Source: Camellia lanceoleosa (taxonomy: Eukaryota > Streptophyta > Magnoliopsida > Ericales > Theaceae). Taken from it: 64,000 nt of DNA. Each line of letters opens with the position of its first letter. Within the stretch, counting starts at the first letter, position 1. The notes under the pieces are model-generated. The model saw nothing but the letters and a program-made list of their open reading frames with translations, was not told where the DNA came from and made no database searches. This document shows positions 1-64,000 of the stretch, piece by piece. Position numbers and translations under genes: made by a program. The stretch lies in contig CM045762.1 of NCBI GenBank assembly GCA_025200525.1, forward strand, positions 83,791,893 to 83,855,892. The letters are read 5' to 3'.

Positions 1-599
1 TCTTCAAGCTTGAAGGAGGAGGCTCGTTGTCCTAGCCTGGTAAGTGCTCCAAACCCTTCTTGATGCCATTTTCCCTACCATTTCACGCATTTAGGGTAGA
101 AAAGCGTAGTTTCTAAGATCTGGGCACCAAAAAACCTCCCAAAACCTTCAATAGTTCATGGTGTTCTTCACTTCCAGTGAAGAACAACGATGAACTGGGG
201 CGGACCGGGCTCCTGGTTTCCATTTGATCCTAAAGAACCACGGAACCGAGCAAATAACGTGTTTGTAGAGAATATAGTGAGAACCGAGATAGTGGAAGTA
301 CTTGGTCGTCCAGCCGGGCTAGTATCTGCTCCGTTTGGGCGACCGAGCTCTCTAGCAGCCTTAGGAACTGGGGTGGTTTGGCACGACTTTGGACCGAGCT
401 AAAGTCAAGCTTCGGTTTATGAGACCGCTCATGCTTACCCTTGCCATCCTTTTCTGCAGAGTCCAAGGGGACCATTAACCATTCTCAAGCTCTCAAGACC
501 GAGCAATCATCCAAAGGCCAAACCACAACCGCTACATTAGGATCGCCTCAAATGGGGAAATACCGCTATATGGTAGACACCGCCGCTTTAAACGCTGTC

Positions 600-2438
600 A
601 GGAGGAGTACGATCCGCCGATGTCCACCTCGTACTTGCAAATGAGCAAACAACTCCTTGGGGAAGAGCCGAGCAATGCCCTTCACCGGTGCTCTCAATGG
701 TTGAGGGAGGCCTCGCTTCCACTCAATCCTCGATCACAGAATTCTACGCCGACCGGCCGCACCAACCCAAGTGTCAACAAATACATACCGGATTATCAAC
801 GGCGTCCACGAATTAAACAACCGGCTTGGCACTCAACTAGGCTTAGCCGAGATCTTAAGGCAGTATACCATGGGCCACACCGGGGACGGTCTTGCCTACT
901 ATCTAAAAATAAGACCGGGCAAGGAGAAAATAGTGACCGGCACCCCAGATAAAGACTTGCATGATGACGACTTTTTCTGGGTGTCTGGCAACTATGAAAC
1001 GGCCGACGTACCGGGCTGGTTTATTAGCAAAAACTTTGGTAGTTCATGTAAGCCGCGCTTTCTTGCCCGGTCAATCCTCTTAACTGTTTATTCTTTACTT
1101 AGCCATTTTTTGTTTCCTTTGCAGCAATCCAGGAACTACAGGCAAATTACCAGTTCCCAAACTCCGAGTCAATCCGAACCGTGCTTCGATACAGGCACCG
1201 GGATTGTAACGAACTGCTCGGTTATCAACCTACATACAGATACTCTGCTCCCCGCCGGGGTAGAGTCACTGACTTCCTGCGCGAGCCAACTCCACCTCCA
1301 GATCCAACTTTACCTGACATCCCCTTAATCCGGCTGACCGAGGAACAGGAAATGGCCAAGCAGAGTCGAATCCGAAATTTGCTCACCTCGGTAGAACTCG
1401 AAGGCGTCCACGCTCCCTCATCCGCGCCCGGTCAATCCAGCGGCGCAGTGATTGGCCTCGCCACACTTGCAACCGGCCAACCCCGCCGAGAACACGTGAC
1501 AAGGGGTGGAAAAAGAGCTCGCCAGATCCTCACCGAGCCGTGGTCGAAGCTAAAACCGTGCAACTTCTTTGCACAAGCCAACAGACGTCTCGGCTGGCGC
1601 CCGCTGTTGAAACACCGGGGTGCTGATATCCCGGCCAACGCCTCGGTCAAAGGCGACAAGGAACATCTGTTGGCCTTCGACCTGTCAAAGGCACTCGTCA
1701 TGGCATCGACGTGGTTGGAAGTGACCACGTTCGGACACATTACCGTCAAATCGTCCGTGAAGTCAATGACCAGGGTAAGCACCAAAACCAATTCCCAGAA
1801 TTTTCCAAGTGTTTGCCCGGTTTCTTTGCTGATCAAGTTTTTCTCTTGCAGGCCATCCAAAAACAGCACCTCGTGATGGAGCGCATCCACCGACTTAGGC
1901 AGAGGGCAACCGATCTGACCACCAAGTTGAGAGCCTTGAGAATTTGGGACGGGCAAAGGCATCTTTTGACCGGGCTAGCACCGAAAACAACAGACTGCTC
2001 GGCCAGCTGAACGAGGCCGAGAAGAAACGAGATGAACTCCAAGCCGAGCTTAATCTTGTTGAAAGAGTCCAGGTAAAGATGCGAAGATGCCAACAATGCA
2101 GGGCTTCAAAGAAGTGAAGACAACTACAAAAGCGGTGTCTTTGCTACCAGACATATACTTCTGGCCTACCGAAGGAAGCTTGCCCTAAGCCCGGCCAGGG
2201 CCCTGAAACCGATGTGTTTGCCTCCACCCCAAAGGCCTTTCTGCCGGTCTACCTTGTGCCTTACGCTAACGACGTCTTCACTGCGTTGCAGGCAGAGGTC
2301 GAGGAAGAGCTTGCTAGAGAGACGGCGGCCGGCGCCGCTGAAGGAAGCGACCGGCGAGAATGTCGAGAATGAGTTGATCAAGAGAGGAATGCACCGGTCA
2401 ACATTGAAGACGAATTTGACCTCTCCCCCCTTGCTTAG
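600..2438 (+). pseudogene. Antisense additional ORF of the Tat element, spliced, Transposase_28-like (copy 1)
   Basis: This gene-like unit runs opposite to gag-pol. The N-terminal part matches the other two copies in this window (18714-19251 and 61770-62230) over the pattern YR..NGVHELN.RLG..LGL, which resembles the plant family PF04195 (putative gypsy-type transposon). Three candidate introns have good borders: 1048-1124 (GTAAGC...TTTGCAG), 1775-1851 (GTAAGC...CTTGCAG) and 2073-2291. The C-terminal exons are rich in charged heptads (NNRLLGQLNEAEKKRDELQ), suggesting a coiled coil. The last exon reads AEVEEELARETAAGAAEGS and ends at a TAG at 2436-2438, with one premature TGA before it. The start of the gene is not clear; bases 1-600 may hold a 5' exon and an intron (possible donor near 40, acceptor near 176). 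Function is unknown. Confidence 0.7.
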
Positions 2439-2675
2439 TTTCTCTTTGAATTTGCTTTGTTTGTTTTTGATGTAACCGGGCTAAATACCCCACCTTTGTA
2501 CTCATTTTGAATTAATGAAAAAACTTAACTTTTGCGAAGTGTTTGCATGGTTTGCTTGAGCTTCATAAAAACATCAACTCATCGAATCGATACATCACCT
2601 CGGTTGAGAGACCAGATCATACCATCTCCAACCGAGGTAATTCATCTCGGCAAGAAATATCTGACTTGCACAAAC

Positions 2676-3120
2676 ATTAATCCATCCAACCGGACAAAAC
2701 ATCTCGGTTGGGAATCCAAAGTTGGACAAAACACCAACTCTTCCAACCGGACTAATCCATCTCGGTTGGGAATCCAAAGTTGGGCAAAACACCAACTCTT
2801 CCAACCGGACTAATCCATCTCGGTTGGGAATCCAAAGTTGGGCAAAACACCAACTCTTCCAACCGGACTAATCCATCTCGGTTGGGAATCCAAAGTTGGG
2901 CAAAACACCAACTCTTCCAACCGGACTAATCCATCTCGGTTGGGAATCCAAAGTTGGGCAAAACACCAACTCTTCCAACCGGACTAATCCATCTCGGTTG
3001 GGAATCCAAAGTTGGGCAAAACACCAACTCTTCCAACCGGACTAATCCATCTCGGTTAGGAATCCAAAGTTGGGCAAAACACCAACTCCTCCAACCGGAC
3101 TAATCCATCTCGGTTGGGCA
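2676..3120. repeat. 58-bp tandem repeat, about 7.5 copies
   Basis: The unit (for example starting at 2732 and again at 2790) is 58 bp and nearly identical between copies; the first and last are slightly diverged. Each unit holds CCAACCG and CGGTTGG about 13 bases apart, so each could fold into a small hairpin. The array lies between the 3' ends of two convergent reading directions: the antisense ORF ending near 2438 and integrase ending at 3238. Tandem repeats in the region 3' of pol are known in Tat/Ogre-type elements and can seed satellite DNA. Confidence 0.95.
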
Positions 3121-3237
3121 TGCTTAATTTAAACAAAACATCAAATTACGAAGGCAAAGAACACTTGTATATATTGACAAAAAAGAATTACATTCTGAAG
3201 TGTAATGCAAAAAACTCCTTTGCGAACCAAACAAAAG

Positions 3238-4441
3238 CTAGAAATAGTACACTTTGAGATTGGCCGCATTCCATGGCCGAGGTATTGATCTACCATCCAA
3301 GTCCTCCAGGTGGTATGCCCCCTTGCCCGCCAGACCGGTTATCTTGTATGGTCCTTCCCAATTTGCCCCTAGCTTGCCTTCTCCTGGCACCAGGGTATTT
3401 CCCATAACTTTCCTCAGGACCCAATCACCCACCTTGAACAGTGCAGGGTGCACCATCTTGTTGTACTTCTGGAGAGTTCTTCTTTGGTAGGTGCCACATG
3501 GATGAGAGCCTTTTCCGGCGCTCTTCACCTGAGTCTAATTCGAGCGATAGCCTCGGTGTTGAGCAGCTCAAAGCTTTCACTCGAGGGTAGGCATGCCGAC
3601 TTCAAGGGAATGATCGCCCATGCCATAAGCCAAAGCGAATGGAGTTTCCAGAGAACGCCATGGGTAGTCCAAGATGCCCAAAGGACCTGGAAGTTCCTCG
3701 CCCACTTTCCTTTGCCTTTTCCAACCTTTTCTTTAACCCATCCAATATAATCTTGTTCGACGCTTCGACCGTTGGATTTGGGTGGCGGAGTGGAGTTGTA
3801 GAATTCAATCTTTAAATCTTCACAAAAACCTCTGAATAGGCGACAAATTGGGTGCCGTTGTCAGAAATCAAGATCTTGGGGACGCCAAACCGCGTTACCA
3901 CATTCTGCCAGACAAACCTCTTCACGTCTTTTTCCTTGATAGTTGTCAAAGGTTCGGCCTCAACCCATTTGGTGAAGTAGTCCGTCGCCGCGATAAAGAA
4001 CTTGCGGTTGCCCGGTGCAGTTGGGAGGGGTCCCACTATATCTAGCCCCCACATCGCAAAAGGCCAAGGGCTGGTGAGGGGAAGAAGTTCTCTGGCCGGC
4101 TGGTGGATCTGGTGTGCAAATTTCTGGCACTTCTCACATTTCCGGACATATTTTTGCGCGTCAGCTTGCATGTACGGCCACCAATAGCCTTGTGAAATAG
4201 CTCGGTAGGCCAAGGATCTGCCCCCGGTGTGGCTGCCACAAATGCCTTCGTGAATTTCGTGCAAAAATGCATCCACACTGCTCGGGTGCACACACTTTAA
4301 GTAAGGACCAGAGAAGGACTTCTTATACAACGCGCCAGATGGAGAGAGCCAAAACCGCTCTGACTTTACTCTAAGATTTGTGTGCTTCCTTCTTCTCGGT
4401 TGGTAGAATCCGTCTCGGAGGAACAAAATGATTGGATCCAT
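3238..4441 (-). pseudogene. Integrase domain of the Tat pol polyprotein
   Basis: On the minus strand from 4441 the frame shows an HHCC zinc-binding segment (HEIHEGICGSH ... CEKCQKF), then the DDE core with WGLDIVGPLP and LISDNGTQF; the third acidic residue is seen in a shifted frame as PTVEASNKIILDGLKKRLE (3602-3808). The C-terminal domain (3238-3528) contains GANWEGPYKITGLAGKGAY, the GPF/Y-type motif of Ty3/gypsy integrases, and the polyprotein ends at a stop at 3238. At least two frameshifts, near 3812 and between 3528 and 3602, break the frame. The enzyme would insert element cDNA into the genome. Identification is firm; function of this copy is lost. Confidence 0.92.
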
Positions 4442-4452
4442 CCACGACGGAC

Positions 4453-4930
4453 CTAGCTCGGCGCAGCAGTAGTACTCCGCCCGGTATCTTCAATGCTTGG
4501 TCGTGGAAGAAAGTCAATTAACAAGGGATTTGGAGACGTACTATCTACCATCGATGCCAGGCCGGCCAGCTCATCAGCTCGGCTGTTTTCTTCTCGGCCG
4601 ATCTGTTGGACTCTGATTGCCTGAAACTGCTTGAAGTGTTCCCTGACCAGAGCTTGGTACTTCGCCATGCGGTCATCTTTTGCCTCGTAGATCCCAGAAA
4701 CTTGGTTAACCACAAGTTGGGAGTCACTGTACACCATTAGCTCGGCAGCCTTCAACTGGATTGCGCTCTTGAGCCCGGCCAGAAGGGCCTCATACTCAGC
4801 TTCGTTGTTAGATGCTGGGAAGCCAAGGGTGATAGAATGTTCAATGGTTAGGCCATCTGGGGAGATAAGAACAATGCTCAAAGACCAAGTGACGATTGGA
4901 CGCCCCGTCAACAAAAAGCTTCCACATGTC
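4453..4930 (-). pseudogene. Second (archaeal-type) RNase H domain of the Tat element
   Basis: The frame ending at 4453 contains [34 protein letters not shown] and [16 protein letters not shown], the acidic and His/Glu/Asp motifs of the additional RNase H typical of the Tat lineage. It lies between the first RNase H and integrase, as expected. Near 4905-4945 the segment encoding WKLFVDGA has a short direct duplication (the run AAAAAGCTTCCA occurs twice), which damages the beginning of the domain. Confidence 0.88.
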
Positions 4931-4934
4931 CCCC

Positions 4935-5395
4935 ACAAAAAGCTTCCAGCAAACTGATGGATCCTACGAGTGGTGAGGGGTACTATGATCAAGGTTGCTC
5001 GGCCGTCCGGTTTCAAGTTCTGCGCCATCGCCCCACTCCGCCCTTGGTGATTCGGCACCGGACTCAGCAAGTCGGTCTGCCACGCCTAAGTCCGTAGGCG
5101 AATCACCAGGCTGCGGTATTATGCCGGCCGCAGGCTCTGTGCTGAGTAGTTCCATGACTTCCCCCCGTGGTGATGCGGTACCGGGCAGAGTTGGTGGAAT
5201 AACAACACCCAACTCTGTTATCGCGTCACCGGTTGTTGAAACTGTAGAAGTGTTGGCCACTGCGGTGGTGTGCACTAAATCCGCGCCGCGAACCCCACCA
5301 AGTGGTAATATCTCGGATGAACTGGCGCGCACCTCATCATCTGCCGTGGTAATATCGACCGGGCATACCGGATGAGTGCGGTCTTCAGAACGAAG
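4935..5395 (-). other. Low-complexity spacer between the two RNase H domains
   Basis: About 460 bases separate the first RNase H (ending LADFVLKTAL, then out of frame) from the WKLFVDGA start of the second. The minus frame 4964-5332 stays open for 122 codons and is rich in Gly, Ala, Pro, Ser and Thr without a motif I recognise. GC content is higher than in the flanks and the opposite strand is also open (4995-5375). It may be an expanded linker or a captured segment. In typical Tat elements these two domains are joined by a shorter linker. Confidence 0.5.
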
Positions 5396-5802
5396 TCAGC
5401 CAAAGTTTGGGCTTTGATGGCAGTGCGCGGCTGATATTTCACATCAAACTGCCCCAACTCGACCGCCCACTTAAGAACTCGCCCAGAAAAATCCGCCCGT
5501 TCAAATAAAGCTTTGAGGGGGAACTCGGTCAAAACGACGATAGTATGGGCATGAAAGTAGTGCGCCAAGTTTCTGGATGTCATCATTAATGCCAAAGCAA
5601 GCTTTTCAAGAGGCGGTACGGTCTCTGCGGCGATAAAGTCTTCACGACATAAAAGATGGGGAGGTGCTTGATTCCTTCGGCCGAACAAGCACCGCCTTGT
5701 GCATGTTGCGACACGCGGATAAAGATAAAGTTCTTCTCCGCACGGCGTGACTAACAATGGTCTCAAGACAAATATTCTTGAGCTCGCCAACGCCGGTCGC
5801 AT
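5275..5802 (-). pseudogene. First RNase H domain of the Tat pol polyprotein
   Basis: The minus frame contains LEKLALALMMTSRNLAHYF, TIVVLTEFPLKALFER and GRVLKWAVELGQFDVKYQPR, followed by KAQTLADFV, the usual sequence at the RT-linked RNase H of Ty3/gypsy elements. The upstream part (5700-5870) that would carry the RT thumb and connection is out of frame. The frame runs past LADFV into a sequence unlike the family (to 5277), marking a frameshift. Confidence 0.85.
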
Positions 5803-5872
5803 TCTTCATCCCATGAGAACTTGGACTTCAAGGATCGAAGAAAGGACGGCAATGATCCGATGACCTCATCGA

Positions 5873-6908
5873 TTATAAAGCGATACGCGCGTATTCCGCC
5901 AAATCTTTGACGTCTTTCACCGAGCTAGGCTGCTTTAACTCTTGTACGGCTCTGATTTGTGTAGGGTCCGCCTCAATGCCTCGGTTTGTGACTAAGAATC
6001 CTAAAAATTTCCCGGATCCCACAATCAAGGCACACTTAGACGATTCAGCGTAACTTATGCTTCTTGAGGATGGCAAACATCTCGCTAGGTCGGACAAATG
6101 ACTTGTTTGTTTCGCTTCACCACCATGTCATCAATGTAAGCCTCCATTGTCCGCCCAAAGAAAGGAGCAAACATCTTGGTCACCATCCTTCGAAAGTTGC
6201 CCCGGCGTTCTTTAAACCAAAAGGCATAACGCGGTAGCAGAAGAGTCCCCTTGGTGTAGTGAATGAAGTGATTTCTCGGTCGGGGCCGTGCATGGCAATC
6301 TGATGATAACCCCGGTAAGCGTCCAAGAAACTTAGCCTGTCATGGCCAGCCGTCAAATCCATAAGCTGGTCAATTCTAGGCAAAGGAAAACTGTCTTTCG
6401 GACAGGCACGGTTGACGGTCTTGTAATCGACGCAAACCCGCCATTTCCCATTCTTCTTCGGTACAACGACTGTATTTGAAATCCACCGAGGATAGTGGAC
6501 CTCCTGAATTGCTCGCGCCTCGAGCAGATGCTTGACTTCCTCCGCCACTACCTCGGCGTGATGCAAAGCTGACCTCCTTGTTCGCTGAATGACCGGCTTT
6601 GCTCCGGGGAAGACATTGAGATGATGGCAGATAAAGTTTGGATCGAGGCCGGGCATGTCATAAGGCGACCATGCGAAAACTTCAATGTTGGCCATAAGGA
6701 ATTCCACTATCTCGGTCCTTTCTTGTGCTGTGAGGGAGGAGCCGAGCAAGAAGAACTTGTCCGGCTGCTCGGTATCAATTCGCACTTCCACCAATCCTTC
6801 CACGGCTTTGTCTTCTGCCTTAGTGCCCACATCGTCTAGCACTACCAGGTCCTCCGGTCCCTCAATCATCTGAACAAATCCCTTGGCAGCCGGCCCATTG
6901 ACCGCCAC
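5873..6908 (-). pseudogene. Reverse transcriptase domain of the Tat pol polyprotein
   Basis: From 6908 the minus frame reads through the RT fingers and palm: ARAIQEVHYPRWISNTVVVP, KKNGKWRVCVDYKTVNRACP, DRLSFLDAYRGYHQIAM and CYRVMPFGLKNAGATF. The catalytic YIDDMVVK box follows at about 6117-6150 in a different frame. Another piece (5873-6097) carries FLGFLVTNRGIEADPTQI. Frameshifts near 6180 and 6097 separate these parts, so a full enzyme is not encoded. The N-terminal stretch with EIVEFLMANIEVFAWSPYDM is the usual junction between protease and RT in this lineage. Confidence 0.93.
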
Positions 6909-7006
6909 AAAGCAATTGTTTTGACATAACTTGATCGCCTCAATTTCCTCAATCGCCCCTATAACCGAGGGAATCTGATCACTTGGTTAAAGGTTGATGG
7001 CACGGC

Positions 7007-7741
7007 TCACATAGCATGAAGCCGACCGCCAAGGATCAGATTGTAAGTAGATGGCACCTGCAATACCCAGAACTCAACCTGTTTGACCACTGATCCCGCT
7101 TTAACCGGCAGGATAATTTTTCCCAAAGGCCACTCCGGTTGCGAGTTGAAACCGACCAATGGCGAGGTTGCTGGTGCCAAATCCGTATCTCGGAGTTTGA
7201 GCTGTTTGAAAGCGTCGTAATACATGATCTCGACCGAACTTCCCTGATCGATCAAGATCCTTTTAACTTCGAAATCATTGACGCGGAGAGTTACTACCAA
7301 GGCGTCATTGTGCGGTGTCTGGATGCGCTCCAGATCCTTTGAGGAAAAGCTGATTACATCCTTTACTTCCGTCTTCCCCCTTTTGAGCGCAGGCTGAACT
7401 GACAAAACTTCCCTCATGTGTTCTGCCTTCTTAATCATGCCACGAAGCTCGCAAACACGCGCCGGTTCCACTATGCCGTGGATGACATTCACAACCCGTT
7501 GTGGAGGTACATCGCGGTCATCCGGTCCTTGAGGATCAATCGAACTGATTTGCCTTAACTCCTCCATCAATGTAAAGGTCCGGATGCCCGGTGCCACTAG
7601 CTCTTCTAGGTGTTGCCTCAAAGGCGATCCTCTCGTTGATGTACGTTCGGTGGAAGGTACAGCGGTACTTGGCATTGAAGCCTCTTCGCGTCGCCCTAAC
7701 TTAGCGAGGAAGCGGACGTACTCCTCGTCCACGGATTTCAC
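7007..7741 (-). pseudogene. Aspartic protease region of the Tat polyprotein
   Basis: The 244-codon frame contains VVTLRVNDFEVKRILIDQGS followed by SVEIMYYDAFKQL: the DQGSS box is the Tat-type variant of the retropepsin active site. Downstream PSTYNLILGG matches the hydrophobic-hydrophobic-Gly motif of the protease C-terminal half. The frame ends at 7007, just before the junction to the RT frame. It would cleave the Gag-Pol precursor. Confidence 0.88.
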
Positions 7742-8013
7742 TAAGTATCACGATAGATTGGAATTTTGAAGACCGTGGTGATGCTGTTACGGCTTTCAAC
7801 CTTACACTGCATCAGCCACATCATCTTGGGGTAGTCATCCGGCGGTAATCATTCTGTTATTACGCGCTCCTGCCGGTTCTTCGGTTTGAACCTCGGTCGA
7901 CTCTTATTTCGGTCACTAAATCGGCGGACTCTTCGACCGCAAGCACTTTTCTGCCACCCTCTTGGGTGTGACGGCCAAATTTGCCTTCTCGGTTGAGGCC
8001 GAGGCATCATCCT
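7742..8013 (-). pseudogene. Decayed gag C-terminal region between gag and protease
   Basis: The minus strand between the two open frames has several stops in all frames. A stretch reading VEDDASASTEKANLAV can be seen near 7960-8010. No intact CCHC zinc knuckle is visible. It links two frames that would be continuous in an active element. Confidence 0.6.
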
Positions 8014-9240
8014 CTACCGGATATGCTCATTGATCTGCCGCATAAAACATCCCATGGTCGTAGGTTGTTGCATGGTAAGTGAGTCTCGCAGTCTATGTCC
8101 GACCGGGAGCCCACGCTTATACTGTACGATAGCAAGGTTGACCGGGCAGTCCAGTATCTCATTGAATGTCTCCCAATACTTGGAGTTGTACGCCTTGAGT
8201 GTGTCGCTCGGTTCCATCTTGATACTCAGGAGGTGATCCACTTCCTTAGGAGTTTTGGTGTTAGTCGTGAAGCGCGTTACGAAGGCTTCTGCCAGCTGTT
8301 GCCACCTCTCAATACTCCCCTCCGGTAGCCTTCCGAACCACTTTAATCCCAATTCGCCCAAACTCGACGGAAAGATAAGGCACATAAGAGCATCATTCCG
8401 CCGGTGTCCGGCCATAACCTGTCGGAAATGACTTACATGCATGTACGGATCGGTTTTTCCATCGTAAAGGGTAAACTTTGGCTGGTGGAATCCCGCCGGA
8501 AGCGGCGCTGCTTCTATCTCCAGTGAAAAAGGAGTGGCGCTCAACCTGGCCAAATCTGTATCTAGAAGGAGTGGCGCCGCTTGACGCGGTGGAGGCATTC
8601 CGACCTCCTCGCTGGCGTGGGCTCCGTAGGATAACCGCTGGAACGCCGGCACCCTCTGAGCTTCCCGCCGGCGAGCCCATTCCTTTAGAACTGTCCGCAA
8701 ATCCTCTGTACAGGCGGAATAGGAATACCCCGACGTCGTCTCCGGACGTGAGGGTCTGTAAGTGCTATCTTGCGCGCTGGACTTCTCTGCGTGCAAGTCG
8801 GAATCACCATCTTTGTAGCTCCTGGTAATAGAGATTGCCGGAGTGTGCCTCTGACTCTGGCTGGCTGAACGGCGGGAGGGGGCTGAACGGCGGGATGGGG
8901 TGCGCTCACTGTGGTTACCCGCTCCAGCTACACCCTTCCCTTTATAACGCCGCTTGAGCTCCTCCATCTCTGCCGCCATTCGCCGGATGACGGCATCTTG
9001 GTCCCGCAACTTGTGTTCCAGGCGTTTGGAGTGTGACTCTCTCCGCCGTCGGTGACCGTCTGGGCTACGGGAACGGCCATGACTTCTTCCGCGCTTATCC
9101 CGCGCGTCTCCCGCCTGTCCTCCGGTGGCTGTCTCCAGGTTCGCCATCGGATGGATGGACGGGAGTCCTTCTCTCTGCCGGACAAACTCCGGGGTGGCTC
9201 CGTCGACGGCGGACAACGGAAACTCCTCGTTGTGCGCCAT
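8014..9240 (-). pseudogene. Gag of the Tat element, N-terminal 408 codons open
   Basis: The ATG at 9240 is 46 bases inside the primer binding site and is supported by a homologous start in the small element at 23106 (shared spaced pattern VR.R..LP.I..MA.L.T.T, then SP.GRHR). The middle is a basic, coiled segment (RRRRESHSKRLEHKL). The C-terminal part holds the plant retrotransposon gag domain (PF03732-like): FTLYDGKTDPYMHVSHF, then GLKWFGRLPEGSI and FVTRF. The frame stops at 8014 within the gag C-terminus. Gag would form the intracellular particle that packages element RNA. Confidence 0.92.
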
Positions 9241-9286
9241 GAACGACGATCAGATGAACCCAGAAGACAAGGTTTTATCTGCAAGC

Positions 9287-9304
9287 TTCCCACAGACGGC
9301 GCCA
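9287..9304 (-). promoter_or_regulatory. Primer binding site of the Tat element, tRNA-Asp-like
   Basis: On the minus strand, two bases inside the LTR, stands TGGCGCCGTCTGTGGGAA. The first nine to ten bases fit the 3' end of plant tRNA-Asp, the usual primer in this group. The same site, mutated, stands at 23041-23058 in the small element. Confidence 0.85.
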
Positions 9305-9306
9305 AT

Positions 9307-10038
9307 TGTACGGGGGGAAAATATTCCGGCAAGCCCGTACTCCTTTCTTCCGAGCTCCGTTTTTGTCCGATCACCTGAAAGCACAACGGGGGTGAGCTAC
9401 CCGGCGGTGTGTGGCCGGAAAACACCTCCGACGCTCAAGTTAGAACCTCACACACCTGGAAAAATGACTAGAGAGAAGGGAGAGTGTTTGAGTGTAAGTC
9501 TTACTTACAAAAATTGTCCATCCCCCAAAGGGGTGGCGCAGACTTGCTTATATACCTCCCTGCGCCTCACATCCACTCCCAGTGATCTCTCAACACGTGG
9601 CTCTGCTATCCCATCTGTCAGCACATACACCATGCCTCCGTCAGGTCACGCCATGCTGGACATCACCTAACCCCAACTACCAGCCTTCTCTGCTGGAGCT
9701 CGGCAGCCGAGCTGCCCAATCCATAGCCGGGCTGTGCTTCACGCCCAAGCACGATGCTGGCTAAGCTTGAGAGAACCGGGCTGCGCTTCATCTGCTTGCC
9801 CGGTCGGTCTTCCTGCCGAGCAGCAGAACACCTCGGTCGTTGGCGCCTTTCCGGGCTCCGGATTCTTCAGACTGCTGGGCTTGCTTGCATCCGAAGCACG
9901 CAACTCGGTTCACCCCATCGATGCCCTAACCGAGCACCTTCTTGGCCTAGTACCTGCTCGGCCCAAATCTTGCTCGGCGTAACTCTGTCCGGCCAAATCT
10001 GTTCGGCACGGTACCAGATCATTATATTCCCACTCACA
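9307..10038 (-). repeat. LTR (5' LTR of the minus-strand Tat element)
   Basis: The inner edge is TGTACGGGG at 9307 on the plus strand (ACA at the LTR 3' end, minus strand). The outer edge is CCCACTCACA near 10036-10038, giving a TG...CA LTR of about 730 bp. The LTR start (TGAGTGGGAAT on the minus strand) resembles that of the small element at 22169 (TGAGAGGGGAAT). A minus-strand TATATAAG stands at 9547-9554 and would drive the genomic transcript. The exact outer base is uncertain by two positions. Confidence 0.85.
9547..9554 (-). promoter_or_regulatory. TATA box in Tat LTR
   Basis: TATATAAG on the minus strand, about 240 bases from the LTR inner end, is well placed for the retrotransposon promoter. 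Confidence 0.6.
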
Positions 10039-11310
10039 ACATATACAAATCTCATTGTCAAATTGCTTTGACAAGTTAGAATATACAAACCTAAAAAACA
10101 ACCAATGTCAACATAACCAACAACAACAAATGAATATCCTATTAGAAGAAATCACAGCACTATTTGGTTGATGGACTTCGCAAGGCACCACAAATCACAA
10201 TCAAGAAAAGAAGGTCGTATTGGATTTCTCAAAGGGAGGCAAGTTGTTGATCTTTGCTGTTAAATTCTGCCACTCCCGTGGCTTCTTTCATAGTGATTCG
10301 AATTTGGAGAATCTTGTCATCGACGAGAACTAGGATATGAAAGTCACCGATTTCAGATCACGTATACACACACACACACACACACATAGAGAGAGAACAT
10401 CAGAGATGAGGCGGTAAAGTAAGAGCGGCCGTCGTTGGAGATGAGTCAAAGGGAGTGGCCTATTGTTTTCAGATCTGAGATAAGAAGCGACCTTCATCGT
10501 TGGAGATGAAGATAACAAAGAAGAGGAAGAGAGAGGCCGTTGTCGGAGATGAGGCTGCGGCAGTCACGGTGGCGAGAGAGACATCAGCGTTGGAGGCGGA
10601 TGAGGAGGCTACGGTAAGGGAGAGGAAGAGAAAGAGAGAGAGAGAGATTGGGTGTGATATGCATGTGGGTGAAAAGGAACCTTTAGCTACAAAAATTATA
10701 TGTATTATGAATCTTTTCTATTACTAAAAGTTAGAAAGTAATGTTAGATTAAATATTCCTTTAAAAAAATATTACAAAAAAATAAAAAAAATTCATGATC
10801 TTAATATAAATGTTTATAAATTTTACCAGTTATATATACTTTTTTTTTCTTTTCTAAATTTACACTAAATTATAATTCTCCCTTAAAATTATGTACTTGA
10901 TTGAATTATTAATTCAATCGCCAAGGCCAGCTACACTAAACAAAAGTAGCTATTTGGTACCACTTAAAACATGTAACTTTTAGCTTTCGCTTAACTTAAG
11001 CTATTGTTGAATGTTTAGTCAAACTTATACATGGAACTTCTGCTTAAATTATCTTATGCGAAAAGTTATTATTGCACTATGATTGTCTAATTTGATAGAA
11101 TTATTCATATATTTATAAATAATATCTTAGTAATTTAAAAGAAAAAATTAAACAAAGTTTTCTGGAAAACATGTTGTCCTAATGGATCACTAGAGATAAA
11201 AGCTGACAATAAGATTTAAAATTTTGAATTCAATTCTCTTAAGAGGCCACTGAAGGTTTCTTAGGCCCGTAACTAGAAATTGGGTTAGGCTAGGCAGGAG
11301 ACAATATCAA
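10039..11310. repeat. Duplicated block A, left part
   Basis: This segment aligns almost throughout with block B (30108-30835 joined to 34344-35290): for example TTAGAATATACAAACCTAAA, AGAAGAAATCACAGCACTAT and GATCTTAATATAAATGTTTA occur in both. Block A lacks the Helitron, the PIF-type MITE and the MULE-type MITE present in B, and so shows the state before those insertions. It contains an (AC)n run at 10365-10386 and a purine-rich stretch at 10500-10660 that is open for 75 codons but of low complexity. I see no convincing gene. Sequence past 10740 is AT-rich. Confidence 0.85.
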
Positions 11311-11315
11311 TTAAA
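11311..11315. repeat. Target-site duplication TTAAA (left) of copia element 1
   Basis: TTAAA directly precedes the left LTR and is repeated at 18200-18204 directly after the right LTR. Confidence 0.9.
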
Positions 11316-12595
11316 TGTTTGAACAATTTTTTGTGTATAGTAAATAAATTGAAAACTAAATAAAATAAATAACTTATATAATTTATTTTACCGAATCGAA
11401 ATAAATATTTAAAAAATCAAGTCGAGTGTGAGACACTCTGTCCTTAAGACAGATTCGCCTCGCTATGATGCATATAGACAAATGGCGTCTATCTCCTAGG
11501 ATACAATGATCTTCACAAATTGTAGTAGCACTCCAAACAATTTGTTCGTTGAAAAAAACCTGTGTTCTAAACTCTTTGAATTTTTTCCTAAAATAACATG
11601 AAGAATAATTGATGCAAGAGAGCAAAATCTAGATAGCAAAATGAATTTTTTCAGTACGAAAAAACTATTGGAAAATGGCTGTATTTATAGGCAAAATATA
11701 GCTAACAGATCTGTCCAGAAAAATCCTAACAGGTGTGAAAACTGCCAACAGATATAGATTTGAAACTGAATAGATATAGTAACTGCTACAGTTATATAAT
11801 TGTCCAGAACTGCTGGGCAGTTTTTCTGATATGTTTGAACATTTGAACCTATTGAACCTCAGGTTAAATCTGTTTAAGTTTGTCTAACAGATATAGACTT
11901 GAAAGTGAACAAATATGCAACTGCGTTGAACAGATGCAGTTCAAAAATTGACAGATCTACAGTAACTACTGGACATATTTGAATATCTTTGGGCAGTTTT
12001 ATAATTGTTCAACAGTTTGAATCTGTTTAGGAATTTCGAACTTAAGATGGTAAAATATGAATAGAAAATTAATTTCAATTTTGGCACAAAATTGAAATTT
12101 AATTTCATTAAGAATTTCTAATAAAAAATTCAAATAAATTTTGTCCAAAAAATTAATATTAGAACCGGCCTGACCTACAACCCACACCCACGCCCGGACG
12201 GTGGCGCGTGTATGTGTGGTGGTTTGGGTTAAGGTTCACTTTGTCCATAACTTCTCCCTTCTACAAACTTAGGGTACCCCTTGGGGCCGAACCAAAGTGT
12301 TGTAATCTAGAGCTTGTATACATATAAAACCTCTCTTAAAGTTTCAATGTGGGACAATCCATTTCAAGGAAACCCATATTTACTTCTTTAAATGTCCAAT
12401 TCCATGAACCCGAAAACGACGTCAAGTTCCTATTCACTCATAAATGGTTTTGACAAACCGTCTTCACTGTGTGACTTGCCATGCGGCAAAGAACACGTCG
12501 CCTCTTCGAACCCACCCCAAAAGACGTTTGGGACCCACTTAATTTTGGGCTCAAAGTTGGCCCAAAATAAGCCTATAAAACCAAATTTTCGAACA
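11316..12595 (-). repeat. 3' LTR of copia element 1
   Basis: The LTR starts TGTTTGAACA on the plus strand and ends CGAACA at 12595. It aligns over its full length with 16935-18199. A TATA-like box (CTATAAATA, minus strand) stands near 11685. Confidence 0.93.
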
Positions 12596-13170
12596 ATCAA
12601 CCACATGAATGGAATTTGATGGAGAGAAAATGCAACAACATGATCTAATTACAGAGAGTACAAAAATTGGAAGTATTCTGTAAAGGATAGGTAGCTTTTG
12701 GCTTTGAACCTTTCCTTGTGAGACACTATCGGATTTACTAGCTAATTAGTGAACATGATGTCTTGAACTGTTCAATCATTTGTGTAAATCAAGACAATAA
12801 AACTCACACAGTACATCCCCAGACACAGTTTAGTTCTCACTATTGTGTTCATTTTGGACTTGAACAACTTGGTCTTTCATGAATGCTCTAGAAAATTGTA
12901 GCCCCTCACAAATCTCATAGAACCGGCCCAGTTCACACTCATATAGGTGATTCTTATAAAGTGTATCCTGTCATACTCCACTAGGTTTACCTAGCTATAA
13001 GAATCATTAAAATTTTACTTAACCTAAAACGCTGCAGACATCACTATTTCATCCTAGAAATGGGTAGGAGTTTGACTCTCTAGTGATCCTTCTAAGTCAT
13101 TCACACTCGGTTGTCCCTTTGAACCTAGATCTTGGTATCTCCAGTCAACTAGGTTGGGTTGCCATTGTGG
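12596..13170 (-). other. 3' non-coding region of copia element 1
   Basis: This stretch between the RNase H stop and the 3' LTR has no long frame. It aligns in part with 36900-37500 of copia element 2 (for example GATGTCTTGAACTGTTC versus GATGCCTTGAACTGTTC), so it is a conserved untranslated part of related copia families. No clear polypurine tract is visible next to the LTR. Confidence 0.65.
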
Positions 13171-13176
13171 TAACTC

Positions 13177-14625
13177 TTATTTAATAGGCTTAAGTCCCAT
13201 TCCTCTTGATGAATTATCAACTAACTCTCTTGCGAACCCTTTCGTTAGTGGATCTGCTATATTATCTTTAGACTTCACATATTTAATGGGAATAATTCCA
13301 TTAGAGAGTAGTTGTCTTATAGTGTTATGTCGACGACGAATGTGTCGTGACTTACCGTTATACATATGACTCTGTGCTCTACCTATTGTTGATTGACTAT
13401 CACAATGTATGTATCTAACAGGCACCAGTTTTGGCCACATTGGAATATCTTTAAGGAAGTGGCAAAGCCATTCTACCTCTTCTCCAGCTTTATCTAAAGC
13501 TATGAATTCTGATTCCATAGTAGACCTGGCAATGTAAGTCTGTTTGGAAGATTTCCAAGATACAACCGCCTCACCTAGAGTAAAGACATACCCACTGGTG
13601 AATTTTGAGTCTCTAGTATCCGATATCCAGTTTGCATCACAGTACCCTACCGCTAGATATCTAGTATAATTCAGCCCAATGTTACAAGTAAATCGGAGAT
13701 ATCTTAGAACCTTTATAATTGCTTTCCAGTGTTCTACTCCCAGATTACTCGTATATTTACTTAATTTACTTACTGTATAAGTTATATCCGGGTGAGTGCA
13801 GTTCATCAAGTATATTGAGCTTCCAATAATTTGGATATACTCTAATTGAGAAATACTTTCCTGTACATTCTTAGAAAGAAACAAATCAACATCCACAGAT
13901 GTTCTAGCAATATGATTATCATCTTTGCTAAATTTGTCAAGTATTTTCTCAATGTAATGTGATTGTGACAAAACATAACATTCTGATGTTTTGGTAATTT
14001 TCATACCAAGAATTACATCAGCAATGCCCATGTCCTTCATGTCAAAATGTTTATTCAACATTTTCTTGGTAGTTTTAATCATGTCATTATTACTACCTAT
14101 GATGAGCATATCATCCACATAAAGACATACAATGACATAACCTTTGTCTGTATTTTTAATATAAACACATTTGTCACACTCATTAATTTTAAATCCATTT
14201 GACATCATTGCCTTGTCAAATTTCTCATGCCATTGCTTTGGCGTTTGTTTTAAACCATATAATGATTTAACCAATTTATACACTTTTTTTTTTCCTGGAA
14301 CAGAAAAACCTTCTGGTTGTTCCATATAAACTTTTTCATCTAACTCACCCTTTAAGAAAGCGGTTTTCACATCAATTTAATGAATTTCTAGATTGTACAA
14401 AGACGTAATAGCAATTAGTATTCTAATGGATGTTATTCTAGTAACTGGTGAATATGTGTTAAAGTAATCTAGACCTTCTTTTTGTCTATACCCTTTGACC
14501 ACAAGTCTTACCTTGTATTTGTCAATTGATCCATCCGCTTTCTTTTTTCTTATGAAAATCCGCTTATACCCAAGAGGTTTACAACCTGGTGGTAAATCCA
14601 CCAATTCCCAAGTGTGATTTTGCAA
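13177..14625 (-). pseudogene. Copia element 1 reverse transcriptase and RNase H
   Basis: The minus frame 14625-14377 starts the RT (NHTWELVDLPPGCKPLGYKR, then SPVTRITSIRILIAI) and breaks at an in-frame stop next to LEIH. The frame 14370-13177 continues with [40 protein letters not shown], the catalytic [12 protein letters not shown] and [15 protein letters not shown]. RNase H follows with [24 protein letters not shown] and [11 protein letters not shown], and the usual ending [16 protein letters not shown]. Apart from the stop between the two frames it is well preserved. Product would copy element RNA into cDNA inside the particle. Confidence 0.94.
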
Positions 14626-16441
14626 GATGGATTCAACTTCACTATTAACAACTTCTTTTCATAAAGGAGCCTCAGGACTGGACATAAAGGCTCATTTTCT
14701 AACCAAAAAGTTAGAAAATCTGGACCAAAAGATTTTGAGGTTTTAGCACGTTTACTACGCCTAAGTTTCTCTTCTTCTTCTTGATCTATCTCTTGCTCTT
14801 GATCATTACTAGTAGTAGCATTAAAAGATCTTTTCTTATTACTAGTTTCTTGTCCAATCTTATTCAGAAACACATGTTCAAAGAAAGATGCATTCCTAAA
14901 TTCAATAATAATATTTACATGTATTTCAGAATGTTTTGATTTATCAATCAAAATCCGATATGCACTACTATTCTTGGCATAACCAATGAAAATGCAATCA
15001 ATGGTTTTAGGACCTATCTTAGTCTTTTTGGGACTAGGAATAGCCACTTTAGCCAAACACCCCCACACTTTTAAGTATTTATAGGATGGTACTCTCCCAT
15101 GCCATAATTCATAAGGTGTTTGATTTACTTTCTTCCGGGATACTTTATTTAGAATATAATTAGCAGAAGTATTGCTTCCCCCCACAGGTTTTCAGGTAAT
15201 CTAGAACTTATTAACATGGTATTTATCATTTCTTTTAAAGTCCTATTTTTCCTTTCAGCAATTTCATTTTGCTGAGGTGAGTAAGGAGCAGTGGTTTGAT
15301 GAATTATTCCACGTTCTTTACAAAACTCACCAAAAGATGATTTATATTCACCACCTCTATCACTTCTAAGTTTCTTAATTTTCTTACCAGGTTGATTTTC
15401 AATTTCATTCTTATATTGAATAAAAGTTTCCAAAACTTCATCCTTGATTCGAATTAAATAAATATAACTATATCTAGTATAGTCATCTATAAAAGTGATA
15501 AAGTACTTTTTCCCACCTCTAGTTTGAATTGATTTAAAATCACAAATGTCACTATGAATTAATTCAAGTGGTTCCGTACTTTTTTCAATTGAATGAAAAG
15601 GAGTTTTGGATAATTTTGCCTCAACCCAAACTTCACATTTATGATTTGAATCAATGTCAAATTTAGGTAAACATTCCATATTAATTAATCTACGCAAAGA
15701 TCCATAATTAACATGTCCAAGTCTACCATACCATAAATTTGAAAACCCAAGCAAGTAAGAAGAAAATGTATTTTTATTAATAATAGAGGGTACAATAGTC
15801 ATTACATTCATTTTGAAAAGGTCATCAGACATGTAATATTTTCCTACATACATCCCCTTTTTGGTAAGTACAAACTTGTCACTTCCAAAAACTAGCTTAA
15901 ACCCATTTTTACTCAACAAAATTCTGGAAACAAGATTCTTACGAATGTCAGGTACATGCAACACATTGTTGAAAGTGAGTTCCTTTCCAAATGTCATCTT
16001 CAAAATAATCTTTCCTTGTCCTTCAACTTTAGAAGTTGAAGAGTTGCCCATAAAAAGTTGTTCACCATTGTCCACCACTAAATAAGATGTGGACATCTTT
16101 TTGTCAGCATAGATATGACGAGTAGCACCAGTGTCCACCCACCACTCTTTAGGATTTCTGACAAGTTTTGTCTCAGAAACAACTGCAGAAAGATTTATGA
16201 CATCTACACCATTGGAAATTTTATCCATTTCAGTCATATTGGCTTTAGCAACCTTCTTACTTGATCTTCTTTTGCCTTTGCAAAAATCAGTTCCTAAGAA
16301 TTTTTCTGGCTTTTTACCATGATTCACTGGCACAGTCTCAACATAAGAATGGGTTGGCGCAATGGCAATCACCATACCAGTACTGGTTTGAATATTAGTT
16401 TGACCAGTTTCAATAGCCATGAATTCAAAATTATAAAACAA
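14550..16441 (-). pseudogene. Copia element 1 truncated gag, protease and integrase
   Basis: The 430-codon frame (16441-15149) starts with a gag N-terminus (PVNHGKKPEKFLGTDF) and then jumps to a basic linker (CKGKRRSSKKVAKA) directly before protease, so the gag core and CCHC knuckle are absent. Protease carries WWVDTGATRHI. The GAG-pre-integrase segment has LWYGRLGHVNYGSLRRLI, and the integrase core has HSDICDF, LRSDRGGEYKS and SPQQNEIAERKNRT for the DDE triad. A second frame (15185-14550) holds the integrase C-terminal part with TPYELWHGRVPSYKYLKVWG and DCIFIGYAKNSSAYRI. The two frames overlap by a frameshift near 15150-15185. Confidence 0.93.
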
Positions 16442-16934
16442 GATTATGATTAGAATTTTACACTACACAGAAAATTAAACCAAATTCACATAATTAAATT
16501 TTGTAAAAATAAAAGAGACAAGATTGTAACTTTTATTTCCAATTAATTTGAAAATAAAATAAAATTTATTTAAAAAAATTAATTCCACACAGAAAATTAA
16601 ATTTCTGTAACACTTTAATAATTAAAATACTGAAACAGAATTTTAATTAATGAACACTCATAAATTATTTATGAAAATCAAAATTAATTTCTAACAAACT
16701 TTACAAATAAATATTTTGAATTGTTAATGACACCAGTATATTACCACTAGTTGTCAAAGAAAATAGACAGTATATTACTATTATCTGTAAAACAATATAT
16801 TATTACTATTTGTTTTCCAACTAGAATATTATTTTGTAAAATCACTGAAAATAATTTCTATAAGAAGAAGAAAGGAAAACGGAAACAAAGGAAAAATTCT
16901 ATATAAACAGAATAATTCGAATCTGTCTTAAGAT
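16442..16934 (-). other. Leader of copia element 1, with primer-site position complementary to the LTR
   Basis: No gene is seen here. Directly inside the 5' LTR, after the spacer AT, the minus strand reads CTTAAGACAGATTCG (plus 16918-16932). No match to the usual initiator tRNA-Met site is visible. The 15 bases are exactly complementary, in element RNA, to a segment of the LTR (plus 11443-11457; one mismatch in the right LTR at 17070-17084). See findings. Confidence 0.75.
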
Positions 16935-18199
16935 TGTTTGAACAATCTTCTGTGTACAATAAATAAATTGAAACTAAATCAAACAAATAAAATAAATAAC
17001 TTACATAATTTGTTTTACTGAACTGAAATGAATATTTAAAAGATTAAGTCGAGTGTGAGACACTCTGTCCTTAAGATAGATTCGCCTCGTTTCGATGCTT
17101 ATGGACAAATGACGTCTATCTCTCAAGATACAATGATCTTCACAAATTGTAGTAGCACTCCAAAAAATTTGTTCGACGAACAAAACCTGTGTTCTAAACT
17201 CTCTAAATTTTTTCCTAAAATAATATAAAGAATAATTGATGTAAGAGAGCAAAATCTAGACAACAAAATGAATTTTTTTAGTACCAAAAACTTGCTGGAA
17301 AATGGCTGTATTTATAGGCAAAATGTGGCTGACAGATCTATCCAAAAAAAATCCGAACAGGTGTGAAAACTGCCAATTGATACAGATTTGAAATTGAACA
17401 GATATGGTAATGGCAGTTTTTCTGATCTGTTTGAACATTTAACCTGTTGAACCTCAGGTTAAATCTGTTCAAATCTGTCTAACAGATACAGACTTGAAAG
17501 TGAACAGATATGCAACTGCTTTGAACAGATGCAGTTCAAAAACTGGACAGATCTACAGTAACTGCTGGACAGATTTGAATCTGTCTGGACAGTTTTATAA
17601 CTGCTCAATAGTTTGAATTTGTTTAGGAATTTTGGACTTAAGGTGGTAAAATATGGATAGAAAATTAATTTCAATTTTGGCACAAAATTGTAATTTAATT
17701 TTATTAAGAATTTCTAATAAAAAATTCAAATAAATTTTGTTCAAAAAATTAATATTATAACCGACCCAACCCACAACCCACACTCGCTCCCAGACAGACG
17801 CACGGCGGCGCGCGCGTGTGTGGTGGTTTGGGCTAAGGTTTACTTTGTCCATAACTTCTCATTTTTACAAACTTGGGGTGCCCCTTGGAGCCCAACCCAA
17901 GTGTTGTAATCTAGAGCTTATATACATACAAAAGCACTCTTAAAGTTTCAATGTAAGACAACGCATTTTAAGGAAACCCACATTTACTTCTTTAAATGTC
18001 CAATTCCATGAATCCGAAAACGACATCAAGTTTCTATTCACTCATAAATGGTTTTGACGAACTATTTTCACCGTGTGACTTGCCATGTGGCAAAGAACAC
18101 GTCACATCTTCGGATCAACCCCAAAAGACGTTTGGGGCCCACTCAATTTTGGGCTCAAAGTTGGCCCAAAATAAGTCTATAAAACCAAAATTTTCAACA
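16935..18199 (-). repeat. 5' LTR of copia element 1
   Basis: The LTR starts at TG 16935 and ends TTCAACA at 18199. A minus-strand TATA box CTATAAATA lies at 17309-17317, placing a likely transcription start near 17280. A (TTA)n run outside the LTR at 18329-18352 belongs to block A. Confidence 0.93.
17309..17317 (-). promoter_or_regulatory. TATA box of copia element 1 5' LTR
   Basis: CTATAAATA on the minus strand, conserved at the same place in the other LTR. Confidence 0.6.
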
Positions 18200-18204
18200 T
18201 TAAA
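18200..18204. repeat. Target-site duplication TTAAA (right) of copia element 1
   Basis: Matches 11311-11315 exactly. Confidence 0.9.
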
Positions 18205-18593
18205 AAAACAAAAAGCAAAAAAAAAGGATAAAAATTATCTAAAAGGTATAGATAAGTTAATAATAAGAAAATTAAACTTTAAATCAAATAAAGGTTTGTC
18301 ACTCACTCAAGTGGTGTTTGCTCTGTGATTTATTATTATTATTATTATTATTTTGGAAAATTATACTAGTATTGCCTATATTTTATTGCTTGTGCCATTT
18401 TAATTCCTATACTTTAAATTGACTCAATTTTGACTATCAATTTTAAACATTTGTATAAATTTAGTCTAATTAATAAAACTATTAGTTTTTTTGGATAAAA
18501 AAAAGATCTCTGAGTTGATTGAGATTAAGTCATTGAATTAATCAAGTTTATAATTTTGTCCTTGAAGATATAACACAAGCGATTTATATGCAT
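18205..18593. repeat. Duplicated block A, right part
   Basis: Continues block A after the copia insertion and aligns with 35316-35684 of block B (AAGGTATAGATAAGTTAATA and GATTTATATGCAT in both). No gene is seen. Confidence 0.85.
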
Positions 18594-18660
18594 TGTTAGT
18601 ACTTTTCCATAATAAAATAAGAAAAATATATAAAATAAAATAAATAAAATGACAAAACAG
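18594..18660 (-). repeat. Truncated LTR fragment of copia family 2
   Basis: The 67 bases after GATTTATATGCAT match the first 67 bases of the copia element 2 LTRs (35685 and 52079): TGTT.GT..TTTTCCATAATA and so on. The fragment then stops at a T-run (18661-18679). In block B the full LTR begins at exactly the same junction. Confidence 0.75.
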
Positions 18661-18713
18661 TTTTTTTTTTTTTTTTTTTATATATATAAAATGCATTGTT
18701 GGTATTGAGTCTT

Positions 18714-19251
18714 GGCAATCTTCTCCTTCGTCGAATTCCCAGTTACCTCGGACAATGACCATGACATCATCAACCCTTTTTCCAAAGCTAACGAGCATGG
18801 TTACCAAATGATGGTCAACGTCCTTGGCCCTTAAAAAGTAATGGCCTTGTCGACCGGTTGATTTCGCCATGACGTAGCAGTGCCGAATAGCTGGGATTCC
18901 TAGGTTAAGACCTAGTCGGCGATTCAATTCCACTATACCCATGACAAAACGGTAAAAGTTCACGTTTGGCTGGGAGGGAATTAATCCCCAGTAGCGCAGG
19001 ACTGTCCTAAGAAGAGGATGGAGGGAGAATCGAACTCCACCCCTTGCAATTGCCAAAAGAGGAAAGTTAATGGTGCTTGTGTCAAACCTCTCCATATCCA
19101 CTACGTTGTCTGAAACGAGGGATAGGTGAACGTCATCTGGAATGGAAAAGTAACGATGGAAGGCTGCAACTCGATCCTCAGAAAGGAGAGCTTTTAAATG
19201 TCTCTCCATTCGAGACGAAATGAAAACAACGTGTACAAAAAACAAAAGCAA
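18714..19251 (-). pseudogene. Transposase_28-like antisense ORF of Tat elements (copy 2, first exon)
   Basis: The minus frame from about 19212 (MERHLKALLSEDRVAAFHR) reads cleanly through LSLVSDNVVDMERFDTSTI, GVRFSLHPLLRTVLRYWGLI, VELNRRLGLNLGIPAIRH and KRVDDVMVIVRGNWEFDEG. It is the best preserved copy of this domain in the window. After EGEDCQDSIP the sequence becomes unrelated (T-run, LTR fragment), so later exons are missing. The 300 bases upstream (19260-19560) also match the upstream region of copy 3, including the pattern ACGTTTTGAAATAT. The domain resembles PF04195. Function unknown; probably a Tat element fragment rather than a host gene. Confidence 0.75.
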
Positions 19252-19259
19252 AATGCGCA

Positions 19260-19640
19260 GGGAAAATTGGAATGAAGAATAGAATGAGAAGAGAGATGGG
19301 ACTTATAGGATGAGGAAGGAGACGAACAGTAAGAGATGGGGTTGCAGTGGTCTGGAAGGAGGTTGATACGAAGGATGCTTAAAGGATGTCAATAACTTTT
19401 CAATTCAAGAGTATACGTGCTTAAAGAACGTCAATAGCTTTTCGATTCAAAAGTATACGGAGGTACATATTTCAAAACGTATTAAATGAATAACAAATAC
19501 GAAGGGGCGAGAAGCTGTAATGATTCAAGTAGCGCGTCTGCTTTGACGGCTTTGATGAATCGGTACGAAAAGGAGTACAACCACCGTATATATCTTTCGA
19601 GAGTTTTTGTTTTGATTGGCGGAGAAACCAAACATGCCGA
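19260..19640 (-). other. Upstream region of Tat ORF copy 2, with 42-bp duplication
   Basis: It aligns with 61380-61560 upstream of copy 3. Bases 19377-19460 are a 42-bp direct duplication (GCTTAAAG..GTCAATA.CTTT twice). No gene is seen. Confidence 0.6.
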
Positions 19641-19642
19641 AT

Positions 19643-19978
19643 AAATATAAATATATTATATTTAATTATTAATTATTAATTATAAATTTTTAAATAGAAA
19701 TAATGCATTGTACGGAATTTAAAACTAATTTTATATGCATAATCACGATTTTTTTTATATAATTAGTTTTTTAAATACTGAAAGTACTTTGATACTTTGA
19801 CTGGATAATTATTTGGTATATACATTCATATTTACTATTTAATAATATAAATATATTATATTTAATTATTAATTATAAATTATAAATTTTTAAATAGAAA
19901 TCGTGCATTGTACGGAATTTAAAACTAATTTTATATGTATAATCATGGTTGTTTTATATAATTAGTTATGTGGTTAAT
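19643..19978. repeat. Imperfect direct repeat pair, about 200 bp spacing
   Basis: The stretches 19643-19785 and 19844-19978 share GCATTGTACGGAATTTAAAA and the AT-rich flanks. No gene is present. Confidence 0.8.
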
Positions 19979-20039
19979 TATAATTTATATGTCCATGGTC
20001 ATGTTAATATATATATATATATATAAATATATGTTATTC

Positions 20040-20310
20040 TAATATTCATTTGTGTTTATCCCTCATTGTCCTGAATCCAGATATGCAACTGCAATACATT
20101 GGATCTGTCATGAAAAACAAGTAGAAGAGAACAAATGGACCACCCCCATCAATAATAAACAACTGGTTTTCCTCCCAAACTCTGGGCTGAAATGGAATAC
20201 TTTCGTGTGCAACAGAACATCACATAAGAAAACTGTGGACGCATCAGCATCACCTTTACACTTGTTGCCTAAATCACTGCTCACTTGTCAGCTCATCACC
20301 TTATCCAATT
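20040..20310. repeat. Segment paralogous to the region upstream of the second wound-protein gene
   Basis: GCATTGGATCTGTCATG and CAACTGGTTTTCCTCCCA with their surroundings recur at 53660-53830, about 0.9 kb upstream of the wound-protein gene at 54638. The open frame at 20052-20312 is not conserved as protein. It may be a conserved non-coding part of a duplicated locus. Confidence 0.7.
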
Positions 20311-22163
20311 GAGGGGGGGAAAAACCACTTATAATTTGGAAAATGATCCAGGCCCTCCGGGTGACTCCCACAATTCCCTCTGGCCTATGATTGGTCAGAA
20401 TTTTTTTTTTTTTTTTTTTTTTCTTTAATCACCAACTCTCACATGTTGTATGGGGAGTGGTAGGGGTTGGTGATTGAGGGAGTCTCTTATATTTCAATTA
20501 CTTCTCATTTTAATGTGATTTTTTGATGACTTTGCCATTTAAAATTTGAAATATAAGAGATGCAAAATAGAATTTAAATGGCCAATTTGATATAGTACTT
20601 TTAATATTTATAATTAAGAGAAATTAAAAATACATCTCTTTACAAGTCAGAATTTTATGACATTGAATATTTACTTGCTAACTATAGAAGGATAAAGAAA
20701 AAATTTAATGTATATGCTCAAAAATATTCTTATAACCTTTACTGGAGAATTTTTTTTAAGATTCCCGATGTTAAGATTTTATAGAATGAATGATATGTAT
20801 TATTTTTATAGTGGTTGGGGTCTCTCAACATTTTTTCAGAGAAATTTCGATGTAGAAAATTTTCAAAACATAGTTTTTTCTGTATTTTGAAATTTCTCTG
20901 ATTTGCTTAATTTTTCTAATTTTCTCTGTGTTTTGAAATTTATCTGGGTTAAAATTTCTTTGGTTTGTTCACAAATTTCTCTATGTTTTGACCGATTTTC
21001 TCTAATTTAAAATTTATTTGGTTTATTCACAATTTTCTTTGTGATTTGACCAAACTAGAGAAAATTGAACATATTTTTTTTTTTTTTTTTTTTGTAAAAG
21101 AGTAGAAATTAGACACCAACTCAACCCTTTTCTCTCACTCTCTTTCATTTCTCCCCACAATCATGATTGTCCTCCTCATCATCTAGTTTGTTTTTCTACT
21201 AAACATGCCTTCAAATGAACTTGTCGATAAACTAGAAATCTATAGAGTTCATGAACTATAGATCAATTTGTTTGAAATAGATAAACAATCTGTAGCAGCT
21301 TTAATGAATGAAATCAAGAATCAGATGTAGAAATCAAAGAACTAAATTAGTAAAGAAACTCAATACCCAGATTAAAATCAGAGAACCTAATTGGAAGGAA
21401 CATAATCAACAACAGAATTTAAAGAAAGCTAATCCTAAAAGGCCAAGAATAAGAAAAATCAGGATTATAGTTTGGAAGGGGAAAAAACAAAGGGATGAAA
21501 GGAACCCAATTAATTGTAGAGAAATGTGAGATGAAAGAAGAAAGAGTAACATATGACAAAACAAAGGGAATACAATCAGATGCATAAATTAGATTAGAAA
21601 TCTAGAGTACCTACGAATTCGACTCAAGAACTTGAGTCTAGGTCACAATCGTGTTGATTCTAGAAGCTGCGAACGGCCACTTTGACTTCACGAAGGCTCG
21701 TCTCTTATGATGGAGAGCCGAATAGATCAAGATTCAAACTCGATTCTAGAAACTGTGAATGGCCACTTCAACTCCACAGAGGGTCGTCCCACATGATGGG
21801 TCATCCTTGAATGGGTGAGGGACCTTAAACTACAAAAAAAAAAAAAAAAAATAAAATTATGGACTTCTCACATTATTAAAAGTTGAAGAGGGGTGTTAGA
21901 TTAAATATCCCCTTTAAAATTCTAAACTTTGTTTAAAATTTCTTCTTGTTGTGCCATCTCTCTCACTCACTTAGTGTGTCATTTTTTCATATCTCTTATC
22001 CGTCGATTTGTCACTTGTCTCTAATCACCAGGTCGTTGCAACTATTATCTCTCTCATCACCAATGATGCAGTCTCTCTAACATAGGTTATTAATTCTTCT
22101 TTTATTTATAAGTAATCTTTTATCAATTGGAAAAAAAAATCATTAATTCTTTATAAAACAATA
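20311..22163. other. Gene-free AT-rich stretch with dispersed repeats
   Basis: Contains a T-run at 20401-20422, a segment at 20740-21075 related to 29780-30060 (alternating TTTTTCTGATTTG and TGTTTTGACC.ATTTT), an imperfect direct repeat (21655-21716 and 21751-21812, sharing GATTCTAGAA.CTG), and at 21870-21920 a piece related to block A (TATTAAAAGTT...GTTAGATTAAATAT). No coding frame is convincing. Confidence 0.6.
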
Positions 22164-22168
22164 GTTAT
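22164..22168. repeat. Target-site duplication GTTAT (left) of small gypsy element
   Basis: GTTAT stands directly before TGAGAGGGG and recurs at 24726-24730 directly after the other LTR. Confidence 0.9.
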
Positions 22169-23038
22169 TGAGAGGGGAATTTGTGCTGAATATATGGCTC
22201 GAGTAAAATTTAGATTTTGGGCTGTTGTCCTGGATCTCTCAACTAAGCTGGAAGGATGCCCAGGTGTTAGACCGAGATTTCTAGTTGGCCTGGGCCGAGG
22301 GTCAAGCTTGGTCAAATGGCAGCCTAGCTTTAAACTGAACTAAGGGTTGGTGTCTAATGACTTTCGCTAAGCTCTAGAACTAAGCGAAATTTACCTTGGA
22401 AGGTGAACAAGATTCGACCGAGCTGAAGAATGGTCAAAGTTGGCAACTCCGTAAGCGGGTTAGCCATGTTTCTAAGCAGAATGATGTTGGCTTGGGTGGG
22501 TTCACATAGTCTGACCGGGTTGGAAGTAACTAGCTAGTCACCTAGGATCTAGACCGGCTGGAAATAGCATGGTTTCGAAGGGTGGACGACATCGCACCGT
22601 GTTATGGATAGCTCGGTGGGAATTGCCACGTGGCCCAATTGGAGTGAGAAGAAGAGAACCCACCATCCGTACGCATCAATACCGTTTGGAGGTATAGTTA
22701 ATAATGTTTGGCAATATTGACGCACGCATGTTTAAGGTAAAAAGATGATTAAACATCCACGCGTCTAAGAAAGGACGAACAAGGTAGTGCATGCACAAAC
22801 TATATAAGCCCTATGGCGCCTCCATGCAAAATGTCTGCAACTTTCCTTACTCAAAGCTATCTTTGTTTTTGTCTTTCTTCTCTAAGGATGCTAACTTTAT
22901 TGTCAGAGAGGTTTTCTGGCAACACACCTGCCGCGTGGCTTACCATTGTTATGCTCTCAAGCTGTATGATATCGTTCGGAGTGACATGGAGCTTGGACAC
23001 AAGGAGTACGGAAGTAAAGAATATTTATTCCCTGTATA
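22169..23038 (+). repeat. 5' LTR of small gypsy element
   Basis: Begins TGAGAGGGGAATTTGTG and ends CCCTGTATA (the usual CCCGTACA mutated). It contains a block of about 270 bp (about 22556-22832) missing from the 3' LTR, including TATATAAG at 22801-22808, a likely TATA box. Confidence 0.9.
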
Positions 23039-23040
23039 AT

Positions 23041-23058
23041 TGATACCGTCTGTGGGAA
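23041..23058 (+). promoter_or_regulatory. Decayed primer binding site of small gypsy element
   Basis: TGATACCGTCTGTGGGAA, two bases inside the LTR, is the TGGCGCCGTCTGTGGGAA site of the large element with two C/G-to-T/A type changes in the tRNA-matching part. Confidence 0.8.
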
Positions 23059-23105
23059 TCTTTACATACAAAACCTTGTCCTTCAAGTTTCTCTGATTAA
23101 CCTCA

Positions 23106-23303
23106 ATGGTGAATAACGATGATGTTCTGATGTCCACTATCGACGACATTACGCTAGAGTCTGTTCGGCTGCGCGACGACTTGCCTGTCATTTCGATGAT
23201 GGCTGGTTTGGCGACCTCCACACGAGGGCCTTCGAGAGACATGCGAGACAAATGCGCAGAGAGTTCTAGGTGCTCATTGAGCCCAGAAGGGCGCCACCGA
23301 TGA
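23106..23303 (+). pseudogene. Gag N-terminal remnant of small gypsy element
   Basis: The 65-codon frame starts 47 bases inside the primer site, as in the large element (46 bases). It shares with the large gag (ATG at 9240) the spaced pattern VR.R..LP.I..MA.L.T.T, RDK and SP.GRHR, then stops. The rest of gag is gone. Confidence 0.8.
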
Positions 23304-24122
23304 TGAGAGTCGCACACTTAACGCTTGGAGTGCCTAATTGAGTTGGTTGCACAACAACTCGATCCTCTTCTCAAATGCTAAACATGGAGTTTTTCGGAGT
23401 TAAGTTATGATTTTGGATCAAAAAGTGAATTTTTTTTGCGATTTGGCCTAGATCTTTCCGTGTTCATCTCAAGGGTTGAATAGTACATTTAAGAATGGAG
23501 AACTAAGAGCCATTTAACACTCAAGATAGTTTAACACCCTTGATTAATCAAGTTTTTAATGATTTCGGGTGCTATGGTTTCATTTTTGCTATGGATATCA
23601 CAATCAGGGCTAAAGAACCATGAGAACGACGTAAACAAAAATAGAGAAAAAAATGAGAAAAAGCTTGAAACTTACTGATCAGGGCTGGAATCTGTTGTCT
23701 AATTGGTGGGGATACCTAAACCACGATATCTCTCCATTTGCCATAAAGAAAATACTCTGATTTGGAACAAAATATAGAGGGGCAAGAGTTTGGCACTCTG
23801 GTTTTTAGAGATGAACAATCGGGGGTGAATAAGGTGAACAGTAGAGAGAGTTGTATGTAATGGTTGTATATATATTGTATATGAAGGGGTACCAAGATTT
23901 GAAATTTTTTGGGAATCGCGCCGATCATCATAAAGAAACGCACGGGGACCGCTAGGGAGGCGACATATGTCCATGAATGGACGTTATGTCAGCATGATTA
24001 AGGGACATTCCATTTGAGGCATAGGTTTTGTGCCGGACAGTTCTATTTACCGAGGAAGAGATTTAACTCGACCTGTTGTGATAATCCAAGTCATGCTAAA
24101 GCAGACTGGATTAATAGGCAAT
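23304..24122. other. Non-coding interior of small gypsy element
   Basis: No retroelement domain is seen. On the minus strand there is a promoter-like TATATATA near 23870 followed by a short frame (23974-23699); it may be a captured fragment or chance. No polypurine tract can be named with confidence before 24123. Confidence 0.45.
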
Positions 24123-24725
24123 TGAGAGGGGAATTTGTGCTGAACAAATGGGTCGAACAAAATTTAGATTTTGGGCTATTCTCATGGATCTCTCAATTGA
24201 GCTGGAAGGTGGCTAGTTGTTGGATCGAGATATCTAGTCGGCCTAGTCGAAGGTCAAGCTTGGTCAAATGGTAGCCTAGCTTTCAATCGGGCTAAGGGTT
24301 AGTAGCCAATGACTTCAGCCATGCTCTGGAGCTAAGCGGAATTTACCTTGGAAGGTGAACAAGATTTGATCGAGTTAAAGTGTGGTCGAAGTCGGCAACT
24401 TCGCCCTTGACCGGGCTAAGTAGGTCGCCCAAGCTTCAAAGTGGAACGAGGTTGGCTTGGGTGGGTTCACATTGCCTGATTGGGCTGGAAGTAACTAGCT
24501 AAGCACCTCGGATCAAAAGGTCTACAACTTTCCTTACTCAAAGCTATCTTTGTTTTTGTCTTTCTTTTCTAAGGGTACTAACTTGACTGTCGGAGAGTTT
24601 TTCTAGCAACACACCAGCCGGGTAGCTCACTATCGTTGTGCTCTCAGGCTATATGACATCGTTTGCAGTGACACGAAGCTTGGATACAAGGAGTACAGAA
24701 GTAAAGAATATTTACTCCCCGTATA
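24123..24725 (+). repeat. 3' LTR of small gypsy element, internally deleted
   Basis: Begins TGAGAGGGGAATTTGTG and ends CCCCGTATA. It lacks about 270 bp found in the 5' LTR, joining CCTCGGATC directly to the part with CTACAACTTTCC. Confidence 0.9.
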
Positions 24726-24730
24726 GTTAT

Positions 24731-25242
24731 CCATAAAGTACTAATATTTTTTTTTATTAATAAAAAATAAGAAGAAAATTAAAATAAAAAATAATTAGTA
24801 AATAAAATAAAGGGAATCATATATGCAACAAGTTTAGAGACCCCACCATTTGATATGTGTAGTCATCAAATTCTATAATTAATTATATGTTTGTAGTCAT
24901 GTTAATATATACATCTATATAGAAAATTTTATAATACATATCTAAAAAAAATAAAATAATAAAAATGTATACCACGTATGGCCATCGTAATATTTGATTA
25001 TGACAAATTGTGGCATTGATTATTATTTATTATGACTCATTGTTGTGTTACTTATTATTTAGTTACAACTTCTTGTGATTTTTATTTCGGCTATGATAGA
25101 AGAGGTCTTTGGTTATGCCCCAAGTGGTATTTGGTTATGTTTTATTATGATGTTAGTTATGATCTATTGTAATTATTATTTTAGTTGACCAAAAAATTCT
25201 TTAATTATGGTTTAAATGATGTTTGGTTATAGTTATGGTTAT
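24731..25242. other. AT-rich stretch without a gene
   Basis: Low-complexity TTATTTAGT and TTGGTTATG-like repeats only. Confidence 0.6.
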
Positions 25243-25878
25243 GGCTGCAAATGAACAGATGTTCATGAATAGGCTTGAGCTCGGTTCAGTAACGGCTCGT
25301 TCGAATCGGTTCGTCAAATTTTTATTGTGTTCGAGTTCGACCTCATTAAAATCTTAATAAATAAGTCTAAACATTTAAAGCTTGGCTCATTAGTTAGGTT
25401 CGTTTAACATTTATTTAAATAATAAAATAAACATATTATTTTTACATTAAATAATGTAAAAATATGTATAAGAAATAGAATAAATATGTTATTTATGTAT
25501 TTAAATAATGTAAATATAAATAATAGTTACATTTGTTTATATGTAAATAATAGCTAACTATTAAGAATATATTTATATAATAATGGTGGTAGATATTATT
25601 ATTTTAGTAAGGTATTGACTTTTATTTTAGGAGATATATTTATATAATTAAAGTTTCAATTATAATTTTAATCTCATACGCAAAGTATAAATTTATAATT
25701 TTGTGGCTCGTTAAGGTTTGTGTACAGACCTCGAGTTCGAGTCAAGTCTAAACCAACTCGATTCGAATTTGATTCGTTAAATTTTTATTGAACTTGTGCT
25801 TAAGTTTAAACTTGTTAAAATCTTCATAAATAGGCCTAAACATATTAAAATTCGACTTAACTCGGTTCGTTTACAACC
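25243..25878. mobile_element. Probable non-autonomous TIR element
   Basis: The ends are inverted: GGCTGCAAATGAAC at 25243 and the reverse complement of GGTTGTAAACGAAC at 25878. The two end regions also carry similar sequence in direct orientation (TTAAATTTTTATTG, CTAAACAT.TTAAA). No transposase frame is present. No clear target duplication could be found, so the superfamily is left open. Confidence 0.6.
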
Positions 25879-25994
25879 TTAATGACAATTGAAAGTAATT
25901 AATTATAATATTTGTGATCATAATTTACTTGTGGTATACCCTAAAAAGTTGAGAAATTATATATTTTTACTTAACAGGTAATATTAATTACTTA

Positions 25995-26505
25995 GAGCAT
26001 CTCCAACGCTTCACTTTTTTTTTCACCAAATCTGAGTCGAAAAAATGACTTTTCACCAAATCTGATACTCAGTGCTCCAACCCTTGATTTTCATCAAATT
26101 TTCATTCGGGACAACCGGGTGGTCAACCGGGTGGTCGACCGGTTAAGCCAAAAATTTTTTATTTTTTGATTTTTTTGAACTTTTTGAACCTTTTAGTGGT
26201 CGACCGGTTAGCCAAAAAAAAATATTTTTTTTTTGTTTTTCAACGTTTTGAACTTCTTTTTTGAACTTTTTGAACCTTTATTAATTTGGGTTGGTCAGCC
26301 GTGGCCAACCATTGGTCGAAGTTCAACTTTTCAACAGTCATCAACAGTGTTTTGGTGAAACGCAGAGCCTGTATCAAATTTGGTGAAACGTTTGATGAAA
26401 TTTCGATTTGATATCAATTTGGTGAAAGGGTTGGAGCATGAAATAGTGTTTTTTTCACCAAATTTTAAATTTGGGGAAATGTTTGATTTAGGGTTGGAGA
26501 TGGTC
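25995..26505. mobile_element. PIF/Harbinger-type MITE, TTA duplication
   Basis: Ends GAGCATCTCCAA and TTGGAGATGGTC are inverted, and TTA stands at both sides (25992-25994 and 26506-26508). Length is 511 bp and there is no coding frame. The interior repeats GGTCGACCGGT-like motifs near 26110-26210. Confidence 0.85.
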
Positions 26506-26509
26506 TTAA

Positions 26510-27165
26510 AACAAGGAGATTCCGTACATTTTTGTTAAATTTTTAGAAAATAGCTTGTCAAATGTCAAGTGATAAACAACCAAATAATCACTCTCAAAAA
26601 GTGACCCATATATATGATAGTATTGATGTAAACAGTAAATGTTATTTTATTTGACAATAAGATATTTCTCTATCTTACAGTAAAATGTTATTCTGTCTCA
26701 CAGCAACATGTTACTTTGACAATATTGTTCAAGAATTTTTTTTTTTTTTACTTTGTCCTTATTTAATTATACGCCTCCTCCTTAGAGAGTTTATGAAACA
26801 AAATAAATTGAGCAGTCATTTTCATCAAATAAGGGTCTAATGGAAGAATTTTGGCTAAATTTTCTAAAAATGAAATATGTGTGGATATTCAATGTCAAAA
26901 ATTTTGTGAATCCCACCATCAAAAACGTACCTCTTCTATAAATAAGTAAAAAAGTTTGAAAACGTTTTCTTTATTATCTATTGTTGACTTGGATATGAAA
27001 TGGAATGCAAAGATTGATAGATTCAAGAGAAATAGGTTGAGTATGAAAATGCAAAGTGAAGAAAGCAAGAACATAAAAGCGAAGATTGACATTGATTATG
27101 ATTTACATTTTTTTCAATATCAGACATTTTTTGATCATATTAAATAAGAACATAATAATAGTAAA
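26510..27165. other. AT-rich stretch without a recognised gene
   Basis: A 63-codon frame at 26956-27147 has no recognisable features and is probably chance. Confidence 0.5.
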
Positions 27166-27563
27166 AAGATTTTATTAAATTAAAATGTCCAACCAATCTT
27201 TTCAAATGCAAATAGAGCCACTCATAAAATTAAGATACCAAGTAAATTATAGGACCAATTTATCCCCTCCATAAAATTTTATTAAATTAAGATGCCCAAC
27301 CAATCTTTTCGGATATAAATAGAGCCACCCCATAAAATTAAAATGCAAAGTAAATTATAAGACCAATTTACCCCCTCCATAAAATTTCATTAAATTAAGA
27401 TGTCCAACAAATCTTTTCAGATATAAATAGAGTCACCCCATAAAATTAAGATACGAAGTAAATTATAGGATCAATTTACCCCTTCATAAAATTTCATTAA
27501 ATTAGGATGTGTCACCAATCTTTTCGACGCAAATAGAGCCACCCTATAAAATTAAGATAGAAG
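27166..27563. repeat. 107-bp minisatellite, about 3.7 copies
   Basis: The mark TAA.ATG.CCAAC recurs at 27181, 27288, 27396 and 27503. Each unit contains ATAAATAGAGCCAC or a variant, resembling a TATA-like core. The array lies 0.6 kb upstream of the first wound-protein gene. Confidence 0.92.
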
Positions 27564-27779
27564 TAAATCATGGACCCCAAAACACATAAAAATGAAAAAG
27601 GAATTTCACTCCCAAGTCCATGCCACTTGGAAAAGTAGGATGCGTAAGACACTCATTCTAGTCCAAAAGGTTCCAAAAAAAACTCACCCACAGTCTCACT
27701 CAAACCCATTTGCTTACCAGTCCCCAAACCACCAATAAACCAGCTACTGCCTACCGCCTCTGGTTTCATTTCCCATTCA

Positions 27780-28039
27780 GGCCTTGTTTGGAAAGACTAA
27801 ATAAGTGCACTTTTTGTCTTTTTGGACAAAAAAATTGAGGTTGAAAATATGAATGTTTGGGTTAACTTTTTGACTTTTTATGAAAAAATGTGTAATAAAA
27901 AATTGTGAAAATTAGTTTTTAGAGGAAAATTTGAATTGGGAGTTGTAATAATTGTTATTTTGGTGAATAGTGTTAACTTTTTAACTTTTTGAGTAACTTT
28001 TTGACTTTTTGGATTATTTCCAAGTACCCAAACTTGGCC
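27780..28039. mobile_element. Tourist-like MITE in the promoter of the first wound-protein gene
   Basis: The termini GGCCTTGTTTGGAAA and TTTCCAAG...AACTTGGCC are inverted, and TCA stands on both sides (27777-27779, 28040-28042). It shares its terminus with the MITE at 34736. Its right end is 26 bases from the TATA box at 28066. Confidence 0.8.
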
Positions 28040-28065
28040 TCAGTGTTCACCTCTTTCTCTTTATG

Positions 28066-28073
28066 TATATATA
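28066..28073 (+). promoter_or_regulatory. TATA box of first wound-protein gene
   Basis: TATATATA, 109 bases before the start codon; the paralogue has the same box at 54509-54516. Confidence 0.7.
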
Positions 28074-28181
28074 GACCCACTCAGATTGCAAATTCCATCA
28101 ACAAACCCGAAATTCCTCAAAAACCTCTCATATCAGTTACTCGAAGATCATTAGCAATTTAAAGGAAGAAGAAGAAAAAAG

Positions 28182-28448
28182 ATGAGTTCGGCAAGCAGAG
28201 CTTGGATTGTGGCAGCAAGCGTTGGGGCTGTGGAGGCACTCAAAGATCAAGGGTTCTGTAGATGGAACTATGCCATGAGATCCATACACCACCACGTCAA
28301 GAACAACGTGAGGGCTTACTCTCAGGCCAAGAAACTGTCTCCCTCGTCTTCCGCCGTGGTTTCGAGTAAAATAAGAGAAGACAAGGCAAAGCAGGCAGAG
28401 GAGTCTCTCAGGAAAGTTATGTACCTGAGCTGTTGGGGTCCCAATTGA
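28182..28448 (+). CDS. Wound-induced protein family member (DUF3774-like), copy 1
   Basis: The 88-residue intronless frame matches the plant wound-responsive family (PF12609, DUF3774): N-terminal [20 protein letters not shown], then [10 protein letters not shown], a Lys/Ser-rich middle and the invariant C-terminus MYLSCWGPN. Full length for the family. The N-terminal hydrophobic stretch (residues 8-20) is too short and uncharged at its edges to be a clear signal peptide. The start is the first ATG after a leader of about 100 bases, and a TATA box stands at 28066. It is 77 of 88 residues identical to the protein at 54638. Members of this family are induced by wounding; the biochemical role is not well established. 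The frame is intact and probably expressed. Confidence 0.93.
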
Positions 28449-30107
28449 ACCCCTCTACCCAAATCAAAAATGAATTGATCTCTCTTTTCTCTCTCTACCT
28501 ATTAGATGTAGTAGTTTGAGAAATTTGATATTCCGACGTTAGATCGGAAGAAGAAGAAGAAGGTGACTGTATATATTGTAAAGTTTAAAGCCTGTTGCTC
28601 CATAATGGAAAATTCATATTTTGGTTCCCATTTTTCACTACAATGTTTGCTGATTTTTTTTTTTTTTTAAATTTTATTTATTTATTAAATTTTATGCGCA
28701 TAAAATTATAAAATTAGTAAATCACATTAACGCAGATAATATATATATTTTTAATTATAAAAATATGAGAAATGCAAGTGAATCTGAGGTAGAGAAAACA
28801 AATTATAAAAATATGAGAAATGCGATGAATCTGTGGTGAAATGTAAGTGCAAGTGAAAAATTATGGAAATTGCATCCTTCCATGTTTGTATATATTTTTT
28901 CTTTATCCAACTGTCCCAACTCAGGGTAGTTGTCAAACAAATTAATAAGTTTAGATGGTGATTTTTAACCAATAATTTATTTATGAGTAATGATTAAATA
29001 AATATATAAAAAAAAATTATACCAATAATTCATAAAGAATGAAGTGGTATATGAGTCTATTCATTTAAACCGAAAATTTTAAAATGTCATTTTCATTTTT
29101 GTATAAATTTTTTTGGTTGTAAAATATCTTTCTTTAATTATGTGGCCAATTAAAGGTACAATTTTTTAAATTTCATTGTCATTTTTGTATGAATTTTTTT
29201 TGTTTGTGAATCATTTTTCTTTAGGGAAATTTTTTTTTTTTGTTTTAATCTCTTTTGTTAAAATTTTATAATTTAAAGGATATGACATATTTTCATATGT
29301 TGGGTTTCTCTCTTCTTTATTTATTGGTCTAGTGATGAGGCAGGTTGAGTGTAAGCTATGTTTGTTTGGGGATTTATCAATGTTATCTTTCTTGAGATTC
29401 AGAAGGTTTGGTTTGTGTTTCTGAAAAAAATTTCAGAAATTTTCTCTACAAACAAATTTCAGAAATTTTCTCTACCAAACAAATTTTTCCAAAATTTTTT
29501 TCCAAAACACACAAACCAAACAAGTTTTCCAAACAAATCTCTCTCACACACACATCAAATCAATCACTTTTTCCAAAACTCTCTCTCAAAACAATTTTCC
29601 AAAACAAATTTCCCAAAAAACCAAACCAAACATGTTTTCGTACTTTTTATCTCTAAAACACATCTCTCAAACACAAACCAAACATACCCTTCATTTTCTT
29701 CGTAAAAACTAGGGAGATTCAGAAACTTCATTTTCTTAATAAAAACTAGAGAGAATTAAAACGAAGCGGATTTTTGAAAAGGGTAATTTTTTTTTAAGGT
29801 CTTTGGTTTTAAAAAATTTTAAGATAAAAGAGATGTAATATTTTCATAGTAGTTTGGGTTTCTTAATATTTTTTTGAAAAAATTTTAATTCAGAGAAATT
29901 TTAAAATATAGATAAATTTTTCTAGTTTGAAATTTTTCTGATTTGTTCACAAATTTGTTTGATTTGCTCATAATTTTTTCTGTGTTTTGACCAATTTTCT
30001 TTGTGTTTATAAATTTTTTTGTTGCAAATATGATCAAAATTTTTTTACTATTTGCTTCTCACAAACATAACAACAAACACCTTCAGTGCATAATCAAACA
30101 GACTAGG
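28449..30107. other. 3' flank of wound-protein gene and AT-rich intergenic DNA
   Basis: No gene is seen. Bases 28780-28850 hold an imperfect direct repeat (AAATATGAGAAATGC twice). 29400-29700 is a low-complexity series of AAACAAATTT and CTCTC units. 29780-30060 is related to 20740-21075. Confidence 0.55.
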
Positions 30108-30455
30108 AATATACAGATCTTATTGTCAATTGCTTTGACTAGTTAGAATATACAAACCTAAAAACAACCAAGTTGATATATATATATATATATATCAACA
30201 TAACCAACAACAAATGAGTAACCTATTAGAAGAAATCACAGCACTATTTGGTTGATGGACTTCACAAGGCACCACAAATCACAATCAAGAAAAGAAGGTT
30301 GTATTGGAGTTCTTGAAGGGACGCAAGCTGTTGATCTCTGTCGTTAGATTCTGCCACTCCCGTGGAGTCTTTCATAGTGATCCGAAATTCGATAATCCTC
30401 TCATCGATGAGAACTAGGACCTGAAAGTCATTGATTTCCAATCACGTACATGGAT

Positions 30456-30496
<41 letters not shown>

Positions 30497-30835
30497 AAGA
30501 GAGAGAGAGAGAACGTCGGAGATAAGGCAACGGAGTAGGAGCGATCGTCGTTGGAGATGAGGTAGATAGAGTGGCCCATTGTTTTCAGATCTGAGATGAA
30601 GAGTGACCTTCATCATTGGAGATGAAGATGACAAAGAAGATAAAGAAAGTGGCCGTTGTCGAAGATAAGGCGGCGACAATCACGGTGGTGGAGGAGACAT
30701 CGTCGTGGGAGGTAGATGAAGAGGCTACGGTAGGAGAGAGGAAAAGAGAGAGAGAGGAGAAAGAATGAGAGAGTATGTGTGATATGGATGTGGGTGAGAA
30801 TGAACCCTAAGCTACAAAAAATATATATATATATA
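30108..30835. repeat. Duplicated block B, left part
   Basis: Aligns with 10042-10700 of block A, interrupted at its right edge by the Helitron at 30836. Contains AT and GA microsatellites (30463-30512) where block A has an AC run. Confidence 0.85.
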
Positions 30836-31377
30836 TCTATATAATAAGGGAAGAGAGTTTTTGAATTTATCCTAGAGACATTTGTTCTATTAGGACATTT
30901 TAACGGTTATGATTTATTTCTGTATTTAGATGAACAGCTGAGATAAATGTTAGTTCCTGCCCAACTATTTCACACTAAAGAGTCCCACCTACCTACGTCT
31001 CACTGCCCTTCCTACGTCTGAACCCCCCACCTTCCCTCTGTATCTCTCTCACTCTCACTCTCTCTCTCTATTCTTCTTCCCACGTTAGCATCCCCCACAT
31101 TCCCTCTTTATCTCTCTCACTCTCTATTCTTCTTCTTCTTTAACAAAACGAAAAAATCCCCCCTCTCTATAACCATTGTTCTTGTCACCCTTTAGAATCA
31201 AAAATCCCAATTTAAAGTTAATATTTAAATATGGATTTAGAACTCAACAATTTCTGAACAATAGACTTTTGTCAATCCAAAAATCTACCTATTGATATGA
31301 GCAACGAAAGAGTCAGATCAGATACACACCAACGATTGTTCGATTGTTCGATTGTTCTCTCACCTTCCCAGGTGAGG

Positions 31378-31441
<64 letters not shown>
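31378..31441. repeat. (CT)n microsatellite
   Basis: About 64 bases of almost pure CT, inside the Helitron upstream of the captured exon 1. Confidence 0.95.
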
Positions 31442-31443
<2 letters not shown>

Positions 31444-31751
31444 ATGCAATGTATTTTGTGTATAATTGTTGTTAGTCTTTATAATGACTTCAATCGTTCA
31501 ACACCAAACCCGAGGCTTCATTTCTTTGTGGGTCATTGAGAATCTTGAGGTTTCAAGGTTTGATTGTTTTTGACATTCATGATATACTTTTTAGTTTTAC
31601 CATCTGGGTTTAAAATGGGTTTATTGTCCACAAAGTGATATGAGGCAATTGAATTTGGCGTTTATTTTTATTTCCTATTTTTATTATAATGCTTTATTAT
31701 ATAGATTTCGGCTGCTATTCTCTCTCTCAATCTAGGTTGATTTGGTTCGTA

Positions 31752-31920
31752 ATGGCGAGAACGGCCGGCGAGTATTTGCTGCGAAGGTCGCTGGTGAAAA
31801 TTGAGGGTTCAGATCATCTGTTGTCTTTTGGTTCACAAGAACTACATGTTCTCGCCATTAATGACAGTCACATGGACCAGAGGTTGATCGAACGATTGTT
31901 GAAGATCTCTTCTTGTAGAG
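31752..31920 (+). pseudogene. Captured exon 1 of an A-type response regulator
   Basis: From ATG 31752 the frame reads MARTAGEYLLRRSLVKIEGS and then ELHVLAINDSHMDQRLIERL, the start of a receiver domain. In the family the acidic pair in this segment is Asp-Asp; here it is Asn-Asp. The exon ends at a good donor (GAGGTACAT, 31920/31921) in phase 1, as needed to join exon 2. The family relays cytokinin signals by accepting phosphate on a later Asp in the nucleus or cytoplasm. This copy is a fragment within a Helitron and probably not functional. Confidence 0.85.
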
Positions 31921-31995
31921 GTACATATCCGTATTGAAGATCTCTTAGCGATTTTTGATTTGTTTGCTTAAATTGATTGGATTGGAATTTTTCAG

Positions 31996-32043
31996 TTACG
32001 GCTGTAAAGAATGGGAGCAGAGAAGAGCTCCGTCAGATTCAAT
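31996..32043 (+). pseudogene. Captured exon 2 of response regulator, first copy, deleted
   Basis: Begins after TTTTTCAG and ends before GTAAGAA. It corresponds to 32543-32619 but lacks 29 bases in the middle, between two GCAGAG/GGAGAG-like repeats, which shifts the frame. Confidence 0.8.
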
Positions 32044-32122
32044 GTAAGAATTTTTAATTTTTTTTAATACATATTCCATTTGTTTGGTTGCTGAGAAAGC
32101 AGAGGAAAACAAAGAAGAAATA

Positions 32123-32127
<5 letters not shown>

Positions 32128-32162
<35 letters not shown>
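32128..32162. repeat. (GT)n microsatellite
   Basis: Pure GT run in the captured intron; a shorter run lies at the same place in the second copy (32703-32721). Confidence 0.95.
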
Positions 32163-32167
<5 letters not shown>

Positions 32168-32205
32168 GGTGATTTATATTGTGGTTTTTGATGATTTGAT
32201 GTTAG

Positions 32206-32283
32206 GGTTTGGAGGTGAATTTAATAATGACGGATTATTCAATGCCTGGAATGATTGGATATGAACTGCTCAAGAAGATCAAG
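32206..32283 (+). pseudogene. Captured exon 3 of response regulator, first copy, with phosphoacceptor
   Basis: Reads [20 protein letters not shown] then LLKKIK between TTAG and GTTAG. It keeps MTDYSMPG with the Asp that receives phosphate in this family. Confidence 0.88.
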
Positions 32284-32316
32284 GTTAGTTTTATGTGATA
32301 TTGGTATTTCACTAAA

Positions 32317-32434
32317 GGCCTTGTTTGGTTGCCAAGAAAACTATGTTTTACGTTGTTGATAGTAATAGTAATCACCTGGGTGGGGCTTTTGGATTTATTT
32401 ATTTTCCTTCATTATTTTGGCAACCAAACAGGGC
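32317..32434. mobile_element. Small MITE-like inverted repeat inside the Helitron
   Basis: GGCCTTGTTTGGTTGCCAA at the left and TTGGCAACCAAACAGGGC at the right form inverted ends of 118 bp. The second copy of the unit keeps only the left end (32848 on). Confidence 0.65.
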
Positions 32435-32542
32435 ATAACCTGCTAGTAGAAATGAAATTGATGAATACTACTTATACTACTTGAAATCCTCCTAGTGATT
32501 TTTGATTTGTTTGCTGAAATCGATTGGATTGGAATTTTTCAG

Positions 32543-32619
32543 TTACGGCTGTAGATAGTGGGAGCAGAGCTCTACAGTATCTCGATTTGGATGGAGAGAA
32601 GAGCTCTGTTGGATTCAAT
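32543..32619 (+). pseudogene. Captured exon 2 of response regulator, second copy, full length
   Basis: After TTTTTCAG the frame continues in phase with exon 1 as VTAVDSGSRALQYLDLDGEK and ends before GTAAGAA. It looks intact. Confidence 0.85.
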
Positions 32620-32760
32620 GTAAGAATTTTTAATTTTTTTAATGCTTATTCCATTTGTTTCGTTGCCGAGAAAGCAGAGGAAAAGAAAGAAGAAATACAA
32701 TTTGTGTGTGTGTGTGTGTGTTGGTGATTTATATTGTGGTTTTTGATGATTTGATTTTAG

Positions 32761-32802
32761 GGTTTGGAGGTGAATTTAATAATGATGGATTATGTCTCTT
32801 AG
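32761..32802 (+). pseudogene. Captured exon 3 of response regulator, second copy, truncated
   Basis: Reads [13 protein letters not shown] and then a TAG stop; the sequence returns to intron-like DNA at GGTTAGTTTTATG. A deletion has removed most of the exon. Confidence 0.85.
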
Positions 32803-34310
32803 TTATTTTTAAGGTTAGTTTTATGTGATATTGGTATTTCACTAAAGGCCCTGTTTGGTTGCCAAGAAAACTATGGCAATGTTTTACACTGTTGATAGTA
32901 ATAGTAATCAACTGGGTAGGGCTTTTGGATTTATTTATTTTCCTGCACTAATAGTAATCAACTTTAATTGTTATTTTTTGTTGATCTTGGTAAAGAACAA
33001 GCATGTATTATCCAAAATGCTGATGGTGCGCATGCAATGCTATGACTGTAGGTAACAATATAGTTTGATAAAATCCATAGTCACATTGAAATTTCAAAAC
33101 ATTTGTGGGTTATATTCTGAATATATGAAGGGCAAGAGGCCATCAGACTTTTTAAGAAAGTTTTGGGTTGAGTTAGATATGAAGAAAATGTTTTGGCCAT
33201 CAATAGAATTCAAAAAGTCTTGGGGGTAAGACTCTTAAAATAGATAACTATTTTTGTAAAAAAACATGTCAATAACAATGAAAAGAGAAAAAGTGGTATA
33301 CTTTGGACCAGGATAAGAGATCAAAACAAGCCTCAAATCCAAAGATTTCTATCGCCATTTCTTGAAATGTTTATTCTTTGTACAATGATGTCATTTTTTG
33401 GGTGAATATATGCAGTTGTCATGTCTGACTTTTTCAGCATTTCATTTGAAGGGTCAATTTTTTGTGATTTTGTACATATGGAATTGGTTTTTTTAAATGG
33501 GTTTGATATCTGAAATCTGAAAATGGGTTTGATTTCATCTTGATTCTATTGCATTTCAAACTCAATCCATTTGTTTGAATGTGATGTATATAGATATATA
33601 TATGCTTCAAGTTTTTTTATTTTTAATTTTAGTTGGATAAATTGTTGTTTGTTGGTGGGATTGAGTTCTTGTGGGTTTAAATTGATGTTTTTGTTTATCA
33701 TCATTTTTGTTTTTGTATCTTGATATGTGTTAAGCTTTATTAATCTGGGTTTGAGTTATTTGAAGTGTGATAAAATTGCCAGATTTGTTTGTACATATCA
33801 GCTTCAATTTTGTCATTAATGTTGCATTTGTGTTTGTGTTTGTGTTCATAAAAATTAATTCAAAAACTTGGGGAGAAAGTTTGTAATCACTATGTTTGTG
33901 CTTATTTATGTGTGTGAGAATATGTATTTTATCATTCAAGTTCTATTTTCCCCTTTTTTGATGAGTTTCTTGACCCACAACAATGGTGGAAACAGCGTAG
34001 AGAATACCCTAAAAGCTCCATAGTCATCTTCTCCATTTATTCATTAGATCTAAAGCTTACAGACTTGTGGAACTAAAAGAGGGGTGGATTCTGCAAAGGT
34101 ACTCTCAACTTTTTAAATTATTTATTTATTTATTTTACATAGCTGTATTGTTTGTTTTTTTTTTGGATAGAGGATATTCACTCTCTTCAGTTATATTGCT
34201 GTATAAATGTTGTTGTGGTCTTTGCTTTATTATTTTACCTTTTCTTATGTTTCTGATATACTAGGTGTAGTGGATTTTATTTTATTTCATTTATTAATCT
34301 CATCATCAGT
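32803..34310. other. Non-coding right half of the Helitron
   Basis: No coding frame is convincing. It includes the left end of the duplicated MITE (32848-32945) and AT-rich sequence. Confidence 0.5.
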
Positions 34311-34735
34311 TGCACCGTGCCTTCAGGCACGGATATACACTAGTATATATATAATGAATCTTTTATATTATTAAAAGTTAGAAATAAATGTTAAACTAAA
34401 TATCCCTTTAGAAAAATATTACAAAAAATGAAAAAGTTTATGATCTTAATATAAATGTTTATAAAGTTTACCACTTATATATACTGTTTTTTCTTTCTTT
34501 TCTAACTTTACACTCCTACTTGATTGAATTATTAATTCAATCCCCAAGGCCAACTACACAAAAGTTGCCGTTTGAAACCACTTAAAACATAGCTTTTAGC
34601 TTTAATCTATTGTAGCATGTTTGGTCGAACTTATTCATGGAACTTCTGCTTAAATTATATTATGCGAAAAGTTATTATTGCACTATGGTTGTCTAATTTG
34701 ATAGAATTATTCATATATTTATAAATAATATCTTA

Positions 34736-34943
34736 GGCCTTGTTTGGAAACATACTTTTTTAGTAATTTTTTGACTTTTTAACTAAAATGTGATGTAAAA
34801 AAAATTAGTATGTTTGAAATAACTTTTTGACTTTTCTGAAAAGATGTGCAAAAAGTAGAGAAAATAGAAAACTTTTGGTATGGATCATTGACTTTTGATT
34901 TTTTAGTGACTTTTTGACTAAAAAGTCACTTTCCAAACAGGCC
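34736..34943. mobile_element. Tourist-like MITE (PIF/Harbinger type), TTA duplication
   Basis: Ends GGCCTTGTTTGGAAA and TTTCCAAACAGGCC; TTA at 34733-34735 and 34944-34946. Block A has the empty site ATATCTTAGTAATT near 11128. Length 208 bp, non-coding. Confidence 0.93.
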
Positions 34944-35081
34944 TTAGTAATTCAAAAGAAAAAATTAAACAAAGTTTTCAGAAAAACATGTTATCCTAAT
35001 GGGTCACTAGAGATAAAACCTGAGAATAAGATTTAAAATTTTGAATTCAATTCTCTTTAAGAGGCCACTGAAGGTTTCTTA

Positions 35082-35238
35082 GAAAAATGCTTGGTGGCCA
35101 CAAATTTGGCTCAAATGGCCGAAAATGTCAAACGACGTCGTTTTGACATTTTCGGAGTTGTTTTGCACCAAAAATGATGTTGTTTTGACATTTTCGGACT
35201 ATTTGTGCCACAGAATTTGTGGCCACCAATCATTACCG
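35082..35238. mobile_element. Mutator-type MITE with 9-bp duplication
   Basis: GGTTTCTTA stands on both sides (35073-35081 and 35239-35247), and block A has it once. The inverted ends share AATG.TTGGTGGCCACAAATT. Inside is a near-perfect palindrome (CCGAAAATGTCAAA ... TTTGACATTTTCGG). Confidence 0.88.
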
Positions 35239-35404
35239 GGTTTCTTATTAGGTCCGCAACTAGAAATTGGGTTAGGCTGGGCAGGAGATAGTAAAAAATA
35301 TATATATATATATATCCAAAAGGTATAGATAAGTTAATAATAAGAAAATTAAACTTTAAATCAAATAAAGCTTTGTCTCTCACTCAAGTGGTGTTAGCTC
35401 TATG

Positions 35405-35441
<37 letters not shown>

Positions 35442-35684
35442 TTGGAAAATTATACTAGTATTACCTATATTTTATTACTTGTATCATTTTAATCCCAAAA
35501 CTTTAAATTGATTCAATTTTAACCCTTAATTTTTAAATTTTGTATAAATTTAGTGTAATTAATAAAACTGTTAGTTTTTTAGACCAAAAAAAAAAAAAAA
35601 ATGATCTCTAAGTTGATTGATAGTCACTGAATTGATCAAGTTTATAATTTTGTCCTAAAGGTATAACAAATGATTTATATGCAT

Positions 35685-36891
35685 TGTTGGCATTTTTCCA
35701 TAATAATATAAGAAAAATATATACAATAAAATAAATAGAAATGACCAAATAATTTTTTTTATTATTGTTAAAGCATGAAATACATAATAAACTCCACAAC
35801 AAAAAATACATAAATAAACTAGATTACATCATATAACATATTACAAAATGGATTCCCATGAACATATAAAATAATATGCAAGAAATAATTCAAATCTAAA
35901 ATTTGAAGAACAAAAGATAAGAGATGTAAACTGAAACCTGTGTGATATCACAGTTTCCTTTAAACAAATTTACCGCCTCCTGATGGGTGCTAGAGGTATG
36001 CCGGCGTTTGTCTCCCAAGATACGATGGTCGAAACCAGCTAATGCAGAAGCATCTTCTGAATAGCTTTGGCAAACTCGACAATGGCTGCACTTTCTCTAA
36101 CAAGAACCAAAGAAGGGACTAGCACAAGAAGATAGGAAAAATTTTCTTTGGTGGGAAAAAAAAACATCTCCAACTTTTTATCTCAAAACACCATCTCCAT
36201 TTTCCATAAAAAATCTCTTCAAAAATTATTCTACCAAGTTGGAGGGGAAATGTCTTTATTTATACAAGTAGGGGAATCCTTAGCCATGAAGGCTATACAT
36301 CAATAGGGCTGTCAAATGCCATTAACCAAAGCCATCAACTCTAGCCATTAGGACTAAAGTTAGAAATGTTGAAAACCTATAGCCACTAATATAGTCATCA
36401 ACTCCATAATCAAAAGATGAGAGTTACAAAAACTTACATTTCTCATGTGCTTAATGTATACAAATCAATATGTACATAATAATGTTTGAATAAACAAACT
36501 AGATAGGTCACAAAACGGATACTACAGTTGGGTCACAATCCAATCTAGGCCCAATTCTCAAATACATACACAAGTTAAGCCCAACACAACATAGCTTAGC
36601 TCAAATTCAGGATTAAGTCCAAGTGCAAGTCCAAGACCAAACCCAGCACATGCACAAGCACAAGCCTAAACCCAGTCCAAACCAAGATTAAGTCCAAATC
36701 TAAGCCCAACTTTATTGATGCTCACTTTATGAAACAATTCTCATTCACAACTCAATGGTTTTGGCTCATTATTTTTGTATTGCAATATTCTCAGTTAAGA
36801 GAATACAAAATCACTAAAACCCACCTCAACCGGTGATTGGGTCCCACTTTAATTTCAAATTAAAGTTGTCGAAAATTTATTATCTCCAACA
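35685..36891 (-). repeat. 3' LTR of copia element 2
   Basis: TGTTGG...CCAACA, 1207 bp; followed inside by AACCCCCAC, the polypurine tract of the minus strand. Confidence 0.92.
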
Positions 36892-37489
36892 AACCCCCAC
36901 ATGAATAAAATTAGCTGAATATAGAAAACGAGACAATGCTATACAACAAAGACTCGGAGAGAGAGTACATGAAATAACCTTGCATTAGAAAAGGTAGTTA
37001 TTGGCCTTGAACTTTTCATAGTGAAAGCCTATTGGATTTATTGGCTGACCCATGAATGTGATGCCTTGAACTGTTCTGCCATATGTGTAAACCGAGACAA
37101 TAGACCTCACATAAGAATTATTCCAACCATCGTTATGTTCTCATTGTTGTGTCCGGTTTGGCCCTGGAACATTAGCCTGGTTCAGTGAGTGTTTTTAAAG
37201 AATTTGGCCTTGTCAATTCTTAAAGAAGCAGCCTCACTTCGCACTTACATGGGTGACCTACATAAGGTATCTCGCTATATCACGGTTGACTATTCACAGC
37301 ACTTAGGTCATTGAAAGCATCAGCTTAACCTTTTACCTCATAGGGTATCACTATATAAAGGAATGGGTAAGAGGATTTACCTCTTCAGTGACTCGCTTAG
37401 TACACGCAATTAGGTTATTCCTTTGAACCTAGATCTTGGGATCTTCAGTCAAGTAGGTTGGGTTTTCCGTTCCAATAACATTTGTTAAA
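36892..37489 (-). other. Polypurine tract and 3' non-coding region of copia element 2
   Basis: Begins with the polypurine tract at 36892-36900 (minus GTGGGGGTT) and continues with sequence related to 12640-13170 of copia element 1. No frame. Confidence 0.7.
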
Positions 37490-39330
37490 GGCCTTAACCC
37501 CATTCCTCATGACGACTTCTTACTAACTCTCAATTTTACCCTTAGGTTAACGAATTTGTAATATTGTCCTTAAACTATATGTAGTCTATAGTGACAACAC
37601 ACGAGAGTAGTCGTCATATGGAGCTATGTCTTTGACAAAAAATGTCTAGACTTTCCATCTGTGTCCTACCAATACTTGATTGGTTGTTGCAAAATACAGA
37701 AAATTGCTAGCACAAGATTTGATCAACATGGAATCTCCTTAAGAAAACGGTAAAGCCATTTAGCTACTTTAATACTAAATTTTGATTCCATCATTGATCT
37801 TGTAATACACATCTACTTGGAAGATCTCCAAGACACGCTTACAGCTCCAATTAGAGAAAACATATCCACTAATGGATTTGTAGTCTTTATATTAGATATC
37901 CAATAGGTGCCTTTGTAACCTTCTAGTACAACTGGATATTAAGTGTTATGTAACCCGTAATCCCAGGTGTGGTGTAAATAATCCAACACCCACATAATGT
38001 CCTTTGAATGAGTAGCATTAGGGTTACTTGTGTATCTACTAAGCCTACTAACGAAGTAGGCTATACCTGGCCTTGTACAACTCATCAGATACTTTAAACT
38101 TCTAATGACCCGATAATATTCTAGTTGAAATACACTTTTCAGCATTATTCTCGGCCAAATGTAGACTTAAGTCTACCAGTGTCCTCGACACACTTGTATC
38201 TAATTTACCAAATTTCTCAAGTATTTTATCAACATAATGAGATTGAGAAAGTACAATACTACTAGATGTTCTGGTAATCTTAATACCTAGAATTATATCT
38301 GTAAGGCCCATATCTTTCATATAAAACTTAGAATACAACATTCACTTGGTAGTATTGAATATATTCTCATAACTATCAACAATGAGTATGTCACCTACAT
38401 ACAGACACAACATGACACATACTATTGTCAATATCTTTGACATAAACACATTTGTCAATACCCATTTGACAACATAGTATAGTCAAGTTTTTCATGCCAT
38501 TGTTTCGGTGCTTATTTCAAATCATAAAATGATTCTCAAGCTTACAGTCTTTCCTTATCTTGGAACTGACAAACCCTGCAAGTAGTTCCATAAAGATTTA
38601 TTTAACTAAATCTTCATATAGGAAAGCTATCTTAACATCTATCTTGATGTATCTTCAAACTTCATACAATTGCAATCATACTCACCATAACTGGTGATCA
38701 CGTATCAAAGTAATCCATACATTCTCTTTGTTGGTATCTTTTGATGACAAACTTGTCTTATCGGTTTTCATTCACTTGCATCCCAGGGATTACTACCTCT
38801 GCATGATCAAGTTAATTTAATAACTACTTTCTAGAGAAATTATAGCTTCAATGAAGCTTTTAGCCTCACTAGCCACCATATAGGTTTAAGAGTGAAGATT
38901 TAGATAGAAAAACTTTAAAGTCCTAGCATGTTAACTTTTCTATGCTCATCTCTTTTCTCATGAACACTATTTCCTCAATTTCATGACAATGTTTTTGTGT
39001 AAATCTAAACATTAGATTTGTCTACAAAAAATCGATATCCACTACTATATTGTGCATAACCGTTGAATCTGAGTCAATGAATTTTTAGGCTTATCCTAAC
39101 CATCTTGAGTTTAGGTATTACCATCTTTTGCATGACACCCTTACATTTGTAGAATTTATCTGAAGGCTTTTGGCCTTTTCAAAAATTCATATAGGGTCTT
39201 TAAACAATTCCCTGTGTCACAATGATTATGAAACTCTTAAAATCATATCACAAAAAATACATTCTTAGACCGTCATCAACAAAATTAGCTCTTTTTCAAA
39301 TTTAAGGCGTCCAAACATATTTGGTCCAAA
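37490..39330 (-). pseudogene. Decayed RT/RNase H region of copia element 2
   Basis: Two readable pieces remain: 38341-38102 (MKDMGLTDIILGIKITRTSS, SQSHYVDKILEKFGKLDTS) and 38145-37939 ([26 protein letters not shown]). The catalytic box at 38382-38402 reads YVGDILI instead of YVDD, so the active site is lost. Stops and shifts occur throughout. Confidence 0.85.
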
Positions 39331-40595
39331 CTTATCACTCTGAAGCTAATAGTCTTGCTATTAGAAAACACAAATCCACTGTTAAATAGTTTACTATTCA
39401 GAACTTCATAACATGGTCATTAGCTTTATCACTAGGAATCACTAATTTTTCTGCATGTGGTCAGTAGACTTTTTACTACTAGGAATCATAATATTTTGAC
39501 CCGTGAGCAATAGTCACTTTATTACTAGGAATCTGGCGTCGACATAGGACCAGTATACTCTTTTATTACTAGGAATCATCATATCTTGACATATGATCAG
39601 TAGCCTCTCCACTACTAGTAACCATCATGTCTTGACATGTGATCAGTAATTTGTTCACTTCTAGGAACCACAATCTCATAACTGTGTAGCCAGTGGTTTA
39701 ATACCTCCTAAGAACCACTAGTTTTCTATCCTTGTGATTAGTGATCTTGTACTCACTAGGAGCCACCAATTTAAGAAAATATTTGGAATTTAAAAATTTT
39801 AAAAATATATTCACCGCCCTAATACTTTCAAGCAAAGTTACATAGCAATCATACATGCTATAATTGATACAAGGATAACATACTAATTGTCTTTAATTAA
39901 TTTAGAGATATTATCATGCAATCTTATGATTTTCTTTAATCACACTTGATCTCTCTGGATCTTCCTTTAAGAACTTTGTAAGGGTTAAGGTTGTCAAATG
40001 GAACAATATTTTCTGTAGTCATCCCTTGAAGCCATTTTTGAAAAATCACAATAGAATTTCACTATTTTGTTTTTTTTAGAAACTTAACACTAGAAAATCC
40101 AAAGTCTAAAATTTAATTCAAAGTGATCTGCCACTTACCCTAGAATGGAACATGGTTAGGAAAGTTTCGAGGAAGACAGGAGGGGTCACATATGTCCCAC
40201 TTAAAACCCAATTAACCTTAGACAAAACTTTTAAGAGCATGTTGACTCCTAGGCCATGGGAAACAAATTTAAATTAGGTTTTTAGGGATAAACTAGGTTT
40301 AAAAATAAAACATAAAACTAATTCCCAAGCAAATAAAAATTGCTATCATAATTACACCACTCAGAAAAGTTAACCGGTACTCCAGGAACCGAGCCCATTA
40401 TTTTTGAATAAAAATCAGAAATATTTTAGCTGATGCTAAAATCTTGTTTCTTCTTCCAAAATCAAAACACTTTAGAAATAATCAGATTATAACTAAAGAC
40501 TTTCTTCAAACTTGGTTTTCCAACACTTTTGGAATAAAAAAGATAAACCCAAAGATTTCCTCAAACCCCAAAGGTTTGAAATCAAATCCATTTCA
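39331..40595 (-). other. Remainder of copia element 2 interior, with tandem repeats
   Basis: Between 39431 and 39780 a unit of about 55-60 bp recurs around CTAGGAATCA and TG.TCAGTAG, about six times with much divergence. Past 39780 no gene is seen. Confidence 0.55.
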
Positions 40596-40600
40596 GTTAC

Positions 40601-43600
40601 TGTAGACACCCCTTTTTGACGGCCCTTTAAGACTTGGATGTTCTTGCAGGTACATCCGTTGATGAGTCTGTTTGATTGCCGAACGCTCGAAGTCTTTAGT
40701 GGAATGCCACAGGTTTGAGCATTTCAAACCCTACATCCATTTTGTGTCATCTTTGGAGAATGCTGGGGTCTTTTTAGCCTGAAGTTTTTGATGGCCTGCC
40801 GGCCATCCTTGGAGGCTACTGGCTACCACTTCTTATTTGCCAGCCATTGATGTGCATTGCCTGCCATTAATGAAACCTTGCCGGCCACCATTGTCTGCTG
40901 CAGATATTTTGTGCCATTGTTTGCGCAATTCATGCATCTTCTGCGTGTATGGCTGGATGTTTGGGAGGGAAATTGGTGTTTTCTATATATAGGACCCCTC
41001 TCTCTCTCTCATGATTTGGGGTTAGAAAAATTTGAGATATAAAAATTTTCTTTCTCTCTAGATTTCTCTCTCTCTCTCTCTTGCAAAATTGTGTGTGTTT
41101 GCCTAGTTTCTCTACACTTTTGCCTACTTCTCCTAAACCAAATCCTCTCACCTTTGAACTAGGTTCCTTGGGGCCTTCTTGAAGCTCTTGAAGGTCGTTT
41201 TGGCTTGAACTTGTGCCTAAAGTGTTCTTTGCTTCAAGATGTAGAATACTAGTCTTGTTATCTTGTTTTCAATACTTGTTTTTCTATCTTTTTCAATTGT
41301 TTTTGGGGCTGGTTTTGAATTGTAAAAAGCTCTATTTTTTTGGCTTAAAAATGGTGGTTTGAGCCCTTTTTTAGTTAGGGGAGGTTCACCATTCTTGCTT
41401 TTTAGTTTATAAAGCTTTTATGCCTTTATTCATCACTTTCAAATCAACTTTTTTGGGCCTTTTAACCACTGAATTTCAGAGGTTTTTCAGTGGCAAAAAT
41501 CTCCTTTTGAAGTTCAAAATTGGAGGGGTTAGCCTCCCTTCCTTGTGTCTTGTTTGCATGCTTAGTTTGCCTTACATGTTAGCATGTTTTTCTAGCCTAA
41601 CTTAGCTTGAGTCCAGCATGTTTTAGCCTCTAAAATGGCCTGCTTTAACTCTATTTTGGGCTGTTTGGTTCATTTGAACTTTGTTTTGTGTAGTTGTAGT
41701 GTAAATCCTTGCACTAGCTTGTTGTTTTAAGGCTTTAAACATCATTGGTGTGACTTGGTTGCATGTTTTTAGTGCTTTTATCACTCAATTTCAGCAGCTA
41801 AATCTTTGCACCCTCCCTCAATTCTTCACTCTTTTGTTTTGCTTTGAAAGTGGTTTCAAACCTCTTGTTTGCCTAAGTGTGAAATGGAGGTGCTACACCT
41901 AATGGTTTAATCCCTTAGGGGGTTCATTACCAACAGTGTAATGCCTCTTTCATGCCTAAGACAACCCCTTGGTTTGAGCTTTCTTTCCTTAGAGGACACT
42001 TACCAATGGACTAATGGATTAAGGAATGGTTTGGTAATTTAAAATGTGTAAACAAAATTGACAAGTAAAAGAGGCAAGATTAGCATCTCTTTGTGTTGCA
42101 TTGCATGTGTTCAAATCGGACGTTAGTTTGTACACAAGGAAAATGGAACATTTCATACTCAAAAGTGATGAAATGTGCCATTTTCCTAGGTCTCCATTGC
42201 CCTTGATCATGCATGATAGGGTGATGGTTCTTGTGTGTCTTCTTTTGCATTTATTAAGTTTGCACACCTTGAAGCACAAGCCATCATGCAATTAAATTGC
42301 TTTGATTGGTGGTTTGTGATTTAAGTTCACAATTCTTTGGATTTGTCCATGAAAAAGAGAGGTGAACTGTGCAGACAACCCTTGGAAAAACCTTCTTTTT
42401 GTTTTGTTTGTGCTCTGTTGCAGCATGGTGATCCAATGCATTAGTGGTCGGCAGGCTACCATCCATGGCCGGCAGTGCATCATTTTTGGCCGACAGGGCA
42501 CCTCATTGGTAGCGGATGGCCGTAGCATCCATTCATGGCCGGCAGGCCACTGATGTAAACCTCAGCAAATGTTTGGTAAGGTGGAGCAAAAAGGTTCTAG
42601 AAATACTCATCTCTGCAAACAGAGACTTTCAAGAGCAAAACGGTGGTCTTTTCGGGGCGAAAACTGAGCATGTGCATCCTCCACTTCCCGAGACGGAGCA
42701 GTGGCAGCATAGTTTAATATTTTATATGCTTAGTTCGTGTGCATTTGTATTGTAAATTAATTAATTAGTTTGCTAATTAGTTAAAGTATTGTAATAATTA
42801 GTAATTAGTTTAGTTAGTATAGACACCCCATTTTTGACCGACCTTAAGACTTCGAGCGTCATGGAATTGGCGCTCGATGATGATGCATATTGTGCTCATT
42901 CTAGGGTTGCGGAGTCTCGGTTAAGAGCCTTGTCTCTAGACTTCGGGACTCTTTTATGCTTTGTCTCGGTTTGCGAACTAGGTCCTGTTTTCTCTGTTTT
43001 CTCTTCTCGAAGGGAGGGAGAGGTCTTGAAGACCATCTCTCAGTGGCTGTAGGCTATGTTCCGTGGTCGTAGGCCACTATTCCCTTTTGGAGACCAGTTT
43101 TTGATTTTCGGAGCCGTCGGTCGTGCGCCTCGGTTCGAGACCGCTTAACTTTCTCTGTTTGCTCTGATTTTTGGCACACACCTTGTTCCCTCTCCCTAGA
43201 GGACAGCGTAACAGGAGACCACCTTCGTGGTCGCACGTCACCTCCGGTGCCTAACAGCCTGTTTTTGGGGCCCCTAGCTGCGCGTTTTGGCCCCCGAACC
43301 TTCGTTTTGTATCGGTGTGGGTTCATTTTTGGCATGGACCCTAGTTTCATTGTTAGAAAGGTGATAGTAGGGTGAGAGACCATCTTTTCTTCTTGGAGAC
43401 CACCTTTCCCCGGTCGGCCGATTTTTCTTGACAGGTAGGTGGTCTCCTTCACTTTTGAGCCACAATTTCAAGTCTCTCATACCACCACTGAGCTGCATTC
43501 ACCTGGGAGACCACCAATCTGGTATTGCCGACCACCTTTTCTTCCTGACCCTTTTGACCCCTTGGTCTCCCTCACTTTTGAGCCACAATTTCGGGTCTTC

Positions 43601-46600
43601 CATACCACAATTGTGTTGCATTCACCTGGGAGACCACCAATCTGGGCTGGCCGACCACCTTTTCAACTTGAACCTTTTGACCCCTAGTCAGCTGACCACC
43701 TTAACTGGTCGACCTGCTTCTTGCTTTTTGGTCTCACTGAATGTGTTCCAGCTGTGCTAGTTGGGAGCCATTTGATGCATCCTCCATACACGTGTATGGA
43801 GGATGTTTATTCTTGGTTTGAAGCTTCCAAGAGAAGCTTTGGCCTCTCTTCTCTATAAAGGGAGGCCTCCTCCTCCATTGCAAGGGTTGAACAATTGGTC
43901 TAGGGCATACATACACTTCCCTCCATATCTCTCTCCTTGAAGCTTCAAACTCCATTGTTCTTGCACCCATTGCACTACACCTCCAAGCACAACACCTCCA
44001 CTACTATCCTAAGTACCTTGGAGCTGTTTTTCAGATGATGAGAGCTCACTTTCTTGGTCCAGAAGTTGCTGGAGTTATTGGCTACAAGGGTAAGTCTCTA
44101 TTTCCCTCTTTTGCTCCTTATTTTGCTTCATTCTTTAGCCTTATTTGCAAGCATTTTTGGACTTCGTTATAAACTAAAAAGTCTTATTTTGAGCTCCTCT
44201 TCAAGTTTGATTAAGGTAATTTTTCTGTTGGGGTCATCTACCCCCTTGCATGATTTATTTTCTCATGTTTTGAGCTATGCATTAGAGCATTTGTGTCGGC
44301 CTTGGTTTGGCCTTTTAGCCACTGAAATTCAGTGGATTTTTACTAGCTAACATGTGTTTTTGAGTATCAAGCTCATAGAGGGGTGACCCTCTCTTGCCTT
44401 CTTTTGTTTACTAGCTTTATTGGCCTTACAAAGGCCCCTATTTGCATGTTTCAAAGCCATGTTTTAGACCATTATTTGTGAGTTTTATGACCTACATAAG
44501 CTCTGTCGAGCCCTTTTGGACATTTTGAATGTCTATTATGCATGTGTAGAGCAATCCTATTCAAGGCCTTTCAAAGGGCTTTTACTTGCATGCTTTCTAG
44601 CTTTATTTCAAGCCATTTTTAATGAGTTTTAGGGCCCTCATAATCTCTTTCCAGGTGGTGTTGCCATTTTGTATGTCTATCTTGCATGTGTAGAATAACC
44701 CCTTGCATGGCCCTCCAAAGGAGCCTATCATTCTTGCATGCATTGACTGAGTTTCAGTGGGTTTTTGGGCATATTTTGGCATGAAATACTTCTGTTTTTG
44801 GCTGGTTTGGTGAGCTCTCATATGCTTCATATAGTTGTAGTACAACTCATGGTTCACTAGCTTTCTTTGCATGCTTTGTTGACCCTTGATTCTAGCACAT
44901 TTTGACTATGCCTTAAACTGATTTTGTGCATATTTTGGACTGTTCTAGCTCTATTTTTGGGTCTCATGGTCGAATGATGCTTGTTTTGCATGCTTGTAGT
45001 TCAATACACTTGCCTAGCTTTGAGATTTGAGGTCTATTGCATGCATATACTGAGGTGTTTTCATAATTTGGGGTCATTTTGCATCATATTTCAGAATGTG
45101 AATGCCATATTCCCATGTTTTCTCCTCTTTAAGTGTGCTTGAGAATTGTGTGTGAATGCCTTGTTTACCGACCATTGAATGAGCTTCATTTCTTTGCATT
45201 TTGAGCCATCATTTTAGGCCATTTCCCCACTGTTTCAGACCTACCTAGGGTCTATTTGGGGTTGGTTTTGCCATTTGTGCATTGCTTTGTGTACCTCTAG
45301 TGTAACGCACTTCATTAGTTTCGGTATTCGGGCCATCTAGTTTGTATTGTGTGACATATTTTCATGATTCGGGACCATTGTGCATCATGTTTCAGAGCTG
45401 GAAATTGCATGTTTGTAGGCCATCTTTCATCTCTTGCCATGCTTTGGTAGAGTGGCATTTGATGCTTTAGGTTCGGTCCTTTGCATTCGTGCATGTTTGC
45501 ATGCATTTCGGTTGTCTCATTTTCATCGCCATGGCCACGGATGTGAGTGTGGCTAAGGTCCACTCATATTGGTGTAAGTCCATCGTGCATTGTGTATGCC
45601 ATTTTAGTCCATAGCATTGCGTATGCTAGGTTGCATGTTAGAGCATTGTGTATGACATGTTATGTCACGTATATTGTGTATGCCATTTTAGTCCATAGCA
45701 TTGCATATGCTAGATTGCATGTTAGTCGCATTGTGTATGCTATCTTATTTGCATTGTGTTTGGGATAGGAGTTAGCCCAATTACAGGAAACGAGGGACGT
45801 TTCGTACTCAAAGTGACGGAACGTGCCTCAATTCTCGGTCGCCGACACTCCGGATTATCCATGATGGAGTCTAGGCCTTGTTGTGTTGTCATGTGCATTC
45901 ATTTCACATCGAGTCGTGCAATTCGACTCCTCGGCCATCATGCATCGAGATGCGTGATTGGTGGCACGAGGATCGAGATGTGCATACATATGTGAAAATA
46001 CTTTGCCATGCCCCTTTCTTGCTCTCTGTTGTAACAAACCAAAAATCAGCAACCTTCTAGAGCTTTGCACAACATCCTGGGATTAATTGCAAATAGAGGC
46101 AAATTAGGGCATCGCAAGGAATTTCCCGACGAGGCGATTTGAGCATGCATCTTTCATCATTGAACAAGAAGAGGTCCATTTGATAGCTTGCATGCTAATT
46201 TATCCGCTTTCCTAGTTAATTTGTTAATTAATTAGGGTTTTGTAATATTTAATTATTTATTCAGACTATAATTATTTATTCGGACTGTATTATTTATTTG
46301 GACCCTCCGAGCGAGGGCACAATTGTAATAAGTGTGCGTGTGTATGATGTATGTCTTCCAACCCCACGTCTTTCTCCTTTTTATTTACCAGCTTATGATG
46401 GTTAGTTTAGGGCATGTTTCAATTAGTATACATGTATTCACATGTTTGTATTCATTCATCTGTATTGCATGCACCGGGCTCGGCGCATCATACTAACTGC
46501 ATTGTATCTCAATTCTGAGTTGAATACTTGTTAGTTGTAGCATTTCACATGCCATCTTTAGAATAGCCGAGCCTATCTTAGTTGCATTCTTGTATGTGTT

Positions 46601-48639
46601 GCATTAGGCATCTCAGTATAACTAGGATCATGCATTGATTACTAACTAGTTTCTGTTTTGGCTTGGAATACTCGGTAAGTATTTATGCTTTAGCATCCTT
46701 GCATGTGTGTGAGTGACTGCCATGATAGCATGCTTACCATGAGGCTATGTGCTTATGTGATATACCTGCTTGAATGCTTGTGGGTGAAGGTTAGATTATC
46801 TGAATTGGAATAATGCGTTGACTGTGAGTTTTAACCCCACTTGAGAGTGGCAAATTATCGTGTTTTCTAAAGCCCACCTGAGGGTGGCAAATCCACATTT
46901 TAGCCTACTTACGAGTAGCAAACCGTTTTCAAAACAAACATGAGATGTTTCGTTCCAATTCAAGCGATCCAGTCTATACTTGTATGCTGTGCGCATCACA
47001 TAGTAAATCTAGGCTAATAACCGGAATAAGAACGTATAATGTTTTCAAAACTAGATATCATGGTTAGTAGAGGCCAATCTTTGATCGGGCGAGCGGGGGT
47101 GCTCACGAAGTGACCTTCCCCAATCGTACCCAAGTTCCCGAGCCGAGGCAACTTTGGTGATGACGGACACATGGCCTTAGGCAACGAGTCAGGGTTTCCT
47201 AAATTCTCCCAAAATAAATATTTAGGTGGCGACTCTGTATCTGGCAAAGCAGTCCATGTTTAGCACTTCTTTCAAAAAATCTGTTTTCAAAAATGATTTA
47301 TCAGATTTGGACTCTTTGATGATTCATCGGTCTTGCATTGCATTCTGCGAGATTAGATACAGGACCGTGACATTGAGTCCTAAATGGTAGTGAGCCCAAT
47401 GAACAAAACGGGATTCCCTCCCGGGACGTTTACAGCTAGTAATTCATTTGATTTATAATAATTAGTTTAATTAGTGTAGGTAGTTAGCTCTTATTCATTC
47501 GGACTCTCCTTTGCGAGGGTGTAATATTGTAATAAGTGTGCGTGCGTGTGTGTATGTCTTCCAACTCTATGTCTTTCTCCCTTTTACTTAACCATTTTTG
47601 ATAGTTAGTTTAGGAGCATCACATTTTGTCTTGCATGCATTCATCATCTTGTCTTGCATGCACCAAGACTCGGCGCATCATTCAAACTGCATTATCATTT
47701 CAATATCTTATTTGAATGCATATTTAATTACATGTTATCAAATTGAATCATATGCCATATTAGTAGCCGAGCCTATTAATTGCATATTGCATGTGTTTCA
47801 TTAGACATCTTGTATAGTTAGGAATCATGCATGTGTCTTTCTAACTCATGTTTTCCTAGCTTGGAGTACTAGGTGAGTTTTTACGCTTTAGCATACTTGC
47901 ATGAGTGTGAATATTACTATGTCTAACATGCTTTCCATGAGGCTATGGGCTTAAATGCTAAACTGCTTGAATGCCTGTAGATGAAGGCTTATTGTTTGAA
48001 TTGAAACGATTCAACGAATGTGCATTTTAAGCCCACTTTGTTGAGTGGCAACTCATATTTTAAGCCCACTATGTTTTTTGTGGCAAATTCGCATCTTTTA
48101 AGCTCACTTGAGGTAGAAAATTCAAACCATTTTCGTAAACAAACATGAGTTGAAATGTTCCAAATCGAGCAAACCAATCTATATTTGCTTGTGCGCATCA
48201 CATAGTAAAGCTAGTCTAAAAACCAGAATAAGAACACATAATGTTTATAAAATATTATATCATGGTTAGTAGAGGCCGATCTTTGATCAGGCGAGCGGGG
48301 GTACTCAATTCATGACCTTCCCCCCTCGTACCCAAGTTCCCGAGCTGAGGCAACTTTGGTGATGACGGACATGTGGCCTTTAGCACGAGTCAGAGTTTTC
48401 TAAATTTTTCCAAAAGAAAAAATATTTAGGTGGCGACTTTGTATCTGGAAAAGCAGTCCAATTTTGGTATTATTTGATTTAAAATCGATTTTTCAAAAGG
48501 TTTGCCGAACTTGGACTCTTTGGTGTTTATCAGTTTCACATTGCACTTGTGAGACTAGATTCAAAACCGCAGGAGTCTAAATTGTGAGGCTTTTTTTTCA
48601 AACCTTCCAAAAGGGGCCACGAAAAAAGGCCAGTCCACA
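40601..48639 (+). mobile_element. Nested pair of long solo LTR-like elements inside copia element 2
   Basis: The outer unit starts TGTAGACACCCC at 40601 and ends GTCCACA at 48639, with GTTAC before and GTTGC after. The inner unit starts TATAGACACCCC at 42818 and ends GTTTACA at 47434, with GTTAG before and GCTAG after. The outer halves (40601-42817 and 47440-48639) align with the corresponding parts of the inner unit. No gag or pol is present. TGTAGACACCCC starts and lengths of 3-5 kb fit LTRs of Ogre/Tat-like gypsy elements, but a large non-coding element is possible. Confidence 0.75.
42818..47434 (+). repeat. Inner solo LTR-like unit, 4.6 kb
   Basis: See the enclosing element. It has a TATA-like CTCTATAAAG at about 43850, a 123-bp direct duplication at 43441-43686 (GGTCTCC.TCACTTTTGAGCC) and an 83-bp duplication at 45590-45755 (TTGTGTATGCCATTTTAGTC). 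Open frames inside (for example 43054-43452, 43428-43760) share no motif and I treat them as chance. Confidence 0.7.
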
Positions 48640-49861
48640 GTTGCCATTTCTAATGATAAATCATAAATACTCTTTAGCAAAGGCTAAATTTTGGTTTCTA
48701 TTACAGAAAACCAAAACACTTTAGAAATAATAAAATTAATTCCGAAGATTTTTTCTAAATCCGAAGGTTTATAAACATCTTTCCTTCTCCCTTTCCTTTC
48801 ACCATGGTGAAACTATTACAAATTACAAATTAAAACTACTACAAATTAAAATGCAACCGTTACAATTACAAATTATTTGAATCTGCAAAACCGGAGTTCA
48901 TGGTTGCATTCGGAATCATCTATCTAGCCAAGAACACGCTTCTCCACTTATAATGCTTATCTTTATATAAAACACATTACAAAACTATATCCTCGTTGTC
49001 GCTAAATATCCATGCTCATTGTTTATATACACACCTAGATATAAGATGAGTTAATGAACCAATAGAGTGAATATTACACAAGTAATTTTAGCTATAACTT
49101 CATAATGTATAATTCAAAGACTATAGATGCATTGCAGTTACAAGAATGTTATGAGTTGCATAGTTATAAATCAATTATATATATAGGACTATTATGGTCA
49201 TAATGTTGGCATTCCAACCATACAACTATAAGCAAATATATATAACAATAAAGTTAAACTCCCACTTATCATTCCATGAATGCAAAAATATTTCATAGCA
49301 ATTTCCTTGATTACAAATCAAGACATGAACAAAATCACAATTGACACAAAAAAGAACATAGAATGAATCCGATTAATGCCATTACAATGCCAAGCTATAC
49401 CACCATACGATAATGCAACATCATCATAAGCAAGCACAATAATAAGACTATTATACGTGAAAAATCGAAACTATTTTATTAAATTATCTCCCAAAACAAA
49501 CCTATGTGGAGATATTTTATACCATTTGAAACCTCTTGACTAGACGAATCTCCTAAATTGCTCAAAATATGAAATCCAACACTTCATTTTTTTACAAAAT
49601 TTAATTAATTGAATTAAATCAAAATGGTTAACAAACTTTCAAAACAACAAACGGAATAAATCTGAAATAAAACTGAACTATAAAGTGAATAACTAAATTC
49701 ACAAATATGTCCAAAAATTTGAAGGTCCAATATTATGCCTTGTTCCACGCAAAGGAAATCTGATTGAAAACAAAAATTAGTAGTCCATTTTACTATTTCC
49801 ATTTTGTTTTGTTTGTTTGTATTATATATCCTTCTTTTGCATTTAGGTAAACTTGTAGAAA
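48640..49861 (-). other. Copia element 2 interior, no recognisable gene
   Basis: AT-rich, with ACTACAAATTAAAA-like repeats near 48820. A frame at 49865-49614 has no recognised motif. Confidence 0.45.
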
Positions 49862-50309
49862 ACATCTTTTTTTTGAAGACAAGACAAATTGGATAATATA
49901 TTAAAAGAGGAATAATAGAAAATCACATCAAGTCACAAGCTTACAGAAGAAACTCAGCAAAATCAAAAACAGTAGACAACTAAGACTAAAAGCCATGGCC
50001 ACAACTGGAAAACGCATCTAACCCTAAAATGACATGTAAAATCAACCACTCGGCAAGGACAACAAACACTAAATGAAAGTACACAAAGTGAGCACAAGCC
50101 GAAATGATTGATTAAAAAGCTCGGCGCTGAGGTGATCGAAAGAGGCTTGGATTGTTGACATTATCTTCAATTTGCAATACTTGCTTGTGTTTGCCTTGAA
50201 TTGGGCCATGAAGCAAGTCTCCAATAGTAGCGGACAACGCATTTGGTTCATTTGGACGGGAAAAGTAATGTCTAAGAGTTGGAACTCGCGTAAGTCGAGG
50301 AGCTCGAAC

Positions 50310-51200
50310 TCACTTAGAGCTGCCCACAAAAAAATGTACAATTGGATCAAAGTTCAATACTGGCAATTGCTCTTCCGGGGAGTCTTGTGATGGAAATTGC
50401 TCCTCCAGGTAGTGTTGTGCTGGCAAGTGCTCTTCAGGAGCTTGAGACACTTGGAAGGACGCTGATAGAGGGGGATCGTCACAAGAAAAAGTTGTGCTGG
50501 GCTGAACCTCAATATTGGAAACATCCAACATGTGAACTTGCATATCTGTCTCAAAGGGCCTTTTAGGTTGAACCTTAACAACTAACAAGCTTTGTGGGTG
50601 TAGGAACTGAAATGCAACATTAGTTTGAAGATTTTGATGTAAATTACGATCAATGAGGAAGAAGTTCTTGCCCAATCGCACTTTTTTTTGACGCGGGCCA
50701 TCCTTTTTAAACTCAACACCATGGGATGTTCCCCCTCGAATCTCACTGCTAGTCGATGTGCCCTCTCCAATCCCACTGCCACTTGATGTACCCTCTCCAA
50801 TCCCGCTACCACTCAATGTACCCTCTCCAAACCCGCTGCCACTTGATATACCCCCTCCAATCCTGCTACAATTGCCACCACCGAATGGAGACCAAGGCAT
50901 TATTGTGCATTGCTGTGGAGGAGGGACAAAATCAAAGAGCTTGGCATCAAAGCCATCTAAATCTTGATGTTTAAAATTCTGCAAAGCTGAGCCCCAATCA
51001 AAATTAAAATCCTCATCAAGAGTATCCTTGATAAGAGCGACTTCAAGGGGGTCTAAGTAAGAAAACAGATCCTATGTCAATGGACATCTCAAATTGTCAT
51101 GATGAAGGTCTGCATCGATGGCAATACCTTTGCCTTTTTCTTTTTTCGAAAGCTGTCTAGAGGCTGGCTTAGAGTTAATAAAGAAGCCCTTTTTCAACAT
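50310..51200 (-). pseudogene. Unrecognised pseudogene with Gly/Ser-rich repeats
   Basis: The minus strand is open from ATG 51200 (MLKKGFFINSKPASRQLSKK) to 50310 except for one TAG at 51072-51074, about 296 codons in all. The middle has a five-fold imperfect repeat (GSGIGEGTSSGSGIGEGTS, residues from 50720-50870), then a basic patch, then an acidic Gln/Glu/Pro-rich tail (EEQFPSQDSPEEQLP). A short A-run on the minus strand (49862-49869) lies downstream, possibly a transcript end, so the segment may be a retrocopy or captured gene within the copia element. I do not recognise the family. Confidence 0.5.
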
Positions 51201-52062
51201 ATTACAAACCACTCAACAGAGCCAAGAAAGATAAAGCGATACCCAAAAGGAATCATAACACATAGGATAACCAAAAACACAATCACAACAAAAGGGCATC
51301 CAAGTGCAATTTGATGAGACAAATATAAAAATTAAAGCAACAAATCAAAACAACCCATTCCCACCATTGAAGATCAGGACCCAGAATATGAGTCTCGGAA
51401 TTGATTCTGAAAAACAAGAGCAGGTTGTAGGTTTGGGAGCGACTAAATCAGCACTAATAAAGTATAGTTGTGAAGTAAGTAAAGATCTGAACTAAGGGGA
51501 GGGGGATCTCAAGTCGATGTTGGAAGAAACGAAGCCAAAGACGGCTTAAAGCACAATCAGTGTCAGAAAATACCTTAGCAAAGCCCCCTCCCCACAAGGT
51601 AGACATCCGAAGAAAGTAGTGATTGAGAGGCAGACGGAGGCCCTACAAGAGAGCATCGGAAACCGCCTCTATGAGAAACCCTAACAACGCTGGAAGTTCC
51701 TCTCTTGAGTCACCGAAAATCGCCTCTAAAGTGTTTGCTGATTATTATTGACTGATTCTCTTGTAGAGAACGTTAACTACAAAAGAAAACAAATAACAAA
51801 CAAATCAAATAAATTAGTAAGAATCTTAAGAAATAAAATTCTTATTTTATCTTATCAATTCTTAGTAACTTATGCACTAACAACCAAATTACTCATGCAA
51901 TAACAACTAGTTAACATAAAATAAATTTTATGAATAAATTACTAGAAATGAACAACTCAAAATAATCCAATAACTCTAGGCAATTAAATTAATTTTAATT
52001 CCAAGAGTCACTACAATAAAATTATAATAAAACTCAATTGTTTTATCAAAGCCTATTTAAAT
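51201..52062 (-). other. Upstream part of the pseudogene and leader of copia element 2
   Basis: Bases 51490-51720 on the minus strand are less AT-rich and contain short frames that may be an upstream exon of the 50310-51200 pseudogene. 51780-52062 is AT-rich leader. Confidence 0.4.
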
Positions 52063-52076
52063 GAACCTGTTTTAAG
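52063..52076 (-). promoter_or_regulatory. Primer-site position of copia element 2, complementary to its own LTR
   Basis: After the spacer AT, the minus strand reads CTTAAAACAGGTTC. The first ten bases are complementary in element RNA to LTR bases 52356-52365, extended to 13 pairs with one G-U. The same arrangement occurs in copia element 1 with a different sequence. No tRNA match was recognised. Confidence 0.6.
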
Positions 52077-52078
52077 AT

Positions 52079-53309
52079 TGTTGGTGTTTTTCCATAATAA
52101 TATAAGAAAAATATATAAAATAAAATAAATAGAAATGACAAAACAATTTTTTTCCTTCCTATTATTAAAGAATGAAATATAGAATAAACTGCACAACTAA
52201 AAATACATAAATAGACTAGATTACATTATGGAAGATATTACAAGGTGGATTCCCATGAACATATAAAATAATATGCAAGAAATAGTTTCAATCTAAAAGT
52301 TTGAAGAACAAAAGATAAGAGATGCAAATCGAAACATGTGTAATACCACAGTTTCCTTAAAACAGATTTACCGCCTCTCGATGAGTGCTAGAGGTATATC
52401 GTCATCTGTCACTCAAGATACGACGGTCGAAACCAGCTAATGTAGAAGCACTTTCTGAATAATTTTGGCGAACTTGATAATGGCTGTACTCTCTCTAATA
52501 AGAACCAAGAATGGGCTAGCAAAAGAAGATAGGAAAATTTTTCTTTGGTGAGAAAAAAAAACATCTCCAACTTTTTATCTCAAAACACCATCTGTATTTT
52601 TCATTAAAAATCTCTCCAAAAATTATTTTACTAAGTTGGATGGGAAATGCCTCTATTTATACAAGCCATGAAGGCTATACATCAATAGGGCTATCAAATG
52701 TCATTAACTAAGGCTATCAACTCTAGTCATTAGGGTTAGAGTTACAAAGATTGAAAATCTATGGTCATCAAATTCATCATCAAAAGATGAGAGTTACAAA
52801 GACTTACATTTCTCATGTACTTAATATATATAAATAAATATGTATATAACGATATTTGAATAAACCAACTAGATGGGTCACAAAATAGATACTAATGTTG
52901 GGTCACAATACGATCCAAGACCAATTCTCAAACACATGCACAAGTTAAGCCTAACACAACATAGCTTAGTTCAAGTTCAAGTTCAAGATTAAGTCAAAGC
53001 CCAAGTCCAAGACCAAGACCAAGACCAAGACCAAGACCAAACCTAGCACATGCACATGCACATGCACATGCACAAGCACAAGCCTAGGCCCAATTTAAAT
53101 CAAAATTAAATTCAAATCTAAACCCAACTTTATTGATGCCCACTTTATGAGACAATTTTCATTCACAACTTAATAGTTTCGATTCATTATTTTTGTATTG
53201 CAATATTCTCACTTAATAGAATACAAAACCATTCAGACCCACCTCAACCGACGGTTGGGTCCCACTTTAATTTCAAATCAAAGGTGTTAGAAATCTATTA
53301 TCTCCAACA
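52079..53309 (-). repeat. 5' LTR of copia element 2
   Basis: TGTTGG...CCAACA, 1231 bp. A minus-strand TATA box GTATAAATAG lies at 52653-52662. It contains hexamer expansions (CCAAGA)n at 53004-53040 and (ACATGC)n at 53048-53072 that are short or absent in the other LTR. Confidence 0.92.
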
Positions 53310-53640
53310 TATTTGACATTAAAAAAAAAAATGTTAACAATTGAAATCAATTTGAGCAATTGAAACAACCAAAAATTTAAGATCAAAACTGAACAAATTA
53401 AAATTCAACCAATTAATGGTGTAGTTTTTTTTGTTCAAAAATTATATGCTTAATTAAATTAAAGAAACTTTTGTCTTCTATATTTTTTTAATACTGCATT
53501 CAATGTGAGTTTAACTTCTCCGCCTCATCTAATATTTTATTTATACTGATCATAATACTCCTATGTTAAGAAAATAATTAGTAAATAGACTACAAGAGAA
53601 TTTTCTTGCATCCCACCTCCATGTACATAAATTAATTAGT
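53310..53640. other. AT-rich flank without a gene
   Basis: Nothing recognised. Confidence 0.5.
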
Positions 53641-53649
53641 GGAAGTGTT

Positions 53650-53850
53650 TGTCGGTCACTGTGCTGAATCCTGATCTGCAATTTGCAGTGCATTGGATCT
53701 GTCATGGAAGACAGTGGAAGAGAAAGGAAATGGACCATCACTACACCCCCACCCTCAATAATATAAACAACTGGTTTTCCTCCCAGAAACTCTTGGCGGA
53801 AAAGTATAATACTTTCTTGAACATGTGGCTAGCTACTTAAATTATCAATC
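53650..53850. repeat. Upstream segment of second wound-protein gene, paralogous to 20040-20310
   Basis: Shares GCATTGGATCTGTCATG and CAACTGGTTTTCCTCCCA with the earlier copy. Stop codons differ between copies, so conservation is not at protein level. Confidence 0.7.
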
Positions 53851-54508
53851 TAATCTTTTAGATTCATCAGCTTTTCAAAAGGCACTAAAATTTAATAATT
53901 CAGATTCACAAAGTAAACCGAGATAGCCCGTAATGGATTCTAACTGGACCCCAGTGCACTCCAATCCAAATGTCTAAATAGTGACATGAGAGAAAGCTAA
54001 ATAAATAAATAAGATGATTGATTTGTGCAATGGTTCGAATTTTATAAGTCAGGCAATTGATCGGATAATTGGTATAATACTTGTTAATTGTGATTGTCAC
54101 TTTTATTTTCGGATGAGCAGCAAAACAATCAGCATGTATAAAATCAAATGATTTAGACTAATCAAAATTTAGTAATTATAGCATTGCTGATAAAGAAAAA
54201 GGTATTTGCAAGGTAGTTGAGTTGGTAGGATCCGACTTTTCGCCTTCACGACTTCGGTTCAATTTTCACTGTTAAGAGTCTTTCTTGACAGGTGATCTAT
54301 AAGTCTAATGTAAGTTTTTGCTGAAGCATCTGACTTACCAATAAATTGGAGTCACCTAAACTTTTGAATACAAAAAAAATAAAATAAAATAAAAAGAAAA
54401 AAAAAAAAAGTATTTGCCTCTCTCTCATATCCGACACCACCGGTAAAGGAGCCACCACCCGCCTCTGGTTTTTCACTCGCATCACATGGTTTCACTTCAC
54501 ATCATCTG
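53851..54508. other. Promoter-side region of second wound-protein gene
   Basis: No gene. Near the gene it shares CCGCCTCTGGTTT with the first copy (27755), where the MITE now separates this motif from the TATA box. Confidence 0.5.
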
Positions 54509-54516
54509 TATATATA
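54509..54516 (+). promoter_or_regulatory. TATA box of second wound-protein gene
   Basis: TATATATA, 122 bases before the start codon. Confidence 0.7.
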
Positions 54517-54637
54517 GAGAGCACTTCATAGTTCCATAATCATCATCTACTTCATACCACCAACTTACTTTAAAAGAGAAAAGAAAAAAATCTCTCTAAT
54601 TCACTGCAAAAGTGATCAGATCGTCAAGAAAAAAGAG

Positions 54638-54904
54638 ATGAATTCGACAAGCAAAGCTTGGATTGTGGCAGCGAGCGTTGGGGCTGTGGAGGCCCTCAAA
54701 GATCAGGGATTCTGTAGATGGAACTACGCCATGAGATCGATACACCAGCACGCCAAGAACAATCTCAGATCATACTCTCAGGCCAAGAAACTCTCTCCTT
54801 CGTCCTCCGCCGCGGTTTCAAGTAAAATAAGGGAAGACCAGGCAAAGCAGTCGGAGGAGTCTCTCAGAACAGTCATGTACTTGAGCTGTTGGGGTCCCAA
54901 TTGA
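54638..54904 (+). CDS. Wound-induced protein family member (DUF3774-like), copy 2
   Basis: This 88-residue intronless frame is a close paralogue of the gene at 28182 (77 of 88 identical). It keeps [28 protein letters not shown] and the C-terminal MYLSCWGPN typical of the plant wound-responsive family (PF12609). Changes are scattered and mild (for example R6K, V39A, V43L, K78T), as expected under selection. Leader and 3' region can be aligned with the other copy over short distances. Expression on wounding is expected from the family but cannot be read from the sequence. Confidence 0.93.
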
Positions 54905-55923
54905 ACCCCCCCAAATAAAAACGATTCATCTCTCCTCTCTGTACCTATTTGATGTAGTTTTGAGAAATTTGTTATTCCAAGGTTTGATCGGAAGAAAGAT
55001 GACTGCATTGTACATATCAAATTTGGATTACCATTTTTCAACACAATATTCGTTCTTGGATTACACTACTATGTGAAGACATTTATGGACTGAAAATTTT
55101 TAAATCAAATGAAATTCTATGTGAAGAACGAGTAATAAGACTTGACTGATCATCTTGTTTAACATCGATGAGTCAAATTCACATAATTCTTTTGTTATCA
55201 TCAATTTATTTATTTTTTCTTTTATCTGCGCGAAAAATTGAAGCAATTTTTTGTTTTTTTGAAACAGGATAATTTATAAATAGTGTCAATTTTGATTTGT
55301 TGAATTTGACATACTAATTTCAGCTGTGAAGTTAGAAAAGTTGCGGTCATTCCCAGTAAATTGAAAGATGGGCAAATTACCCTGAGGTTTGAAAATGGTG
55401 TATTTTATTATCCCAATAACTTTTAGATAGATTTAAACCTCCCATACTCATTTATCTTTTTCTTATTCCTTACACCTTTTTTTTTCTTCTCTGTACCTCT
55501 CTTTCTCAGATATTAGCCATGCCCATGCCCACCCGCGCCTTCCCCCCCTTTTTTCTTTTTTTTTTTTTTTTTTTTTTTTTTTTCTAATTTATAGTCACCG
55601 GCGACCACCATTTATTGAGGTTTACAGGCAATCTCCGCGCACCAATTCCTTACTTCGTGTTCATCGACGACGAAAGAAATAAGTTTCTGACGAAGAAGAT
55701 GAGTAAATATACTCAAATCTGATGTAGATCGAGCTAGATTTAAACCAAAAAATAATTGTCGGAATACAAGTATCTCTCTATATCTATCTCTTTCATTTGA
55801 TCTATCAGTTTTAATATTATTTTTTTTGTATTGTACACTTCTATTTTCTTGTTATAATAGAGAATATTTTCAAGTTTTGAACAAGTTGTTTTTGAGTTTT
55901 AATTACGGACGATGAAAACTGTA
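54905..55923. other. 3' flank of wound-protein gene, no gene
   Basis: Contains a T-run at about 55555-55583 and AT-rich sequence. Nothing coding is recognised. Confidence 0.5.
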
Positions 55924-56504
55924 ACAGTTTTAGTTTTTTTTGTGCTGAATTGAATAATTTTTTAGAACTGTAAAATTTTACAGTTTCATAACTTTCTTTA
56001 GAACTGTAAAATTTTGTAAGTTCATAACATGTTTTTCAGTTTGATTAATAAAGATAAATACCTATCTGGTCATACTTTGAAGCGTAACATTTTATAGTTT
56101 CAAAACTTGTTTTTCAATTTGATCAATATTAGAAATTATTTGCTTAAATTCTACAAAAATTAAAAATAACATATGTTTTTTTTCATTGCTACTATTTGTT
56201 GTTCTTAGGTTTTTTTTTTTTCCTTCTTCTTTCTGTTTATTAATATTTAGCACATTTTACTATATTTTTTCACTTTAATTTCTTAGTTTATTCTTCTTAT
56301 TATTTTCGGTAATATTCTAGACATTTCAGTGAGTATTCGGCGATATTCTTGACATCCAGCGAATATTCTAGACACTCTGACGACTTCTAGTAACGTTCAA
56401 AACATTCCATCGATACTCCGACAAATTTCCGCTGATATTTGAACCACTTTCTGGTAATATTCAGGCGAGTCTCTGATGATCGTTTGACAAAAGTCCGACA
56501 ATAG
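55924..56504. repeat. Direct repeat flanking the virus-like segment, left copy
   Basis: About 581 bases nearly identical to 58905-59487 (for example TTCATAACTTTCTTTAGAAC, ATTCTAGACACTCTGA.GAC). At its right edge the 12-mer GTCCGACAATAG is present twice. The sequence is AT-rich and non-coding, and its ends are not LTR-like. Confidence 0.93.
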
Positions 56505-56515
56505 TCCGACAATAG

Positions 56516-57339
56516 TAACAATATTTCAGTCTACAATTCAAATGCGCGCTTACAATCGATTTCGTGCGACATTCCCACACAAAATAACAAATAATTGCGT
56601 TTTTTACAATATTATTGTACGCGCCATTCAATTGGCCTAAACTATCTCGGAATTCGGATACAACATTCTTTCCGATGTTGATAAATGTGTTAACGCCTTG
56701 ACGGCTAACAGCTGGATATTCATTCGATTGCGGCGGCATTAAAACGGGGACACGCCGCAATACAACAAAACGGTCTATTTCTGTGCCCCTTACCATACAT
56801 CCAGTTCGTGGGTCACCACTGGACCACAGAAATACATCTTCAAACTTAGGCGTATCTGCGACATTAGGAAACGGTCGACAGCGACAAATTCACATTGACC
56901 ATTGTCAAATATACGAGATGGATCAATGGCCACAGTTTGTTCTGATGCGAGTAGGGGCATCACGCATGTCGCTTTCGAGGCGGTGTATCGGCAACAACCG
57001 GAGACCACCGGTTTGGCGTAACACTACACCCTGGATATAGAGCGATAATAGCTTCAATTTCCGGGATAGTCGTTCATCCCTTTCAGTGCCAACCTCTGGC
57101 AAATCAAAATGAAAAAAATGAGGCTCATCATACGGGATAAAATCATCAATCCTCCAGATGGAATCACACAACGATTTAGACACAAATCGTTTTTTTTTGT
57201 AATAACTTTGTTTCCGTAGTTTAAAATATCTTCGACCGGAAACACCAGATCTGCTCGAGGTTGTCCAACGGCGACTAAAATTTAGTTTAGTTCTGGCGGT
57301 GTATGGACCCCGTTGTGAAAAACGGAAAGTAGTCGCCAT
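56516..57339 (-). pseudogene. Geminivirus nuclear-shuttle-protein-like remnant (BV1-like)
   Basis: From ATG 57339 the minus strand encodes about 275 codons spread over three frames, with shifts near 57000 and 56795. The N-terminus is rich in Arg, Lys, Ser and Tyr, like the nucleic-acid-binding and nuclear-targeting end of the BV1/coat family. The last part, near 56530-56640, carries NNIVKNAIICYFVW, which fits the C-terminal core of that family. The final codons run directly into the host repeat at about 56515, so the C-terminus is truncated or fused. In the virus this protein shuttles viral DNA out of the nucleus. A coat-protein origin is the alternative. A TATA box (minus CTATAAAATA) stands about 45 bases upstream. 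The copy cannot make a working protein. Confidence 0.68.
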
Positions 57340-57986
57340 AATCGATGATGGAACCCCACCATTAAATGCATCACATCGATTTTATTTTATAGGCGTAATA
57401 TGTTGACCGTGATATGGGTCAACATGAACAGGTGAAAGTATATAAATAACTGTTACTGTATAACGTATGGCCATTATTAATCACATATCACAAACGATGC
57501 AGAAACACCACCATCGTGGGCCATACGTATGTTAACTGTTCACCTTTTCGCTTGCGCTTCCCTTTAAATTTAAATTTCCCGCTTGCGCTTGCCTTTTTCG
57601 ACTTTTAATCCTGGCCGCAGATCTGGGCGCGGAGCGGAGACACTAGCCGACAACACGCCTCAAAATGCGGAAGGGAGCACCAATCAGGGGATGACACGTG
57701 GCGCGGGGGGCGTCGGGTAATATTAGTGGGGCGCTCACACCTATAACTCACTCCTAACTCTTTTCCACCAAGATAGTTTTGGGAGAGTGACTTGCGTCAT
57801 CCAGAGAGTTAGTGGCGTCATAGAGTGAGTTATGGCATCAATGCGACGTCGTTTTAGAGTCATCGTTTTAAATTAATTATTCTCCCAACTCTGTGAAACG
57901 GGATATATAAGAACATGAATTAGCCATTGATGCCCCAACTGAGAATTGTGTGTCTGACAATTCTAACATACCGCTGCGCTATCATA
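57340..57986. promoter_or_regulatory. Virus-like intergenic region between divergent frames
   Basis: About 650 bases with TATA boxes facing both ways (minus near 57380-57392; plus TATATAA at 57904-57910), a G-box-like CACGTG near 57696, and an inverted repeat ATAACTCACTC / GAGTGAGTTAT (57743-57753 and 57823-57833). The GC content is well above the flanking host DNA. Confidence 0.65.
57717..57725 (-). promoter_or_regulatory. Geminivirus-type origin nonanucleotide
   Basis: TAATATTAC on the minus strand, flanked by GC-rich sequence on both sides as at a rolling-circle origin. The flanks do not form a good stem any more, so the hairpin has decayed. Confidence 0.65.
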
Positions 57987-58740
57987 ATGTCTGAAGAAAT
58001 ACAACAAGCCGATCTTACAGATAGTCTCCATGAAAATGAAGAAGGAGATTTGGAAACCCAAATCATAGGCGACATCAAACTTACGGTATCCAACATACCA
58101 ATAACAAATCCAAAGATAGGCGTGCGGTGTGGCGAAAATCACATTCAAGTCGATGATTATTGACAAATGCAAGTTAAGCTCTGAGCCACAATGTCCATTT
58201 AATTCTCTTGGCGCGTCGAAGTGGAAATCTGAGACCTGCGATTCTGGCGGACGATCAATTCTGAGCCCGCTTTACATTTCGATTACATGCCGAGACATCA
58301 CATATTTTGGAAGCGCCTATCTTTGCAGATAAGAAAGGATGCCCATGGACGGCGTCGTACAAATTGCTACAAACAAACATCAGCGATGATGTGAAATATT
58401 GCAAAATGAAAGCCACATTGGCTTTCCAAACATCATCGTTCGGATGAAATTACTTATCGTCGCCATTAATAAGCTGTTTTTGTCCAAGGTATTCAATAAC
58501 AGCCACGTGGATATTTGGCACGTGGAGCGGAAAGTGGCGAAGGCAAGACTAACACGCTCAAATTCCGAATCACATTTTCGATCCACAAAAACATTGTCAG
58601 CACCGATGGGCCAATACGGTTCATCGGCCCAAAGAATAATGGTGGCGAATGTCGACAAGTTCAATTCGGGATGGGCACGGATCATTCGATCGGTAGCGAC
58701 TTAATTTTGCCGACCCACAGCCCATCAATAATCAACACTG
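57987..58740 (+). pseudogene. Geminivirus movement-protein-like remnant (BC1-like)
   Basis: The plus strand from ATG 57987 holds about 240 codons in several frames: 57987-58163 (stop TGA), then 58129-58332, a short piece near 58340-58440, and 58440-58704. Signature-like stretches are ITCRDITYF, CPWTASYKL and NNSHVDIWHVERK in the order expected for the BC1 movement protein of bipartite begomoviruses. In the virus it moves viral DNA between cells at plasmodesmata. At least three frame changes make this copy dead. The 3' part forms one arm of an inverted repeat. Confidence 0.65.
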
Positions 58741-58861
58741 GGCCAATTAATCAGCCTAACGGCAAAATTAAGTCGCGCTGACTGAATGATCCAGGCCCAT
58801 CCCGAATTGAACTTGCTGACATTCGTGCCGCCATTATTCTTTGGGCCGATGAACCGTATTG
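58612..58861. repeat. Inverted repeat within the movement-protein-like remnant
   Basis: Arm 58612-58712 is the reverse complement of 58760-58861 at roughly nine bases in ten, with a 47-base loop. The first 31 bases of the left arm match without a difference. A transcript on either strand could fold into a hairpin of about 100 bp. Confidence 0.92.
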
Positions 58862-58904
58862 CCCCCGGGATGAAATTACTTATCTCACTTTCCGGTAAAA
58901 TTTT

Positions 58905-59487
58905 ACAGTTTCAGTTTTTTTTGTGCTGAATTGAATAATTTTTTAGACCTGTAAAATTTTACAGTTTCATAACTTTCTTTAGAACTGTAAAATTTTGTAA
59001 GTTCATAACATGTTTTTCAGTTTGATTAATAAAGATAAATACCTAATACAGTCATACTTTGAAACTGTAACATTTTATAGTTTCAAAACTTGTTTTTCAA
59101 TTTGATCAATATTAGAAATTATTTGCTTAAATTCTACAAAAATTAAAAATAACATATGTTTTTTTTTCATTGCTACTATTTGTTGTTCTTAGGTTTTTTT
59201 TTTTCCTTCTTCTTTCTGTTTATTAATATTTAGCACATTTTAATATATTTTTGCACTTTAATTTCTTAGTTTATTCTTCTTATTATTTTCGATAATATTT
59301 TAGACATTTCAGTGAGTATTCGGCGATATTCTTAATATCCAGCGAATATTCTAGACACTCTGATGACTTCTAGTAACGTTCAAAACATTCCATCGATACT
59401 CCGACAAATTTCCGCTGATATTCGAACCACTTTCCGGTAATATTCAGGCGAGTCTCTGATGATCGTCTGACAAAAGTCCGACAATAG
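58905..59487. repeat. Direct repeat flanking the virus-like segment, right copy
   Basis: Nearly identical to 55924-56504. It ends GTCCGACAATAG followed by unrelated host sequence. Confidence 0.93.
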
Positions 59488-60935
59488 TGGGATGTAGAAG
59501 CATCTTTAATTTTTTTTTAAATGATTTTTTGGTAACAATTAAAAATATATAAGAATAATTTGTGCAAGTATTTTGTTTTGGAATTATATGAATTTTAAAT
59601 TTTGTGTATGAGACTTATTAGTAAAGTTTGAAAGATTTAGATCACGCCAAGTTAAAAAATAATTTATCCATCTATTTCTTGGGATTTTAGAAAATAATTT
59701 AATTATATATATATATCTATATATATGTTTAGAGTTAATTACCAAAAATTTCTATTTATAAATGTTATGGCAGCTCAAGTACTATTTAAGATATTTTAAA
59801 TCAATAAGTTTTATTTAATAAAATTGAGAATATTATCAGTTTATCTCAATTTTTAAAATCAAAAACATTCTTGATTTTGTATAGTAATGCTTCAGATAAT
59901 TGTTTCACTAACTAATGAAAAAAAAAGCATGAGAATAAACCTTTTTCCCTTTCTGCTTATTGGTTTGATTCAATTATCCAATAAAACAGAGAATATTATC
60001 ATTTTCTTTTCAGTTTTAAAAGTGAGAACATTATCAGTTTATTCATTTTTAAAGTTTTTTTTTACACATCAATATTTTATCATCATACTCCTTTATAGAT
60101 ACAAATTTTTTAGTTTTGCACAAAAGGATAATTCATTTTTTTTTAATAAAAAACATATTATTTTTTTTTCCATATATATATATATATATTAGTTTTATCA
60201 ATTTAAAAGTTGATATTTTACCGTTTTGAAAATTAAAATAAATGTCAAATTATCATGTTCTTTCATAGATAATCATAAATGATAGCCCATCATTGTTTGA
60301 AGGGTAATTTCGACTATTAAAAATTTAGTGGGACTTAAAAGTCCAAAAAATCTTAGTTAAGACTTAATGGAGTATAAGTTCATAAATTAGGACTTGTGTG
60401 TAAATATCTATTTTTTTATTTAGGAAAATTAGTAAAAAAAAATTCTTTCTAACTTTGGGTAGTAAGAGATATTCAATATATTTTTTTCTTATTAATTAAG
60501 GTTTTTTAATAATATTATTAGAGAGATTTCATTTTATCACAGAGAAATTTTAGATCGTCCAATTTTTGACTAATTAAAATTTTTCTGTAAAAATATTGAG
60601 GGATTGCAACTATTTTGACAAAGTTACATATTTTTTTATCTAACAAAATTCTAATATCAAATACCTTAAATTAAAATTTTCTTTTTAATTTAGCTTTCCA
60701 TTCTTGAATGAAAAGCATGTAAAATGGTGCTATACAACTATTAGATGATAGGTCACTAGTGGTAACTTTGATAAAAAATAAAAATAAAAATAAAAAAATA
60801 ATTATTTCTCACTATGATTGTTTTTTAATATACAAATGGACTTGTTTATGTTTTATCATTATGAGTTATTTCTTTAAAATTTTCGAAATTGAGATTCATT
60901 GATTTGTATTTAAAATTTAATTTCAAAAATATCTC
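59488..60935. other. AT-rich stretch without a gene
   Basis: Long T and A runs and (TA)n at 60171-60189. The 101-codon frame at 59887-60192 is mostly Phe, Ile and Tyr from T-rich DNA and is not a gene. Confidence 0.6.
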
Positions 60936-61358
60936 TGTGGAGTGATGGATTTAGAGTACTCCTGAATCCACGTAGATCTTAGAACAGTCCTCTTGAAGGC
61001 ACCTGAAACAAGAACAACTCCGGTCGAGGGTACCGGAATTAGCACTCTGACGGTTTAGTCAGTTTTCTCCTTTATCTTGCGTGAGGATTAGTGTTTTGAG
61101 TATACCTCATCATTGGAGTTCCCTCCTCCATTTATAGACCTTTTCCTCTTAGGTTTTATCCTCTACTCCGCACCTTGTCTGGATCTGAGCGCTTTATGGC
61201 AAGGAATTAGCATCAAGACCTGATGTCGAATCACAAGGGCATACTTGGCTTTTGTTTGAGGATAGTACTTGGCTTCATGAGTCCAATGGGTGAGGCCCAA
61301 TGAGCCGCTCCGCAAGTTGGGCCTGATAATAGTGGGCTACATAAATTCGGCTCCCACA
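60936..61358 (-). repeat. LTR fragment of a second Tat-type gypsy element
   Basis: The part GGCACCTGAAACAAGAACAA ... CTCTGACGGTTTAGTCAG resembles the right LTR of the first Tat element (TCACCTGAAAGC ... CTCCGACGCTCAAGTTAGA). It ends CTCCCACA at 61358 followed by ATTGCCCTTTG, a polypurine tract on the minus strand. It is therefore the 3' LTR of a minus-strand element that continues past the window. The left border is uncertain. Confidence 0.65.
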
Positions 61359-61554
61359 ATTGCCCTTTGAGTAGTCGGCTATTCGCAGACTCATATAGGT
61401 GGCGAACTCAGTATTTGAAAGGGCATCATTTGGAAACGTATTGGGAGTTGGGAATGCGGCGGACGCACTTTTTCAACACTCGTGCTAGAAAAGACGTAAT
61501 AGATAATGACTGTGGCTTCCCGCCTCTTCGTGCTCTCTCCTTATTTTATGCGTT

Positions 61555-63840
61555 TTGAAATATTTCCACCCTTTCATTTCGCCTGAGCTTCATTGTTGCG
61601 CAGCATTCATGACTTCCACCCCCAAGGCTTCCGTTGTCTCATTCCTACTTCTCTTCCAACTGGTGACCCTTTCATTTCCGTCCGTAAGTTCTTTGAGTTC
61701 CATTTTCTCATTTATTTTTATCGTTCAACCCCTTGTATCTTTGTCTTATTACCTTCACTCCGGTCCTCCCATGGCGAATCACCTTAAGGCTTTTCTTTTT
61801 GAAGATAGAGGCACTGCGTTTCGTCATCACTTTTCTAGCCCTAATGACTTTCAACTGTCATTAGTTGGAGATGGTGAAGTGAGCATGGAGAGGGCCAATG
61901 AGAACACCATTGTGTTCCCCCTTCTGGCAATCACCAAATGGGGGTGTCTGTTTTTCCCTCCATCCCACTCTTAGATCTGTACTACGGCATTGGGGTTTGA
62001 TTCCATCCCAACCCAAATCTGTACTTCGGTACTCCGACTTAACTTAGGAATTCCGGCCATTCGGCATCGCTACGTCCTTGCCAAATCTTCTGGTCAGCAA
62101 TGGCGGTATTTCTTCAAAGTGAAAGACACCAATCACCATCTGGTTACCATGCTTGCCAATTTTGGCAAAAAAGTGGATGACGTGATGGTGGCCATTCGCG
62201 GCGACTAGGAATTCAGCGAAGGAGAAGATTCCCAAACTCCTATTCCTAGGCTAAAGGACGAACCAGGTCGCCGATTAATCCCATCTAAACTTTATTTTTA
62301 TTCGGCATGTATACCATCTAACCGTTTCTTCTTGATGTAGGAAACAACTTGAAAAGGTCCCCCGCTTCTACTGACGAGACGATGCTCGCTCAAATCAAGG
62401 TGGTCCTTGAGTTCGTTGGTCGGCCAAATCTACAAGGCCAATCTGAGAGGTGGTATAAGTTGGCTCATTCTGAGAGGCGAACAACAACTTACAGCTTTCG
62501 AGTTTCCCAATTTCATATATCTGAGAGACATCGACGTTGGGGGATCATCCACCAATGAATAGGCCAACGGTGAAGAGGCCAACCAAAAAGACGTGGACCA
62601 AGCTGTTGACGCCGGAACAATCTGGAGACGAAAACGCCAAGTTGGTCTTCTCCCAAGCTAAATGGCCTAGAGAAAAACTTTTTGACCTTGAGCAAGCCGG
62701 CTCCAGTGAACAAATAGAAGTCGAAAGTCCACGAGAGGAAGACATTTTTCTAGACTTGGACGATTTACCTAGAGTCGGCTCAGAAGACTAGGCGGGTGAA
62801 TCCCTCGCGCAGTTTGCCAGAGGATGCAACACCAAAAAACTGGCAGCAAGGCGGAAGATGACACATGCCAAAGAAGTCATCGCCATTCCTCCAGTAACTG
62901 AAGTCGAGGCTGAGCCGGTGGATGCAGGATGACATTGAAATTACGCTCGAACCTACACTGGAGGAATCCATGATTGAACAGAGGGGGGAGAAGCATGTTG
63001 CCGAGGTAGTGGAGATGGTCGAATAGTCTTTTATGGAAAAGAGGCCAAGGATTGCTCCCTCCCTTGACTTGGCGACACCGTTTTTAATCTAGCCGAAAGT
63101 CAAAGGGTCATCACTCACAATCGAAGCCTCCGTAATGAAGGATCCGACGGTGGCTTTGAGGGTAGCCGTGATCATAGCCCTTCCTGTGGACAAGGCCACA
63201 TTCTGTGCCGAATCGGATATGGTTTTCGTTGCTTTGGCCGTGCAGTCAACTATTTTGCTAAGTGTCCACGCTTTACATCTTTGAGTTTGATATTTCTTGT
63301 TATTTATGTATTTTTGGTTTTGCACTAGGCCACTGAGATTGGATGCCGCCAACTCGATGCCTTGGAACTGATCAATGCATTGAGGGTTGAGGTTGTGGCC
63401 GAATAGAGCAAGTAGAAATCGGCTATAGCCGATCTGGCTATTGCCACTCAAAAGGTTGACGTTGAAACAAAAAAGCCCGCGGAGGAACGTGCTAAGGCTG
63501 TCGCCAAAGAAGAGAAAACAAGGCATGTAAACTTGCTGTGTCGTCTTCTGGCGAAAGCGGTGACGTTATAGGCGTTGCTTCTATAAACGGCACAAGCGGA
63601 CTTGGATAAGTTGAAAACTGTACTCCAATAGGCGCACTCGGCTGTTGAAGAAGCAAAATCAGCGGTGATCAAAGCCTTTGACGCCGAAGAGTTGGCCACT
63701 AAAGAACAGTATGCCAATGAAGCGCTAAAGTTCGAGAACATAGGCTTCAAGCATGGCTGGCTTAAAACCTTGGCAGCAGCAAAAGTCATGCTTGACATGC
63801 CGATTCTGTACGAGTAGGAGAAGTGGAGCCCCTGGAATTG
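61555..63840 (+). pseudogene. Transposase_28-like antisense ORF of a Tat element (copy 3)
   Basis: The domain starts near 61770 (MANHLKAFLFEDRGTAFRHH) and continues with LSLVGDGEVSMERANENTIV, LNLGIPAIRHRYVLAKSSGQ and KKVDDVMVAIRGD in two frames, matching copies 1 and 2. Downstream (62340-63840) are an acidic segment and a long coiled-coil-like segment with many Glu, Lys and Ala (DVETKKPAEERAKAVAKEEK, then EEAKSAVIKAFDAEE) interrupted by stops. The gene end at about 63820 is followed by ATATATAAAG and a normal-looking 3' flank. As in copy 1, it lies next to the element's 3' LTR and opposite to the expected gag-pol direction. Not functional. Confidence 0.72.
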
Positions 63841-64000
63841 GACCCTAAGGACTTCTGAATCTTTTGTGTTTGTTTTTGTTATTAAATTTTTTCTTTATGC
63901 TGTAATGGGGCCGTTTTCATATATAAAGTGAAACGGATGTAATGACTTCAATTTACCAATGAAAACAGTTTATTTTTGGCTTTCATTTTCTGTGTTGTAA
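63841..64000. other. Downstream flank of antisense ORF copy 3
   Basis: A 3' untranslated-like region (ACCAATGAAAACAG at 63955-63968) up to the window end. Confidence 0.4.

What the first reader, a model, noticed from the sequence alone, without database searches (positions are those of the whole stretch)
56516..58904. Endogenous begomovirus DNA-B-like sequence in a plant chromosome
Seen: two divergent decayed frames, one with features of the nuclear shuttle protein and one of the movement protein, separated by an intergenic region with TAATATTAC on the correct strand, in a segment of about 2.4 kb. Known: most endogenous geminivirus sequences I am aware of come from the Rep-bearing component; DNA-B-derived genes in a host genome would be rare. 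Inferred: an ancient bipartite geminivirus infected the germ line of an ancestor of this plant.
Basis: partly seen in the sequence, partly recalled or inferred. Interest (0 to 1): 0.92.

Follow-up and report, generated by a model that had tools for sequence, protein, structure and literature searches.

The report
Broken geminivirus DNA-B in plant chromosome
A plant chromosome carries the broken remains of what looks like the second DNA circle of a geminivirus related to one named from Camellia oleifera, flanked by a long direct repeat and apparently stitched in by DNA repair; it is a clear viral fossil of a kind already known, with an unusually complete layout.

Summary
Between 56515 and about 58760 lie two divergent, broken genes. 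The minus-strand frame matches Pfam Gemini_coat/BR1; its closest named relative is the nuclear shuttle protein of Camellia oleifera geminivirus. The plus-strand frames match Gemini_BL1 movement protein. The region between carries TAATATTAC on the shuttle-protein strand (chance about 0.006), three iteron-like 21-nt repeats and a TATA box, but no stem-loop around the nonanucleotide. Of 141 window frames of at least 76 aa, one matches Gemini_coat, one Gemini_BL1, none Rep. A complete wound-induced-protein domain lies about 1 kb upstream, so the setting is a plant chromosome.

The repeats may be a duplicated host target or the terminal redundancy of a circle of about 2.98 kb. If they arose at integration, the event is about 1-2 million years old.

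Novelty is limited: endogenous geminiviral elements, including putative shuttle proteins in Camellia sinensis and yam, are published. Host species, virus genus and spanning reads could not be tested.

The parts
55924..56505 (+). left copy of the flanking direct repeat
   Evidence: 96.6% identical to 58905-59488 over 585 columns; 16 substitutions in 580 aligned bases, 5 indel events; alignment
56492..56516 (+). end of the left repeat doubled (11-bp unit) at the junction with the shuttle gene
   Evidence: TRF period 11 at 56486-56516; exact 14-bp matches
56515..57339 (-). broken shuttle-protein (BV1-type) gene; start codon at 57339-57337 inferred
   Evidence: PF00844 match; tblastn of P0001-P0005 in frames -3 and -2 over 57245-56515; part before 57245 supported only by the open frame
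57340..57986 (.). intergenic region
   Evidence: lies between the two divergent genes
57717..57725 (-). TAATATTAC nonanucleotide, without a stem-loop
   Evidence: negative for a stem
57783..57841 (+). three iteron-like 21-nt repeats (76% and 71% identical to the first copy)
   Evidence: tandem repeat of period 21
57904..57910 (+). TATA box-like TATATAA ahead of the movement gene
   Evidence: read; function inferred
57987..58759 (+). broken, 3'-truncated movement-protein (BC1-type) gene; part before 58265 inferred from position
   Evidence: PF00845 matches of two frames; P0006 in frames 2, 1 and 3 from 58406 on
58760..58876 (-). inverted copy of movement-gene DNA 58593-58712
   Evidence: protein match on the minus strand
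58868..58884 (+). 17-bp patch identical to 58442-58458 of the movement gene
   Evidence: 0 of 2000 base shuffles of the junction stretch reached 17
58886..58898 (+). 13-bp patch identical to 59428-59440 inside the right repeat
   Evidence: 0 of 5000 base shuffles of that 14-nt stretch reached 13
58905..59488 (+). right copy of the flanking direct repeat
54518..54901 (+). context: host frame with a complete wound-induced-protein domain (DUF3774)
   Evidence: PF12609, E 9.7e-37, profile 1-80 of 80

Best explanation
This is an endogenous, non-functional copy of a geminivirus DNA-B-like component, related to Camellia oleifera geminivirus, in a plant chromosome. Shown: frames of both DNA-B-type genes, their divergent layout, the nonanucleotide, the frame changes, the plant surroundings, the flanking direct repeat and the patchy right junction. 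Inferred: viral DNA in the nucleus of an infected germ-line ancestor was captured while the plant repaired a staggered double-strand break; filling in two offset ends duplicated about 585 bp of host DNA, one copy on either side; template-switching end joining stitched the right viral end with copied patches (an inverted movement-gene piece, then 17 and 13 bp); afterwards the genes decayed without constraint. Today it most likely makes no protein; a role as a source of small RNA is conceivable and untested. I hold the identity (endogenous DNA-B-like copy) at about 0.95; the figure given is for the identity together with this origin of the repeats.
For: Family matches to both DNA-B-type genes and named or BL1-type relatives. 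Nonanucleotide on the expected strand, chance 0.0056, and iteron-like repeats between it and the TATA box. Both genes change frame within their matched stretch. Host domain about 1 kb away and retroelements in the window. The viral DNA fills the interval between two copies of one repeat. Repeat GC 0.27 against 0.43-0.44 for the viral parts and 0.34-0.38 for 4.5-5 kb of flank, falling to about 0.20 just right of it. Patches copied from neighbouring DNA at the right junction.
Against: No copy of the repeat without virus could be shown: it occurs only twice in the window and the own-genome search did not complete. The repeat-plus-virus unit of 2983 bp is close to the 3059-bp contig of the relative, which suits a circle. 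The inverted patch differs from its template more than the two repeats from each other (11 of 115 against 16 of 580, p 0.002), as if older; leaving out the 6 changes that touch CG sites the difference is not significant (p 0.36). CpG content does not decide. The break-repair papers I had in mind are not held, so that comparison is recalled.
Confidence: 0.55

Rival explanations
1. The repeat belongs to the integrated molecule: a circle of about 2.98 kb (DNA-B with a long AT-rich stretch, either its own or captured host DNA) went in as a copy of about 1.2 units, so its ends repeat. The patches formed when the circle itself was rearranged.
For: Order and orientation of the repeats fit a permuted circle. 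Unit length 2983 against the relative's 3059-bp contig. Virus-host hybrid circles with AT-rich beet DNA exist (PMC6293997, passages); yam and tobacco elements occur as tandem units (PMC5014472, passages).
Against: Repeat GC 0.27 against 0.43-0.44 for the viral parts. The movement-gene end that should precede the repeat is missing and rearranged. The beet hybrid circles were about half genome size. What the 3059-bp contig contains beyond the shuttle protein was not seen.
Confidence: 0.3
2. The host already had two tandem copies of the 585-bp sequence and the virus inserted at their boundary.
For: The repeat holds short tandem units itself.
Against: It needs an insertion exactly at the unit boundary; no further copy above E 1e-5 was found in the window, and a low-stringency search gave only short or AT-rich partial matches.
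Confidence: 0.1
3. Assembly artefact: reads of a virus present in the sample were joined into a plant contig.
For: Raw reads could not be inspected.
Against: Frame changes in both genes and truncation of one, which a replicating component would not be expected to tolerate; the two repeat copies have diverged by 16 of 580 sites.
Confidence: 0.03

Closest known systems
Camellia oleifera geminivirus (taxid 2713609, unclassified Geminiviridae)
   Same: Its record holds a shuttle protein (P0004) 81% identical to the window's C-half frame in alignment A4, and a 30K movement protein of it is used in PMC10306228 (passages).
   Different: Known here only from proteins; its DNA is not held, so genome layout and the repeat could not be compared. 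The window copy is broken.
Endogenous geminiviral sequences of Camellia, yam, tobacco and others (PMC7758297, PMC5014472)
   Same: Decayed geminivirus DNA in plant chromosomes. PMC7758297 reports putative shuttle proteins in Camellia sinensis and Dioscorea alata and shows BC1 in a figure of Camellia transcripts (sections 19 and 23 read; passages).
   Different: That survey was anchored on Rep; this locus shows no Rep match in its 64 kb among frames of at least 76 aa. The flanking 585-bp repeat and patch-filled junction were not among the passages I saw.
Begomovirus DNA-B
   Same: Shuttle gene on the TAATATTAC strand, movement gene on the other, intergenic region between with iteron-like repeats.
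   Different: No stem-loop, genes broken, movement gene truncated, genus not tested.
Olea europaea geminivirus DNA-B (PMC8000510)
   Same: A bipartite geminivirid outside established genera with a BL1-type movement protein (passages).
   Different: Its movement protein is in virion sense and its second gene shows no similarity to known proteins; here the begomovirus orientation holds.

Membership tests
Endogenous geminiviral element | geminivirus-derived coding sequence | tested here: met
   PF00844 and PF00845 matches, named relative
Endogenous geminiviral element | host chromosomal DNA on both sides in the assembly | tested here: met
   wound-induced-protein domain to the left; plant retroelement frames in the window; the right flank to 64000 gave no strong family match
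Endogenous geminiviral element | single reads crossing the junctions | not testable with these tools
   no reads held
Begomovirus DNA-B | BV1-type gene on the strand of TAATATTAC and BC1-type gene divergent on the other strand | tested here: met
Begomovirus DNA-B | nonanucleotide in the loop of a GC-rich stem | tested here: not met
   DNA fold z +1.22, 181 of 200 shuffles at least as stable; at most 6 of 11 pairs in the arms
Begomovirus DNA-B | common region shared with a DNA-A | not testable with these tools
   no DNA-A partner available; own genome not searchable
Begomovirus DNA-B | placement inside the genus in a tree | not tested
   no named begomovirus proteins were fetched
Camellia oleifera geminivirus | close relation of the shuttle protein | tested here: met
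   81% in alignment A4; P0005 from an unnamed sample is closer, 88%
Camellia oleifera geminivirus | same genome layout and nucleotide sequence | not testable with these tools
   its DNA was not found in viral contigs
LTR retrotransposon (for the flanking repeats) | TG...CA termini and a short target-site duplication | tested here: not met
   termini read; the flanks share only AT-rich words of up to 7 bp

The most novel reading that the evidence does not exclude
The locus records the return of a virus-host hybrid circle to a chromosome: a DNA-B molecule that had picked up about 585 bp of host DNA integrated as a terminally redundant copy about 1-2 million years ago, leaving a datable fossil both of a bipartite geminivirus outside the known genera and of virus-mediated movement of plant DNA.
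Probability: 0.12. Interest if true: 0.7.

Novelty: new member of a known kind. Interest (0 to 1): 0.42.

Why it matters
The large published survey I read in part was anchored on Rep (PMC7758297, section 19), so loci holding only DNA-B would be missed. This one shows that a DNA-B-like insertion without a Rep match nearby can keep parts of both genes and the intergenic region in order, a possible fossil calibration for bipartite geminiviruses. The flanking duplication and patch-filled junction make the way viral DNA was captured directly testable at one locus.

Tried and rejected
LTR-element reading of the direct repeats: rejected, no TG...CA ends or convincing target-site duplication. CpG content as a test of host versus viral origin of the repeats: inconclusive; the 13 CpGs lie in the repeat's second half and 22 of 310 GC-matched windows elsewhere (overlapping, 50-base steps, two places) reach the same ratio. 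Structure prediction of the shuttle-protein frame: useless (mean pLDDT 33.7), so no fold search was run. Solved-structure searches gave no geminivirus coat protein. Rfam: 0 matches at gathering scores. Four viral-contig scans found no relative. Two remembered papers on tandem duplication in plant break repair are not held. The ten paper searches listed no title or abstract start describing an endogenous locus with both DNA-B genes; most listed papers were not opened and supplements could not be read, so this is no proof of absence.

Full report
What was checked. I scanned ten stop-to-stop frames of the region, none joined or altered, against Pfam. Minus 56461-56889 matches PF00844 (Gemini_coat/BR1, E 3.2e-6, below the curated bit cutoff). 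Plus 58265-58447 matches PF00845 (Gemini_BL1, E 5.1e-6, above the cutoff). Plus 58390-58704 matches PF00845 at 0.0024, below the cutoff. As a control I scanned all 141 window frames of at least 76 aa at E up to 0.01: one matched Gemini_coat and one Gemini_BL1, with the E-values of the two frames here; none matched a Rep family. The other matches were retroelement domains, a wound-induced protein (2 frames) and four weak ones at 0.001-0.0084 (GILT, S_4TM, SP24, ECF-ribofla_trS). The 60-aa frame 58265-58447 is too short to be in that set, and shorter Rep remnants would be missed.

Relatives. A search with the N-half shuttle frame found three database proteins on contigs of 528, 707 and 800 bp. 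A profile of these plus the window C-half frame found two more: P0004, named nuclear shuttle protein of Camellia oleifera geminivirus, on a 3059-bp contig, and P0005 on a 3838-bp contig. P0003, P0004 and P0005 pass the PF00844 cutoff; P0002 matches weakly (0.016) and P0001 not at all. The open movement frame 58390-58704 found one protein, P0006 (E 4.8e-25), a BL1 protein. By tblastn the window matches P0005 at 91.7% over 120 columns. P0003 and P0004 have N-termini unlike their relatives, so some of these may come from decayed copies; that is inference. PF00844 covers both coat and shuttle proteins: the reading as shuttle protein rests on the name of P0004 and on the BL1 gene opposite. No solved coat protein was matched.

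State of the genes. The shuttle gene is matched in frames -2, -3 and -2 between 57198 and 56515, so at least two frame changes break it. A further match to P0001 in frame -3 at 57245-57192 may reflect a shift in P0001, since the window frame is open there. The movement gene is matched in frames 2, 1 and 3 along P0006, so at least two frame changes break that part. The last third of P0006 has no collinear match in the window. The movement gene before 58265 is inferred only from an open frame whose start codon (57987) lies 77 bases beyond a TATATAA box. No protein product is expected.

Origin region. TAATATTAC occurs twice in 64 kb, both times on the minus strand, once in this intergenic region. 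A Markov model of that region gives it at 0.0056. Three 21-nt repeats, 71-76% alike, lie between it and the movement-gene TATA box, where begomovirus iterons are expected (recalled). No stem-loop surrounds the nonanucleotide, so that defining feature is not met, and I file the copy as DNA-B-like rather than as a begomovirus DNA-B.

Surroundings. A complete DUF3774 wound-induced-protein domain lies in 54518-54901. Reverse transcriptase frames of two types lie elsewhere in the window. The host is therefore a plant. Camellia is likely from the virus relative, but the species was not identified: the own-genome search did not complete (14 calls, listed in Tried and rejected).

The flanking repeat and junctions. 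55924-56505 and 58905-59488 are the same sequence (96.6%; alignment) and abut the viral DNA on both sides. At the left junction the last 11 bp of the repeat are doubled. The right junction is a chain: an inverted copy of movement-gene DNA (58760-58876), 17 bp identical to 58442-58458, and 13 bp identical to a stretch inside the repeat. An 18-bp match at 58895-58912 is weaker evidence, because the repeat's own start contains that motif more than once. Base shuffles reached 17 bp in 0 of 2000 and 13 bp in 0 of 5000 trials; these shuffles keep base counts only. Such patches are known from template-switching end joining in plants (recalled; the papers I tried are not held).

Age. The repeats differ by 16 substitutions in 580 bases, K2P 0.028, about 1.1 to 2.2 million years at recalled plant rates of 1.3e-8 to 6.5e-9. 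This is valid only if they arose at integration. The inverted patch differs more from its template (11 of 115, p 0.002); six of those changes touch CG sites, and without them the difference is not significant (p 0.36). Methylation-driven mutation may explain it, or the patch may be older than the repeats.

Target duplication or circle. The repeat's low GC and the ragged right end favour duplicated host DNA. The unit length of 2983 bp, near the relative's 3059-bp contig, favours a circle integrated with terminal redundancy, possibly a virus-host hybrid like those seen in beet (PMC6293997, passages). CpG content does not decide. I put 0.55 on capture with target duplication and 0.3 on the circle.

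Novelty. Endogenous geminiviral DNA is widespread. Sharma et al. report 997 and 1,037 predicted Rep proteins in two Camellia sinensis varieties and putative shuttle proteins there and in yam (PMC7758297, sections 19 and 23 read), and a figure legend of theirs labels a BC1 movement protein in Camellia transcripts (passage). Their survey began from Rep, so a DNA-B-only locus is a useful addition but not a new kind.

Noticed in passing
P0004 (database protein): The Camellia oleifera geminivirus shuttle protein is annotated at 203 aa with an N-terminal stretch unlike that of its relatives. The record may be truncated or may itself derive from a damaged copy.
   Followed up: no
54626-54996 and 28169-28552: The stretch holding the wound-induced-protein domain has an 86% identical second copy in the window; two of 141 frames match that family.
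   Followed up: partly
2685-3118: Tandem array with a shift of about 58 bp, up to 98% identical between copies.
   Followed up: no
1-10000: GC of about 0.47-0.57 against about 0.3-0.4 in much of the rest, with reverse transcriptase and integrase-like frames: a retroelement-rich stretch.
   Followed up: no
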